From NCBI GenBank assembly GCA_023261755.1, contig JAGDXS010000020.1, positions 1-57,353 of the forward strand: DNA of 57,353 nt, given 5' to 3'. The first letter of the stretch is position 1; each line of letters begins with the position of its first letter. Shown here in pieces: positions 1 to 57,353 of the stretch. The notes under the pieces are model-generated. The model searched no databases, was not told the origin of the DNA, and was given only the letters and a program-made list of their open reading frames with translations. This DNA is from Thermoplasmata archaeon. GTDB lineage: Archaea > Thermoplasmatota > Thermoplasmata > Thermoplasmatales > ARK-15. The translations under genes and the position numbers were made by a program.

Positions 1-2
1 CT

Positions 3-68
3 ATTGTGAAGACGGATCCAAATACTCCGGCATCCAACCCAGAGAGGTTCCCAAATAGGTATTGGTAG
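3..68 (+). CDS. C-terminal end of a CDS truncated by the window edge (...IVKTDPNTPASNPERFPNRYW*)
   Basis: Open frame 3 from window start to TAG at 66-68; more GC-rich than the following spacer. Confidence 0.35.
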   Translation: MVKTDPNTPASNPERFPNRYW

Positions 69-421
69 TAGTGATTGAGACATCAAAATAAAATAACTAA
101 AATAAAAACATCAAGAACAGCTATTTTTGTTTATGTTTACAATCAATTAATACAACTTTTTTAATTTAAAAATAAAGATGTAAAAAATCGAATTGGCAAA
201 TTATGATAAGGCACTTTCAATTGGCAAAGTAAAGTTATAAAGATAATTGAATGTGAGTTTTCAATCATTAATAAAGATAAATAAAAATCTCATTTAAATG
301 CAGTATTTATAAGTATATGTAAAAGTTAAAGAATCTTACATTAAAATTTTTTATTAAATTACTTGTCTATTAACATTTTAACATAAAATCATATATTTAA
401 AAAATAAATATTACCTTTTGC

Positions 422-1363
422 ATGGGTGAATTTAAAAAGAAAATAATTGAATTTATAAAATTAAGCAGATTACCATTTCAGGAACCAATTCTAGCTCCTG
501 TTATATCCGGTATATTGACTGCCTATTTTATGGGATATAGGGTTAAAAATTTGTTTTTGGTTATTTTTTTAGTTATATTTGTTGCATACCTAATAGAGCA
601 GGCTACATTATATCTGAACGAATTTTTTGATTATGAAGGAGATGTCTTAAATAAGAATTATACAAAATTCAGCGGTGGAAGCAGAATTTTAAGTGAAGGT
701 TCATTGTCCAAAAATGCAGGCTTTTTGGCAGCTATAGTTACAATTTCCATACTTATTATAATTGGTATATTCTATTTATTCACTATCTATAATTTAAGAC
801 CGCTATTTTTATTATATGGTATTATAGGTGTTATTCTAGGGTTATTTTATTCAGCACCTCCATTTAAATGGGCTTACAGAGGTGTAGGGGAAATTTTTAT
901 TGGAATAGCATTTGGAATTATGGGTTTTACAGTTGGATTCTATGCAATATCAGATCATATAAGCTTGCTATCATTTCTATTTAGCGTTCCTTCAGCGCTA
1001 ACAGTATTTGCAATTATATTAATTAACGAAGTACCTGATTATGATTCAGACATCATTGTTAAAAAGAAAAATTTAGTAGTAAGATTTGGTAGAGAAAAAT
1101 CAATCCTTTATATTTATTTTCCAGCAATGATTTTTACAGCTTTAATATCCATGTTGCTAGGCTTTTTAATATTTGGTATTATAGGTTTTGTTTTTTCCAT
1201 TATATTGATGATACCTATGATTTTTATTACAAGTAAATGGATAATTAAACATGTAAAAAATTTTGAAAAGATAGAAGATATGCAAAAATATACTATATTT
1301 TATAATTTCATAGCTTCATTCATTCCAACAGCATTGATTATGTTAAAGGTTTTGATAATATGA
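422..1363 (+). CDS. UbiA-family prenyltransferase (membrane)
   Basis: Multi-TM protein with two Asp-rich motifs: LNEFFDYEGDVLN and NEVPDYDSD. Confidence 0.85.
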   Translation: MGEFKKKIIEFIKLSRLPFQEPILAPVISGILTAYFMGYRVKNLFLVIFLVIFVAYLIEQATLYLNEFFDYEGDVLNKNYTKFSGGSRILSEGSLSKNAGFLAAIVTISILIIIGIFYLFTIYNLRPLFLLYGIIGVILGLFYSAPPFKWAYRGVGEIFIGIAFGIMGFTVGFYAISDHISLLSFLFSVPSALTVFAIILINEVPDYDSDIIVKKKNLVVRFGREKSILYIYFPAMIFTALISMLLGFLIFGIIGFVFSIILMIPMIFITSKWIIKHVKNFEKIEDMQKYTIFYNFIASFIPTALIMLKVLII

Positions 1364-2553
1364 ATAAAAGTTTGAAATTATATAATTTAAAAATATTAAG
1401 ACGCTTGATGATGATTGGGACAGTTTCCCTAGGTACAGGTTGGAAAATAGGAAGTAGATTTAATAGTTCATTAGGAATACTTTTAAAAGTTTCTACTGGA
1501 GCAAAACAATTAGGATGTTTTGGTTATTCTCCACACATTGTTTATGAATTAACTGGATCTTGTAATCTTAAATGTCTTCACTGTCATGCAGCCAGTGGAA
1601 AAAGTTATCCTAATGAGCTGGGAACTGAAGATGCAAAAAGAGTCCTTAAAAATCTAACAACGCTAAAAGACTTCAAGGTTATTGTTTTTTCTGGAGGTGA
1701 GCCTTTATTAAGAAAAGATATTTGGGAATTGACAGAATATGCAAAAGATCTTGGATTTGAAGTACTCTTTGCCACAAATGCAACTCTTGTTACAAAGGAA
1801 ATAGCTAGAAAAATGGCAAGTTTAAAGGTATTAGGTGCAGCTGTTAGTCTGGATAGTGTAAAACCTGAAGTTCACGATAGTTTAAGAGGGATTCCTGGTT
1901 CTTGGGAAAGAGCCATACATGGAATTAATAACATAGTTTCAGAGAAAATGTTTTTGCAGATAAATGTAACTGCGAATAAAACGAACATAAAGGAAATTCC
2001 AGAATTGATAAAATTTGCAGATAACCTTGGCGCTCATGTTATATTCCTATACACATTTGTGCCTGTGGGTAGAGGAGATAACAATAAATGGCTAGCTTTG
2101 GATTCTGATGATTTCGTAAACCTGGTTAAGGAAACAATAAAATTGCAATCTCAAGTTCAGGCTATTATAACTCCAGTTGCCCTTCCGTGGTATTTTGCAT
2201 ATCTTGTTTCAAAATCCGGAATAACACCAAATTTAGCAAAAGAATTTATTACTGGATGCATCGCAGCAAAGGGGATAATAAATATAAAACCCGATGGGAC
2301 AGCTTGGCCATGTCCATTCCTGCCTATAGATTCTGGTAATGTTTTATATCAAAGTGCTGAAGAAATATGGAATGGAAATGTTTTCAAATCCATTCGAAAT
2401 AGAAATAATTTTTCAGAATCCTGTAATATTTGTTCATATATGGAAGTTTGTGGAGGCTGCAGGGTAAGAGCATATATAAAGACAGGTTCTCAACTAGGTG
2501 CTGATCCCATTTGCCCAATAAATAACAAAAAGGAATTTGTTCTGTTAAAATAA
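1360..2553 (+). CDS. Radical SAM/SPASM domain protein
   Basis: CNLKCLHC (CxxxCxxC), GGEPLL, C-terminal Cys cluster CNICSYMEVCGGC; ATGA overlap with the UbiA gene. Confidence 0.88.
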   Translation: MNKSLKLYNLKILRRLMMIGTVSLGTGWKIGSRFNSSLGILLKVSTGAKQLGCFGYSPHIVYELTGSCNLKCLHCHAASGKSYPNELGTEDAKRVLKNLTTLKDFKVIVFSGGEPLLRKDIWELTEYAKDLGFEVLFATNATLVTKEIARKMASLKVLGAAVSLDSVKPEVHDSLRGIPGSWERAIHGINNIVSEKMFLQINVTANKTNIKEIPELIKFADNLGAHVIFLYTFVPVGRGDNNKWLALDSDDFVNLVKETIKLQSQVQAIITPVALPWYFAYLVSKSGITPNLAKEFITGCIAAKGIINIKPDGTAWPCPFLPIDSGNVLYQSAEEIWNGNVFKSIRNRNNFSESCNICSYMEVCGGCRVRAYIKTGSQLGADPICPINNKKEFVLLK

Positions 2554-2655
2554 AAATTAAAATATTATTATATACAAGATCTTTATTTTTTTAAAAAAAT
2601 AATAGATTAAAAACATAAATAAGAAATACCACCTTGTTATGAATGAGAAAGAAAA

Positions 2656-2760
2656 ATGAGCCTAGGAAGAAGAATTCAATCACAACTTTATAAGCTTGAA
2701 AATGAAGGAAGAGTGATAAATAAAAATGAAAGATATGTTTTTTATAGATGGTTTAGATAA
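2656..2760 (+). CDS. Possible 34-aa small ORF or winged-helix fragment (MSLGRRIQSQLYKLENEGRVINKNERYVFYRWFR)
   Basis: Short ORF in an intergenic gap, read directly; composition resembles the tail of a winged helix. Confidence 0.25.
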   Translation: MSLGRRIQSQLYKLENEGRVINKNERYVFYRWFR

Positions 2761-2822
2761 TAACTTAAGTTTATAAATATGGCAAGTTATGTCTTAATAT
2801 TTTTTTGAAACTTTAAAAATTT

Positions 2823-4607
2823 TTAAAATTTGAAATATAGATCTTCATTATTTTGCAAAGCTTCCATAATTTCCTTTCCATGATCAGATTTCATTTTTAT
2901 CTTGATTATACCATCTCTCGAAAGTATAGCTGAAAAAAGAGGTCTATCATTAGCATAAACCATGCCAGATTTTCCTCCAAGATCTTCATTTGCAATTAAA
3001 TAAAAATTATCTTTTTTCTTTTCTACCATTAATTTAAAAGAATTTTCTATCTTCTTGGATTTAAAGGGATAAACCTCTATATGCATTCCTATGTGTTTTT
3101 CTATCTCGTCAATTCTGTTGCCCTTTTTACCTATTATTTCCGGTATCTCATCCTCAGGAACAAATAAATTTATTGTACCTTCCGAAACTATCTCTATCCT
3201 GAAATTTCCCCTTATGTATTTTTTTAATAAATCTTCAATCTTCATTTCTGCAAATTCATATACCTTGCTCTTTTCCCTCTTAATAGGAACAACTACAATC
3301 TGCTCTCCAAATGAATAAATTTCAAATTCTATATTACCTGAGAAAAAGTCCCTCACCTCTATTACAGGCCTTGATAGATCCTCCTCTCTGAGGCCTGAAG
3401 GAACTTTCACCACATATTCCAAAATAAGAACTTTTGATACCTTTCCAGCTTCTATGTGAATTACTGTGTCCACTACCTGCGGTATAACCCCAAGCTCTAT
3501 CCTTCCAATAAGGCGCTGTATAGCATCTACAGCACGAGTTGCATGAACAACGCCTACCATGCCAACACCTGAAAGCCTTAAATCCGCGTAAGTTTTAAAA
3601 TCATCTGTTGTTCTAACTTCGTCAAAAATTGTAACATCAGGTCTTACAAGCAAAAGTATATTCCCAGTTTTTTCCATTTCACCTTCCAGTGCGGTATACT
3701 GTGTTATTTCATCAGAAACCTGCAGGTCGCGAGGCTTTTCCATCGTTTTTACCACTTTCCCATTTGATACATACATCTCTGCAAGAGCCTGAGCAAATGT
3801 TGTTTTACCTGCTCCAGGTGAACCTGAAATTAAAATTCCATTTGATTTTTCATTCAACCTTTTCAGGAGTTTTTCATCAAGGTTGTAATGTTCAATTGAA
3901 AATTTAACAAGGGGTCTTACAGCAGTTATTTCAATACCATCTGAGAAAGGTTCTCTTGTAATTACAATCCTGAATTCACGCAGTTGAACAACAGTAGCTC
4001 CCTTTAGTTCCATCTCAATAAATGAATTTTTATCGCTTCTTGCCCTCTCTATTATGTCTGTGGAAATCTCTTCAAGATCTGAATCAGTTAAAATTTTATC
4101 TGAAATTTTAATGAGCTTGAAGTTTCCAGGTGAACCCTTTTTTGCCATTGGATGGGTATTCTCTTTTAAATGGACGCTCATTGTTTCACTGTCAAAAAAA
4201 TCCTCAATCTTCATTGCAGGTTCTTTTTTCGATTCTATGTAAATCACTTCTAGACCTTTTACCTTAGCCACCATGGATTGGATATAATCTGATGTGACAA
4301 GGGTAGCATCATTCTCAAAGGCAACATTTCTAATTATTTCGTCTATTTCACCACTCTTTGCCCTCTCTATCTGCCATCTATCTGGCCTCTTTCCATAAAA
4401 TTCTATTAATATTTTACCATTCTTTTCAAGATTTTTTAATTTTTCGAGCTCTTTTAAACCTGTAAAACCTATTAATAGTCCTCTGTTAGCTTGCGCCTCT
4501 ATTTCTGAAATCACAGCTTCTGGAATTATTATTTCTCCACCATTCTCACTAACAAGATCGAAAAATTTTCCATTTATTATAACAGAGGTATCAGGCACGT
4601 ATTTCAT
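2823..4607 (-). CDS. PIN domain - P-loop ATPase - KH domain protein (archaeal PilT-like ATPase)
   Basis: N-terminal PIN (MKYVPDTSVIINGK), Walker A GSPGAGKTT, KH-like segment IPEIIGKKGNRIDEIEKHIG. Confidence 0.9.
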   Translation of the reverse strand: MKYVPDTSVIINGKFFDLVSENGGEIIIPEAVISEIEAQANRGLLIGFTGLKELEKLKNLEKNGKILIEFYGKRPDRWQIERAKSGEIDEIIRNVAFENDATLVTSDYIQSMVAKVKGLEVIYIESKKEPAMKIEDFFDSETMSVHLKENTHPMAKKGSPGNFKLIKISDKILTDSDLEEISTDIIERARSDKNSFIEMELKGATVVQLREFRIVITREPFSDGIEITAVRPLVKFSIEHYNLDEKLLKRLNEKSNGILISGSPGAGKTTFAQALAEMYVSNGKVVKTMEKPRDLQVSDEITQYTALEGEMEKTGNILLLVRPDVTIFDEVRTTDDFKTYADLRLSGVGMVGVVHATRAVDAIQRLIGRIELGVIPQVVDTVIHIEAGKVSKVLILEYVVKVPSGLREEDLSRPVIEVRDFFSGNIEFEIYSFGEQIVVVPIKREKSKVYEFAEMKIEDLLKKYIRGNFRIEIVSEGTINLFVPEDEIPEIIGKKGNRIDEIEKHIGMHIEVYPFKSKKIENSFKLMVEKKKDNFYLIANEDLGGKSGMVYANDRPLFSAILSRDGIIKIKMKSDHGKEIMEALQNNEDLYFKF

Positions 4608-6424
4608 TTTTCCTCCTTTTTGATTAGGGCTTTAAGCATTTCATTCACTTTAGAACCTTCAGCCCTACCCTTTACTTCCTTCATTATTTTACCCATAAGT
4701 ACAGCCTCAATATTCTCCTTATTAAGCAAATTCTCATTCAATTTAATAATACTTTTTATTATTTCTTCCAGATCATGCTCATCCAAAACTTTAAACTTTT
4801 TAAAATCAATGTTGCCTGTCCTTAGAAAATCTTCAAGTATAAATGGAATTGCCTCTTTCACTATTTCATTTTGCCTGAGGGCCTGAAATATCTTTTCTAA
4901 GATATCCATTGTTATTTTTTCAACATCCATGCCTGAGGATTCTAGCTCAGGTATTGTATTGAATAAAGTTCTGAATATAGCATTTCCATCATCGTAAATT
5001 GAGAACAATTTTTTGAACTTATCCTCCATGCTTTCATTAATGATCTGTTCAGCCTGTTGCTTTGAGAGGTTGTATTCATTCATGATTTCATTCACTTTTT
5101 CATCATAGCTTTTTGGCAGAGAATTTTTAATCTTTGCAAGAATATTACTATCTATCTGGATGGGTGGTACATCCGTTTCAGGATACATTCTCTCCTTACC
5201 TGGTAGAGGTCTCAGAAATTCTGTTGTTCCATCGTCTTTAGGCCCTCTTGTTTCTGGAACAACTCCATTTTTGGCAGCCTTTATTCTTTCAATTATGTAT
5301 TTCAAACCCTCTTTTGCTTTATCAGGGTCAGAAACAAGCATAAGGAATGCATCATTATCTTTAAGTTTGAAGAAATCTTTTATCTTATTTACTTCCTCTG
5401 CGGATATTCCATAGTTAGGCAATTCATCTGAATGGAAAATACCGGGTATGCCAAGTACTCTGACAACATCAGCGAGCTCCCTTCCAAGTCTGAATTTATC
5501 ACTCTTCAGAAGACCTTTAAATCCAGGAAGAGCTATACCAAGGACCCTACCTCCCTTAGAAATGCCATTCCTTATAATTTTGCTCTCACTATTTTTAAGG
5601 ATATCAGTAATATCCTCAATTTTGAATTTATCCGTTGAAATTTTTCTATTCGATATTTCCTTTGCAAGTTCAATGAGCATATTCTGCCTTTCCATTTCAT
5701 ATTTTACAATTTTATCTATTAAAGAAAGCCTTGAAACACCTTTTACCTCTACTCTCGTTGTATCAATCGAAACATTTAGATCCTGCCTGATTGACCCAAG
5801 GCCTCTCTTTACTTTTCCAGTTGATCTTAGTACGTAACCAATGATCTGGGCAATTTTCTTTACCTCGGATGGATCCTTCATATCCGCACCTGTTGTAATT
5901 TCTATTAAAGGTATACCTAAGCGGTCTAGTCTATACACAGCCTGTCCTTCCCTTTCCTCAATTTTTCTTGCTGCCTCTTCTTCGAGGCAAACGGTTGGTA
6001 TAGAAATCCTTCCAAATTCAGTATCTATGTAACCGTTAATACCAACAAGTGCGGTCCTTTGAAAACCACTTGTGTTCGATCCATCAATAACAAGCTTTCG
6101 CATGAAATGTATTTCATCAACGATCTTGCAGTGGAACATTAATGAAACTTCAATTGCAATTTCCAAAGCTTCTTTATTCACTTCATGTGGTGGCTCTTCA
6201 TCCATTTCCACTAAACATGAATTCTCTGTAATCTGGTATTTGAACGTTCTTTTTCTTACTGATTCCATCATTGCTGCTGCATCATATTCACCCATTTCAC
6301 TCTGAACTGGTCTTAGAGTTCTTCTAAATTCACCCTGAACATTGTCACTTAAATAGGATTCACAGGAACAAAAAAGTTTTTTAGTATCAAGTTGCTGATG
6401 TATTTCCAATCCTGCTTTAAACAT
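4604..6424 (-). CDS. gatE: Glutamyl-tRNA(Gln) amidotransferase subunit E
   Basis: GatB/E signature (GLEIHQQLDTKKLFC, GLGSIRQDLNVSI), C-terminal GatB/Yqey-like domain; next to gatD. Confidence 0.95.
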   Translation of the reverse strand: MFKAGLEIHQQLDTKKLFCSCESYLSDNVQGEFRRTLRPVQSEMGEYDAAAMMESVRKRTFKYQITENSCLVEMDEEPPHEVNKEALEIAIEVSLMFHCKIVDEIHFMRKLVIDGSNTSGFQRTALVGINGYIDTEFGRISIPTVCLEEEAARKIEEREGQAVYRLDRLGIPLIEITTGADMKDPSEVKKIAQIIGYVLRSTGKVKRGLGSIRQDLNVSIDTTRVEVKGVSRLSLIDKIVKYEMERQNMLIELAKEISNRKISTDKFKIEDITDILKNSESKIIRNGISKGGRVLGIALPGFKGLLKSDKFRLGRELADVVRVLGIPGIFHSDELPNYGISAEEVNKIKDFFKLKDNDAFLMLVSDPDKAKEGLKYIIERIKAAKNGVVPETRGPKDDGTTEFLRPLPGKERMYPETDVPPIQIDSNILAKIKNSLPKSYDEKVNEIMNEYNLSKQQAEQIINESMEDKFKKLFSIYDDGNAIFRTLFNTIPELESSGMDVEKITMDILEKIFQALRQNEIVKEAIPFILEDFLRTGNIDFKKFKVLDEHDLEEIIKSIIKLNENLLNKENIEAVLMGKIMKEVKGRAEGSKVNEMLKALIKKEEK

Positions 6425-7664
6425 AGTCTAAACCAACCCTCCTTTCGCTGATTTCTCCTGCAATATTTTTCGTCATTATTTCCTTAACATTGCTGAAATT
6501 TGCCATAGCCCACATCATTTTAACATATGCTACCTCAGGCAGCATATCATAGAGTGGAACAGCCCCTGCCCTTATCATTTCCCTACCTGTTGCGTAAACA
6601 TTTAGGTTAACAGAGCCATATATGCACTGTGATGTAATTCCTATAAATACACCATCACGAACAAGATCCCTTATCACAGGAATAATGTTCTGCGAAACAT
6701 GACCAAGGCCAGTTCCGGCGATTATTATTCCATGCACCCTTGAACCTATGTCATAAAGAATGTCCCTGTCCATGTTTGGATAATAATAAAGAAGTATTGC
6801 CCTTTCATCCATTGCAATTTTTGGAATAATTGGGCCAGATTTTTTTCTGTAATCTGAAATGAATTTTACATTTTCTCCTATTTCAGCGATTGGCCTAGTA
6901 TTTATACTTCTAAAGGCATCCCTCCTGCTCGTGTGCATCTTCCTTACCTTGACACCCCTGTGTGCATAAACTATAGAATCTGAAGTTGTTCCATGCATTG
7001 TTACAACAACTTCACCAAGATCAGTTTCCATGAGCTTCAGTGATGCTAATAAATTTAAATAGGCATCAGAACTAGGCCTGTCACTCGACCTTTGTGCTCC
7101 CACCATAACTATAGGACCAGGAAGATTCTGAAGCATGAATGATAATGCTGAGGCTGTATATGACATGGTATCAGTGCCGTGCGGAATAATTATTCCGCTC
7201 GAATCATTGAATTCCTTTTCAACTTCCTTGGCGATTATTTTCCAATGTTCCACATCCATGTTTTCACTGAAAATTGAAAATAGGTTTCTAGATCTTATGT
7301 CATATTTATCTCCTATCTCAGGTATGGCCAGAAGAAGTTCTTCCTGTGAAACTGCAGGTTTTACTGCTCCCGTTCTGTAATCAACGTAACTAGCAATTGT
7401 ACCACCAGTTCCAAGAACAGATACCTTTAATCCCTTTTTATGATCCTTAATCTTTTTAATCATTTTTTTACTTTCAGCTTTGGAAATTAATTTCATTGAA
7501 AATGAATCATCCTTTTTTATACCTATATTGTATCCATTTTCAAGCTTAATTATTATAATATCATCACCGCTGAAGATGTGCTTTGGCATAAGCACACCTC
7601 TATATGTTCCTTGTTTAGTTTTAATTTCCACAAGATCTCCAGGTTCAAAATCCATGGGGACCAT
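6417..7664 (-). CDS. gatD: Glutamyl-tRNA(Gln) amidotransferase subunit D
   Basis: Asparaginase-like motifs LGTGGTIASYVDYRTGAVKP and IIPHGTDTMSYTASALSFML; 8-bp overlap with gatE. Confidence 0.95.
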   Translation of the reverse strand: MVPMDFEPGDLVEIKTKQGTYRGVLMPKHIFSGDDIIIIKLENGYNIGIKKDDSFSMKLISKAESKKMIKKIKDHKKGLKVSVLGTGGTIASYVDYRTGAVKPAVSQEELLLAIPEIGDKYDIRSRNLFSIFSENMDVEHWKIIAKEVEKEFNDSSGIIIPHGTDTMSYTASALSFMLQNLPGPIVMVGAQRSSDRPSSDAYLNLLASLKLMETDLGEVVVTMHGTTSDSIVYAHRGVKVRKMHTSRRDAFRSINTRPIAEIGENVKFISDYRKKSGPIIPKIAMDERAILLYYYPNMDRDILYDIGSRVHGIIIAGTGLGHVSQNIIPVIRDLVRDGVFIGITSQCIYGSVNLNVYATGREMIRAGAVPLYDMLPEVAYVKMMWAMANFSNVKEIMTKNIAGEISERRVGLDYV

Positions 7665-7699
7665 AAATCGAAGGAATAAAATTAATCTTATGGTACACC

Positions 7700-8293
7700 A
7701 TGATCAATCTAATGTTTGTATCTCTAGAGGGCATAGATGGCTCAGGAAAAACATCAATAGGAAAAATGATGAAGGAGTTATATGAAAGCAAGGGTAAGAA
7801 AGTTTACCTTACAGAAGAGCCTACCAGGATAATATTTGATACAAAAAGCATCATGGAAAAGGATCTTGATCCTTTCACAAGGGCTTTCATATTTATGGCT
7901 GACAGGGTAGAGCATTTAAAAGTAATTAAAGAAAAGATTTCACAAGGATTTATTGTAATCTGTGATAGGTATGTTGATTCTACATTTGCATATCAGGGGA
8001 GTGCACTTGAAAAAAGATTTGGATCAAAGGATAGGACGTATGAATACCTTTTAAAAATCTATGAACCTGTATCACTAGACCCAGATATTGTAATTTATTT
8101 GGATGTAGAACCAGAAATAGGATTGAAAAGGATTGAATCAAGAAAAAGGGAAATATTTGAGAAAATAAGTGAATTGGAGAATGTAAGGGAATTCTATTTA
8201 TATTTATCAAAAATTAGAAATTATAGGATATATGATTCAAACAAAGATTTGAAAAGTTTATGGCAAAATATTTTAAGTGATCTAAACCTGTGA
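7700..8293 (+). CDS. tmk: Thymidylate kinase
   Basis: EGIDGSGKTS P-loop, DRYVDSTFAYQG, YLDVEPEIGLKRI. Confidence 0.93.
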   Translation: MINLMFVSLEGIDGSGKTSIGKMMKELYESKGKKVYLTEEPTRIIFDTKSIMEKDLDPFTRAFIFMADRVEHLKVIKEKISQGFIVICDRYVDSTFAYQGSALEKRFGSKDRTYEYLLKIYEPVSLDPDIVIYLDVEPEIGLKRIESRKREIFEKISELENVREFYLYLSKIRNYRIYDSNKDLKSLWQNILSDLNL

Positions 8294-10039
8294 TTTAATG
8301 TATGAAACATTCTGCTTGTAAACTTTAATTAAATCGTTCATTGTAACAATGCCTAAAAATAAGCCTTTTTCAACAACTGGAGCCCATGTGGACTTTATTT
8401 GTGACATTACTTCCCACGCCTGCTCTGCACTTGAATCGAGGTGAACATACGCTATACCAAACTTTATAAAATCTTTCACTTTTTTTTCATCATTAGATTC
8501 AATATCCGCTAAATAAACAACACCGAGGAATCTATTATTTTCATCGACTACAGGTAAAGAAATAAAGCCGTTCATTTCCATTAGAATTCTAGCCTTATGA
8601 ACACTTTCATTCATTCCAATCTTTATATCATGGATTTGAGTTTGTGAAATTTTTATGCTCGTTAATAATGGTGTATTATATTCACCGAGATGAGCAGGTG
8701 ATTCTTTCCTCGTGGGCACTTGTGACCTGTATATTGAACTGTTTCCAGAAATTAGGTATGATGCTGCAACTGAGATCATTGCAGCCGGTAATAATTGTAA
8801 GCTTCCCGTCATTTCAACTACCATAATCATCACAGATAGAGGAACCTTTCCAGCTGCCGCAAAAAATGAGAGCATTCCAATTATCACAAATGGAATATAT
8901 GATGTTACTATACTTGGAAATAATGCATTAAAAAGAATACCAAATAGAAGGCCAAGCGAAGCGCCTATCACCATGCCCGGAGCAAAAACACCCCCGCTTC
9001 CGCCAGAGCCAATTGAAAATGATGTGGCCAGAATTTTCATTATTGGTAGCATTATTAAAATAATTATCAATGGCAAACCAGATGTTGGAATTATTTTAAG
9101 ATTATTTGACATGAATATCTGAATCCAGCCATACCCTACTCCCATCACCTCTGGGAATAGAAGAGCTATAATACCTGTAATAAATCCACCCAGAGCAGGT
9201 TTGAAATATTTATTAATCTTAATATTTTTGAAAAAATCATGAATTCTGTAAAAAGTTTTAACGTAAAAAATTGCAACTAGACCAGAAACAAGGCCAAGGA
9301 TAAGGTAAAAGGGCAACCTCATAGGGTTGAACATTCCAACATAATATCCAAAAATGGGCGTAAAACCAACAACAGAGCCAAATATTGAATAGCCTATTGC
9401 TGATGCTATAAGACTGGGGTAAATTATTTCAGGCTCTATGTCCTTTTTGTAAAGAATTTCTGCCCCAAGTATTGCACCACCTATTGGTGCTTTGAAAATT
9501 GTGCCTATGCCTGCACCAATGCCTACGGCCACGGCTCTTCTTCTATCTTCAGGACTTAAATGTAAAAGATCTGCAACTATTGAACCTAAACCTGAGGAAA
9601 TCTGTGCTGTAGGACCTTCCCTTCCTGCACTTCCACCAGAACCTATTGTAATAGCTGATGCAAGCGTTTTTATTGGAATCACAATCTTTCTTACCTTTCC
9701 CTGCTTGTTATGATAAGCATCTATTGCAGCATCTGTACCATGGCCTTCGGCTTCAGGCGCGAATTTATAAACAATGAGACCTGAAAGAAGGCCACCTAAT
9801 GTTGTTGAAACAGGAATTAGAAAGTATCTAGAATTTGTAATGCTAAAATTAAGGTATGACCCTTCACCAACTGGAACAGGAAATGAAATGCCAAGAAAAA
9901 TGTTCATAAATAAATAAGAAAAAAAGATTATTGCATAGTAGAAAAGCAAAGCACCAAGACCTGCTATTATCCCTATTATAGTTGCTATAATAAACCATCT
10001 TTGAAAATATGGAAGATCATTAATGTGAAATTTTTTCAT
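8282..10039 (-). CDS. ClC-family chloride channel/transporter with C-terminal CBS domains
   Basis: GSGGSAGREGP, GSGGSGGVFAPG, two C-terminal CBS-like segments. Confidence 0.93.
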   Translation of the reverse strand: MKKFHINDLPYFQRWFIIATIIGIIAGLGALLFYYAIIFFSYLFMNIFLGISFPVPVGEGSYLNFSITNSRYFLIPVSTTLGGLLSGLIVYKFAPEAEGHGTDAAIDAYHNKQGKVRKIVIPIKTLASAITIGSGGSAGREGPTAQISSGLGSIVADLLHLSPEDRRRAVAVGIGAGIGTIFKAPIGGAILGAEILYKKDIEPEIIYPSLIASAIGYSIFGSVVGFTPIFGYYVGMFNPMRLPFYLILGLVSGLVAIFYVKTFYRIHDFFKNIKINKYFKPALGGFITGIIALLFPEVMGVGYGWIQIFMSNNLKIIPTSGLPLIIILIMLPIMKILATSFSIGSGGSGGVFAPGMVIGASLGLLFGILFNALFPSIVTSYIPFVIIGMLSFFAAAGKVPLSVMIMVVEMTGSLQLLPAAMISVAASYLISGNSSIYRSQVPTRKESPAHLGEYNTPLLTSIKISQTQIHDIKIGMNESVHKARILMEMNGFISLPVVDENNRFLGVVYLADIESNDEKKVKDFIKFGIAYVHLDSSAEQAWEVMSQIKSTWAPVVEKGLFLGIVTMNDLIKVYKQNVSYIKSQV

Positions 10040-10127
10040 ATTATTATAAACCTAATTGCGATATCTTATTAAAATATATCCACAACAATAAGAAATAATT
10101 TTAATAGAAGTTCACATATCATCCATT

Positions 10128-11198
10128 ATGACTTTAGATAAAATATTTGAAAATGTGGATGCAGTTTTGATTTATAACCAGGGTGAACCAGTCGTTGATC
10201 TAAACTTCTTTTATTTCACAAGGCTTCTAGATTCTGGCCTTTTTGAAGGATCATATTTATTCATAGATAGAAATACAAAATCAATAATAACAAGCGAGCT
10301 TGAAGAAACTTCAGCAAAAAAATCGGGATGGGATGTAAAGATTTTTAAGAAAGGAACAGAAAGGGATGAAATATTGAAAAATTTACTTTCAAATAAGAAA
10401 AAAATTGGCATATCATTTTCAACATTTACAGTAAAGGAATTTAATAACATAAAGGGCAAATTTTCCAATTTAGATTTCATTGACATTGATCCATATCTTA
10501 ATGAACTTAGGCAGATAAAGGACGATTTCGAAATATCTTTGATCAAGGAAGCTGCAAAAATAGCAAGCGATGCTGTTGACGATCTTATTGATTACATAAA
10601 AGAAGGAATGACAGAGAATGATCTTGCAGCGCAGCTTACCTACATGCTCATGAAAAATGGAGCACAGGAAAATGCTTTTACACCCATTGTTGCATTTGGA
10701 GAAAATTCTGCAGAACCTCATTATTTTTCAGGAAACAGAAAATTGAGGAAAGGCGATTTTATTCTAATGGATTTCGGTGCAAGGTACAGGAAATACAATT
10801 CTGACATAACTAGAACATATGTTTTTGGAAAAGGGAATGAAAAACAGAAAAGGATGTATGATGTTGTTAAGCATGCGCAGCAAATAGGTATAGATGCAAT
10901 AAGGGCTGGAAAAACTGGTAAAGAGGTGGATGCTGAGGTAAGAAATTTTATTGATTCAACTGAATTCAGGGGTCTTTTTATTCATTCCACAGGCCACGGC
11001 GTAGGCCTCGCAGTTCATGATCATCCTGCCTTAGCTCAGAGCTCAGATCTTGTTCTAAAGCCTGGGATGGTTGTTACAGTTGAGCCTGGTGTATACATAA
11101 AAGGTTTTGGCGGTGTTCGTATTGAGGATGATGTTCTTGTCAAAGAAAATGGCCATGAGGTGTTATCATCTGCGGATAAGGAGTACAGGGAAATTTAA
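10128..11198 (+). CDS. pepQ: Xaa-Pro dipeptidase/aminopeptidase (M24 family)
   Basis: Metal-binding motifs [35 protein letters not shown]. Confidence 0.9.
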
Positions 11199-11227
11199 AA
11201 TCAAAATATGTGGAAGGGAAAAAAAGG

Positions 11228-11237
11228 TTTATATAAG
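11228..11237 (+). promoter_or_regulatory. Putative TATA box for the S3Ae gene
   Basis: TTTATATAAG about 42 nt upstream of the ATG at 11279; GGTG just before the start codon. Confidence 0.5.
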
Positions 11238-11278
11238 GACATAGAATATGGATTTTCTACATACATTGGTGTTGAAAT

Positions 11279-11914
11279 ATGTCACAGAAAGTTGCTGAAA
11301 GGGCTGCGGCAAAAAAGATAAAGGATAAATGGAAGGCCAAGAGCTGGTATAAAATTCTAACCCCGGAGAGCTTCGGCTCTAAAGAGATAGCTGAAACTCC
11401 TTCTGAAACACCTGATCAGCTTATTGGTAGGGTGGCAGAAACTACCCTTTACAATTTGAATGGCGATGTTAAGAAGGAATATGTTAAACTGTTTTTTAAA
11501 ATCATGAAAGTGGACGGTAACCAGGCCCAGACCATGTTTATAGGCCATGATGTTACGCAAGATTACATAAGAAGATTGGTAAGGAGAAGGAAATCAAGGA
11601 TAGATGCCATTTTTCCCTTAACCACAACAGATGGTTACAAAATAAGGGTAAAGGTAACAGCAGTTGCAGACAAAAGATTGAATTCATCACTTAAAAGTGC
11701 AATTAGAAAAAAGATTATAGAATCAGTTCTAGAAAATGGTACAAAGCTTCCATTTTATGAGTTTGTTAACTACATGCTTTCAGAGAAAATTGTTCAGGAC
11801 ATAGAAAAGAATGTAAGAACAGTATACAACATAAAGAAAATAGAAGTAAGAAAGTCAAACTTGCTACAGAAACCTACAGATCAGGTAATAGAAGCAGCAC
11901 AGCAGGCATCCTGA
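11279..11914 (+). CDS. rps3ae: Ribosomal protein S3Ae (eS1)
   Basis: KDKWKAKSWYKILTPESFGSKEIAETPSETPDQLIGR. Confidence 0.93.
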   Translation: MSQKVAERAAAKKIKDKWKAKSWYKILTPESFGSKEIAETPSETPDQLIGRVAETTLYNLNGDVKKEYVKLFFKIMKVDGNQAQTMFIGHDVTQDYIRRLVRRRKSRIDAIFPLTTTDGYKIRVKVTAVADKRLNSSLKSAIRKKIIESVLENGTKLPFYEFVNYMLSEKIVQDIEKNVRTVYNIKKIEVRKSNLLQKPTDQVIEAAQQAS

Positions 11915-11916
11915 GT

Positions 11917-12020
11917 GCCGGGGTGGCTCAGCTGGTAGAGCGTCGGACTCATAGGGTTACCTTTTTATTAAAAAAGGACTGAGTTATCCGAAGGCCCCGG
12001 GTTCGATCCCCGGCCCCGGC
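11917..12020 (+). tRNA. tRNA-Met(CAT), elongator type, with an intron
   Basis: Acceptor GCCGGGG/CCCCGGC, D-arm GCTCAGCTGGTAGAGC, T-arm CCGGGTTCGATCCCCGG, anticodon stem TCGGA/TCCGA, loop CTCATA^A with CAT anticodon; intron 11954-11985 between positions 37 and 38. Confidence 0.93.
11954..11985 (+). other. Archaeal tRNA intron (32 nt) with bulge-helix-bulge-like exon-intron junction
   Basis: Central 4-bp helix CTCA/TGAG flanked by 3-nt bulges TAG and TTA; intron stem CCTTTTT/AAAAAGG. Confidence 0.8.
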
Positions 12021-12071
12021 ATAAAGAATTAAAAAAGAAAACTTTATTTTTAATTATAAGATTTTTCATTC

Positions 12072-13262
12072 ATGATATTAGAAAAATTAAAGGAAAAAGA
12101 AAATAAAATTATAGAGTTGAGAAGAATCCTTCACCAATATCCTGAAATAGCGCATAAAGAATATGAGACACAAAAAATTATTCTTGAATATCTTGAAAAC
12201 ATTGGAATAGAGGGCAAAAAAGTTGCAGGGACAGGAGTAATTGCGACGATAGAAGGTAAAAATAGAGGAAAAACTGTTGCTCTAAGGGCTGATATGGATG
12301 CTCTTGCCATAAGGGAAGAGAATGATGTGTCTTATAAATCCAAAAATGATGGTTTTATGCATGCTTGCGGTCACGATAACCACATGAGCATGATTTATGG
12401 TGCAGCCTTAGTTCTAAATGAAATGAAAGATAAATTGAATGGGAATATAAGGATTATTTTCCAGCCTGCAGAGGAAGAGGGAACATTGGGGGGAGCAAAG
12501 CCCATGATTGAACAAGGTGCAATTGAAAATGTTGATTACATCCTTGGCATGCATGTATGGCCAGATCTTCCAGAAGGCGTTCTTGGTCTAAGAAGCGGAC
12601 CCTTTTTTGCAGCTGCAGATAATATAATCATTGAAATTCTAGGGAAAGGCGGCCACGGGGCAAAACCAGACCAGGCGGTGGATCCAATAATGGTTTCTTC
12701 AAAGGTAATAGATTCACTGCATACAATTTCAGGAAGAGAAATTGATCCATTGGAACCATTTGTAATAACAATAGGATCAATCCATGGTGGAACTTCTCAT
12801 AACATTATTCCTGATAAGGTTGAAATGATGGGAACTGTGAGGACCATGGATAAAAAAACTAGAGAGATCATGGAAAATAAATTGAATAGAATTATTTCAG
12901 GTATTACATCAGCCTTCAATGCAAATTATAAGTTTAAATATATTTATGGCTATCCCATCCTTGTTAATGATCCGTGGGTAACAGATTTTGTAAGAAACAT
13001 TGCGTCTGGAATACTCGGAAATGAAAATGTTGTTATTGCAAAACAAACAATGGGTGGAGAGGATTTTGCATACTATCTTGAAAAAGTTCCAGGCACGTTT
13101 ATGGTCCTTGGAACATACAATGAAAAATTGGGATTTACGAACAATGTTCATACTTCAAGATTTAATGTGAATGAAAAAATTTTAGCTATTGGATCAACAA
13201 TATTTGTGGAGAGTGCACTTGCACTTCTTAATTATTCATGGACAAAGAACAATCCTTCTTGA
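12072..13262 (+). CDS. M20-family amidohydrolase/carboxypeptidase
   Basis: ALRADMDALAI, HACGHDNHMS, FQPAEEEGTLGGAKPMIEQGA, MGGEDFAYYLEKVPG. Confidence 0.93.
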   Translation: MILEKLKEKENKIIELRRILHQYPEIAHKEYETQKIILEYLENIGIEGKKVAGTGVIATIEGKNRGKTVALRADMDALAIREENDVSYKSKNDGFMHACGHDNHMSMIYGAALVLNEMKDKLNGNIRIIFQPAEEEGTLGGAKPMIEQGAIENVDYILGMHVWPDLPEGVLGLRSGPFFAAADNIIIEILGKGGHGAKPDQAVDPIMVSSKVIDSLHTISGREIDPLEPFVITIGSIHGGTSHNIIPDKVEMMGTVRTMDKKTREIMENKLNRIISGITSAFNANYKFKYIYGYPILVNDPWVTDFVRNIASGILGNENVVIAKQTMGGEDFAYYLEKVPGTFMVLGTYNEKLGFTNNVHTSRFNVNEKILAIGSTIFVESALALLNYSWTKNNPS

Positions 13263-14324
13263 CCAGAGGCAATCTCCACATGATGGAGAATTTCCCTCGC
13301 AATCCAGGTCTGTTGAAAGAACAAATTGGCATTTTTTATCTGCAAAGACACAATCTATGCATGATGGATAAAGGGACATTGAAACCATGAACCTGAATTT
13401 CATGTATTCATCAGAATTCCATATTTCAAAAAGCTTTTTATCATAAATATTCCCAAATGAATATTTTTTTACCATTTTTTTTCTACCAAATATAAATTCA
13501 GGATATGAATGGAGAAACCTGTAGCATGGAACTACTGAACCATCCCATGATATAACAGTGCTCTTTTTTTCCATAAAATCGCATACCCTTTCTGTCCTGA
13601 GCTTAAATTCAGGAAGAATGGTCATGATCCTGTTGCCCATGGACTTCATTAGAAAATCATTTACATATTTTTCATAATCCGTTTTACCATCATAAACGAT
13701 TTCATTTGCCTGTTCTTCACTCATGGGTAAAAGATTTGATACCATAATTTTAGCTACGCCAAGATCATTTGCAATATCTGCAATGCCTGGAAGATCCTTA
13801 ATATTTGATTTCATTGCAACAAATTCAATTTCAAGCTCAGGTAAATCAGATCTTTTTTCTTTCTTCATTTCAACAATCCTTTTTATGTTTTTATATATTA
13901 TATTATTGGAAATTCCCCTTATTTCTTTAAATCCCTGCTCCTCTGGAGAATCTAAAGAAAATATTATCCTGTCAACTGATAAATCAACAATTTTTTTTGA
14001 AATTTTTTCATTCAGGAGAGTTCCATTCGTTGAAATATAAGTAACATAATTCCTCTTTGCCATTTCTAAAAATTCCAAAAAATCTGGATGAACAAGAGGT
14101 TCTCCTATGCCACCAAAATGAAATACCTTAAGTGAATTGAACTCTCTTAACTGATTCATCAAACTATAGAAAAGATCTTTTTTCATAAAGCCTATTGAAT
14201 CTTCCCAGAAATTTCTGTAACACATTTTGCACGATAAATTGCATCCATTTGTTATTTCAACATAAATTTTATTCAAATCTTCTTCATTGAATTTTATTGT
14301 GGCATTGCTTAACCTAAATTCCAT
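13236..14324 (-). CDS. Radical SAM/SPASM protein, resembles the tungsten-cofactor oxidoreductase maturase group
   Basis: CNLSCKMC motif; C-terminal Cys-rich CEGNSPSCGDCLWSRRIVLCP. Confidence 0.75.
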   Translation of the reverse strand: MEFRLSNATIKFNEEDLNKIYVEITNGCNLSCKMCYRNFWEDSIGFMKKDLFYSLMNQLREFNSLKVFHFGGIGEPLVHPDFLEFLEMAKRNYVTYISTNGTLLNEKISKKIVDLSVDRIIFSLDSPEEQGFKEIRGISNNIIYKNIKRIVEMKKEKRSDLPELEIEFVAMKSNIKDLPGIADIANDLGVAKIMVSNLLPMSEEQANEIVYDGKTDYEKYVNDFLMKSMGNRIMTILPEFKLRTERVCDFMEKKSTVISWDGSVVPCYRFLHSYPEFIFGRKKMVKKYSFGNIYDKKLFEIWNSDEYMKFRFMVSMSLYPSCIDCVFADKKCQFVLSTDLDCEGNSPSCGDCLWSRRIVLCP

Positions 14325-14491
14325 TATATGATGTTATCACTCTCAATATTTAAGCATTTTTTTATTGGATTAAAAATTTTTATAAAATCTATAGAAATAA
14401 ATCACAATTTTTAAATACCAATTTTTCAATTCAATCTTGATTAAAAAAAATTCCTGTGAAGGAATATATGATCCGGTGATGGATCTTAAAA

Positions 14492-15295
14492 ATGAAAATA
14501 GTAGTAGTAGGCGGTTCAGGTTTCGTAGGAAGGAATATAATACCTCATCTGGCAAAAGAACATAGCGTAAGCTACATATCAAGATCTGAAAATAAAAAAC
14601 TGAAAAGCATAGGGGTTCAGTGGATAAAAGGGAATATTACAAATGAAAATGATCTTAAGATCATTAGCGAATTTGACATTGTAATAGATCTAGTTGCGGT
14701 TATAAACGAGAAAGAACAGAAACATGAAGATGTTAATGTTAAGGGCATGGAAAACATATTAAAAAACGCCGGGAATTCAAGGATAGTTTACTTCTCTGCC
14801 ATGAATGCAGATAATGCTAAAACAAAGTATTTCATTACAAAAAGAAAGGCGGAGGAAATGCTTATAAAGAGAGGAAACTACATAATACTCAGGCCATCCA
14901 TAATCTATGGCGAGGACGATTATCTTACCCAAATGCTTATTAACCTTAAAATGCCCTTTATACCAAAATCTGGAAAACTCTGCCCAGTGTATGTGGAGGA
15001 CATAGCAAATATACTGATGAAAGTAATCAATAAAGAGGGTATATTTGAAATTTCAGGGCCCGATGATCTTACCCTCAAGGATATGTTCGATATAATAAGA
15101 AAAATAAATGGAAAAGGTAAATCATATACAGTACCTGATTTTCTTGTGAAAATGCTTTCACCATTCCTGCCTATTACAAAAGAACAGTTAACCATGCTTT
15201 CATTGGATTTCTGCAAGGGCAAGGAAATTTTTTCAGAATTAAATATTAAGCCTTCAAGGTATGAAGAAACAATGAGAAAATTATTTTCACGCTAA
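14492..15295 (+). CDS. NAD(P)-dependent epimerase/NADH-dehydrogenase-like extended SDR
   Basis: N-terminal VVVGGSGFVGRNI, LRPSIIYGEDD. Confidence 0.85.
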   Translation: MKIVVVGGSGFVGRNIIPHLAKEHSVSYISRSENKKLKSIGVQWIKGNITNENDLKIISEFDIVIDLVAVINEKEQKHEDVNVKGMENILKNAGNSRIVYFSAMNADNAKTKYFITKRKAEEMLIKRGNYIILRPSIIYGEDDYLTQMLINLKMPFIPKSGKLCPVYVEDIANILMKVINKEGIFEISGPDDLTLKDMFDIIRKINGKGKSYTVPDFLVKMLSPFLPITKEQLTMLSLDFCKGKEIFSELNIKPSRYEETMRKLFSR

Positions 15296-15383
15296 GATCT
15301 TTTTTTGATTCTTTGAAGTGAGATCCTTTTTTGGATCGAGCAGTGCCTTTGGCCCGGCATTCTGCATTTAAGGGGGTGTTAAT

Positions 15384-15476
15384 ATGAATGCAGATGCACC
15401 GGAAGTGGCTTTCTTCCCTTGCCAAAAAAAGAGAGGAAGAAAATGTGTTTTTTGGTCCGGAGCACAGCCTGAATAA
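15384..15476 (+). CDS. Possible 30-aa leader ORF MNADAPEVAFFPCQKKRGRKCVFWSGAQPE
   Basis: ATG preceded by GGGGGTG SD-like stretch at 15372-15378; stop TAA. Confidence 0.35.
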   Translation: MNADAPEVAFFPCQKKRGRKCVFWSGAQPE

Positions 15477-15558
15477 GGCCCATGGCGGTCCCTGCTGACC
15501 TTTTCTTGCACGAGAAAAGGCAGTTTAAACGGGATTCCGCACAGGACCAGCGGTCATG

Positions 15559-15568
15559 GGAGGTGATC
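15559..15568 (+). promoter_or_regulatory. Perfect 10-nt Shine-Dalgarno GGAGGTGATC for the small ORF starting at 15572
   Basis: Fully complementary to the conserved 16S 3' end GAUCACCUCC; 3 nt before ATG. Confidence 0.75.
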
Positions 15569-15571
15569 GCT

Positions 15572-15757
15572 ATGGAAAAAGAGAAAAAAGGAATAGATAA
15601 ATTTTTCGGAACAACATATGTTGAGATGTGTTTTGAAACATTATATGGAAGGATGCCTAGTGAAATTGAATTATTTGAAATCATGAAGGACAGGTCAAGG
15701 CAGTGTGCCCTCATATACAGAGCAAACAGAAAGATCCTTGAAGAAACGATGAGGTAA
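15572..15757 (+). CDS. Small conserved-looking protein (61 aa; MEKEKKGIDKFFGTTY...), ORF track extends it to 15482
   Basis: ORF continues with coding-like composition; the perfect SD supports the 15572 start. Confidence 0.65.
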   Translation: MEKEKKGIDKFFGTTYVEMCFETLYGRMPSEIELFEIMKDRSRQCALIYRANRKILEETMR

Positions 15758-15763
15758 TGAGGG

Positions 15764-16420
15764 GTGCTTAAAATGATGCTTGCATTACCAGACAGCGATA
15801 TAAAAAATGTTAACTTTTTTAAAATAAGGAATGAGATATCTAGCATATTACTTTCAGTAGAGAAAATTTCATTCCTTATTTTTTATGATTTTTCATTAAG
15901 GGTAGCATTTGAATCTTACGATAATAATTTTTCAATATTCTTGAACAATTTTAGGAATATATATCCAGTAAGCTACCAGGTTTATGGATCTGCAGTAAAA
16001 AAAGTGAATGAATTATTTTTTAAAAGAAACGCAGTATTTCCTTTAATTCCTAGGAATGATGTTCTGTCTTTTATTGCAAATAACATAGAATTAAAAAAAC
16101 AGGGCTTTTTTATTATAGAAATTGAAAGATCAAAAATACCTTTAGCTGCAATGAAGAAATTGGTTGTTAGGAGATTTATAAACAAAACAAGAAATTCATC
16201 CGAGAAAGAGATAGGTAAAGAGGTAATGAAAAAATTATCTTTGCCCATTTACAGGGTCAGAATGTACTCAAGCGATCCAGAAATAATGAAAATTGCATAC
16301 GATTTCAAAACAGGGCAAGGGCTGACATCAAAGGGTAAAAAAATTTTCATGAATACCTATGAGCTTGCATATTTTATACATTATCCTATGAGCTTGAATT
16401 CATTGAGAAGGCCGTGGTAG
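15764..16420 (+). CDS. Hypothetical protein, possibly the detached N-terminal region of a TraD/HerA-like ATPase
   Basis: GGGGTG SD before the start; C-terminus NTYELAYFIHYP resembles the segment preceding Walker A in VirB4/TraD-like proteins; overlaps the ATPase start. Confidence 0.6.
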   Translation: MLKMMLALPDSDIKNVNFFKIRNEISSILLSVEKISFLIFYDFSLRVAFESYDNNFSIFLNNFRNIYPVSYQVYGSAVKKVNELFFKRNAVFPLIPRNDVLSFIANNIELKKQGFFIIEIERSKIPLAAMKKLVVRRFINKTRNSSEKEIGKEVMKKLSLPIYRVRMYSSDPEIMKIAYDFKTGQGLTSKGKKIFMNTYELAYFIHYPMSLNSLRRPW

Positions 16421-18369
16421 CAATGTACAACTTCTTTAACATTGAAAAATTTGATAGAATACCATCGGGTCACGGAGCAATATTTGGAAAAACAGGATCA
16501 GGAAAAACATCAATGCTGCATTACATTGCCAGAAAACTCTCTGAAAATGGTGAAACAGTGATAGTTCTTGATCCACACGGAGATCTTTCAAAGAATTTGC
16601 TTACCGACAAAGCAATTTACATTTCTCCTCTTTTTTTATCAAAGAAAGATAAAAAATTATCAATAAAAATGAATTTAATGGATGCTGGAACAGAAGTAAG
16701 TGAGGAAAGGATTGTATACATATCCGAATCATTGAAGCTTATATTTTCTCAGGATTACGATTTTTCAAAAGGTACATGGGGCCCTAGGTTGGAAACAATT
16801 TTTTCATCCTTGATTCCAAGAGTAATGAGAAATGTAAAAAATGCCACTCTCACAGATGTTGCAAATGCACTCATAAATAAAAAATTCCTAGATGATGATA
16901 TTTTTATAAAATCTTACTATGGAAAGGGTTACCTTGATTATATACAGAGTACGCTCAATAAAATAATTCCGGTGACAGAAAACATATATTTGAAAGAATT
17001 TCTTTGCAGCAAGGATATTTCTTTCTCATTTTTAAGAAATGATATAAGTGGAAAATTGTTATCCATATATTTGGCAAAAACAGAACTCGGAGAATTTATA
17101 TCCAGAATGGCAGGTTCTGCAATCCTAGCAATGATATCACATGCAGTATCATTTGGAAAAATAAGAGATGTCAATCTTATTATAGATGAAATAAAGGATT
17201 TTTCACCATATCTATTGCCAGCAATGTTCAGTGAATCCAGGAAATATGGTCTCAGAATAATAATTGCAGCACAGTATATAAATCAGCTCAACCAGGATCT
17301 TTACAATTCAATTATGGGAAATGTTTCCTGGATAAGTGCATTTAAACTTTCACCCGATGATGCATCCAGAGTATCAAAAAAATTTTCCTATGATAATGAG
17401 AAGATAGAAAGAACAATAATTGATCTGCCCCAAATGCACTTTTTAATGAAATATGAATCATTAAAATTAATTAAAATACCATTTATGGAATTATTAAATG
17501 ATGAAAACATAATTGAAAAATCTTATTTAGAATATGGATCTGAGATTGATTTTAATTTCAAAAATGTTTTATCAATAATATATTCACTACAGGAAAGAAA
17601 AATAAAGGCAAATTTCAATGATATTTTAATGGAATACGAGAACATATTCAACGGAAATTTCAATTCACTTGATTCAGCGCTTAGAGTAATGCAGTTTAAC
17701 AACTTAATAATAAAAAATGAAGATGGATTTTCTCTTACTGAAAAAGGAATGGAGAATTTGGTGGAAAATGGTCAAGTGGAGTGGGAAACTCCTTATCATA
17801 GATATCTTGTATCAAGAACAGCTGAATATTTTAGATCTTTGGGATTTACAGTTATTTTTTCCAGAGCATGGAAAAATGAACCTGATCTAATAGCAAAGAG
17901 TAAGAACCAGGAATTTTATATTGAAGCGGAGTATGGTGATCTCAAATCACCTGGAAAAATAGTGAATCATCTAGTTCAATGGCATAATAAAAAGCTCATT
18001 TTTGTAACATTTACAGAATTTGGTTTGAAGCTATTTAAAATTTTGTGCATGCCAGCTATGGTCGATTCAAATGGAAATGTAACATACTATAGGAATAACA
18101 GTGAATATGTGGATTACAGAATGGCAGGCGATTATTCAAGGAAAACTTGGATATTGGTTTTACCTGGTCCGGGAAATATTGGAAACATAAAGAAATTTTC
18201 CTACAAAGGATTAGAGAACCTTGATATAGCACATTTAAATGAAAGTGATCTTTTCAATGTTGATGATGAAAACATATTTGACATATTCGGCCAAGAATTA
18301 TTCATAAAGGAAGGAGAAAAAATAGTAAGGAGGTGCGAATATTTTTATAAAAAAATAAAAAATTATTAA
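16414..18369 (+). CDS. HerA/TraD-like P-loop ATPase with winged-helix-like region and C-terminal PD-(D/E)XK nuclease-like domain
   Basis: Walker A GKTGSGKTS, Walker B NLIIDEI, AAQYINQL; C-terminal YFRSLGFTVIF...EPDLIAKSKNQEFYIEAEYGD (D...ExE pattern). Alternative start ATG 16423. Confidence 0.75.
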   Translation: MVAMYNFFNIEKFDRIPSGHGAIFGKTGSGKTSMLHYIARKLSENGETVIVLDPHGDLSKNLLTDKAIYISPLFLSKKDKKLSIKMNLMDAGTEVSEERIVYISESLKLIFSQDYDFSKGTWGPRLETIFSSLIPRVMRNVKNATLTDVANALINKKFLDDDIFIKSYYGKGYLDYIQSTLNKIIPVTENIYLKEFLCSKDISFSFLRNDISGKLLSIYLAKTELGEFISRMAGSAILAMISHAVSFGKIRDVNLIIDEIKDFSPYLLPAMFSESRKYGLRIIIAAQYINQLNQDLYNSIMGNVSWISAFKLSPDDASRVSKKFSYDNEKIERTIIDLPQMHFLMKYESLKLIKIPFMELLNDENIIEKSYLEYGSEIDFNFKNVLSIIYSLQERKIKANFNDILMEYENIFNGNFNSLDSALRVMQFNNLIIKNEDGFSLTEKGMENLVENGQVEWETPYHRYLVSRTAEYFRSLGFTVIFSRAWKNEPDLIAKSKNQEFYIEAEYGDLKSPGKIVNHLVQWHNKKLIFVTFTEFGLKLFKILCMPAMVDSNGNVTYYRNNSEYVDYRMAGDYSRKTWILVLPGPGNIGNIKKFSYKGLENLDIAHLNESDLFNVDDENIFDIFGQELFIKEGEKIVRRCEYFYKKIKNY

Positions 18370-18377
18370 ATTTTTAT

Positions 18378-18935
18378 TTACATATGGTACATGGGAGGAT
18401 GCCATGTTAACGCTAGTATGCCACCTATCAGACCAAGTAAAAATCCAATGAATAGGCCGCCCATGCCACCAAACCAGCTCAATATGGAAAATACCAATAT
18501 TATTATGCCCCAAGTATTATGCTCCATAGGTCTGGATTTTAACCTGCTTGCCCCTATTAGTATTATTATTCCCCATATTATGCCAAGAACACCATACAAT
18601 CCTCCTATTCCAAGAAGATAAACTGTAAATATAGCACCGACTACCATGACAATTATACCTCCCAGCAGAACAAAAATGCCACCTATCAATGAAAGAATAT
18701 ATGCCGTTCCTGGATATTGTTCACCTACAAACTGCGGCTGTTGGTAGAATTGCTGTTGGGGTGGGGGATATGGCGGTTGTGGGCCTGGCTGCTGTGGACC
18801 AGGTTGTTGTGTTGAAGCTTGCTGATCCTGAGAAGGTGATGGTGGTAATGGATTTCCGCACTGTTTGCAGTACATTGCATTATCTTCATTTGCAGCACCG
18901 CATCTTGGACAATATTTTACCATTTTTATCACCAT
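18378..18935 (-). CDS. Zinc-ribbon membrane protein with Pro/Gln-rich linker
   Basis: YCPRCGAANEDNAMYCKQCG, PQ-rich linker, several hydrophobic segments. Confidence 0.8.
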   Translation of the reverse strand: MVIKMVKYCPRCGAANEDNAMYCKQCGNPLPPSPSQDQQASTQQPGPQQPGPQPPYPPPQQQFYQQPQFVGEQYPGTAYILSLIGGIFVLLGGIIVMVVGAIFTVYLLGIGGLYGVLGIIWGIIILIGASRLKSRPMEHNTWGIIILVFSILSWFGGMGGLFIGFLLGLIGGILALTWHPPMYHM

Positions 18936-19292
18936 GTTAGATAGTAGATAAATAATATTTAAAATTTCCTAAAAATAAAGTTATTTTTAATAAATTCTTT
19001 ATATTTTTTATTATAATTAAAGGTGCAAATTATTATTTAATTAAATCAATAAGTTTAAAAATTAGAACAATATAAATATCTACATTAGTATTTAATTTAT
19101 ATATAAAGAATTTTTACCTTATAAAACATTTTATAATTTAAATAAATAATAGATGATTTTCATCTGATTAATGAAAGCAAAATTAATCCGTTCATGAATT
19201 TAGAAATTTTCTTTTGAGTTTTTCGAAAAAACAAATTTTTAATGTAATGGATTCAAGTTTATGTAATAATCATTTTCTTATAAAAGGAAAAA

Positions 19293-19706
19293 TTGTATAT
19301 CTGTAGATTTAATTCTGGAAATATGATCAAGGAATTTTTTATTGATGAAATTGTAGCCATAAGGGAAAAGGAAAAAACTGTGACGAGTTTAAAATTCACA
19401 GTTACATTTGATTCATTAAAAAAGGATAATGAAGTATTGGATATTTATTACACATTTTCTGCTTTATATGAAGATAGTGAAAACAGCAAGGTTGGAGAAA
19501 TACGATTGGTAGGCCATTTAATTGACAAAGAAGAAAATGAAGAAATGGCCAAAATGGTAAATGATTATTGGAATACAAAAAAATCGCTTCCAAAAGGATT
19601 GCTTGATAAAGTATTAAATGTACTTAATTTTGAGTGCGGTGCGAGAGGCACTCTTGTTGCATATGCTATGGCATTTCCTCCACCAATACCTCTAGGTAAA
19701 TCATAA
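19293..19706 (+). CDS. Hypothetical protein (137 aa)
   Basis: ORF immediately upstream of the MFS gene; C-terminus AMAFPPPIPLGKS. Confidence 0.6.
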   Translation: MYICRFNSGNMIKEFFIDEIVAIREKEKTVTSLKFTVTFDSLKKDNEVLDIYYTFSALYEDSENSKVGEIRLVGHLIDKEENEEMAKMVNDYWNTKKSLPKGLLDKVLNVLNFECGARGTLVAYAMAFPPPIPLGKS

Positions 19707-19724
19707 AAAAATAGATATATCTGA

Positions 19725-21182
19725 ATGAAATACACTGCTAAGATGAAATTCACAAGGGATCAGGGCATTACAGTCGCAGTAATGGCTTTTGCAGGCCTAT
19801 TGGTGATGTACATAGAGACCATGATAGTTCCATCACTGCCAACTCTTGTGGATTATTTTCACACTGATTACGATTCAATTTCATGGGTAGTGACATCTTA
19901 CTTAATTTCTGGAACAGTATCTTCAGTAATTTTCGGCAAGCTTGCAGACATATACGGCAAGAAAAAGATTTTTCTTTTTGTGGCTGGCATTTACACGATT
20001 GCAATAATATTTGGTGGCTTTGCAAATTCTTTGATAGAATTTGTTTTGATCAGGACATTTCAGGGTGCAGGAATGGCAATGTTTCCCATTGCATTTTCCC
20101 TCATAAGGGATGAATTTCCTCCTGAGGAAATTCCGCTTGCACAAGGTATTGTAAGTGCAACATTTGCAGGAGGTGCAAGCATTGGCTTGGTCATAGGTGC
20201 ATACATTTCACAGAATTACGGTTGGGAATGGGATTACCATACAGCCATACCAATAGCTCTTCTTCTTTTTATACTTTCATTCAGATATCTGAAAGAATCA
20301 AGCGTAAGGATAAAAACAAGGCTTGATTTACCTGGAATAGCATTAATTTCAGGTGGTATTGTAAGTGCACTTATTGCTACGTCAGAAGGACAATACTGGG
20401 GATGGGAAAGTGAGAGCATTTTTTCTCTATATGCATTTTCAATTGTTCTAATAGCATTGTTCATTCTTGTTGAAGAATTCGCGGAATATCCTTTGATAGA
20501 CATTAAGTTACTTTCATCGAGGAATATTTTTCTTACTAACATTATATCCCTTTTCGTTTCATCAGGTATGTTTTTCCTTTATTTCACAATACCGCCCCTT
20601 CTCGAAGATCCAATGCCCGCTGGATTCGGTGAAAGCATAATTACAGCGGGCTTAACAAACCTTCCAGCAGCAATATTTGCCATGGCCTTTGCTCCCCTCG
20701 CAGCCTTAACAACAAGAAGGATGGGGCCTAAGGTATCAATCATGTTTGGTGTTATCATTCAAATATTATCATTCCTTGCATTATTTTTTAACAGATCAGA
20801 TGCAATATCCATTACAGAGGATTCTCTTCTCCTTGGAGTGGGAAGTTCTTTTTCTATGGTTGGTATTACAAATATGATAGTCATGATAACACCTCAGGAA
20901 AAGATGGGCATTTCAACTGGTATGAATCAGCTTTTCAGGAATGTTGGTAGCGTTATAGCTCCTGCCATAGCGGGTGTTCTTGAAACAGGCTATGAACAGG
21001 CAGTTACTGTTGGAGCATTGCCATTTAAATTTGGGTCACTGAACATAATACCCATGTTTGAATTCTTTCCCTCATCTACAGCCTTTGATTTAATTTACAT
21101 TACAGGAATAATTGTGGCTGTATTTACCCTAATCCTTGTATTACTCTTAAAAGGAATTAAAGTAGGAGGTAATGGAAAATGA
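19725..21182 (+). CDS. MFS transporter, DHA2/EmrB-QacA type
   Basis: 14-TM-like hydrophobicity, FGKLADIYGKKKIF, LIRTFQGAGMAMFPIAFSLIRDEFPPEE. Confidence 0.92.
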   Translation: MKYTAKMKFTRDQGITVAVMAFAGLLVMYIETMIVPSLPTLVDYFHTDYDSISWVVTSYLISGTVSSVIFGKLADIYGKKKIFLFVAGIYTIAIIFGGFANSLIEFVLIRTFQGAGMAMFPIAFSLIRDEFPPEEIPLAQGIVSATFAGGASIGLVIGAYISQNYGWEWDYHTAIPIALLLFILSFRYLKESSVRIKTRLDLPGIALISGGIVSALIATSEGQYWGWESESIFSLYAFSIVLIALFILVEEFAEYPLIDIKLLSSRNIFLTNIISLFVSSGMFFLYFTIPPLLEDPMPAGFGESIITAGLTNLPAAIFAMAFAPLAALTTRRMGPKVSIMFGVIIQILSFLALFFNRSDAISITEDSLLLGVGSSFSMVGITNMIVMITPQEKMGISTGMNQLFRNVGSVIAPAIAGVLETGYEQAVTVGALPFKFGSLNIIPMFEFFPSSTAFDLIYITGIIVAVFTLILVLLLKGIKVGGNGK

Positions 21183-23434
21183 AAAAAATAGCAATAGTAC
21201 TGGCTAGTTTAGTGATTTTATCTGTTTTTGGCGTCTCTTTTTCAAATGCACAGGAAACGCCAATTGTGGTATCTAATGTATTTTGGTATAGTGAAAATTC
21301 AACCATGGAACCTGTCCCTGGAATGAACAATGTTCCTCTGTATTTAACAGTTGAAAATTCAGGACCTACAATTTACAATTTTACTGCTTACATTTACCTG
21401 AAGAATCCATTCTCTTATGGTTTCACCATAAACAATTCCCAGGTCATGGAAAAAACTTTTATATCTTTACCTGAATTTCCAGTCGGTTCAAAGCTTGAAA
21501 TAATGCAGCTTGTAAATATTTCACCCATGGCAAGAGATGGCATATACACAGAAAATCTTTTTGCTTACGGCAAATATTCTGAATCATATCCAATTGAGAA
21601 TTTATCAACAACATTTTTTCTTCCATTGGAAGGGAATGTTAACATTTTTGTTGAATCATCTTACATTGGTGAAAATGGCCAATTATTGAACCCACTACCT
21701 GGAGAGAATCCAGTGCCATTTACCATCATAGTTGGAAATTCAGGTAATGAACCCGTTACAAATGTAACATTCACTTTTGATCCAGAGTACCCATTTTTCG
21801 GAATATCACAGAAGACTATTATTACAGCTATCCCTGAATACGGTTATGTGCCTATTACTTTTATGGTTAACTTTACAAAGAATTTAAAAAATGGAAATTA
21901 CCCTGAAAAATTACAATACAAATATTACAATTTTACAGGATCAACATCTTTCAATTTCACATGGAGCGAGAATTATTCAATTAGCATAATTGGTTCATAT
22001 CTTGGCTTTAATGGAAATATGATCAATGGCATAGGCGGAATGAAAAATGTGCCTCTCACAATTGAAATTTCAAATATTGGTACTGAATACATTTCAAATG
22101 CAAGCTTTTCTTATATGCCTGAATATCCTTTTTACGGTCTAAAGCAGGAAAAGGATATATCCGTAATTGCTCCCTATCAGGTGGAATCATTAACATTCGT
22201 GGTATCAATTTATAACAATACAGCAGATGGTATTTATAACCAGAGCATTGAAGTAGCCATAGGAAACAATGTTTCAGAAATGGAATTTCAAATACAGCTG
22301 ACCGGTTATTCAAACATTATTGTGGATGGATCTTTTATTAACATATCTGATAACATCGTCCCAGGTCCAGGAATGAAGGATGTACCAATAAGCATTATGG
22401 TTTCTAATGTTGGAAATGCTGTTCCTACAAATGTAACATTTACATTCAAACCTGAATACCCATTTTACGGTCAAAAACAAATATTGATTATTCCAGCCCT
22501 TCCTGAATATACACCGGTTACACTTACTTACATTGTTAGCATAATGGGCAATGCAAGTAATGGAATATATACCCAGGAATTAAATTATTCATTCGGTGGA
22601 TACTATGGTACATTGAAATTCACAACAAATTTGATTGGTTATTCAAATGTTACAGTTCAGGGATATTTCATGAACCCACCGTATGTTTACACAAATCAAA
22701 CATTTAATGCAATAACATTCTCAATAATTAATTCAGGCAATTCTCCTGCATTCAATGTAACATTGCAAGCAAAATCATCCATGGTGATAGTGAATACACC
22801 TCTGGATATATCAATTCTGCCACCACATGTTTTATTCAATTATACCATATATTATAATTCACCAAAATCGCCGGGCACTTATTATATGGAATTTTATTTC
22901 GGGAATGGGGAAATTACTGTGCCTGTTAATGTAATTCAATCTCCTGTTCTTTCTGTAAAGGCAAATTTTCCATCCCTTACACCGGGTGAATCAAAAGTTC
23001 AGGTGACCTTTTATTTGGAAAATATAGGTCCAGGAACAATACAGAGCATGGAAGTACATTTCCTATATCCTGAAGTTCTTGATCTTTATGTAAGTTCAGA
23101 CAATCCTCTGGGGGGTTTATTTTTAAATAATGTTACACTTGCTTCTGTAAAACCAGGTGAAAATTTCACTATACCATATATAATAGACTTGGCGGATAAC
23201 GCCGTACCTGGGAAATACTCCGCAGAACTTGTTTTCATAATTAATGAAAACAATACACTAAGGCCAATAATGGAAACATTCTATTTCACATTCCAGGTAT
23301 CTACACCATTTTTTTCAACAAGTGGAAATTCAGGAATCCTGTCTTTGAGCAATTTAACAATAATTATCCTCGTTATAATAATAATTGCTTTAGTTGCTAT
23401 GTATATCAGGCAGATGAGGAAGAAAAAATCATGA
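21179..23434 (+). CDS. Exported COG1361/CARDB-type repeat surface protein with C-terminal TM anchor
   Basis: N-terminal signal-like region, four repeats of the type PGM(K/N)(D/N)VP...NSGN...NVTFTF.PEYPFYG, C-terminal TM followed by RQMRKKKS; 4-bp overlap with MFS. Confidence 0.82.
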   Translation: MKKIAIVLASLVILSVFGVSFSNAQETPIVVSNVFWYSENSTMEPVPGMNNVPLYLTVENSGPTIYNFTAYIYLKNPFSYGFTINNSQVMEKTFISLPEFPVGSKLEIMQLVNISPMARDGIYTENLFAYGKYSESYPIENLSTTFFLPLEGNVNIFVESSYIGENGQLLNPLPGENPVPFTIIVGNSGNEPVTNVTFTFDPEYPFFGISQKTIITAIPEYGYVPITFMVNFTKNLKNGNYPEKLQYKYYNFTGSTSFNFTWSENYSISIIGSYLGFNGNMINGIGGMKNVPLTIEISNIGTEYISNASFSYMPEYPFYGLKQEKDISVIAPYQVESLTFVVSIYNNTADGIYNQSIEVAIGNNVSEMEFQIQLTGYSNIIVDGSFINISDNIVPGPGMKDVPISIMVSNVGNAVPTNVTFTFKPEYPFYGQKQILIIPALPEYTPVTLTYIVSIMGNASNGIYTQELNYSFGGYYGTLKFTTNLIGYSNVTVQGYFMNPPYVYTNQTFNAITFSIINSGNSPAFNVTLQAKSSMVIVNTPLDISILPPHVLFNYTIYYNSPKSPGTYYMEFYFGNGEITVPVNVIQSPVLSVKANFPSLTPGESKVQVTFYLENIGPGTIQSMEVHFLYPEVLDLYVSSDNPLGGLFLNNVTLASVKPGENFTIPYIIDLADNAVPGKYSAELVFIINENNTLRPIMETFYFTFQVSTPFFSTSGNSGILSLSNLTIIILVIIIIALVAMYIRQMRKKKS

Positions 23435-24574
23435 AAATTTTTTTAATAATTCATCAAAAATTTTTTTAAAATTTTCTTTTTTTACTGCTATCAAAAAATA
23501 ATTTCCCTGACCGCCACCCTTCAAATTATTCTCCTCCATTATTTTTTTAATTAATTCTTTATCAATTAATTCACTGCTCAAAATGAAAATTTTCTCATCA
23601 TTTTCATTTCCATATATTACAGTGGCTTTTTCATTTTCAAGCATTTTTCTTGCCCTTTTTTCCACACCCCTTATATCCGCATGAGGAAAATCACTGTAAT
23701 ACAATTTTTTTCCATTTTTTTCAATTAATTGAAAATTGAACATGCTCGATGATATTTCAAACAGATCCTTTTTAAATTTTTCATTCATGGTCATTGAATT
23801 AAAAATCTTTTCCTCAATCTTCGATTGATCAATATTGTAGTTCAAATACAATTTTCTCACAATCCTCGCATTTTCAAAAATAAAATTCTTCGCCGTTTCC
23901 CCTGACAAAAATTTAATTTCAAAAAAATCAGATTTTTTTATAGATTTAACAAAAATAATACCAACCTCTGATGTGCTCTTAACATGAATACCAGAACAAG
24001 CACTTTTATCAAAACCCTCTATTTCAACAATTCTTATTTTTTCATTTTTAATTCTGTCCTTTCTTATTCTAACATCATCTTCAACATCCTCAATATTTCC
24101 ATAATAAAATTTTAATGGAATATTTTTTTCAACAATGGAATTTGCTAAATCTTCAGCCCTTGAAATATCATCTATGGAAATATTACCATTAATGAAAAGT
24201 AAAGATTCATTTTCATGCAACTCTACTTTCTGAAACTTTACATTGAATAAATTTTCAATGGATCTATAAAGTATGTGCTCAGCCGTGTGCATTTTCATCA
24301 ATGCGTACCTTCTTTCCCAGTCAAGAACAATTTTACCATGATCTGAAATTTTTCCCTCTATTAATTCATACTTATGCAGGATCTTTCCATTTTCCCTTTT
24401 TGCAAAAGGTATCCTAGCCTTAAAGGAATCGCCTATAAAATATCCAGAATCTGGAGGTTGTCCCCCACCACCAGGATATATTATTGTTTTATCAAAAATG
24501 AGATACTCTTCATTTTTCTCAATAACATTCACATCAAGAGCCCTAAGATAAGGTTCCTCATAGAATAGTTCCAT
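23429..24574 (-). CDS. alaX: Alanyl-tRNA editing protein AlaX (long form with DHHA1-like C-terminus)
   Basis: MHTAEHIL, CSGIHVKSTSEVG, C-terminal GGGQGNYF. Confidence 0.88.
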   Translation of the reverse strand: MELFYEEPYLRALDVNVIEKNEEYLIFDKTIIYPGGGGQPPDSGYFIGDSFKARIPFAKRENGKILHKYELIEGKISDHGKIVLDWERRYALMKMHTAEHILYRSIENLFNVKFQKVELHENESLLFINGNISIDDISRAEDLANSIVEKNIPLKFYYGNIEDVEDDVRIRKDRIKNEKIRIVEIEGFDKSACSGIHVKSTSEVGIIFVKSIKKSDFFEIKFLSGETAKNFIFENARIVRKLYLNYNIDQSKIEEKIFNSMTMNEKFKKDLFEISSSMFNFQLIEKNGKKLYYSDFPHADIRGVEKRARKMLENEKATVIYGNENDEKIFILSSELIDKELIKKIMEENNLKGGGQGNYFLIAVKKENFKKIFDELLKKFS

Positions 24575-24599
24575 AAAAACAATAAAAAAATAATAGGAT

Positions 24600-27500
24600 T
24601 TATTTTTTGCCTATTTTTGATGGCCACCAGTTGTATGACTTGAGTATAAGCATCACAGCTGGTATAAAGAACATCCAAGAAATAAACGTATCAACAAAAA
24701 CTCCAAGAGCAAGGCCTACACCTATTTCCTGAATTATCTGTAGATTGCTTAGAGAAAGGCTTAAAAATGTAGAAGCTAGTATTAAACCAAGGATGGCAAT
24801 TACCATACCATTCTCCTTTAGGCTCGTTTCAATGCCATCTTCATCAGAACTTCCTTTGATCACTTCTTCCCTTACTCTTGTAATCATGAAAATATCGTAA
24901 TCAAGGCCCACAGCTAGAAGAGTGATGAAAACGAACAGAGGCAGGAATATAATAATTGGGAGTTTCATTATGTAATAGAATATTGTGTATGTGATAACCA
25001 GTGAAAAAATTACAGATCCAAGGACCATCAAGACCAGTCTTAATGGTGTAAATACAGAATTGAACTGAACTAGAAGGATTATGAATGCAACAAATGCTAT
25101 CACGGGCACAATCATTTCAAATGCTGAAACTGTGTGGTTATTTGCATCTATTAGGCCCTGGGATAAACCCCCTATATACCATTCCACACCTGATGGTATT
25201 ACCTTATTTATATGATTATCAAGGAATGTTACAAAATTCATGGCTTTGTTTGACCATGAAAGAATTGAGAGCTGGAAATATATCACAACCGTTCTGTTGT
25301 CCTTTCCTATATAGGAGTTTATCTGCGATGTATAAATGCTCCTTGTTGTATTTGAATATTGATCAATAGATGAAAAGCTAACATAATTCCCATAAGGGAA
25401 TGTGGGTCCATAAACAAATGATACGTTACCAGTACTGAGCAAATAATTTTCTGTGTTGTTTATAATATTAATTGCATTAGTATTGTAAGTCCCATTGTTT
25501 ACAACATTGTAAGGGAATACCAGTAATATGTAATTCTGGAAGACAGTATCACCTTTAAATGTCTGATTTATTACCTGCACGGCATCAAGACCGCTTTCAT
25601 GTGGTATTAGCTGGAAAACATCCATCCCAGCAGGTGTTGTTGCATAGACGAACAGGCTGCCAAGTGTTATTATAATGAAAATTACCATTAAAAGTTTTTT
25701 ATAACTTTTATCAAATTGTGATACCTTTCCCATTATATTTTCATGCCTTGGAACATTTTCAATCTTGCTAGGCCAGAACATTTTTTTATCAAGAATGGCA
25801 AGAATGGAAGGCAGAAATGTTAGTGCAATCAAAAGTGTAATGGATATTGAAATTGCATTAGTAAGTCCAGAATCGCTGAATATTGGAACATTTGCTAACC
25901 ATAATGTTAGATATGAAATTATTACAGTTAGGCCACTCGTGAATACGGCATGGCCAGCCCATTGGGTAGTGATAACAGCCCTGTCAGCTTTTCCTGACCT
26001 TAGTTCTTTCCTATACCTTGACATTATGTATACTGAATAATCTGCAGTTAAGCCTAAAAGAAGTATGAGTAGGAGAGTAGGTGTTATGAATGAAACCTGC
26101 GCATGCAAAATATACTTGTAAATTAAGCCATTCATGCCTAATGAAATCAAGGCTGAAAAGCCAAAGATCATAAGAGGCATTAAACCTGCTATGGGTGACC
26201 TGAAATATAAAATGCTTATAATTATTGCAATTATTATGCCAACTAGCAATGCTTTATAGAGACCGCCGTTTGCCTGATTTGTCAGCTGTTCTTCAATTGC
26301 ATTTTCACCAGCAAGTAAATAACTAGCATTATTCAATTTTGGAATGTATTCATTTGATATATTGCCTATTATGTTCAACGTCGATATGGGAGCGGATTGG
26401 TTAATATTTATTACAAAGAGTGAAACATTTCCCGTATAGCTTACGAACTTATGGAAAATATAAGGAGATGGAACAACAGGATAAGTACTGAAATTTTCAT
26501 TCATGATGGTAGTATTCACAAAATTATTCACATTTTCCGTGCTTTTAAGTGAAATAATGAATCTATTTATGGTATTTTTGTTTAAATTGACGAGAGGGTT
26601 TCCATAGAATGTTTTTTCCAGAGCAAATGATACTTCATTTGCGCTGGTGTTTGTAATATTTTGGCTTTTATACGCATTTTTGATTAAATCGTTTAAAGGA
26701 ATATATAAAATATTTGTAAAATTCATTATTGTCCTGTTTGATGAAAATTTAATTGCAACATTTTGTATTGTATAATTTTCTACGAATGATATATTTTTAT
26801 TGAATATTATATTAAAATAATTATCAGGGAAAAATGAATACAAAAATGATTTTTCAGTATTATTTAAAAGGGAATTTGCATACTCAATTGATAGATATGA
26901 TGCATTCTCATTTTCGCTTATAGCAATTACAAAATTCTTAACACCATAGGGAAGCATTTTTGTCACAGTTGAATTATGTGAAAGTTCTGAAGAAACATAA
27001 TTTACAGCAAATGATTTAATTGCAGAAATGTTTTGGAAATTTGTAACATTGAAATATGTTGCCAATAATTTCCAAAATGAAATCATCTGATTTCCAGAGA
27101 ATGCATTTGAGAATGAAGAATTGAATAATGTCATTTCTATGGAAGATTCTTCAACATTTTTATAATCAAGTGGATTTACCATAGAATAATTCCAGAAATA
27201 TGTATAATTCTGGATGTATGGTATAAGGATATTCTGCAATATTGTTAAATTATTTTCAATGAATGAAATAGTTTCTTTATATGCAATATAGTTTGATACA
27301 TTAATTGGGTATCCATTATTTATTGCATTTAAAAATACAAGGGTGAAATAATCTGGCACGCCAAATTCTATTGGAAGTGAATTATTTGTATTATTTAATA
27401 TTTCAATATAACCAGATCTAACATTGTTGTAAAGAACTAGTATACCATTCATATACATTATAGAGAAATTTCCAATGCTCACAAGAGAAGAAACTAGAAA

Positions 27501-27953
27501 TTTTGTATTCTTGTTCATGGAATAAGTGCCATTGAATAAAAGTTTAGTGCTCTTAGAAAAATTCAATAAAAGTTGATTTTCAGTTGTATAAATATCGCTG
27601 ACAGAAGCACTGTATTTTTTCAATGTTGAATTTGAATCAACTGCATTCTGCATGGCTAGTATAGTCTTTATTACTGCAGGGTTGCTTACGTTCGCATTTT
27701 CAATCAGAACAAGATCAACTGTTGTATTACTTGATACATTAGTTGATGGAAATTCATTGCTAAGAATATTCGAGGCCTTTGATGACATTGTGTTGCTTGG
27801 AACAACGCTAGATGCAATGTTGTATGAAGTTTCAGAAAAAAGAAGAGATGAAAATGGTAAAAATATCACTAGTATCACTATCCATATTATAATGAATTTC
27901 AAAGCGTTTCTTTTCACGAATTTACTGAATATTTCAAACTGTTTCTCTAACAT
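24600..27953 (-). CDS. MMPL/RND-superfamily exporter
   Basis: Two TM bundles with LLLGLTADYSVYIMSRYRKEL and LLAVGLDYDIFMITRVREEV; large sequon-rich extracellular region. Confidence 0.9.
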   Translation of the reverse strand: MLEKQFEIFSKFVKRNALKFIIIWIVILVIFLPFSSLLFSETSYNIASSVVPSNTMSSKASNILSNEFPSTNVSSNTTVDLVLIENANVSNPAVIKTILAMQNAVDSNSTLKKYSASVSDIYTTENQLLLNFSKSTKLLFNGTYSMNKNTKFLVSSLVSIGNFSIMYMNGILVLYNNVRSGYIEILNNTNNSLPIEFGVPDYFTLVFLNAINNGYPINVSNYIAYKETISFIENNLTILQNILIPYIQNYTYFWNYSMVNPLDYKNVEESSIEMTLFNSSFSNAFSGNQMISFWKLLATYFNVTNFQNISAIKSFAVNYVSSELSHNSTVTKMLPYGVKNFVIAISENENASYLSIEYANSLLNNTEKSFLYSFFPDNYFNIIFNKNISFVENYTIQNVAIKFSSNRTIMNFTNILYIPLNDLIKNAYKSQNITNTSANEVSFALEKTFYGNPLVNLNKNTINRFIISLKSTENVNNFVNTTIMNENFSTYPVVPSPYIFHKFVSYTGNVSLFVININQSAPISTLNIIGNISNEYIPKLNNASYLLAGENAIEEQLTNQANGGLYKALLVGIIIAIIISILYFRSPIAGLMPLMIFGFSALISLGMNGLIYKYILHAQVSFITPTLLLILLLGLTADYSVYIMSRYRKELRSGKADRAVITTQWAGHAVFTSGLTVIISYLTLWLANVPIFSDSGLTNAISISITLLIALTFLPSILAILDKKMFWPSKIENVPRHENIMGKVSQFDKSYKKLLMVIFIIITLGSLFVYATTPAGMDVFQLIPHESGLDAVQVINQTFKGDTVFQNYILLVFPYNVVNNGTYNTNAINIINNTENYLLSTGNVSFVYGPTFPYGNYVSFSSIDQYSNTTRSIYTSQINSYIGKDNRTVVIYFQLSILSWSNKAMNFVTFLDNHINKVIPSGVEWYIGGLSQGLIDANNHTVSAFEMIVPVIAFVAFIILLVQFNSVFTPLRLVLMVLGSVIFSLVITYTIFYYIMKLPIIIFLPLFVFITLLAVGLDYDIFMITRVREEVIKGSSDEDGIETSLKENGMVIAILGLILASTFLSLSLSNLQIIQEIGVGLALGVFVDTFISWMFFIPAVMLILKSYNWWPSKIGKK

Positions 27954-28025
27954 CGAATCCTAAAATAGATATAACTATATAAAGAATTACGAAATTAAAA
28001 TCATATTAATATTTAAAAGATTAAT

Positions 28026-28841
28026 TCAAAATATTGACCTTGTAAGACCACCATCTATTGTTATCATTGAACCTGTAATGTAAGATGCAAGAGGAGAGAG
28101 AAGGAATAAAACAAGGTATGCAAATTCCTCTGGATTGCCTACTCTTCCCAATGGTATATTTTTTGATATATCCTCAATTGATATATTCCTAATTTTTATT
28201 ATTCTCTCAAGTCTTGGTGTTAAAAAATAGCCTGGAATTATACCATTTATTCTTATTGGAGATAATTCATTTGAAAGTGATTTCACAAGGCCAGCTAGGG
28301 ATAATCTAACAACATTTGAAAGAACAAGATCCTGAACAGGTTCCCTTATTGCAATTGAAGTTGAAATAACTATGGAGGAATTTTTATTCATAATTGGAAC
28401 AAGATCCTTCACAATTTTTACTGCGCTCATGAGCAATATTTCCGAAGCGGCGTGCCAGTCATTTATATCGAGGTCAAAGAACCTTCCAGGCCTAGGATCT
28501 CCAGGAATATAAACCAAATGGTCCAAATGTGTAAAACTGCTCTTTACATTTTTTATGAAATTTTCAATTGAATTTTCATCAGACTGGTCGCAGGTGAATC
28601 CTTTAGCATTTTTCAACTTTTTTAAAGAATTTTCAATATTTGAGTTCGATCTGGAACATATAATAACATTTGCACCATTTTCAGATAACATTTTTGCTGT
28701 TGCAAAGCCTAGGCCGCTTGTTGAAGCTGTTACTACACAATTTTTATTCATAAAGAAATTTTCTAGCATGGAATCAATAATATTGTAAGTCTTTATTAAG
28801 TTATTTTTCTTGTCCAATGAACATGGAAAACTACCTGACAA
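28026..28841 (-). CDS. Short-chain dehydrogenase/reductase
   Basis: TASTSGLGFATAKMLSENGANVIICSRS, C-terminal SYITGSMITIDGGLTRSIF. Confidence 0.88.
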   Translation of the reverse strand: MSGSFPCSLDKKNNLIKTYNIIDSMLENFFMNKNCVVTASTSGLGFATAKMLSENGANVIICSRSNSNIENSLKKLKNAKGFTCDQSDENSIENFIKNVKSSFTHLDHLVYIPGDPRPGRFFDLDINDWHAASEILLMSAVKIVKDLVPIMNKNSSIVISTSIAIREPVQDLVLSNVVRLSLAGLVKSLSNELSPIRINGIIPGYFLTPRLERIIKIRNISIEDISKNIPLGRVGNPEEFAYLVLFLLSPLASYITGSMITIDGGLTRSIF

Positions 28842-29260
28842 AGATAATTGAGAATTTTACAGGCGTAGGTAAATTACCAAGTGAAAATGAAATTAAAGTA
28901 AATATATCCTCAATTGATGAAAAAATAAAAAGCGTTTTGAATATGAACTGTTCAAATTCAAATTTTATCTTATCACTAATCAATGATCTCAGAAAAATGG
29001 AGGACATTCTCACATTAAGGAAAAGAATAGATAGCAGCATATCAACCTTAATTTATTTCATTTATACAATTGCTGGATCAGCAGTGGGAATTTCTCTTGG
29101 GATGGGTGTATTCTTCACAACAACAGGAAATTTCGGACATATACTTCTGTTGCTTTCCATATTAGGGTCTGTAATTTCAATTGCTATTGGAATCAAAAGT
29201 ATAAGCGATGAAAGAAAATATCTTGAATTTTTGATAAATAATGTTAAAGGAATGGTTTAA
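28817..29260 (+). CDS. Hypothetical membrane protein with two TM segments
   Basis: 147-aa ORF with paired hydrophobic stretches. Confidence 0.6.
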   Translation: MNMENYLTKIIENFTGVGKLPSENEIKVNISSIDEKIKSVLNMNCSNSNFILSLINDLRKMEDILTLRKRIDSSISTLIYFIYTIAGSAVGISLGMGVFFTTTGNFGHILLLLSILGSVISIAIGIKSISDERKYLEFLINNVKGMV

Positions 29261-29906
29261 ACATATTTTCTATTGCCTTTATTTCCACCCTTTTCAGCAT
29301 TCTTTCAGCTGCAGGAATAGAAATGTTGAATTTCTTTGCAATGTCCTTTATCTTTACTTTCTTTGGAATGCTGTAATAACCCATTGAAATAGCTTCCATC
29401 ACTAAATTCCATTGCTTCAAGGTAATATCATTTCTTTTTGAAATATCAATCTTTTTAACCAGGGAAAAATCTATGTTGAATCTATTAAGCAAATTCTGAA
29501 ACTTCTCTAATAAAGAATCTTTTATCATTACTGATACAGTAAGCAAGTTCTTTGAAATTATTATCGGTGTAACGATGAAAGCATCGTAACCCATGGAATC
29601 ATAAATTTCTGAAAATATTTCTGGCATATTCTGTACTACCAGAACTAAATATTTATTGTTCTTCCTGTCAATGCCGAGGACCTCAAAAGAATTAAGTGAA
29701 TATCTTTCCATTATTTTTGATCTATTGTTTTCTATGTATTTCTCATCAACGAATTCACTTCTGCTTATTTCAGCTATGTATGCGATATGCCTACCATCGT
29801 AATTAATTATTCTGTTAACAACTAGCTTTTTATCATGCAAATAAAAATGTTTGCTCGGAATACCAAGCTTTTCAAGATCCATTTTTATTACTAATGTCTT
29901 CATCAA
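29244..29906 (-). CDS. HTH_10 (bacterio-opsin activator type) transcriptional regulator
   Basis: C-terminal [56 protein letters not shown] overlap with nrdJ. Confidence 0.85.
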
Positions 29907-32227
29907 TGGTCACATTTGCCCGTGGGACAAGCTGAGTCAAATGTGCTATCGAGCTTTATTAAATCATCTACCTTTACCTTCAAATCCCACTCAAGTTCCC
30001 TTTCCTTTACAAGTTCATTTTTAACCTTCTTTGTTTCGGATCCTTTCACAAGTACCTGGGCACTCTTGCTTCCATCCCTGTATACCGTAATACCTTTGCA
30101 TTTTAGTTTGTAAGCGAGTATATAAGCATTTTCAACATCAGTAATCGTTGCATCATTCTTCATGTTGATTGTTTTGCTAACAGCATTGTCAGTGTATTTC
30201 TGGAATGCTGCCTGCATTCTAACATGCCATTCTGGTTCAACATCGTGCGCTGTAACAAAAATTTTTTTAGCATGTTCAGGCACATCAAGATGCTGTATGG
30301 ATCCAGTCTTTGCTATTTCCCTCATGAGATTTTCACTGTAGAACCCATGCTTTCTTGAATACTCCTCGAATAAGGGATTTACTTCCAAAAGTTGCTGGCC
30401 ATCAAGAACATTCCTTATAAATGAAAGTGCATAGAGTGGCTCTATGCTTGAGCTTGTATCAGCAATTATGGATATTGTTCCAGTTGGTGCAATTGTTGTT
30501 GTAGTAGCGTTCCTTATCCTTATGCCCATTTTTTCCCATATTGATCCATGCCATGCTGGGAATACACCTCTCCTTTCAGCCAGTTCGATGCTCATCTCAT
30601 GGCTTACATCATTTATGAACTTCATCACCTTTTCAGCAGTTTCAATTGCAAGATCAGAGTTATAAGGTATTCCCATTTTTATAAGCATTTCAGCAAAGCC
30701 CATGACACCTAAACCTATCTTTCTCGTTTTCCTTGTCATTTCCTGAATCTGAGGCAATGGGAACTTATTTGCATCTATTACATTATCAAGGAAGTGGACA
30801 GATTCCATAACGACATGCCTCAATAGATTCCAGTCAATTTCACCGTGATCATTTACAACAAGTGATAGATTTATAGACCCAAGGTTGCATGATTCATATG
30901 GTAATAGAGGTTGTTCACCGCATGGGTTTGTTGATTCAATCATGCCCAATTGAGGTGTCTGATTCTTCCTGTTAATTTCATCTATGAATATAACGCCAGG
31001 ATCACCTGTTGCCCAGGCATGAGAAACAATGAGATCCCATACCTTCCTAGCCTCCATTGTTTTTACTATTTCACCATTTCTTGGATTCCTTAGTGCATAT
31101 GTTCCGTTTGTTTCAAGTGCTTTCATAAATTCGTCAGTAACAGCAACACTTATGTTAAAATTAGTTAAAATCTTATTTTCAGAATCCTTGCTTGTAATGA
31201 ATTCCAAAATGTCAGGATGATCTACCCTTAAAATGCCCATGTTCGCCCCTCTTCTCTTTCCACCTTGCTTTATAACGTCAGTTGCAACATCGAATATTCT
31301 CATGAAACTTAAAGGACCTGATGCAACACCTTTGGTTGAACCGACCATGTCACCATTAGGTCTCAGCCTTGAAAATGAAAAACCTGTGCCACCTCCAGAT
31401 TTATGAATTAGAGCAGCATATTTAACAGCATCAAATATTCCGTCCATTGAATCAACAACTGGTATAACGAAGCAGGCAGAAAGCTGGCCTATTTCGGTGT
31501 TTGCATTCATTAATGTTGGAGAATTCGGTATGAAAAGCCTCTTTGACATAAGGTCATAAAAGATCATTGATGTTTTTTCAATCTCCTTTTCCCTTGCTTT
31601 TAAAATGTTTATCAAATCCTTGAAAGGAACTTTCATTTTACCCTCTTCATTTAGGATATTGTATGCCCTTCTTATCATATCATATTCCCAGTATGTCAAA
31701 GGATTGTCAATGCCTTCATCGAGAGTCCACCTTTTCTGTGATCCTGTAATATCGTATACTGAATCATCATAAAGGATATCAACAAGAGCTATGTATTTGG
31801 CTACCCTTTCAAACATCTGGCCAGGTGTTTCTATTACTTCACCCTTTTCATTCTTTAATAAATACCTTGATTCAAGTACTTTTATAGCATTGATGGAAAG
31901 TTTCAAATCATCCTTTACACCATAAGCTTTTTTCAGTTCTCTGATTATTTTTCTTTTTTCTCTATAAAGAATATATGCTTTGGCAACATTTGTATAACCT
32001 TCAAGCATTAAAACCTCTTCAACTATATCTTGAATTTCTTCAACCTTTGGAATATCTATATGAAGGTCTTCCAATCTCCTTATTACAAGATCAGTTAACC
32101 TTTCTGCCTCTCTGTAATTTTCAATGTTTGTTGCCTTCATTGCTTTGTAAATGGCAAGCGTAATCTTTTTTTTATCAAAATTTACAATTGTTCCATCTCT
32201 TTTCATTACTTTATCCATACTTTCCAT
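29903..32227 (-). CDS. nrdJ: Adenosylcobalamin-dependent (class II) ribonucleotide reductase
   Basis: N-terminal ATP cone, [48 protein letters not shown]-terminal CPTGKC. Confidence 0.92.
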
Positions 32228-32319
32228 CCCCTAGGATTGTGGGTAAGAAAGACCATTAACAATTGGATAAAAATATTTTTTTGAGATCAGAGTGTGTTGA
32301 TATGCATGACCAATTCAGA

Positions 32320-33051
32320 TCAAAAATCTGATAAAAAAGAGTTATATAATTCTCTATAAGTTTCTAAGGTTCCTATATCGTACCATTTTCCCTTCAATGG
32401 TATTCCATAAACGTCCTCATTTTTAATTAACCACGTTATGAAATTTCCGAGCTGGTCTGGATTATTTTTATCATTTATATATTTAGTAAGTTTTTCAGAT
32501 ACACCATTTGGAAATAGATATATGCCAGTGCTTATCAACTTAGATTTTGGTTTATCTGGCTTTTCTTCGAAGCTTATTATTTTATTATTTTCATCTATTT
32601 CTACCACTCCAAACCTCCTTGCCTCTTCTAAAGAAGATAATTCGAACAATCCTATTGTTATTTTATTAATTTCCATGAATTTTTTATAAATATCAATTAA
32701 TTCAAAATCAAAGTAATTGTCACCTGCAATTACAATAAAATTATCATAGTCTATTCTATCCATTGCATATTTAAGACCTTTTATTGCCCCTAACTTTTCC
32801 TCTTCTTTCATTGTAGGTTCAACGATTAAAGAAATTTTAACATCGTTTCTTTTTGATGCATAATATTTAAATTGATCCTGGAATTTTTTATTTACTGATA
32901 AATATATATCATTAATTTTAATATTTATTATTCTATCAACAATATGATCAACAAGTGGTTTACCACCCAATGGAAATAACGGTTTTGGAATGAATTCAGA
33001 TATGGGTAAGAGCCTTTTTGCAAATCCGCCGCAGAGAACTATAGCCTTCAT
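32320..33051 (-). CDS. Sugar-phosphate nucleotidyltransferase
   Basis: MKAIVLCGGFAKRLLPISEFIPKPLFPLGGKPLVDHI. Confidence 0.9.
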   Translation of the reverse strand: MKAIVLCGGFAKRLLPISEFIPKPLFPLGGKPLVDHIVDRIINIKINDIYLSVNKKFQDQFKYYASKRNDVKISLIVEPTMKEEEKLGAIKGLKYAMDRIDYDNFIVIAGDNYFDFELIDIYKKFMEINKITIGLFELSSLEEARRFGVVEIDENNKIISFEEKPDKPKSKLISTGIYLFPNGVSEKLTKYINDKNNPDQLGNFITWLIKNEDVYGIPLKGKWYDIGTLETYRELYNSFLSDF

Positions 33052-33091
33052 ATATTTATGATAGTATTTAAATATATAATTTTTTCTGAAA

Positions 33092-33874
33092 TTATACTGT
33101 AGCAGATAACTTTATTTTTTTGTATAAATTTGTTGCTATTGCCATAAATGATATGGATAGTATAAATAAAATTATGAAGTCGTACAAATCATTAAATCCA
33201 ATTGTATTTAAATATGCGGATCTTATTCCATCCACAACATATGTGAGAGGATTTATTTCTGCTATTATTTTAAATGCAATAGGTGTTTCATCAGTAATAG
33301 GATAAAATACAGAGCTTGCAAATGTAACTATGAAGAATATTATATTGGAAAGCAAATTGAACATTTGATTTGATTTTACTACTGCACCTAAGGATAGCAT
33401 TATTGAGCCGAATGTGAAAGTTCCCAATACTAGGAAAATAATAACAATTGCAAATCCCATCATAGATATTTTCAATGAAATAAAAGGTATTGCTACAAGG
33501 GTCATCACTATTGATCCAGCAAACGTTACAGCTATCATGGAAATTAATGTTCCGATTAGATAATCAAACCTTGTGTATGGCATTGAAAAAATCTGTTCCA
33601 GCATGCCAATTCTTTTGTCTTGCCATAATACCCAGCCTGCCAGTGACCCACCTATTAGAATTTGATCAGCAACAATACCTGGAGCAATGAATGTAACATA
33701 GCTTATTTTTAAACCATCATAATACATAAAAGGTATTATTGAACCCATCATGAGCCCCATGATTAAAAGATAACCCACAGGCATCATTATAAAGAAACTA
33801 ATTGTATTTATATCCATTGAAGAAACAAGGAATCTGTAAGTTAATCTGAAGATCCTATTCATTCTTATTCCCAC
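33092..33874 (-). CDS. ABC-2 type transporter permease
   Basis: Six-TM hydrophobic protein downstream of its ATPase; NPLTYVVDGIRSAYL. Confidence 0.88.
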   Translation of the reverse strand: MGIRMNRIFRLTYRFLVSSMDINTISFFIMMPVGYLLIMGLMMGSIIPFMYYDGLKISYVTFIAPGIVADQILIGGSLAGWVLWQDKRIGMLEQIFSMPYTRFDYLIGTLISMIAVTFAGSIVMTLVAIPFISLKISMMGFAIVIIFLVLGTFTFGSIMLSLGAVVKSNQMFNLLSNIIFFIVTFASSVFYPITDETPIAFKIIAEINPLTYVVDGIRSAYLNTIGFNDLYDFIILFILSISFMAIATNLYKKIKLSATV

Positions 33875-34844
33875 CTATTATATCGAGGAATACTTCCTCA
33901 AGCTCAGTCTTTTTTATGTTGAACCATTGCAATAAAAATGAATTACTTTTTATGAAATCGTTAATAATTTCAATCGTTGTTGAGAGATCATCAGTAACTA
34001 TTTTGTATGGATCACCTTTTTCCTTTGGGCTAATTATTTTAATACTATCTATTCTGTCTGTTAATTTTTTCATTAGGAGATCATTACCATCATTGAAAAG
34101 TATTTCAAGTGTTCTTTCTTTTTCATATTTCCTCTTCAAATTTTCCACAGAATCAAGAACATGTATCATCCCTTTGTTTATTATTGCCACTCTATCACAA
34201 ATGTAATCTGCCTCTTCAAGATTATGTGTCGTAAAAAATATTGTCTTACCATTTTTAGATAAATTTTTGAAATAATCCAAAATTTTCCTTTTTATTATAG
34301 GGTCAAGACCTATAGTTGGCTCATCTACAAAAAGTAGTTCAGAATCATGTATGAGTTCCCTTGCCAATTGAAGTCTTCTTCTTTGGCCTATTGATATATC
34401 GGATGCATATTGTTTTCTTATATCGTTTAAATCAAAATCCTTGATCAATTGCTCAATCCTTTTGTTTAGATCATTCTTTGGTATATTCCATAGCACACCG
34501 TAAACATATAAGTTCTTTTCAACGCTAAGTGACCACTCATAGCTTGGTTGCTGAAGAACAACACCTATTCTCTGCCTTATGCTAAGTGCATCCTTTTTTA
34601 CATCATATCCTAATACTTGAACATCCCCCTCTGTTGGTTTAATTAAAGTTGTGAGTACCCTTATTGTTGTTGTCTTTCCAGCACCATTCGGTCCTAAAAA
34701 ACCAAAAATTTCACCTTTTTTGACATTTATATCTATTCCTTTTAAAGCAAAATTTTTTTTATCGTATGAGACCTTTAAATTCTTAGTTTCTATAACATCC
34801 ATTTGCATATCTTTAAAAGAAACAATTAATTTAAAATTTCCCAA
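33855..34844 (-). CDS. ABC transporter ATP-binding protein (DrrA-like)
   Basis: Walker A GPNGAGKTT, signature ISIGQRRRLQLARELI, Walker B LLFVDEPTIGLDP. Confidence 0.94.
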   Translation of the reverse strand: MGNFKLIVSFKDMQMDVIETKNLKVSYDKKNFALKGIDINVKKGEIFGFLGPNGAGKTTTIRVLTTLIKPTEGDVQVLGYDVKKDALSIRQRIGVVLQQPSYEWSLSVEKNLYVYGVLWNIPKNDLNKRIEQLIKDFDLNDIRKQYASDISIGQRRRLQLARELIHDSELLFVDEPTIGLDPIIKRKILDYFKNLSKNGKTIFFTTHNLEEADYICDRVAIINKGMIHVLDSVENLKRKYEKERTLEILFNDGNDLLMKKLTDRIDSIKIISPKEKGDPYKIVTDDLSTTIEIINDFIKSNSFLLQWFNIKKTELEEVFLDIIGGNKNE

Positions 34845-36152
34845 TTATTCTATTGATCTGTTTTTTGTCTCAACACCCAGGAATATGGTAAGAAAGAAAC
34901 CTAAGAATTCAAAAATTGCAAAAAACATAAGGCCATAAGAAACATTCAGCATTGAAATAATTAATGGAAAAACAAAAACACCTAAGATAGCACCTATTCT
35001 CGATACTGCGGTTGAAATGCCCATAGCTGTTGCCCTTATGTATGTTGGGAATATTTCAACAGGATAAAGGTATGTTGTATTTGTAGGCCCTATGTTATGG
35101 AAAACATGCATCAAGGCAAAAGCAATGAATATGTAAATAAATGGAGGTGTCGTTTTTAAAAATAATATTGAAAATGAAAGAAGTGATATGCCAGCAAGGC
35201 CGAAGCCCAGGGATTGCAGAACTTTTCTGCCTAATTTATCTATAAAGAGAATGCATATTATTACGCCTACAATAACTGGAAGTGTTTCTAAAAGAGTAGC
35301 AATTATAGAATAAACATAAGAGAGCGAAGAAAAGAATAAAGAAGGTGTATAATTCCAAACACCATAACTTGCAACATCATAGGAAAACCAAGAAAGAGAT
35401 GTGAATATAATCAATGGAATATAATTCCTTAATTCCTTGAATGATGTTTTTCTCTGCCTAATTTTTGGTGGTTCAGCATTGTCAATACCAACATCTTTTG
35501 CAAATTCCCTAGTTACCTTTTTTGCATCTTCAACCTTTCCAGATTTAACAAGGAAATATGGTGTTTCTGGTATTACAGTTCTTGAAATAATAACAATTAT
35601 GGGTATTATTGCACCTGAAATATACATTACCCTCCAAGCATCCTTGCCAAAATAAAGAACAATGGGAATTGAAACAATGTAAAATATTATAGAACCTATA
35701 GTCCAGAAAAGCATATTGATTACAAGATATCTCCCTCTTATTTTCTTGGGAGAAAATTCGGCCTGAATGGAGGAACTTATTGGATAGTCTGCACCTATAC
35801 CTATTCCAACAAAAATTTCAAAAGCAATAAATTCAAACAAGTTTTGTGAAAGACCGGTTAAAATCAAAAATATTGCAGTAATGCTTAGATCTAAAATATA
35901 AATTCTTCTTCTCCCATAGGAATCTGCAATTCTTCCGAATATAAGGCTGCCTATTAACATCCCTATATAAATTGATGATGCACCCAATGAGACAAAAATT
36001 GCCTTAGAGAGAATAGTGTTTTGCAAATACATAAGAGCGGTTGAAAATATGGAAAGAGTATAACCATCCATAAGTATGCCCATAGATGAAAGTATTGTGA
36101 TTAAAATGAATTTTCTTGTTTTTGTAAGTTCGTCGAAGTAAATGTTAGCCAT
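34845..36152 (-). CDS. MFS transporter (sugar-porter/metabolite type)
   Basis: FGRIADSYGRRRIY, 12-TM profile, GIGIGADYPISSS. Confidence 0.9.
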   Translation of the reverse strand: MANIYFDELTKTRKFILITILSSMGILMDGYTLSIFSTALMYLQNTILSKAIFVSLGASSIYIGMLIGSLIFGRIADSYGRRRIYILDLSITAIFLILTGLSQNLFEFIAFEIFVGIGIGADYPISSSIQAEFSPKKIRGRYLVINMLFWTIGSIIFYIVSIPIVLYFGKDAWRVMYISGAIIPIIVIISRTVIPETPYFLVKSGKVEDAKKVTREFAKDVGIDNAEPPKIRQRKTSFKELRNYIPLIIFTSLSWFSYDVASYGVWNYTPSLFFSSLSYVYSIIATLLETLPVIVGVIICILFIDKLGRKVLQSLGFGLAGISLLSFSILFLKTTPPFIYIFIAFALMHVFHNIGPTNTTYLYPVEIFPTYIRATAMGISTAVSRIGAILGVFVFPLIISMLNVSYGLMFFAIFEFLGFFLTIFLGVETKNRSIE

Positions 36153-36297
36153 TGTTTCAATAAATATAAAATCATTAATAAATTTTTTTTAAGACAAAAA
36201 AATCATTTTTATATTAAATGCGAAGTTTTTAAAAAATTATAATTTAAAATAATTATATAAAATCTTAATACTTGAAAGAAATTAGGTAAAAATAAAG

Positions 36298-37680
36298 GTG
36301 AAATTTATGGTACTCGTTAAAAATAAATATAATGGAAAAATTATAGAAGAAATTAATGAAACAACAATTAAAGAATCTGAAGAAACATTGAATAATTCTA
36401 TTAAAGCCTTTAAAAAAATATCTAAAATTCCTAAGTATAAAATTAGCGAATTATTAATTGAAATTTCTGAAAAAATAACAAGGAATTCAGAAGAATTGGC
36501 AACAATAATTTCCCAGGAATCTGGAAAGCCATTGAAATATTCCAGAAAAGAAGTTAAAAGGGCATCATTTACAATAATGAGTTCAGGGGAAGAAGCAAAG
36601 CAAATTAGGGGTGAAACAATACCACTTGATGTGGAACCAAGGGGTGAAGGAAGATTTGCATATTTTATAAGAGTGCCAATTGGTCCAGTTTTTTCAATTA
36701 CACCATTCAACGATCCTTTGAATTTGGTAGCACACAAAGTAGGGCCTGCCATAGCTGCTGGAAATTCCATCATAAATAAACCATCATCATTAACACCTCT
36801 TTCTTCATTAAAATTGGAAAAAATTTTTGAAGAAACAGATTTACCTGAATATTCATTTCAAAATGTTATTTCTGAAGGTAATTCTGATGTAACAAAATTT
36901 TTTCTGAATTCGGATAAAATTAAAAAGATCTCCTTTACTGGTGGAGTTGAAACAGGAGAAAAAATTATTAAAATAGGGGGCCTGAAAAAATATTCTATGG
37001 AACTAGGAAGCAATTCCCCAGTAATAATATTCAAAGATTCGAACTGGAAAGATTCAATTGACTCAATAGTTGAAGCAGCATTCGAATCCCAAGGACAAAA
37101 TTGCATCCATGCACAGCGTATCCTTGTGGAAGAAAATATATTTGATGAATTCACGGAGAATTTAATTAAATATACAGAAAAATTAAAAATTGGCGATCCT
37201 CTTGATGAGAATACAGATATAGGCCCTATGATAAGCGAAATAGAGGCAAAAAGAATAGAGGAATGGGTAAATGAGGCCAAATCGATGGGAGGAGAAATAA
37301 TAATAGGTGGTAGAAGGAAAGAAAATATTTACTATCCAACAATTATGAAAAATGTACCTAAGGAAGCAAGAGTATGGAAATATGAAGCATTTGGCCCTGT
37401 TACATTAGTTATTCCATTTCAAAATATTAATGAAGCAATCGATATAGCGAATGATGTTCCCTACGGTTTACAGGCTGGAGTATTTGCATCAAACATTGAT
37501 ACAATAATGAAAATGATAGATTTATTGGAATTTGGAACTGTTTTAATAAATGACACATCCGATTTCAGAATAGACACTATGCCCTTCGGTGGAATGAAAA
37601 AGAGTGGCTTGGGAAGGGAAGGAATAAGATTTGCAATAGAAGAAATGACTGAAATAAAATTGGCGATCTTTAGAAAATAA
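36298..37680 (+). CDS. Aldehyde dehydrogenase family protein
   Basis: ITPFNDPLNLVAHKVGPAIAAGN, FTGGVETGEKI, ELGSNSP, GQNCIHAQRI. Confidence 0.93.
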   Translation: MKFMVLVKNKYNGKIIEEINETTIKESEETLNNSIKAFKKISKIPKYKISELLIEISEKITRNSEELATIISQESGKPLKYSRKEVKRASFTIMSSGEEAKQIRGETIPLDVEPRGEGRFAYFIRVPIGPVFSITPFNDPLNLVAHKVGPAIAAGNSIINKPSSLTPLSSLKLEKIFEETDLPEYSFQNVISEGNSDVTKFFLNSDKIKKISFTGGVETGEKIIKIGGLKKYSMELGSNSPVIIFKDSNWKDSIDSIVEAAFESQGQNCIHAQRILVEENIFDEFTENLIKYTEKLKIGDPLDENTDIGPMISEIEAKRIEEWVNEAKSMGGEIIIGGRRKENIYYPTIMKNVPKEARVWKYEAFGPVTLVIPFQNINEAIDIANDVPYGLQAGVFASNIDTIMKMIDLLEFGTVLINDTSDFRIDTMPFGGMKKSGLGREGIRFAIEEMTEIKLAIFRK

Positions 37681-37791
37681 TTAAATTGTTTTTTAAATAA
37701 TATAAATTAAATAAATAATAATTTAAAATATTATTTAATCTTAGTAAATTTTACCTATAAATTTGCTTAAAAAATATTCAAAATTTTAGAG

Positions 37792-38492
37792 CCATGTCAA
37801 GGAGAGCTAAATAATTGATTAGCAAAATTAAAAATGAATTTTACGAATACATATTAAAAAATATGTCATATTTTCACTTAATGAGAAAAATCGTAAAATA
37901 TTTACAGCATCGAGAAGGAAAAAATATAGCAATTATAAAGGTCCGTTAAGTTTTTGAGGATTTTCAACGAAGAGATTGCAATATTGAAGAAAAATAAGTA
38001 TATCTTTTGATATGGAATATCCACAATAGTAGAATGTAATGTTATAACAGGAACTTTACATGACAAGAATATAGTTTTTCCATTAATTGATTCTATAAAA
38101 TATTATTCATACCTGCAATGGATGCAGCATATGATTCCCCCGATATTTATGAATACATATTTGAAAACACAGATTGTATCCCAGTAATAGATACAAATAG
38201 AAGGAAAGGAATAATTGAATCAAAGCTTTCAGAAGCAAGAAGAAAAGGTATAGAAATCAGAAAAAAAGAAGCATCTAGATATTCGCTTAGATGGGAGATT
38301 GAAAGATTATTTGCCATATTGGAAGACATTCTTAAAAGTGAATATATTTGGTATGTAAGAAACAGAAATTATGATGTTTCAATAGGAATAAAGATAGTTG
38401 CATATAACATTATAATTCTATTGAATCGAATGCTTGATAGACAAAAAATTACATATCTGTCATTTAAAAAATATATGACTCTGGTAATTTAA
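37792..38492 (+). pseudogene. Degenerate DDE transposase (IS5/IS4-like superfamily)
   Basis: Intact tail 38118-38492 (AMDAAYDSPDIYEYI..., LRWEIERLFAILEDIL); upstream segment YGISTIVECNVITGTLHDKNIVFPLIDSIKYY lies in another frame; earlier stops. Confidence 0.75.
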
Positions 38493-38577
38493 TTTTTTAA
38501 AAGTAATTAAATTAATTTTGTTTATCAGTTTTTTTACCAGATTTGATAATAAAAAAATTTAATTAATTAAAGTTTAT

Positions 38578-38596
38578 TTTACTTTTATAAAGTAAA
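38578..38596. promoter_or_regulatory. 19-bp palindrome TTTACTT-TTATA-AAGTAAA at the nrdD promoter
   Basis: Perfect 7-5-7 inverted repeat just upstream of the nrdD start, overlapping a TATA-like core. Confidence 0.5.
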
Positions 38597-38602
38597 TTTT
38601 AG

Positions 38603-40669
38603 GTGATAATTATGATGAGTATTGAAGAAAAACATGATAAAAATATTGAAAAAATAATGCAAATAATAGACGAATATATAAATAAAAATGATTTGGCAAG
38701 ACATAATGCAAATTTAATATATTCTTTGCCGTCCATGTCCGGTATAATATCAGGCTTTATCCAAAAAGACTATTACCTAAACAAAATTCTTTCTGAGAGT
38801 GAAAAAAGATTACATGATGAAGGATGGTGGTATCATCATCAGATGAGTCAACTAAGCCCTTATTGTGCAGGTTTCTCCGCTTTAGATATAATGAAAAATG
38901 GTCTTCAATCATTAAATTCATCATCCGTAAAATCTAAACAACCTAGACATTTACGAACATTTCTAGACCAAAGTTCAAATTTCATTCTTAAAATAAGTCA
39001 AGAAATATCTGGAGCTGTAGCCCTAAATGATTTAACAAGTGTAGCGGCAGCTTATGTATGGTATGAAAGAGAAAGATTGCAAAAACAAATAACATATGAA
39101 GACATAAAAAATGCTTTTCAATCTTTTATATATAATATAAATCTTGATTTCAGAAGTGGAAATTCACCATTTACAAATGTAACTATAACAATTGGTGGCC
39201 CAGCACCTTCCCTATTAAATGAACCTGTTTCTATTGGAGAAAGTAAATTTAAAGTTAATGCAATGACTTTTAGCCAAATACCTTCAGAAATCTATGATGA
39301 AATAAATAGGGCATTTTTTGAGGTAATGGCAGAAGGAGATTCAGAAGGAAGACCTTGGACATTTCCATTAATTACTTTATACATAACAGACGATTTTCCA
39401 TGGGATAACAATGTATTCAATCAATTGTTAGAATTGATGGATAATTTTGGTGGGATTTATTTGGAGAATTACATAAAAAAACCTTTTGAAAATGAGAAAT
39501 GGAAAAGAATGATAGACAATCTTGAAATCAGAGATCCTACATTACAAAGATCTTTCTGTTGCAGGTTCCAAATTGATTTGAATGAATTAAAAAAGGTACC
39601 TCATTCTGGATCTATTTTTGGAAATATTTCAGGTGTAGGGTCTATAGGGGTTATTACAATCAATTTTAACAGACTTGGATATCTTTATCGCGATGACTTA
39701 AAATCATTGCTAGAGCATTTAGATATTTTATTGAGTTATGCTAGAAGTGCTTTGAATAAAAAAAGAGATTTTATTTTAAAACACATAGACCTTTATCCAA
39801 CATTTTTCTATTATGTTGATAAATCTCTTAACACATATTTTAATACAATATCTCTTGGTGGAGGCCATGAGGGATTAGTTAATTTTGGAATAAAAGATGG
39901 AATATTAGGTAATGAAGGTCTAGAACTTGCAAAAAAAATTGCAAAACACATATTGGATAAATTGGAGGAATTTGAAAAGGAAGATGGTGTAGCTTGGAAC
40001 TTTGAATATGCCCCAATGGAAACTGCTGCTGGTTATTTAGCAAAAAAGGATTTAGAGTTTGTTGAGAAATTGGCCGGAGGAAATACAGATTATATGTTTA
40101 AAGATTTAATAAAAGAACGCATAGAGAATTGGGTTGAACCAGGTCCTTGCCCAAGGCCGTTCATTCCAGAAATTTATGTCTCTGGCTCTAGAGATAGACC
40201 TTTATTAACATCAGGTTTTCAGCCTCCATTCAATTGTAAAAACATATCAAAATTGGCATATTCATCTGCAATAACTCAAAACTATGCTACTGGTGGCTCA
40301 GTCCTACATCTTTTCTTAGGAGAAAAACTTGATCTAATCACAAAGAAAAAATTAATCCAATCCATATTTTACAATTATCCAGTTAAGTATATCACTCTTA
40401 CACCAACACTAACAGTTTGTAACAATTGTAAACAGAAATTTGTAGGTGAGTATCTTGTTTGCCCCCAATGTAAAAGCGACGATACAACTGTTTATTCGAG
40501 GGTTATAGGGTATTTTAGACCAATTGCCAGAAAAGTAAAAAACAAAAATTCAGAACTAGGATTATTTGAAGGGGAAGAAAACACTTGGCAAGAATCGAGA
40601 AGAGCTGATTGGGCAAATAGAGGAATCATTACAGAGGATGATTTAAAGTCCATTTTAGGTGATTTTTGA
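38603..40669 (+). CDS. nrdD: Anaerobic (class III) ribonucleoside-triphosphate reductase
   Basis: SPYCAGF active-site region, zinc site CNNCKQKF...CPQC, glycyl-radical motif RVIGYFRP. ATG 38612/38615 preceded by AGGTGA is a likely start. Confidence 0.88.
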   Translation: MIIMMSIEEKHDKNIEKIMQIIDEYINKNDLARHNANLIYSLPSMSGIISGFIQKDYYLNKILSESEKRLHDEGWWYHHQMSQLSPYCAGFSALDIMKNGLQSLNSSSVKSKQPRHLRTFLDQSSNFILKISQEISGAVALNDLTSVAAAYVWYERERLQKQITYEDIKNAFQSFIYNINLDFRSGNSPFTNVTITIGGPAPSLLNEPVSIGESKFKVNAMTFSQIPSEIYDEINRAFFEVMAEGDSEGRPWTFPLITLYITDDFPWDNNVFNQLLELMDNFGGIYLENYIKKPFENEKWKRMIDNLEIRDPTLQRSFCCRFQIDLNELKKVPHSGSIFGNISGVGSIGVITINFNRLGYLYRDDLKSLLEHLDILLSYARSALNKKRDFILKHIDLYPTFFYYVDKSLNTYFNTISLGGGHEGLVNFGIKDGILGNEGLELAKKIAKHILDKLEEFEKEDGVAWNFEYAPMETAAGYLAKKDLEFVEKLAGGNTDYMFKDLIKERIENWVEPGPCPRPFIPEIYVSGSRDRPLLTSGFQPPFNCKNISKLAYSSAITQNYATGGSVLHLFLGEKLDLITKKKLIQSIFYNYPVKYITLTPTLTVCNNCKQKFVGEYLVCPQCKSDDTTVYSRVIGYFRPIARKVKNKNSELGLFEGEENTWQESRRADWANRGIITEDDLKSILGDF

Positions 40670-41316
40670 TGAATGTAAATGAATTGCCTAAAATTGCTGG
40701 AATTCTTATTTCAGGTATCGATCATCCCTCGCATATATCATTAAATATATATCTACCTTTTTGCAATTTTAATTGTAGGAATTGTCATAATTATAAAATT
40801 GCAAAAGGCATATTTGAAGAAATGCCATATGAAAATTTATTCTGGGAATTTGAAAACAATTTTATTGTAGATATGGTAATCATAACTGGAGGCGAACCCA
40901 CCCTCCAAGGAGATAAACTAATAAACCTTATAAAATTAATAAAAAATAAAAGACCGGAACTTATAATTAGAGTTGATTCAAACGGATCGTTGCCAGGTAT
41001 AATTAAAAAATTATCATTATTCGTGGATGGATTTGCAATAGATATAAAGGCACCTCCGTTCAATAAAGATAAGTATGAATATACAATAAGGAAAAAATTT
41101 GATACTGAATCTTTAATTGAATCAGTTAAAATAGCTTCGGAGCTTCCTTATACAATATTTAGAACAGTAAAATATCCATGGCTTAAAGAAAATGATATTG
41201 AAGAAATAAAAATGTTTTTAAATATGTATGGAAAGGGTAAGCCATACTTTGTAAATCCATTTTTTAATATTAATGATAATGATCAAATAAATAATGTTGA
41301 AGAAATACCACTATAA
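40666..41316 (+). CDS. nrdG: Anaerobic RNR-activating radical SAM protein
   Basis: CNFNCRNCHN (CxxxCxxC), ITGGEPTLQ; 4-bp overlap with nrdD. Confidence 0.88.
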   Translation: MMNVNELPKIAGILISGIDHPSHISLNIYLPFCNFNCRNCHNYKIAKGIFEEMPYENLFWEFENNFIVDMVIITGGEPTLQGDKLINLIKLIKNKRPELIIRVDSNGSLPGIIKKLSLFVDGFAIDIKAPPFNKDKYEYTIRKKFDTESLIESVKIASELPYTIFRTVKYPWLKENDIEEIKMFLNMYGKGKPYFVNPFFNINDNDQINNVEEIPL

Positions 41317-41361
41317 AAAATCATAAAAAATTTATATTAAAAACAAGTACAGAAAATAAAA

Positions 41362-42594
41362 ATGAATATTTCAATGGGCATTCTGCATTTTCTCGTACTC
41401 ATTAGTATAAGTTTAGTTGTATCTAGAATTTTTTCTTTATTAGGCAATAGATACTTCGGCTTTCCTGCGGTAATAGGTGAATTGGTTACAGGGATGATCA
41501 TAGGCCCATATGCACTGGGTACTTTACCAATTTTTGGTTTTACTCTTATTCCTCAAACAAGTTCAGGTTTTCTTGCTCCTGTAAGTACCGAAATCCCAAT
41601 TCCCCAGGCTTTTTACATGTTTGGCCAAATAGGTGTAATAATACTTCTTTTTCAAGTAGGATTGGGGACAGATCTTAAAAAATTCATTAGAACAATTAGA
41701 TCATCCTTGTTTATTGCCCTAGGAGAATCAATGTTGCCATTCATTTCTGGTTTTATGTTCATGGTTCTTTTTATACATAATGTTAATGAGGCACTTTTTA
41801 TAGGTGTAATTTTAACTGCGAGTTCCACAGGTATTACAGCAAAAGTGCTTTCTGATTTGAATAATCTTAACAGCAGAGAAGGAATGGCAATTATGACATC
41901 CACAGTAATTGCAGATGTGATAAGCATAACACTTCTTACAATTATAACCGGAATTGAAACAAGTTCAATAAATTTATTTTCAATAACTGTTTTAATTTTA
42001 AAAGTGATTATTTTTTGGGGAATTTCCTTGTTCATAGGACTTAAGATGAGAAATTATTTAATAAAATTCTTCAGAATATTTAAAGATAATATTACGCTAT
42101 TTTCATTCATACTTTTAATTCTTTTTATCGTTGTTTCACTTTCTGAATGGCTTGGTCTAACAGTGATAGTTGGGTCATATTCATTGGGGCTTATATTTTC
42201 AACAATAGAAGAAAAGGATGGTGTAATGAAAAATACTGAAAATCTAGCAAACTTTTTCACACCAATATTTTTTGTTTCCATAGGTATGATGGTTGATTTG
42301 AGAACACTCTCTTTTGGTACAGTAATTTCAATTGCAATTCTTGTTCTAGCTATTTTAACAAAGGTCATAGGGGCCGCAATTCCAGCAAGGATATTAAAAT
42401 ACGGGAGGATTGAATCTATTCAAATAGGTTTAGGCCTACTTTCAATGGGTGAGGTAGCCTTAATACTTGCAGGAAATGCATTACTCTATAATATAATAAA
42501 TAATGAAATATACTCAATTGCAATATTTGTTACAGCAGGTACAACCATAATAGCTCCAATAATGTTCGCCTGGACATATAAAAAATTTAGATGA
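41362..42594 (+). CDS. Kef-type/CPA2 cation:proton antiporter
   Basis: 12-TM-like protein, GFPAVIGELVTGMIIGPYALG, TASSTGITAKVLSDL. Confidence 0.9.
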   Translation: MNISMGILHFLVLISISLVVSRIFSLLGNRYFGFPAVIGELVTGMIIGPYALGTLPIFGFTLIPQTSSGFLAPVSTEIPIPQAFYMFGQIGVIILLFQVGLGTDLKKFIRTIRSSLFIALGESMLPFISGFMFMVLFIHNVNEALFIGVILTASSTGITAKVLSDLNNLNSREGMAIMTSTVIADVISITLLTIITGIETSSINLFSITVLILKVIIFWGISLFIGLKMRNYLIKFFRIFKDNITLFSFILLILFIVVSLSEWLGLTVIVGSYSLGLIFSTIEEKDGVMKNTENLANFFTPIFFVSIGMMVDLRTLSFGTVISIAILVLAILTKVIGAAIPARILKYGRIESIQIGLGLLSMGEVALILAGNALLYNIINNEIYSIAIFVTAGTTIIAPIMFAWTYKKFR

Positions 42595-43363
42595 CCAGGT
42601 TTTGCAATTCACTAAGTTTCTTGAAATCTTTAGCTAAAGTTTTTGCCACTTTTCCGTTTATTACATTTTTATCCTTTGAAATCACATAATTTAAATATAT
42701 TTCTGAAAGCTTATCTAAATTACATTTATCGCAAATATATGCCTTTAGGATCCAAAAATTAAGATTTTCAATATTCTTTGACATCAAACATGTAATTTCC
42801 TGATTTGCCTCTTCATATTGATTATTTGCAATTTTTTCCAGCAATGAATATGGGAATAAATTTTCAAGTTCCATTATGTTTAGATCATTTATTGAATTTC
42901 TTTTTACTATTTCAAGTGATTTTTCAATTGTCATTTTATTATCAGTCAATATGCAATAATTTTTTACAGACCAAGAAACGATTTCTTTAATGAAATTATT
43001 AAAATCCTTTTCGCCAAAAAGGTCCGCAAGAATTCCTGCTCCCATCTCTGCACTTGAACTTACACTGGAAATAATATCATTATTGTTTATAGTTTCAGTG
43101 CTTGTTATTAAAAGCCTGAAATAATATTTAGAATCTTTTGTGCTCTCCAGGAGTATTGAATTATTATTTTTATATTCTCTAATCAGGACAGAAAATTCTT
43201 TTGTAATTGAGAATTTTTTCCATGAAAAAACTATTTCATATGTTTCTCCATTTTTTGTTATTTTTTTAACAAACTTTGAATGCTCAAAAATTCTCTCCGT
43301 GTTCAAATTTCTAAGATCAATTTCAGCTGAAATTTTTAAATCATATTCGGTATTTAATGCCAT
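42587..43363 (-). CDS. Hypothetical protein (258 aa)
   Basis: Intact ORF, no motif recognised with confidence. Confidence 0.65.
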   Translation of the reverse strand: MALNTEYDLKISAEIDLRNLNTERIFEHSKFVKKITKNGETYEIVFSWKKFSITKEFSVLIREYKNNNSILLESTKDSKYYFRLLITSTETINNNDIISSVSSSAEMGAGILADLFGEKDFNNFIKEIVSWSVKNYCILTDNKMTIEKSLEIVKRNSINDLNIMELENLFPYSLLEKIANNQYEEANQEITCLMSKNIENLNFWILKAYICDKCNLDKLSEIYLNYVISKDKNVINGKVAKTLAKDFKKLSELQNLVI

Positions 43364-43524
43364 ATTTCGTCACCAAATATGATAATAATAAAAAATATTT
43401 AACTATTTCTGATATATAATGAATAATTAAATTAATAAAAAATCGATTTTAGATATTTTAAATAAAAATTACTAAAGGATTTATTCAATTTCTAAGAGAA
43501 AAAATTTTAAAATTAGAATAAATT

Positions 43525-44091
43525 ATGGATATTATGCTAGGGCCGAAGAAAATATTAGCAATCATAATTATCTCTGTTATAATATCCGTTTTGGTCTTCT
43601 ATGCAGTAATTTATTATAATTTAAAGGAGACGGAATACTGGGGTAATGCGCCAATACAGGTAAAAGTGCCTATAAAAAATGAAATAATCAATATATCAAC
43701 TATTCAAGATATTTATAAGTTGACGAATGTTTCAACGAGTGGCCTAAAAAATTATAGTTTAAATAATCCTGATCCAGATATTTTAATATATATCTGGCAA
43801 GTCTATTACCTAAAGGAATTCCCTGCATCTTTCATAGGCATTTATTTCTATGAGTATAAATCACCTTCACAGGCGTACTTTCCATTTAAAGGAGCTTATC
43901 TACCAAATTCAACCTATGGTAAATACAGGGTATTCGAATACAGGGAAGATTATTTACCACATTTCAGGGAGTCCATAGTACTAATTTATTATTATAATTA
44001 TTTAATTAACATAACAGGCACAATCTATTTCAAAAATTTAACACTTCTCAATCAGGTGGCATTTGCACAAATGAATTTAATGCTTTCTTAA
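43525..44091 (+). CDS. Hypothetical membrane-anchored protein (188 aa)
   Basis: Single N-terminal TM followed by extracellular-like domain. Confidence 0.6.
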   Translation: MDIMLGPKKILAIIIISVIISVLVFYAVIYYNLKETEYWGNAPIQVKVPIKNEIINISTIQDIYKLTNVSTSGLKNYSLNNPDPDILIYIWQVYYLKEFPASFIGIYFYEYKSPSQAYFPFKGAYLPNSTYGKYRVFEYREDYLPHFRESIVLIYYYNYLINITGTIYFKNLTLLNQVAFAQMNLMLS

Positions 44092-44991
44092 ATTGCAGTC
44101 AAATATTTTTGAAACTATTATATTTTCAGTATAATTTTTTGCAATTTTAATTATTTCTTTTACATTTTTCCTGTGTACTATAGAGTGAATCGATCTACCA
44201 ATCATGTTTTGTGTAGCTCCAATGGCATTTTTCTTTACAAGATCATCACTTATTTCTAGCATTTCTTCATCGCCCAAACCACTTTTATATGCAAACATTC
44301 TGGATTCAAACATAAAAGTTTTCACATCAGGTTTTTTTAAAATATTTTTTAATGCTATTTTTCCAGCCCTATTTACATTATCAAGAAATTCATCGGAAGA
44401 AAGTATTTTCTCTTTTTTTATTGGACCGAAATATAAAGCTATTAAAAAGAGATCATCATTAATAGGAATTTTATCAATTTTGGCAGTTTCCGGTCCTCCA
44501 GCTTTTTTTATTAGAACAATTCCTGAGGAAATAAATCCCTCAGCTGTTCCCAAACCCGTTAAGGATAGGACATCAGATATGTGTGCTATCTTTAATGCAT
44601 CCATATATGATATGGGTCTCCCAAGTGCGCCAGCCGTTGCAAGTGCAGCTCCGAAAGCACCTGAGGCGCTCGTGCCAAAACCTGAGCCAACGGGTATTTC
44701 AATGTCATGATATATAGTTACAGATCTCCTTTCTTTAAATTTTTTTAATGTTAAATCAACAGATCTAATTGTAGTAATTGCATTTTCCTCCTTTCCATTA
44801 ATATATACCTTGATCCCATAATTTTCATCATCTATTATTGCCCTTGTATGTATGCCATTGCTGATTGATATGCCTCCTCCCATTGCACCTATTTTCAAAG
44901 GATCAGTAATTCTTCTGCCATTCTTATCTTTTGTATGTGCTATAAAAAAACTTGATATCCCGGCAGGGGTGAATACCCTATATCCTTGCAT
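44077..44991 (-). CDS. Pantoate kinase (GHMP superfamily)
   Basis: TPAGISSFFIAH, IPVGSGFGTSASGAFGAALA, GAMGGGI. Confidence 0.85.
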   Translation of the reverse strand: MQGYRVFTPAGISSFFIAHTKDKNGRRITDPLKIGAMGGGISISNGIHTRAIIDDENYGIKVYINGKEENAITTIRSVDLTLKKFKERRSVTIYHDIEIPVGSGFGTSASGAFGAALATAGALGRPISYMDALKIAHISDVLSLTGLGTAEGFISSGIVLIKKAGGPETAKIDKIPINDDLFLIALYFGPIKKEKILSSDEFLDNVNRAGKIALKNILKKPDVKTFMFESRMFAYKSGLGDEEMLEISDDLVKKNAIGATQNMIGRSIHSIVHRKNVKEIIKIAKNYTENIIVSKIFDCNLRKH

Positions 44992-45034
44992 TAATATCTA
45001 CCTTCTTAGGTTTTTTAAATGAATAATTTTTAAT

Positions 45035-46342
45035 TTATTCCTCTATGAGGTCATGTTTTTCACCCGGTATAAATGTTTCTTTGATGAATATTATCCCAAC
45101 TATCATTAGTACTGAAGATAATATTAACCAAAGAGACCATGAAAGCATTAGATTTTTTATGGAATAATAGGTGGCTAAAATTATGCTTATAGCAAATCCT
45201 CCTAAAATTGCTCCACCATTGTATGCAAATCCCACGCCAGTTGTTCTGAATTTTTTGCTGAATATTTCAGATAAAAATGCAGGCACAGCAGCGAAAATCA
45301 TTGCTTCAAAAAATGCCTGAATGCTGAAAGCAATGAACATTGTTAAACTGCCATCTGAGAATGCTAGTAACACAATAGGATAAACAAGAATAAGGAAGAT
45401 TATTCCATAAAATAGGGTTAGTAATTTTCTTCTTAGTATTTTAAGGCCTATTAAACCACCTGCCCAAACACCGAATAACGAAACCAAGTTTATCAGAGCA
45501 ACGTAAGTACCCATGGTAGACCCAGAAATGTTTGGAAATTGTTTCAGAAATAGCGTTGGGTAAAAACTAAATGTAGCAGTATTAATAAACAAAAGGCCTG
45601 ATGTAAAAATAAGAGCAAACAATAGAAGCCTTCCACCCTTTAAAATTAAACTTTTCAAAGGAACTTTTTCTATCTCTTTTCTTATTTTCATGTTTTCAAA
45701 TACCTTTGTTTCCTTTGATATTAGCCTAATTAAAAGTGTTATCAATCCAGGAATAATTGTTGTATAAAAAACAACCCTCCACCCAACATTTATGAACCCT
45801 GATGAACCAAAATATCCGTATATTGCTGCAAAAACAAAAGAGATTATAAAATAACCTGTTCCAAATCCGCTCTGAACAAATGCTCCAATGGGTAATCTGT
45901 ATTTTTTTGGCACACTTTCCATAGAAAGTGCAGTACCACCACCATATTCTGCTCCAGCAAACATACCTTCGAAGAATAATATTATGTAAAGTAGAATCGG
46001 AGCTACTATTCCGACCTGTGAGTAAGTTGGAAGAAGACCCTTGGAAGCAGCGAGAATAGAAAAACCAAGTATTGTCATTGTAAGCATGGTTTTTCTACCT
46101 AATTTATCACCAAGGAAATTTCCCAAAATAATGGAACCTACAGGCCTTGCAAGTGCTTCAACAGCAAAACCACCAAATACTGCTATTAAACCCAATATAC
46201 CTATGCTGCTTGGAAAAAAGATTGAAGAAATATATACTGCAACAAGAGCATAGGCAATTGTGGTGTATCCATCCATAAGCCACCCTGCATATGCTGATAT
46301 TACTTGATACCAATTTTCTTTAGTCATTCTTTCTTGGAACAT
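45035..46342 (-). CDS. MFS transporter (MHS-like)
   Basis: GNFLGDKLGRKTMLTMTILG, EGMFAGAEYGGGTALSMES. Confidence 0.9.
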   Translation of the reverse strand: MFQERMTKENWYQVISAYAGWLMDGYTTIAYALVAVYISSIFFPSSIGILGLIAVFGGFAVEALARPVGSIILGNFLGDKLGRKTMLTMTILGFSILAASKGLLPTYSQVGIVAPILLYIILFFEGMFAGAEYGGGTALSMESVPKKYRLPIGAFVQSGFGTGYFIISFVFAAIYGYFGSSGFINVGWRVVFYTTIIPGLITLLIRLISKETKVFENMKIRKEIEKVPLKSLILKGGRLLLFALIFTSGLLFINTATFSFYPTLFLKQFPNISGSTMGTYVALINLVSLFGVWAGGLIGLKILRRKLLTLFYGIIFLILVYPIVLLAFSDGSLTMFIAFSIQAFFEAMIFAAVPAFLSEIFSKKFRTTGVGFAYNGGAILGGFAISIILATYYSIKNLMLSWSLWLILSSVLMIVGIIFIKETFIPGEKHDLIEE

Positions 46343-46380
46343 GACAAAATTTAAATAAAATCATTATATATAAATATTTT

Positions 46381-46395
46381 TGATATTAAATATCA
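46381..46395. promoter_or_regulatory. Perfect 15-bp palindrome TGATATT-A-AATATCA in the divergent intergenic region
   Basis: 7-1-7 inverted repeat next to TATATAAATAT, between the MFS and ATPase-TPR genes. Confidence 0.4.
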
Positions 46396-46456
46396 TGGTA
46401 AATTTAAATCATAAAATTTTTTTAATGAAATTATTAGCAATGGGGAAAAAAATATA

Positions 46457-49108
46457 TTGCCATCTTGTTTATTATATTCAATGGAAATTCAACTAGATAA
46501 TTTAAAAGAATTTTTAATAAAAAATGAAAAAAATGTAATGCTATTTTCCGGCCCTGAAGGCCTCGGAAAAAAGACAATTATAAAAAATTATATTTTGGAA
46601 AAAAAAGGAAAAGTAATTGAGTTTGAATATGAAAAAGGTAAGGATAACAATCAATTACTTTTGGAAGGCCTTGGGCTCAATGAAACATTTAAAAAGTATC
46701 TTTCAGTAATAAATACACTTACACCTGGGGAAGCGAGTAAAAAAAATGATATTATTTATTCTTTGATACAGATTAAATTTGAGGAATTAAAAAAAGAAGA
46801 AAATTTATATATTATTTTTGATAATTTAGAAAATATTGGTAAAAATTGTTCTTCTTTACTTTTTTTCATAATATCAAAATTTCTTAAAGAAGATGTAAAG
46901 TCTAAGATATTTTTAATATATAATAATAACAATAGGAATACGGAATTTGAAGGCACAGTTGAAATTCTGAAAACTATGGGCATGGAAGAAATTATTTTGC
47001 AACCATATTCCAAGAAAAGCATTAAAAAAATATTGCAGAATATGGAATATAAAATTCCTGAAATGGTAGTTGACTTGATATATGAAAAAGCTCATGGAAA
47101 CTTGGGTGTAATATTAAATTCTATTAAAATTTTAGAGGACAGGAATTACATAATCGAAAAGACGTTTATTAAACCATTAACAGAGAAAACAATTAATGAG
47201 ATAAATAATCTTTTAATAGGAAACGCAGAAGAAATAATTTTGAAAAAATTATCTCCAGATGAAATGGTTGTCTTGATCTACCTATCATTGCTGAACGAGA
47301 AAATTGAGGCAATGAAATTGATGAATCTCGTAAATTTGAAAGAAGAAAATTTTGTAAATGCTGTAGATAACCTTATTAGAAAAAAAATAGTTAAGGAGGA
47401 AGGAGATTTTCTTGAATTAAGAAATAAGGAATTAGAGAATCAGATAGAAAAATCATTTTCAAACCTGAGAATCAGTGATGCAAGGGTGAAAATAGCAAAA
47501 TATTTAGAAGGAAAGGGTGATTTTTACAGATCTGGAATCCAGTACTATTATGCAAACAATTTTGAAAAGGCATATGAAAATTTGTCTAAAGCTGGATTAA
47601 AATTTTATGAAGATGGAGATTTATATAATGCGCAGAATGCATTTTCTTTAGCGTCATCAATTAGAACAGATGACAAGGAAATAATTCTTTATTTAATAGA
47701 TATTTTAAAAGAAACAGAAGATTTTTCGGGAATTTTAAATCTAACAAAAAAGATTTTTGAGAAAGAGCCTGATAATTTTGTTGCAATTATTAATCAAGCA
47801 GAAGCTCTTTTCAGAATAAGCGAATATGAAGAGGCCAAAAAGTATTATGATCTTGCATTGGAAAAAGCAAAAAATCAAAAAGAAAAAGCCCAAGCAGAAT
47901 TAGGCCTTGGAAAATATTACTACAATATAGAAAATTTAAATGAAAGTGAAAAATTTTTGAAAGATGCAATTAAAATTTCTAAAGATGAAAATGATTTTGT
48001 CACTGAGGAGAATGCACTAAGAATTCTTGGCAATATTGAATATGAAAGGAAAAATTATCCAAAAGCGCTCAGTTATTATGAAAAATCCAGGGAAATCTCA
48101 GAAAATATAAAAAATCTTTACGACTTGGCTGCAGCTTATAATAATATAGGAAATGTTTTGGCTGAAATAGATATTTCAAAAGGTAAATACTTTTATTCAA
48201 AGGCTCTGGAAATTGCGGAAAAATTCTGGTATCCATCTCTATTGGAAACATTATTTTTAAATCTTGCAATTTTGGATGAATATGATTGTAAAATTAAAGA
48301 GGCAATCAATCTTTTTCAAAGATCCTTAGGTATTTCAATTGCAAGAAAAAATTATGATACAGCATTAATAGCAATCGTAAACCTCTTCGAACCATTTATA
48401 AAAATGGGCAGAATAGAGGATGCTAAAAGAATTGTAAGCATTGGTTTGGATGTTTCAAATAAAATAGGAAAACAATATGAAAGGATTGAAATAGAGGTAT
48501 TTGGAAAAATGCTTAATATAATATCTGGAAAAGAGGAAAACATAATTCCTGAAATAGAAAAATTGAAAAAATCTGGTATAAAAACATACGTGGATTATGC
48601 GAATTCAGCCATATCAATTTATTATTTTTATTTAGGTGAAATTAAAAAATCCATAGATCTTTATTGGGATTATTTAAAAGGAAAAATTGGAAATCTAACA
48701 ATAGATGATATCATGGATTATATTGAATACCTTGAAATACTTGCATATGAAAAATTCTTTAAAAAAGGTGTTGACCAAGAATTTTTGGAATTGGTAAAAA
48801 ATATTGAAGAAAATGATTCTTTAAAAAATGTAAATTTTGCAAAATGCAGATTTTCAATAATAAAATCCATTATTGATATTGAAAATAAAAATAGGAATGG
48901 AATATCATCATTCCAGGAAAATATTAAAAATATTGGAGACCAGGACTTAAAGTACCTCTCAGCAAGGTTGAAAATTACTTTTGGCCTTTACCTAGCAAAG
49001 AATTTTAATGACAATACCATATTGGATGAAGGAAAAAAGGAATTAATATCTTTAAATTTAAAAGGCACTGAAAAAGCTCTGAATAAAGCTTTTTCGTATA
49101 AGGTTTAA
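46457..49108 (+). CDS. P-loop (AAA/STAND-like) ATPase with long TPR region
   Basis: Walker A GPEGLGKKT, Walker B-like LYIIFDNLEN, many TPR-like helical repeats from about aa 350 on. Confidence 0.82.
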   Translation: MPSCLLYSMEIQLDNLKEFLIKNEKNVMLFSGPEGLGKKTIIKNYILEKKGKVIEFEYEKGKDNNQLLLEGLGLNETFKKYLSVINTLTPGEASKKNDIIYSLIQIKFEELKKEENLYIIFDNLENIGKNCSSLLFFIISKFLKEDVKSKIFLIYNNNNRNTEFEGTVEILKTMGMEEIILQPYSKKSIKKILQNMEYKIPEMVVDLIYEKAHGNLGVILNSIKILEDRNYIIEKTFIKPLTEKTINEINNLLIGNAEEIILKKLSPDEMVVLIYLSLLNEKIEAMKLMNLVNLKEENFVNAVDNLIRKKIVKEEGDFLELRNKELENQIEKSFSNLRISDARVKIAKYLEGKGDFYRSGIQYYYANNFEKAYENLSKAGLKFYEDGDLYNAQNAFSLASSIRTDDKEIILYLIDILKETEDFSGILNLTKKIFEKEPDNFVAIINQAEALFRISEYEEAKKYYDLALEKAKNQKEKAQAELGLGKYYYNIENLNESEKFLKDAIKISKDENDFVTEENALRILGNIEYERKNYPKALSYYEKSREISENIKNLYDLAAAYNNIGNVLAEIDISKGKYFYSKALEIAEKFWYPSLLETLFLNLAILDEYDCKIKEAINLFQRSLGISIARKNYDTALIAIVNLFEPFIKMGRIEDAKRIVSIGLDVSNKIGKQYERIEIEVFGKMLNIISGKEENIIPEIEKLKKSGIKTYVDYANSAISIYYFYLGEIKKSIDLYWDYLKGKIGNLTIDDIMDYIEYLEILAYEKFFKKGVDQEFLELVKNIEENDSLKNVNFAKCRFSIIKSIIDIENKNRNGISSFQENIKNIGDQDLKYLSARLKITFGLYLAKNFNDNTILDEGKKELISLNLKGTEKALNKAFSYKV

Positions 49109-49187
49109 TTATAAATTACCTATCTTGAACAATTTTATTGATTTTTAAAGAAAAATCTATAAATAATGGTAGCTAATAAAAAATCCT

Positions 49188-49829
49188 ATGGAAATTTTGA
49201 ATGTGGAAAAATATGATAGGGATGAAATTATAAATGTTTCAAAAGGAAGTCAATATATAACTGGAGAAGATTATATTGAAGATGTATTTGATACCTGGCT
49301 TAAATCTGGTATTTTTTTAAAAGCAACTGAAAAAAATGAAATTTTAGGTTTCTTGCACATAAGAATTTTTGACACATTCATATGGCTGGAAGGTTTAAGG
49401 GTAAGTGGAAAACATAAAAGGAAAGGTGTTGGTTCAGCACTTACCCAAAAAGCTATAGATCTTTCTGGAAAAAGGAAAATTAGAATGATAATTTTAGACT
49501 CAAATATTCCATCAATAAACTTGGTAAAAAAGTTCAATTTCCATGAGATAGATAGAATTTACTATAATATAAGAGAAAAAATGCCTTTTATTGATATAAT
49601 AAAGAAATATGACTTAAAAAAATTGGGAGAAAATAATAAAGATCCTTACTTGGATGATTGGGCTTATTTTGATAATTTTTATTATAAAAAATATGTTTAT
49701 GGAAATGAGGAATTAAAAATTCTCGATACGGATCCTCCATTTGTGATAAATGGATCAATAGAGGAAGAACATGTTTCGAAACTGAAGGGTGATGAATGCT
49801 TCATTGTTTTTGAAAGAAATTTTCAATAA
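49188..49829 (+). CDS. GNAT-family acetyltransferase
   Basis: EGLRVSGKHKRKGVGSALTQKAIDL acetyl-CoA motif. Confidence 0.85.
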   Translation: MEILNVEKYDRDEIINVSKGSQYITGEDYIEDVFDTWLKSGIFLKATEKNEILGFLHIRIFDTFIWLEGLRVSGKHKRKGVGSALTQKAIDLSGKRKIRMIILDSNIPSINLVKKFNFHEIDRIYYNIREKMPFIDIIKKYDLKKLGENNKDPYLDDWAYFDNFYYKKYVYGNEELKILDTDPPFVINGSIEEEHVSKLKGDECFIVFERNFQ

Positions 49830-49934
49830 AAATATTTCAAATAAATAATTTCACAATTTTTTAAAAAATAAATATTACTAATGGTAATTTTAAATTAAAA
49901 AAAATTTTTATAGGTTATAATTTACTATAAAATA

Positions 49935-50690
49935 ATGAAATTCAGCTTGGAAATTACCCAGCAAAACGCTAAAAATGAAATTAAAATTCCAGAGGAAGCT
50001 GAATTTCTAATAATACCGGATAACCCATTCGGAAAAATAGGCCCGGGATCAGTTCCTATGGCCTATTTTTTAAAAAATAGATACAACATGAAAGTGATTG
50101 CAACAATAAACACGAGGGACAGGAACGTAATAGGCATAGGTTCAGAAATTTTAGCTGCACTTGAATTAGGTCTTGATGGTTTATTTGTTGTGAAGGGTGA
50201 TTCAACAAAAAAATTCTCTGAAGTAAGGGATTTGGATGTTTTTGAGGTTATAGCTATGATCAAGAAGTACAGATATATGTACGGTTCAGATATGCTCATA
50301 GGCGCTACAATTAACTTCGTTAGGGGAAATGAGTTCAGAATAGTCAAAAAAAAGATGGAAAATGGTGCTGATTTTTTCATTTCACAGGCAGTTTATGACC
50401 AAAAAATCATTGAAAAAAATAAATGGATAAAGTATCTTTCGGCACCTGTATATATAGGAATTATTCCAATATTATCAAAGAAAATTATAAATTTCTATGC
50501 AAAGAATCTATTCATTCCTGATAAGGTTGTACAGGCGCTCAGGAATTCAGAAAATTTAAAGAATGAAAATCTTCTTCTATTTTCAGAAATAATACATAAA
50601 TCCATGGATATTGTGGAGGGTTACCACATAATGCCTCTGGAAAATGTAAGTTTTGCTGATGAAATTATAAGGAAGGTGAGAAAATGGTGA
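49935..50690 (+). CDS. Methylenetetrahydrofolate reductase-like protein
   Basis: TIM-barrel MetF-like pattern (GLFVVKGDSTKKFSEV, GADFFISQAVYD, APVYIGIIPILS); directly upstream of MetE genes. Confidence 0.75.
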   Translation: MKFSLEITQQNAKNEIKIPEEAEFLIIPDNPFGKIGPGSVPMAYFLKNRYNMKVIATINTRDRNVIGIGSEILAALELGLDGLFVVKGDSTKKFSEVRDLDVFEVIAMIKKYRYMYGSDMLIGATINFVRGNEFRIVKKKMENGADFFISQAVYDQKIIEKNKWIKYLSAPVYIGIIPILSKKIINFYAKNLFIPDKVVQALRNSENLKNENLLLFSEIIHKSMDIVEGYHIMPLENVSFADEIIRKVRKW

Positions 50691-51508
50691 AAATATTTGT
50701 ATCAGGAATATTTCCAAGATCAGACGAATTAATAAAGAAAATAAACAAGTATGAAAAGAAGAAAATTGGTGTGGAGGAATTAAGAGAAGCTTATGAAGAT
50801 GAAGAAAAATCATGGATTGAATTTCAGAAGGGACTTTCATATGTTTCAGATCCATTAATTACATGGAATGATATATTCAGGCCATTTACTTTGAATATGG
50901 AAAATGTTGAGCCAGGTCCTCTAACGAGATACCTTGAAACTAACACGTTCATCAGAGTTCCAACAATAATGGGAGAGCCTGAAATTAAGTTAAGCATCCT
51001 GGATATGAAAAATGATTATGGAATCAATTTCATACTGAATAGAGAAAATAAAATTCTCCTGCCGGGACCATATTCATTCATAAAATTTTCTATAAACAGG
51101 TCAGGAATTCCTGAAGAAAAATTACTTGAAAAAATTTCAGAAATAATATTCAGCCAGGCTAAATTTTTCAACTATGTTGAATTCAAGGAACCTTTAATTC
51201 AAAGTATTGGGGATCTAAAAAAAGTTTCTGAAATATATTCAACAGCAAATTCTAATGGTTATGTTTTTACGAACATTGAAACTCAAAATTTCATAGATTT
51301 TCCTTTAGGCTATGCAGTGAGAACGAAAAATTTTTCTGATGTAAATGAATCAATAATAGTTGAATTAATAGATGTATTCTCCACCAGGATAGAGAATTTA
51401 GACATTCCTGATATTTCAATCACAACAAATGAAAGTTTGGAATTTTTGCCCTTCAATATTTCAAAAAAGAAAATTGAAATCATGAAAAAATTATTGGAGG
51501 TGAAATAA
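50684..51508 (+). CDS. MetE-like protein, N-terminal-domain/core paralogue
   Basis: MetE/UROD-fold character (GPYSFIKFSIN, RVPTIMGEPEI); overlaps the next gene. Confidence 0.65.
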   Translation: MVKIFVSGIFPRSDELIKKINKYEKKKIGVEELREAYEDEEKSWIEFQKGLSYVSDPLITWNDIFRPFTLNMENVEPGPLTRYLETNTFIRVPTIMGEPEIKLSILDMKNDYGINFILNRENKILLPGPYSFIKFSINRSGIPEEKLLEKISEIIFSQAKFFNYVEFKEPLIQSIGDLKKVSEIYSTANSNGYVFTNIETQNFIDFPLGYAVRTKNFSDVNESIIVELIDVFSTRIENLDIPDISITTNESLEFLPFNISKKKIEIMKKLLEVK

Positions 51509-52509
51509 TGTTCTATAAACAGGAAATTGGGAGTATAAAAAAGCCAGATTACCTCATTAGATCATATGGTAATAATGATTATGATGTTTTAAAGAAAAGA
51601 GCATTAAGGGAAACAATAGAAATGATGGAATCTACAGGCATTGATAATATCGGCATAGGCGGTGAAATGTACAGATGGGAAATGTATGAGAACCATGTGG
51701 ACCATCTTGATGGTTTTGTTTATTATGGCAGGGTAAGATCATTTGATAATAAATATTACAAAAAAGCAAGCGTCGTAAGTGAAATAGGAAGGAAATCATC
51801 AGCTTACCTGGAAGAATTTCTCGATGCTCAGGAAATTTCTAAGAAGGATTTGAAAATCCCCATAACTGGTCCATATACGCTCATGGATTGGTCCTTCAAT
51901 GATTATTACAAGAGCAGGGAAGATTTTGGCATAGCTTTGGCTAAAATAGTGAGGGAAGAGATCATAGATTTAAAAAATAATTGGTCCAAGGGGGATATTT
52001 TAAGGATACAGATTGATGAACCTGCAGCTTCCACGCATCCAGGAGAAGTTTCACTTTTTGTAAAAATATTTAATGAAAGTGTTAAAAATATAGGTGATGT
52101 AAAAATAAGTACACACATATGCTATAGCAAGGATTACAGAACTTTATATCCAGAAATATTAGATATGAAAACTACACAGCTTGCATTGGAATTTTCAAAT
52201 AGGGATACTGAACTTCTAGGTACAACAGATGAATCTAGAAAGGGATTTTCAATAATTAAGGATTTTATTGACTATGGTGAGAACAGGGAAATCGGTATAG
52301 GAGTGATAGATGTACATACAGATTTTATAGAACCACCTGAACTTGTAAGGGACAGAATACTTTATGTTTCAAAATTTTATGATCTAAACAAAATTTTGAT
52401 TAACCCAGATTGTGGTCTTAGAACAAGGTCTAGGGAAGTCGCATATAAAAAATTAAGGTCAATGGTGGAAGGAACAAAAATGGCTGAAAAGGCCCTCGGA
52501 TATGGTTAG
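51508..52509 (+). CDS. metE: Methionine synthase, catalytic (C-terminal MetE-like) protein
   Basis: Zn-ligand motifs STHICYS and NPDCGLRTRSREV, QIDEPAASTHPGEV. Confidence 0.88.
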   Translation: MFYKQEIGSIKKPDYLIRSYGNNDYDVLKKRALRETIEMMESTGIDNIGIGGEMYRWEMYENHVDHLDGFVYYGRVRSFDNKYYKKASVVSEIGRKSSAYLEEFLDAQEISKKDLKIPITGPYTLMDWSFNDYYKSREDFGIALAKIVREEIIDLKNNWSKGDILRIQIDEPAASTHPGEVSLFVKIFNESVKNIGDVKISTHICYSKDYRTLYPEILDMKTTQLALEFSNRDTELLGTTDESRKGFSIIKDFIDYGENREIGIGVIDVHTDFIEPPELVRDRILYVSKFYDLNKILINPDCGLRTRSREVAYKKLRSMVEGTKMAEKALGYG

Positions 52510-52512
52510 AGA

Positions 52513-52733
52513 TTAAAAGATGCATTCTTGAATCGATTTAATTGCATTTTCTATCTCTTCCTTTTTTATTACAAAATAAATGCAACTTCAGATGCACCTC
52601 CAGCAAAAATTTCAACATTAATATTTTTTCTAGCGAAAGCATCAAACACCTTTGATTCTATTCCAGGATTTTCAATAATACATTCACCAAAAACAGCAAT
52701 AAGGCCAACATCATCAAATTTTAATATTTTTTA
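52513..52733 (-). pseudogene. Aspartokinase C-terminal ACT-domain remnant
   Basis: Minus-strand KILKFDDVGLIAVFGECIIENPGIESKVFDAFARKNINVEIFAGGASEVAFIL / frameshift / VIKKEEIENAIKSIQECIF*; no start, preceded by an in-frame stop. Confidence 0.7.
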
Positions 52734-52804
52734 ATAAATTATTACTATATGGAAAATAATTTAAAACGTAAATGTTTATTAAATAAAACAAATTTATCTA
52801 AATT

Positions 52805-55800
52805 ATGAAAATATTCAGGGTAAGGAAGGGCATGGAAGAAATACTAGTGTTTTCAATAGCTTTTCTAATGTTAACATCCTATTCATCAATAATTTCTTCA
52901 GGTAAAATAATTAATGATAAAATACAATTTACAAGTATAAAGATGAATCTTCCAGTAAACAATTCTAAAATTGTTAGAATTTTCAACAATGAAATAAGTG
53001 TAATGATCACGTTCAAATTAAGAAATGAATCCGTACTTCAGAATTATCTATCCCAGATAGACAATCCAAAAAGTGAAATGTACCATAAATATATTGATAG
53101 AAAAGAATTTTCAGAATTGTTTGGTTCATCACCAAAATTTTATTATTCCGCTGTGAACTATTTTTCCCAATTTAAAGGAATAGATGTTGAAACATTTTCA
53201 GACCATGTATCAATAGTTCTTTCAGGAAAGGCATCTTTAATTGGTAATGTATTTAATGCAAAATTTGGGTTGTTTAGCAAGGACGGAAGATCATTCTATT
53301 CAATTGCCCAGGAACCATCTCTTCCAGTATGGATTGCAAATAACGTTTCCTATATTTCTGGATTGGATAATTTTACAAGTTTTTCTATAAACCTGCATAA
53401 AGAAAAAATTATTGACGATGGTAATAAAATAACTCTTGATAATGGATATCCAAATCCATTATCCTATGGTGATTCACAGTATATTTTTGGATCAGATCTA
53501 CAGGTAGCATATGATGAACAAACTCTTTTCAATTTCACATATCCTGTTAACGAGGTCATTGCAACTATTCTATGGTCAGGACAGTATATGGGAGAGAATA
53601 TTACTACACCTTATGGTGAATTGATAAATGGAACTTTAGTAGGACCATTTAACCCAAATGACATTTATGCATATTTCAATGACACCATCCCATACTGGGA
53701 ACCAAGATCTAGGGTAATTCCTGTGCCATTAAATGGTGCACCCGAGCCTAGCCCTCTTTCCTCCTATGATATAACAGGTGCAGTGGATGAAAATACTCTT
53801 GACATAGAAATGGCAGGTAGCCTGGCACCAGGAGCAATAATATTCAATGTTTATGGGCCTAATTCAACTCAGGAGAATCTGGATCAGGCCCTAGCTTTTA
53901 TCCTAAATCCAAATTCATCTTACAAGGAATTGAACAATGTAACTGTAATATCAAATTCATGGGGATCACCTGAATATAATGATACCTCATGGTATGAATA
54001 TTTGCAGGAAGCACAGGCAAGGGGAATCACAGTTTTAGCCAGTTCTGGAGATTCTGGGAATAATCAAAATAGTTCAAAATATATGCAACCGAACTATCCT
54101 GGCGATTGGTTAGAATTTCCAGCATCAATGGCTTACAATAATTTTGGTGTTACAGCTGTTGGTGGAACCACATTAAATCTTAATTCCAATCTTCACATAG
54201 AAAATCAGATTGCCTGGTACATATCACAGAATGATACAGCAAATGGAGGTCCAGCCGGAAGCACTGGAGGAATAAGTTACATTTTTAAGGAGCCATTATG
54301 GCAATTGAATTCTTTATCCAATAAAGTAATAAAAGGCCTTGGCAGAGCAGTTCCTGACATAGCTGCAATAGCAAATAATACAATTGCTTACATCACTGTA
54401 AACAATACCAATTACTATGATAATCCATTTTTTTATGTATTTTGGGGTACTAGCATTTCATCACCTGTAGAAGCAGGTATTATAGCAGAAATGAATGCAG
54501 TTCTTAAGATCCATAACCGTGAGCCTCTTGGATATTTGAACTCAGCAATTTATTTGATTGGGTATGATCAATTGAAACCTTTGGTAAATACAAGTGAGAC
54601 AGGATATATATTAACTAACTCATATAATTCATCATTACCCACTCTGCCCTTCTGCAACGTAAATTATGGAAGGAACCATGTTTATCAGGCAAATTATGGT
54701 TATAATCTAGTCACGGGCTGGGGATCTATAGATGCTTACAATCTAACAATGTATATCCTTAATGTAAATTACAATGGAACATATGGCGCCCTTGATGGTG
54801 TTGAAAATATTCTGAATCTAACATCATTGAATGTAACATCATATTATCTAAATGGTACAGTAAACACCTATTTCAATGCATCTGTTCAGCAGAATTTCTT
54901 TTTAGCAAATTCAATGGGTGCACCTGTGTATTGGATACAGAATGTGATTTACATAAATGGTTCAGCAGAATCTGGTTGGAACATGACATACTCTGGCTGG
55001 GTAGTTTACCCATTTTACGGTCTATATCCAAATCTTACAGTTTATGAATACAATTATCCTCTTGGGAAAATTGTAAAATTGCCGCATTTATTCGATATTA
55101 AGAGTTGGATTTCCAATTTCACATTTATGAGGCAAACAATGAATTTTGAAGTAAATTCTCATTTGTTTCAGCTTCCAGTTCCAGGCGCATCTTACATTAT
55201 AGGATCTTACAACTATTCTTATCTTTGGCAGGGAAAGAGATACACCAATGGACCTTATCCTAATTATGCAAACCCTGGAGGTCTTTCACCTCAGTTTTGC
55301 CTTGTTGGTGGGCCATCAGGAGGTATAGGGTATTTCAAAGATCCAACTAGCGCGACCATGAAATCATATGTTTTGCCATTAGGTTCTGACAATTATATTA
55401 GAGCATTCACTTCATTATTTAATTATACAAACGATCAAACTGGAGAAGCAGCAGAAAATCTTAACTGGGTTCTTGAGAATGGATATTGGCAGATGTACAT
55501 CTTAAATGGAAGTCAGATTCAAGGGGTAATATCTGTTGAGCCTAAAAAAACATTTTACAATGTTACATTTGAAGAACAGGGTCTTCCATCTGGTACACTT
55601 TGGAATGTAACTTTTAATGGAATTACAGAAATTTCAAGATCTAACGAAATAACATTTCAGGAATATAATGGAACATATTTTTTCTCTATCAGTTCTGTTA
55701 ATGGTTACAATTCAAATCCGAATTCAGGTAAAATAAAAGTTAATGGTAATGATGTAATTCAAATTATTTTCAAGCCTAAATCCCTAAACAAATTTTCTGT

Positions 55801-57070
55801 AACGTTTGAAGAATATGGATTGCCATTGGGCATTACATGGTCAGTCACATTGGGTGGAATCACAAAATATTCATCAAGCAATGAAATAATTTATTATGGC
55901 ATAGAAAATGGATCATATTCATTCACAATCGGCAATGTGAATGGTTATAATTCAAATCCAAATTCAGGTATAATTAGTGTAAATGGTTATAATATAACAC
56001 AGTTAATATCATTTTCAAAAATTCTTTACAATATAACCTTTAATGAAACAGGCTTGAAATATGGAATTGCTTGGACAGTAATATTGAACGGTACCTCAAA
56101 AACAGCAATTTCAGGTAATATAACCTTTTATTTACCAAATGGCACATACAAGTTTGAAATTATATCAGGAAATAATGATTATGCTCCAAATCCTTCAATC
56201 TTAACCGTTACAGTTGATGGAAAAAATATGACATTAAAAATATTATTCTCATTGATAGAATATGAAATTTTATTCAATGAATCTGGACTTCCAGCAGGCA
56301 TTGCCTGGTACGTTAATTTAAGCAATGGCCAATCATTTTCATCATCAATTAATAGGATAATATTTAATGAGCCAAATGGATCGTATTATTTCATGGTAGC
56401 AAGCATAGACAAAAATTATAGACCTGTATTTTCTTCGGGATCATTCATTGTAAACGGTTCACCTGTAAATGAATTAATTACATTTAACCTTTTGACATAC
56501 AAAATTACATTCAATGAATCAGGATTACCTTATGGCCAGATTTGGAATGTCACATTAAATGGAATTACAAAATCATCACCGAATAACACAATAATATTCT
56601 ACGAACCTAATGGATCATATGATTATTCCGTCTCTGGCATACCAAATTATAGGGCTGTGAATGCCTCAGGCATTGTTAACGTGGATGGTAATCCTATCAA
56701 TTTGAACATTAATTGGTCAGTAATTTTTTATAAAATTACAATAATTGTGAATGGAATTTCAAATGGAACATTATGGTCTGCAACACTCCATGGAATTACA
56801 TTCAACGGAAAATCAATAAATATTACTTTATCTTCGGAAACGAATAAAATAGTATTTTATGAACCTAATGGATCATACTTTTATAATGTCAAACTACCAA
56901 ATAATTATATCATTTCAGGAATAAATGGGCCAATAGTTGTTTCAGGAAATCAAGTAGTTAAGAATTTTAATGCCCAGTGGGGAAATGATATCTTAATAAC
57001 AATAATACTTGTAATTGCTGCAATTGCAATAATAGGAATCATACTCATCATAAAAACAAGGAAAAAATAA
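52805..57070 (+). CDS. S53 (sedolisin/kumamolisin) peptidase with pro-domain, C-terminal repeats and TM anchor
   Basis: DENTLDIEMAGSLAPGA (Glu/Asp), GTSISSPVEAG (catalytic Ser), N-terminal pro-kumamolisin-like region, C-terminal TM. Confidence 0.9.
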   Translation: MKIFRVRKGMEEILVFSIAFLMLTSYSSIISSGKIINDKIQFTSIKMNLPVNNSKIVRIFNNEISVMITFKLRNESVLQNYLSQIDNPKSEMYHKYIDRKEFSELFGSSPKFYYSAVNYFSQFKGIDVETFSDHVSIVLSGKASLIGNVFNAKFGLFSKDGRSFYSIAQEPSLPVWIANNVSYISGLDNFTSFSINLHKEKIIDDGNKITLDNGYPNPLSYGDSQYIFGSDLQVAYDEQTLFNFTYPVNEVIATILWSGQYMGENITTPYGELINGTLVGPFNPNDIYAYFNDTIPYWEPRSRVIPVPLNGAPEPSPLSSYDITGAVDENTLDIEMAGSLAPGAIIFNVYGPNSTQENLDQALAFILNPNSSYKELNNVTVISNSWGSPEYNDTSWYEYLQEAQARGITVLASSGDSGNNQNSSKYMQPNYPGDWLEFPASMAYNNFGVTAVGGTTLNLNSNLHIENQIAWYISQNDTANGGPAGSTGGISYIFKEPLWQLNSLSNKVIKGLGRAVPDIAAIANNTIAYITVNNTNYYDNPFFYVFWGTSISSPVEAGIIAEMNAVLKIHNREPLGYLNSAIYLIGYDQLKPLVNTSETGYILTNSYNSSLPTLPFCNVNYGRNHVYQANYGYNLVTGWGSIDAYNLTMYILNVNYNGTYGALDGVENILNLTSLNVTSYYLNGTVNTYFNASVQQNFFLANSMGAPVYWIQNVIYINGSAESGWNMTYSGWVVYPFYGLYPNLTVYEYNYPLGKIVKLPHLFDIKSWISNFTFMRQTMNFEVNSHLFQLPVPGASYIIGSYNYSYLWQGKRYTNGPYPNYANPGGLSPQFCLVGGPSGGIGYFKDPTSATMKSYVLPLGSDNYIRAFTSLFNYTNDQTGEAAENLNWVLENGYWQMYILNGSQIQGVISVEPKKTFYNVTFEEQGLPSGTLWNVTFNGITEISRSNEITFQEYNGTYFFSISSVNGYNSNPNSGKIKVNGNDVIQIIFKPKSLNKFSVTFEEYGLPLGITWSVTLGGITKYSSSNEIIYYGIENGSYSFTIGNVNGYNSNPNSGIISVNGYNITQLISFSKILYNITFNETGLKYGIAWTVILNGTSKTAISGNITFYLPNGTYKFEIISGNNDYAPNPSILTVTVDGKNMTLKILFSLIEYEILFNESGLPAGIAWYVNLSNGQSFSSSINRIIFNEPNGSYYFMVASIDKNYRPVFSSGSFIVNGSPVNELITFNLLTYKITFNESGLPYGQIWNVTLNGITKSSPNNTIIFYEPNGSYDYSVSGIPNYRAVNASGIVNVDGNPINLNINWSVIFYKITIIVNGISNGTLWSATLHGITFNGKSINITLSSETNKIVFYEPNGSYFYNVKLPNNYIISGINGPIVVSGNQVVKNFNAQWGNDILITIILVIAAIAIIGIILIIKTRKK
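55556..56980 (+). repeat. Six tandem ~75-85 aa repeats within the S53 peptidase
   Basis: Recurrent (Y)xITFNESGLPxGxxWxVxLNGI...EPNGSYxF...NPNSG...VNG units. Confidence 0.85.
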
Positions 57071-57081
57071 AAAATTTAAAA

Positions 57082-57324
57082 TTATTTTTCTACCATTTTT
57101 TTAAATAAATATGCAATGGCACTGGTTACATAAGCGATCACCAGACCTATTCCAACACCTCTGAAATAATAACTATCTCTAAGATATCCGATAACTATAA
57201 ATATTATACTCAAAACTAGTTCAAATAAAATGAGCACTAAAATTAGATGTTTTTTCAAAAGATTTTTTCTCCATTCTGGCAAAATCTTTTCTTTATAACC
57301 TGAATGTTTCACTTTTACCACCAC
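57082..57324 (-). CDS. Hypothetical two-TM membrane protein (80 aa)
   Basis: ORF with two hydrophobic segments. Confidence 0.55.
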   Translation of the reverse strand: MVVKVKHSGYKEKILPEWRKNLLKKHLILVLILFELVLSIIFIVIGYLRDSYYFRGVGIGLVIAYVTSAIAYLFKKMVEK

Positions 57325-57353
57325 GTTTATGATTCGAATGCCTCCAATATCAT

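Follow-up and report, generated by a model that had tools for sequence, protein, structure and literature searches.

A 651-aa P-loop ATPase with a nuclease-like C-terminal region is encoded on contig C6 of the 1.22-Mb draft genome of a Thermoplasmata archaeon, where the genes flanking its module are chromosomal genes for metabolism, transport, and housekeeping. The locus raises the question of whether such a protein is a stand-alone DNA-processing enzyme or belongs to a machinery for DNA transfer. We analyzed it within a window of 57,353 nt, the whole stretch of DNA under study.

Organization and distribution of the locus

The module consists of three co-directional ORFs on the forward strand that touch one another (15482–15757, 15764–16420, and 16414–18369, by ORF reading). 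A sequence-only reading had described three tightly packed ORFs on the same strand, the last one being the 651-aa P-loop ATPase, and the ORF coordinates and Walker motifs were confirmed. The features are the following.

15296–15571, + strand: leader, a GC-richer, moderately structured intergenic stretch (GC, RNA folding, genome copy count, Rfam)
15572–15757, + strand: small ORF, 61 aa; the maximal ORF from 15482 is 91 aa (syntenic homologues, genus-level conservation)
15773–16420, + strand: partner protein, about 215 aa; the maximal ORF from GTG 15764 is 218 aa (overlap counts, hhalign)
16414–18369, + strand: 651-aa fusion of a VirD4/TraG-like motor, a winged helix, and a PD-(D/E)XK-like nuclease domain (Pfam, tree, homologue alignment)
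16486–16509, + strand: Walker A GKTGSGKT, residues 25–32; GKTGSGKTS is residues 25–33 (sequence)
17185–17190, + strand: Walker B acidic pair D258–E259, within IIDEI (sequence, homologue alignment)
17557–17736, + strand: predicted winged helix-turn-helix (wHTH) domain, about residues 382–441 (AF2 model, Foldseek)
17791–18048, + strand: PD-(D/E)XK-like nuclease core, about residues 460–545, with H462, D491, E504-x-E506, D509, K515, and H519 (alignment, AF2, Foldseek)

From the sequence, ATG 15572, downstream of GGAGGTGAT, is the likeliest start of the small ORF. Two sister species carry homologues in the syntenic position (35% and 37% identity, E = 2.6e-5 and 2.0e-4), which marks the ORF as a real gene. 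For the middle ORF, ATG 15773 is the likeliest start, and ATG 16423 is an alternative possible start of the motor ORF. The leader had a GC content of 0.47 vs. about 0.31. A structured leader, as proposed earlier, was borne out to a moderate degree, with RNA folding somewhat better than that of shuffles (z = −2.43; 3/200 shuffles), and the leader matched no Rfam family. A genome search found it in single copy, which ruled out a repeat element.

An SDR gene directly upstream (14492–15295) stays beside the module in sister genera, with 55–66% identity. Among the 84,980 species genomes scanned, we found 62 homologous loci, all in records titled Thermoplasmata, Thermoplasmatota, Thermoplasmatales, Thermoplasma, Cuniculiplasma, or Euryarchaeota/Aciduliprofundum MAGs; the IMG/VR viral contigs contained no homologues. 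Across 293 genomes sampled evenly from the phylum, the tail occurred in f1 and f6 and in a single further lineage, f27, with one weak match in f9 (here and below, f1, f3, f6, and f27 are anonymous family numbers). No relaxase, integrase, or pilus gene adjoins the module, in agreement with the sequence-only reading. That reading regarded homologues always embedded in conjugation loci with relaxase and pilus genes as contrary evidence, and the pattern proved to be divided: plasmid homologues do lie in conjugation loci, those of Thermoplasmatales lie outside them, and neither group has a known relaxase.

The motor and its partner protein

The motor belongs with the VirD4/TraG coupling ATPases, not with HerA. 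It matched the Pfam families TrwB_AAD_bind (41.7 bits, cut-off 20.5), TraG-D_C (26.7 bits, cut-off 22), and DUF87 (43.7 bits, cut-off 23.2), the first of which was also matched by 19/19 aligned members. Scores against the HerA equivalog models were far below the cut-offs (22.9 and 17.9 bits; cut-offs 970 and 800), and the CedD equivalog model gave 33.8 bits (cut-off 600). A tree of 40 proteins placed the motor with archaeal plasmid TraG proteins and actinobacterial T4CPs and separated it from HerA and VirB4 of the same genomes; families f1 and f3 were recovered with support, f6 only weakly. Some deep forks of this tree were weak and long branches were flagged, and we relied only on the exclusion of HerA and VirB4 and on the within-order pattern. 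A true HerA is encoded elsewhere in the same genome. The HerA-like motor proposed earlier is therefore HerA-like only in the broad superfamily sense. Hydropathy analysis revealed no convincing transmembrane (TM) segment in the motor or the partner, unlike typical VirD4, and because an N-terminal transmembrane anchor is lacking, we filed the motor as T4CP-like rather than as canonical VirD4.

The partner ORF overlaps the motor ORF by 7–38 nt in all 18 of the f1/f3 loci checked, suggesting translational coupling. Judged from sequence profiles of moderate significance, the partner is probably a split-off N-terminal domain of a coupling ATPase. The partner ends in YELAYFIHYP..RRPW, similar to the ends of the f27 partner (SVPEIASMVHLP..LPW) and of the N-domain in single-chain coupling ATPases (SVPELAALAHLP). 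In hhalign comparisons, the window partner matched the f3 partner family (E = 8.2e-5), and the f27 partner matched the N-domain of single-chain actinobacterial coupling proteins (E = 1.5e-4, 209 columns); the direct comparison of the window partner with the f27 partner was unsupported (E = 0.15). The AF2 model of the partner was poor (pLDDT 54, 4 sequences) and was left out of the fold search. A universal two-gene operon was also considered and rejected, as neither the Thermoplasma partner (A3) nor the c3 gene that adjoins other f6 motors was significantly related to the window partner. In many f6 genomes, the neighbour of the motor is a citrate synthase or FAH-family hydrolase gene.

The winged-helix and nuclease-like tail

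The sequence-only reading had proposed that a nuclease-like region is fused to the C-terminus of the motor, and had named AlphaFold modelling as a check. The AF2 model of residues 372–651, built with 59 homologues, was confident (pLDDT 87) and showed a winged helix and then a core with the alpha-beta-beta-beta-alpha-beta succession of PD-(D/E)XK enzymes, which places the motor and a PD-(D/E)XK-like core in one 651-aa chain. Foldseek searches with the tail gave a DtxR-type wHTH (prob 1.0) and, as the best nuclease matches, archaeal Holliday-junction (Hjc) resolvases (E = 0.007, prob 0.8–0.99, partial overlap only). A sequence search of the tail against the PDB gave no match. H462, D491, E504, E506, and D509, among them the putative catalytic acids, were 100% conserved in the about 60 Thermoplasmata homologues covering them, which goes beyond a chance resemblance to nucleases. 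D491 and E504 are thus invariant, and the canonical PD-(D/E)XK lysine is replaced by E506 (E-x-E). The downstream basic residues at positions 515 and 519 vary, being K515/H519 in f1 and R/K in most homologues. Based on the model, a PD-(D/E)XK-like fold of the tail is well supported; the fold and the conserved residues make nuclease activity plausible.

The family f27 (L152, L153, and L155) provided a bridge from the window family to conjugative plasmids. In f27, a partner gene is followed by a motor with winged helix and nuclease core, and the pair is preceded by a gene for a 106–107-aa protein with three TM segments, which was found in this position only in f27. Profile comparisons of the tails with hhalign linked the window family to f27 (E = 9.7e-8), and f27 to the Sulfolobus plasmid TraG tail (E = 6.9e-8) and to haloarchaeal plasmid proteins (E = 1.8e-9). 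The best of 68 comparisons between unrelated real proteins gave E = 0.025, and 0 of 30 shuffles for each link reached the link values. A tblastn search with the f27 motor recovered records of pING1, pARN-type plasmids, pNOB8, pKEF9, and a 103-kb plasmid of Thermococcus nautili 33-3, which we infer from strain and size to be pT33-3. In the VirD4/TraG proteins of pNOB8, pT33-3, pING1, and pKEF9, reading of the sequences showed a motor of the same clade and, after it, a winged helix plus a core of PD-(D/E)XK-like type with PD..(I/V)ExE, an architecture shared by pARN4. Plasmid homologues from other phyla retain the D/E/E residues of the tail. Through the f27 bridge, these profiles indicate that the tail is homologous to the C-terminus of VirD4/TraG proteins of pNOB8, pING1, pKEF9, pT33-3, and haloarchaeal plasmids, proven conjugative plasmids included. 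The plasmid proteins are single chains of 1000–1370 aa in conjugative elements, whereas the window version is chromosomal and solitary, and its N-domain has an overlapping gene of its own.

What is surprising is that archaeal VirD4/TraG motors, as far as profiles and motifs indicate, have the nuclease-like tail in common, from plasmids of Sulfolobus, Thermococcus, and haloarchaea to the chromosomes of Thermoplasmatales. We found no description of this shared tail in the open-licence PMC literature; an earlier description elsewhere is possible. Archaeal conjugative plasmids carry VirB4 and VirD4 homologues, and the VirB4/VirD4-like genes of pT33-3 are required for conjugation; according to a review (December 2025), no relaxase is known in these plasmids (PMC12857230). 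Previous studies likewise reported no recognisable relaxase (PMC9905601, PMC6563490).

The module and a proposed chromosomal DNA-exchange system

The same genome contains a T4SS-like locus on another contig, C35. It encodes a 119-aa TrbC/VirB2-like pilin candidate (E = 0.0012), a 347-aa VirB6/CedA-like protein with eight TM segments, a 249-aa protein with two, a 108-aa protein with three, and a 546-aa VirB4-type ATPase, and its gene order also occurs in f1, f3, and f6 genomes. A second motor-like ATPase (903 aa, contig C23) was rejected as a T4SS component, its neighbours being lipid and pyrimidine genes. Among genomes at least 90% complete, with VirB4 assigned by hand and HerA-length matches left out, VirB4 was present in 19/19 module-positive and 12/18 module-negative genomes (Fisher p = 0.008, kinship not corrected). 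Since 12 of the 18 module-negative genomes have VirB4, the T4SS can exist without the module.

We consider it rather likely that the module is the coupling-motor/DNA-processing arm of a resident chromosomal type IV DNA-exchange system. We infer that the 215–218-aa protein would join the N-terminal half of the 651-aa chain to form a VirD4/TraG-type hexameric motor, the N-domain of which is encoded by a separate gene that is probably translationally coupled. The C-terminal winged helix would bind DNA, the attached PD-(D/E)XK-type domain would nick or cut it at the motor, and the processed DNA would be pumped to the minimal VirB2/VirB6/VirB4-like channel encoded at C35, to which the motor would be physically linked. 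Such a system would point to a chromosomal route of DNA exchange in acidophilic Thermoplasmatales. The self-contained role proposed in the sequence-only reading lost ground on two counts: the homologous fusions are coupling proteins of archaeal conjugative plasmids, and the host genome has a T4SS-like set. Counting against the coupling arm, the module is not adjacent to T4SS genes, motor and partner show no membrane anchor, VirB4 also occurs in most module-negative genomes, and the canonical nuclease lysine is replaced.

Related chromosomal systems are known. The Ced system of Sulfolobales (CedA/CedA1/CedB/CedD) mediates intercellular DNA exchange (PMC11868833, PMC9905601). It imports DNA and is likewise chromosomal, with a pilin, a polytopic membrane protein, and VirB4/HerA-type ATPases; however, CedB and CedD are VirB4-like and lack a nuclease tail, whereas the window motor is VirD4/TraG-like. 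In Cuniculiplasma, a TraG/TraD/VirD4 family ATPase (arCOG04816) and a VirB4 cluster with membrane proteins were noted earlier (PMC5155288); there, too, a coupling ATPase on a Thermoplasmatales chromosome goes together with a T4SS-like gene cluster. The passage of that paper on this ATPase mentions neither a nuclease tail nor a partner gene. Going by that passage, TraG/VirD4 ATPases and T4SS genes of Thermoplasmatales were already known, and for the nuclease tail we found no earlier account in the literature searched. The Cuniculiplasma MAG L070 is among the motor-nuclease homologues, and CSP5_0791 may belong to the same family.

We judge it unlikely that the module is a stand-alone motor-nuclease that acts like HerA-NurA in DNA repair or in defence against viruses and has no part in DNA transfer. 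HerA-NurA is archaeal and shares the logic of a motor plus a nuclease, but its motor is of another clade, and its nuclease has a different fold and is encoded by a separate gene. In Thermoplasmatales, the module is indeed solitary among housekeeping genes and without a membrane anchor, and PADLOC gave weak matches to mads_8 and HerA, which would fit such a role. These matches, of which mads_8 was the best, covered the motor alone, and neither a known anti-phage gene set in the neighbourhood nor a second defence gene conserved beside the module was found, which speaks against the defence role considered earlier. The TraG/T4CP clade of the motor, the separately encoded true HerA, and the conjugative coupling proteins as the closest architecture-level homologues argue in the same direction, as does a distribution that is order-wide and lineage-following, unlike that of patchy defence islands. 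Far less probable still is the chance retention of an integrated conjugative element in decay: although homologues are plasmid-borne in other archaea, the reading frames are intact and the motifs invariant in about 60 loci, the gene order with the upstream SDR gene is kept, the motor tree follows families as expected for inheritance within Thermoplasmatales, and the viral contigs gave no matches.

Another reading accepts a coupling motor in a DNA-exchange system, with a catalytically dead tail that only binds DNA or recruits substrate. The aligned archaeal families have no lysine at the canonical position, and in f1 the downstream R/K pair has become K/H, as might be expected of a dead enzyme. 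However, invariant H, D, E, E, and D across deeply diverged Thermoplasmata, and D/E/E retained in plasmids of other phyla, exceed what binding alone would require, and PD-(D/E)XK enzymes can shift the catalytic lysine to the next helix. We therefore regard a dead tail as improbable. Even if inactive, the fused fold would be a part of archaeal conjugation machines that we did not find described in the literature searched.

For the step at which DNA is cut and loaded for transfer in Archaea, the tail narrows the search to one gene, one domain, and three residues (D491, E504, and E506). From its sequence motifs, it may work like a motor-borne relaxase. That it is the missing relaxase-equivalent of archaeal conjugation, carried on the coupling motor in plasmids (pNOB8, pT33-3) as well as in chromosomal Thermoplasmatales DNA-exchange systems, is a tentative proposal. 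MOBC relaxases are members of the PD-(D/E)XK superfamily (PMC12857230). We did not assign the tail to Replic_Relax/MOBC: the motif aligns, but the archaeal tails had no Pfam match to PF13814 at E up to 10, and hhalign gave non-significant values (E = 0.43–0.7) against a shallow Replic_Relax profile of 3 sequences. In bacteria, MOBC/PF13814 is a separate protein, whereas the archaeal tail is fused to the motor. In Embleya, a related single-chain coupling ATPase is directly followed by a Replication-relaxation protein (PF13814, E = 2.7e-36). This protein has a winged helix and the motif H..PD..LExD..R..K..Y, in register with the archaeal tails, as do MOBC/PF13814 relaxases with their PD-(D/E)XK-type motif H..PD..ExD..R..K..Y.

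Gene content of the window and of related loci

Three further genes of the window were recorded:
2823-4607, minus strand: protein with a PIN domain, a T2SSE ATPase and a KH domain, in that order
19293-19706, plus strand: 137-aa protein with a weak PDDEXK_10 match
52805-57070, plus strand: ORF of 1421 aa with a pro-kumamolisin activation domain
Family f3 also has relatives of the 137-aa protein (27-29% identity), at a distance of a few genes downstream from its motor-nuclease, and this shared placement is a trace of old synteny. Other genomes (L024, L028, L031) have relatives of the 1421-aa ORF close to their motor-nuclease genes. In two sister species (L022/L023), an extra gene of 167-169 aa lies upstream of the partner, between it and the small ORF, and this gene is absent from the window.

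Lineage f27, the bridging family, encodes a 3-TM protein of 106-107 aa directly upstream of the partner/motor pair (L152, L153, L155), possibly a membrane anchor or pilin. Stand-alone proteins of 144-176 aa similar to the nuclease tail were also found in f27 (L156, L157, L160), adjoining conserved genes of 82-84 aa and ~750 aa.

T4SS-like loci and a second coupling-type ATPase

The window's own genome carries a compact, minimal T4SS-like locus on the chromosome (contig C35:58000-71665, L179), flanked by housekeeping genes, with a gene order common to Thermoplasmatales families:
L179 6416-10495, minus strand: pilin, 8-TM, 2-TM, 3-TM and VirB4 genes
In an f4 genome, the T4SS locus (L185, 9826-13999) encodes four consecutive proteins of 320-405 aa with pilin-like segments.

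A second coupling-type ATPase of the window's own genome (903 aa, without the nuclease tail) is encoded on contig C23:41000-60000 (L148, 7219-9930, minus strand), with lipid/pyrimidine genes on one side and a Hef-like helicase on the other. In the motor ATPase tree, it and the CedB-like ATPase that f3 T4SS loci encode fall into one group.
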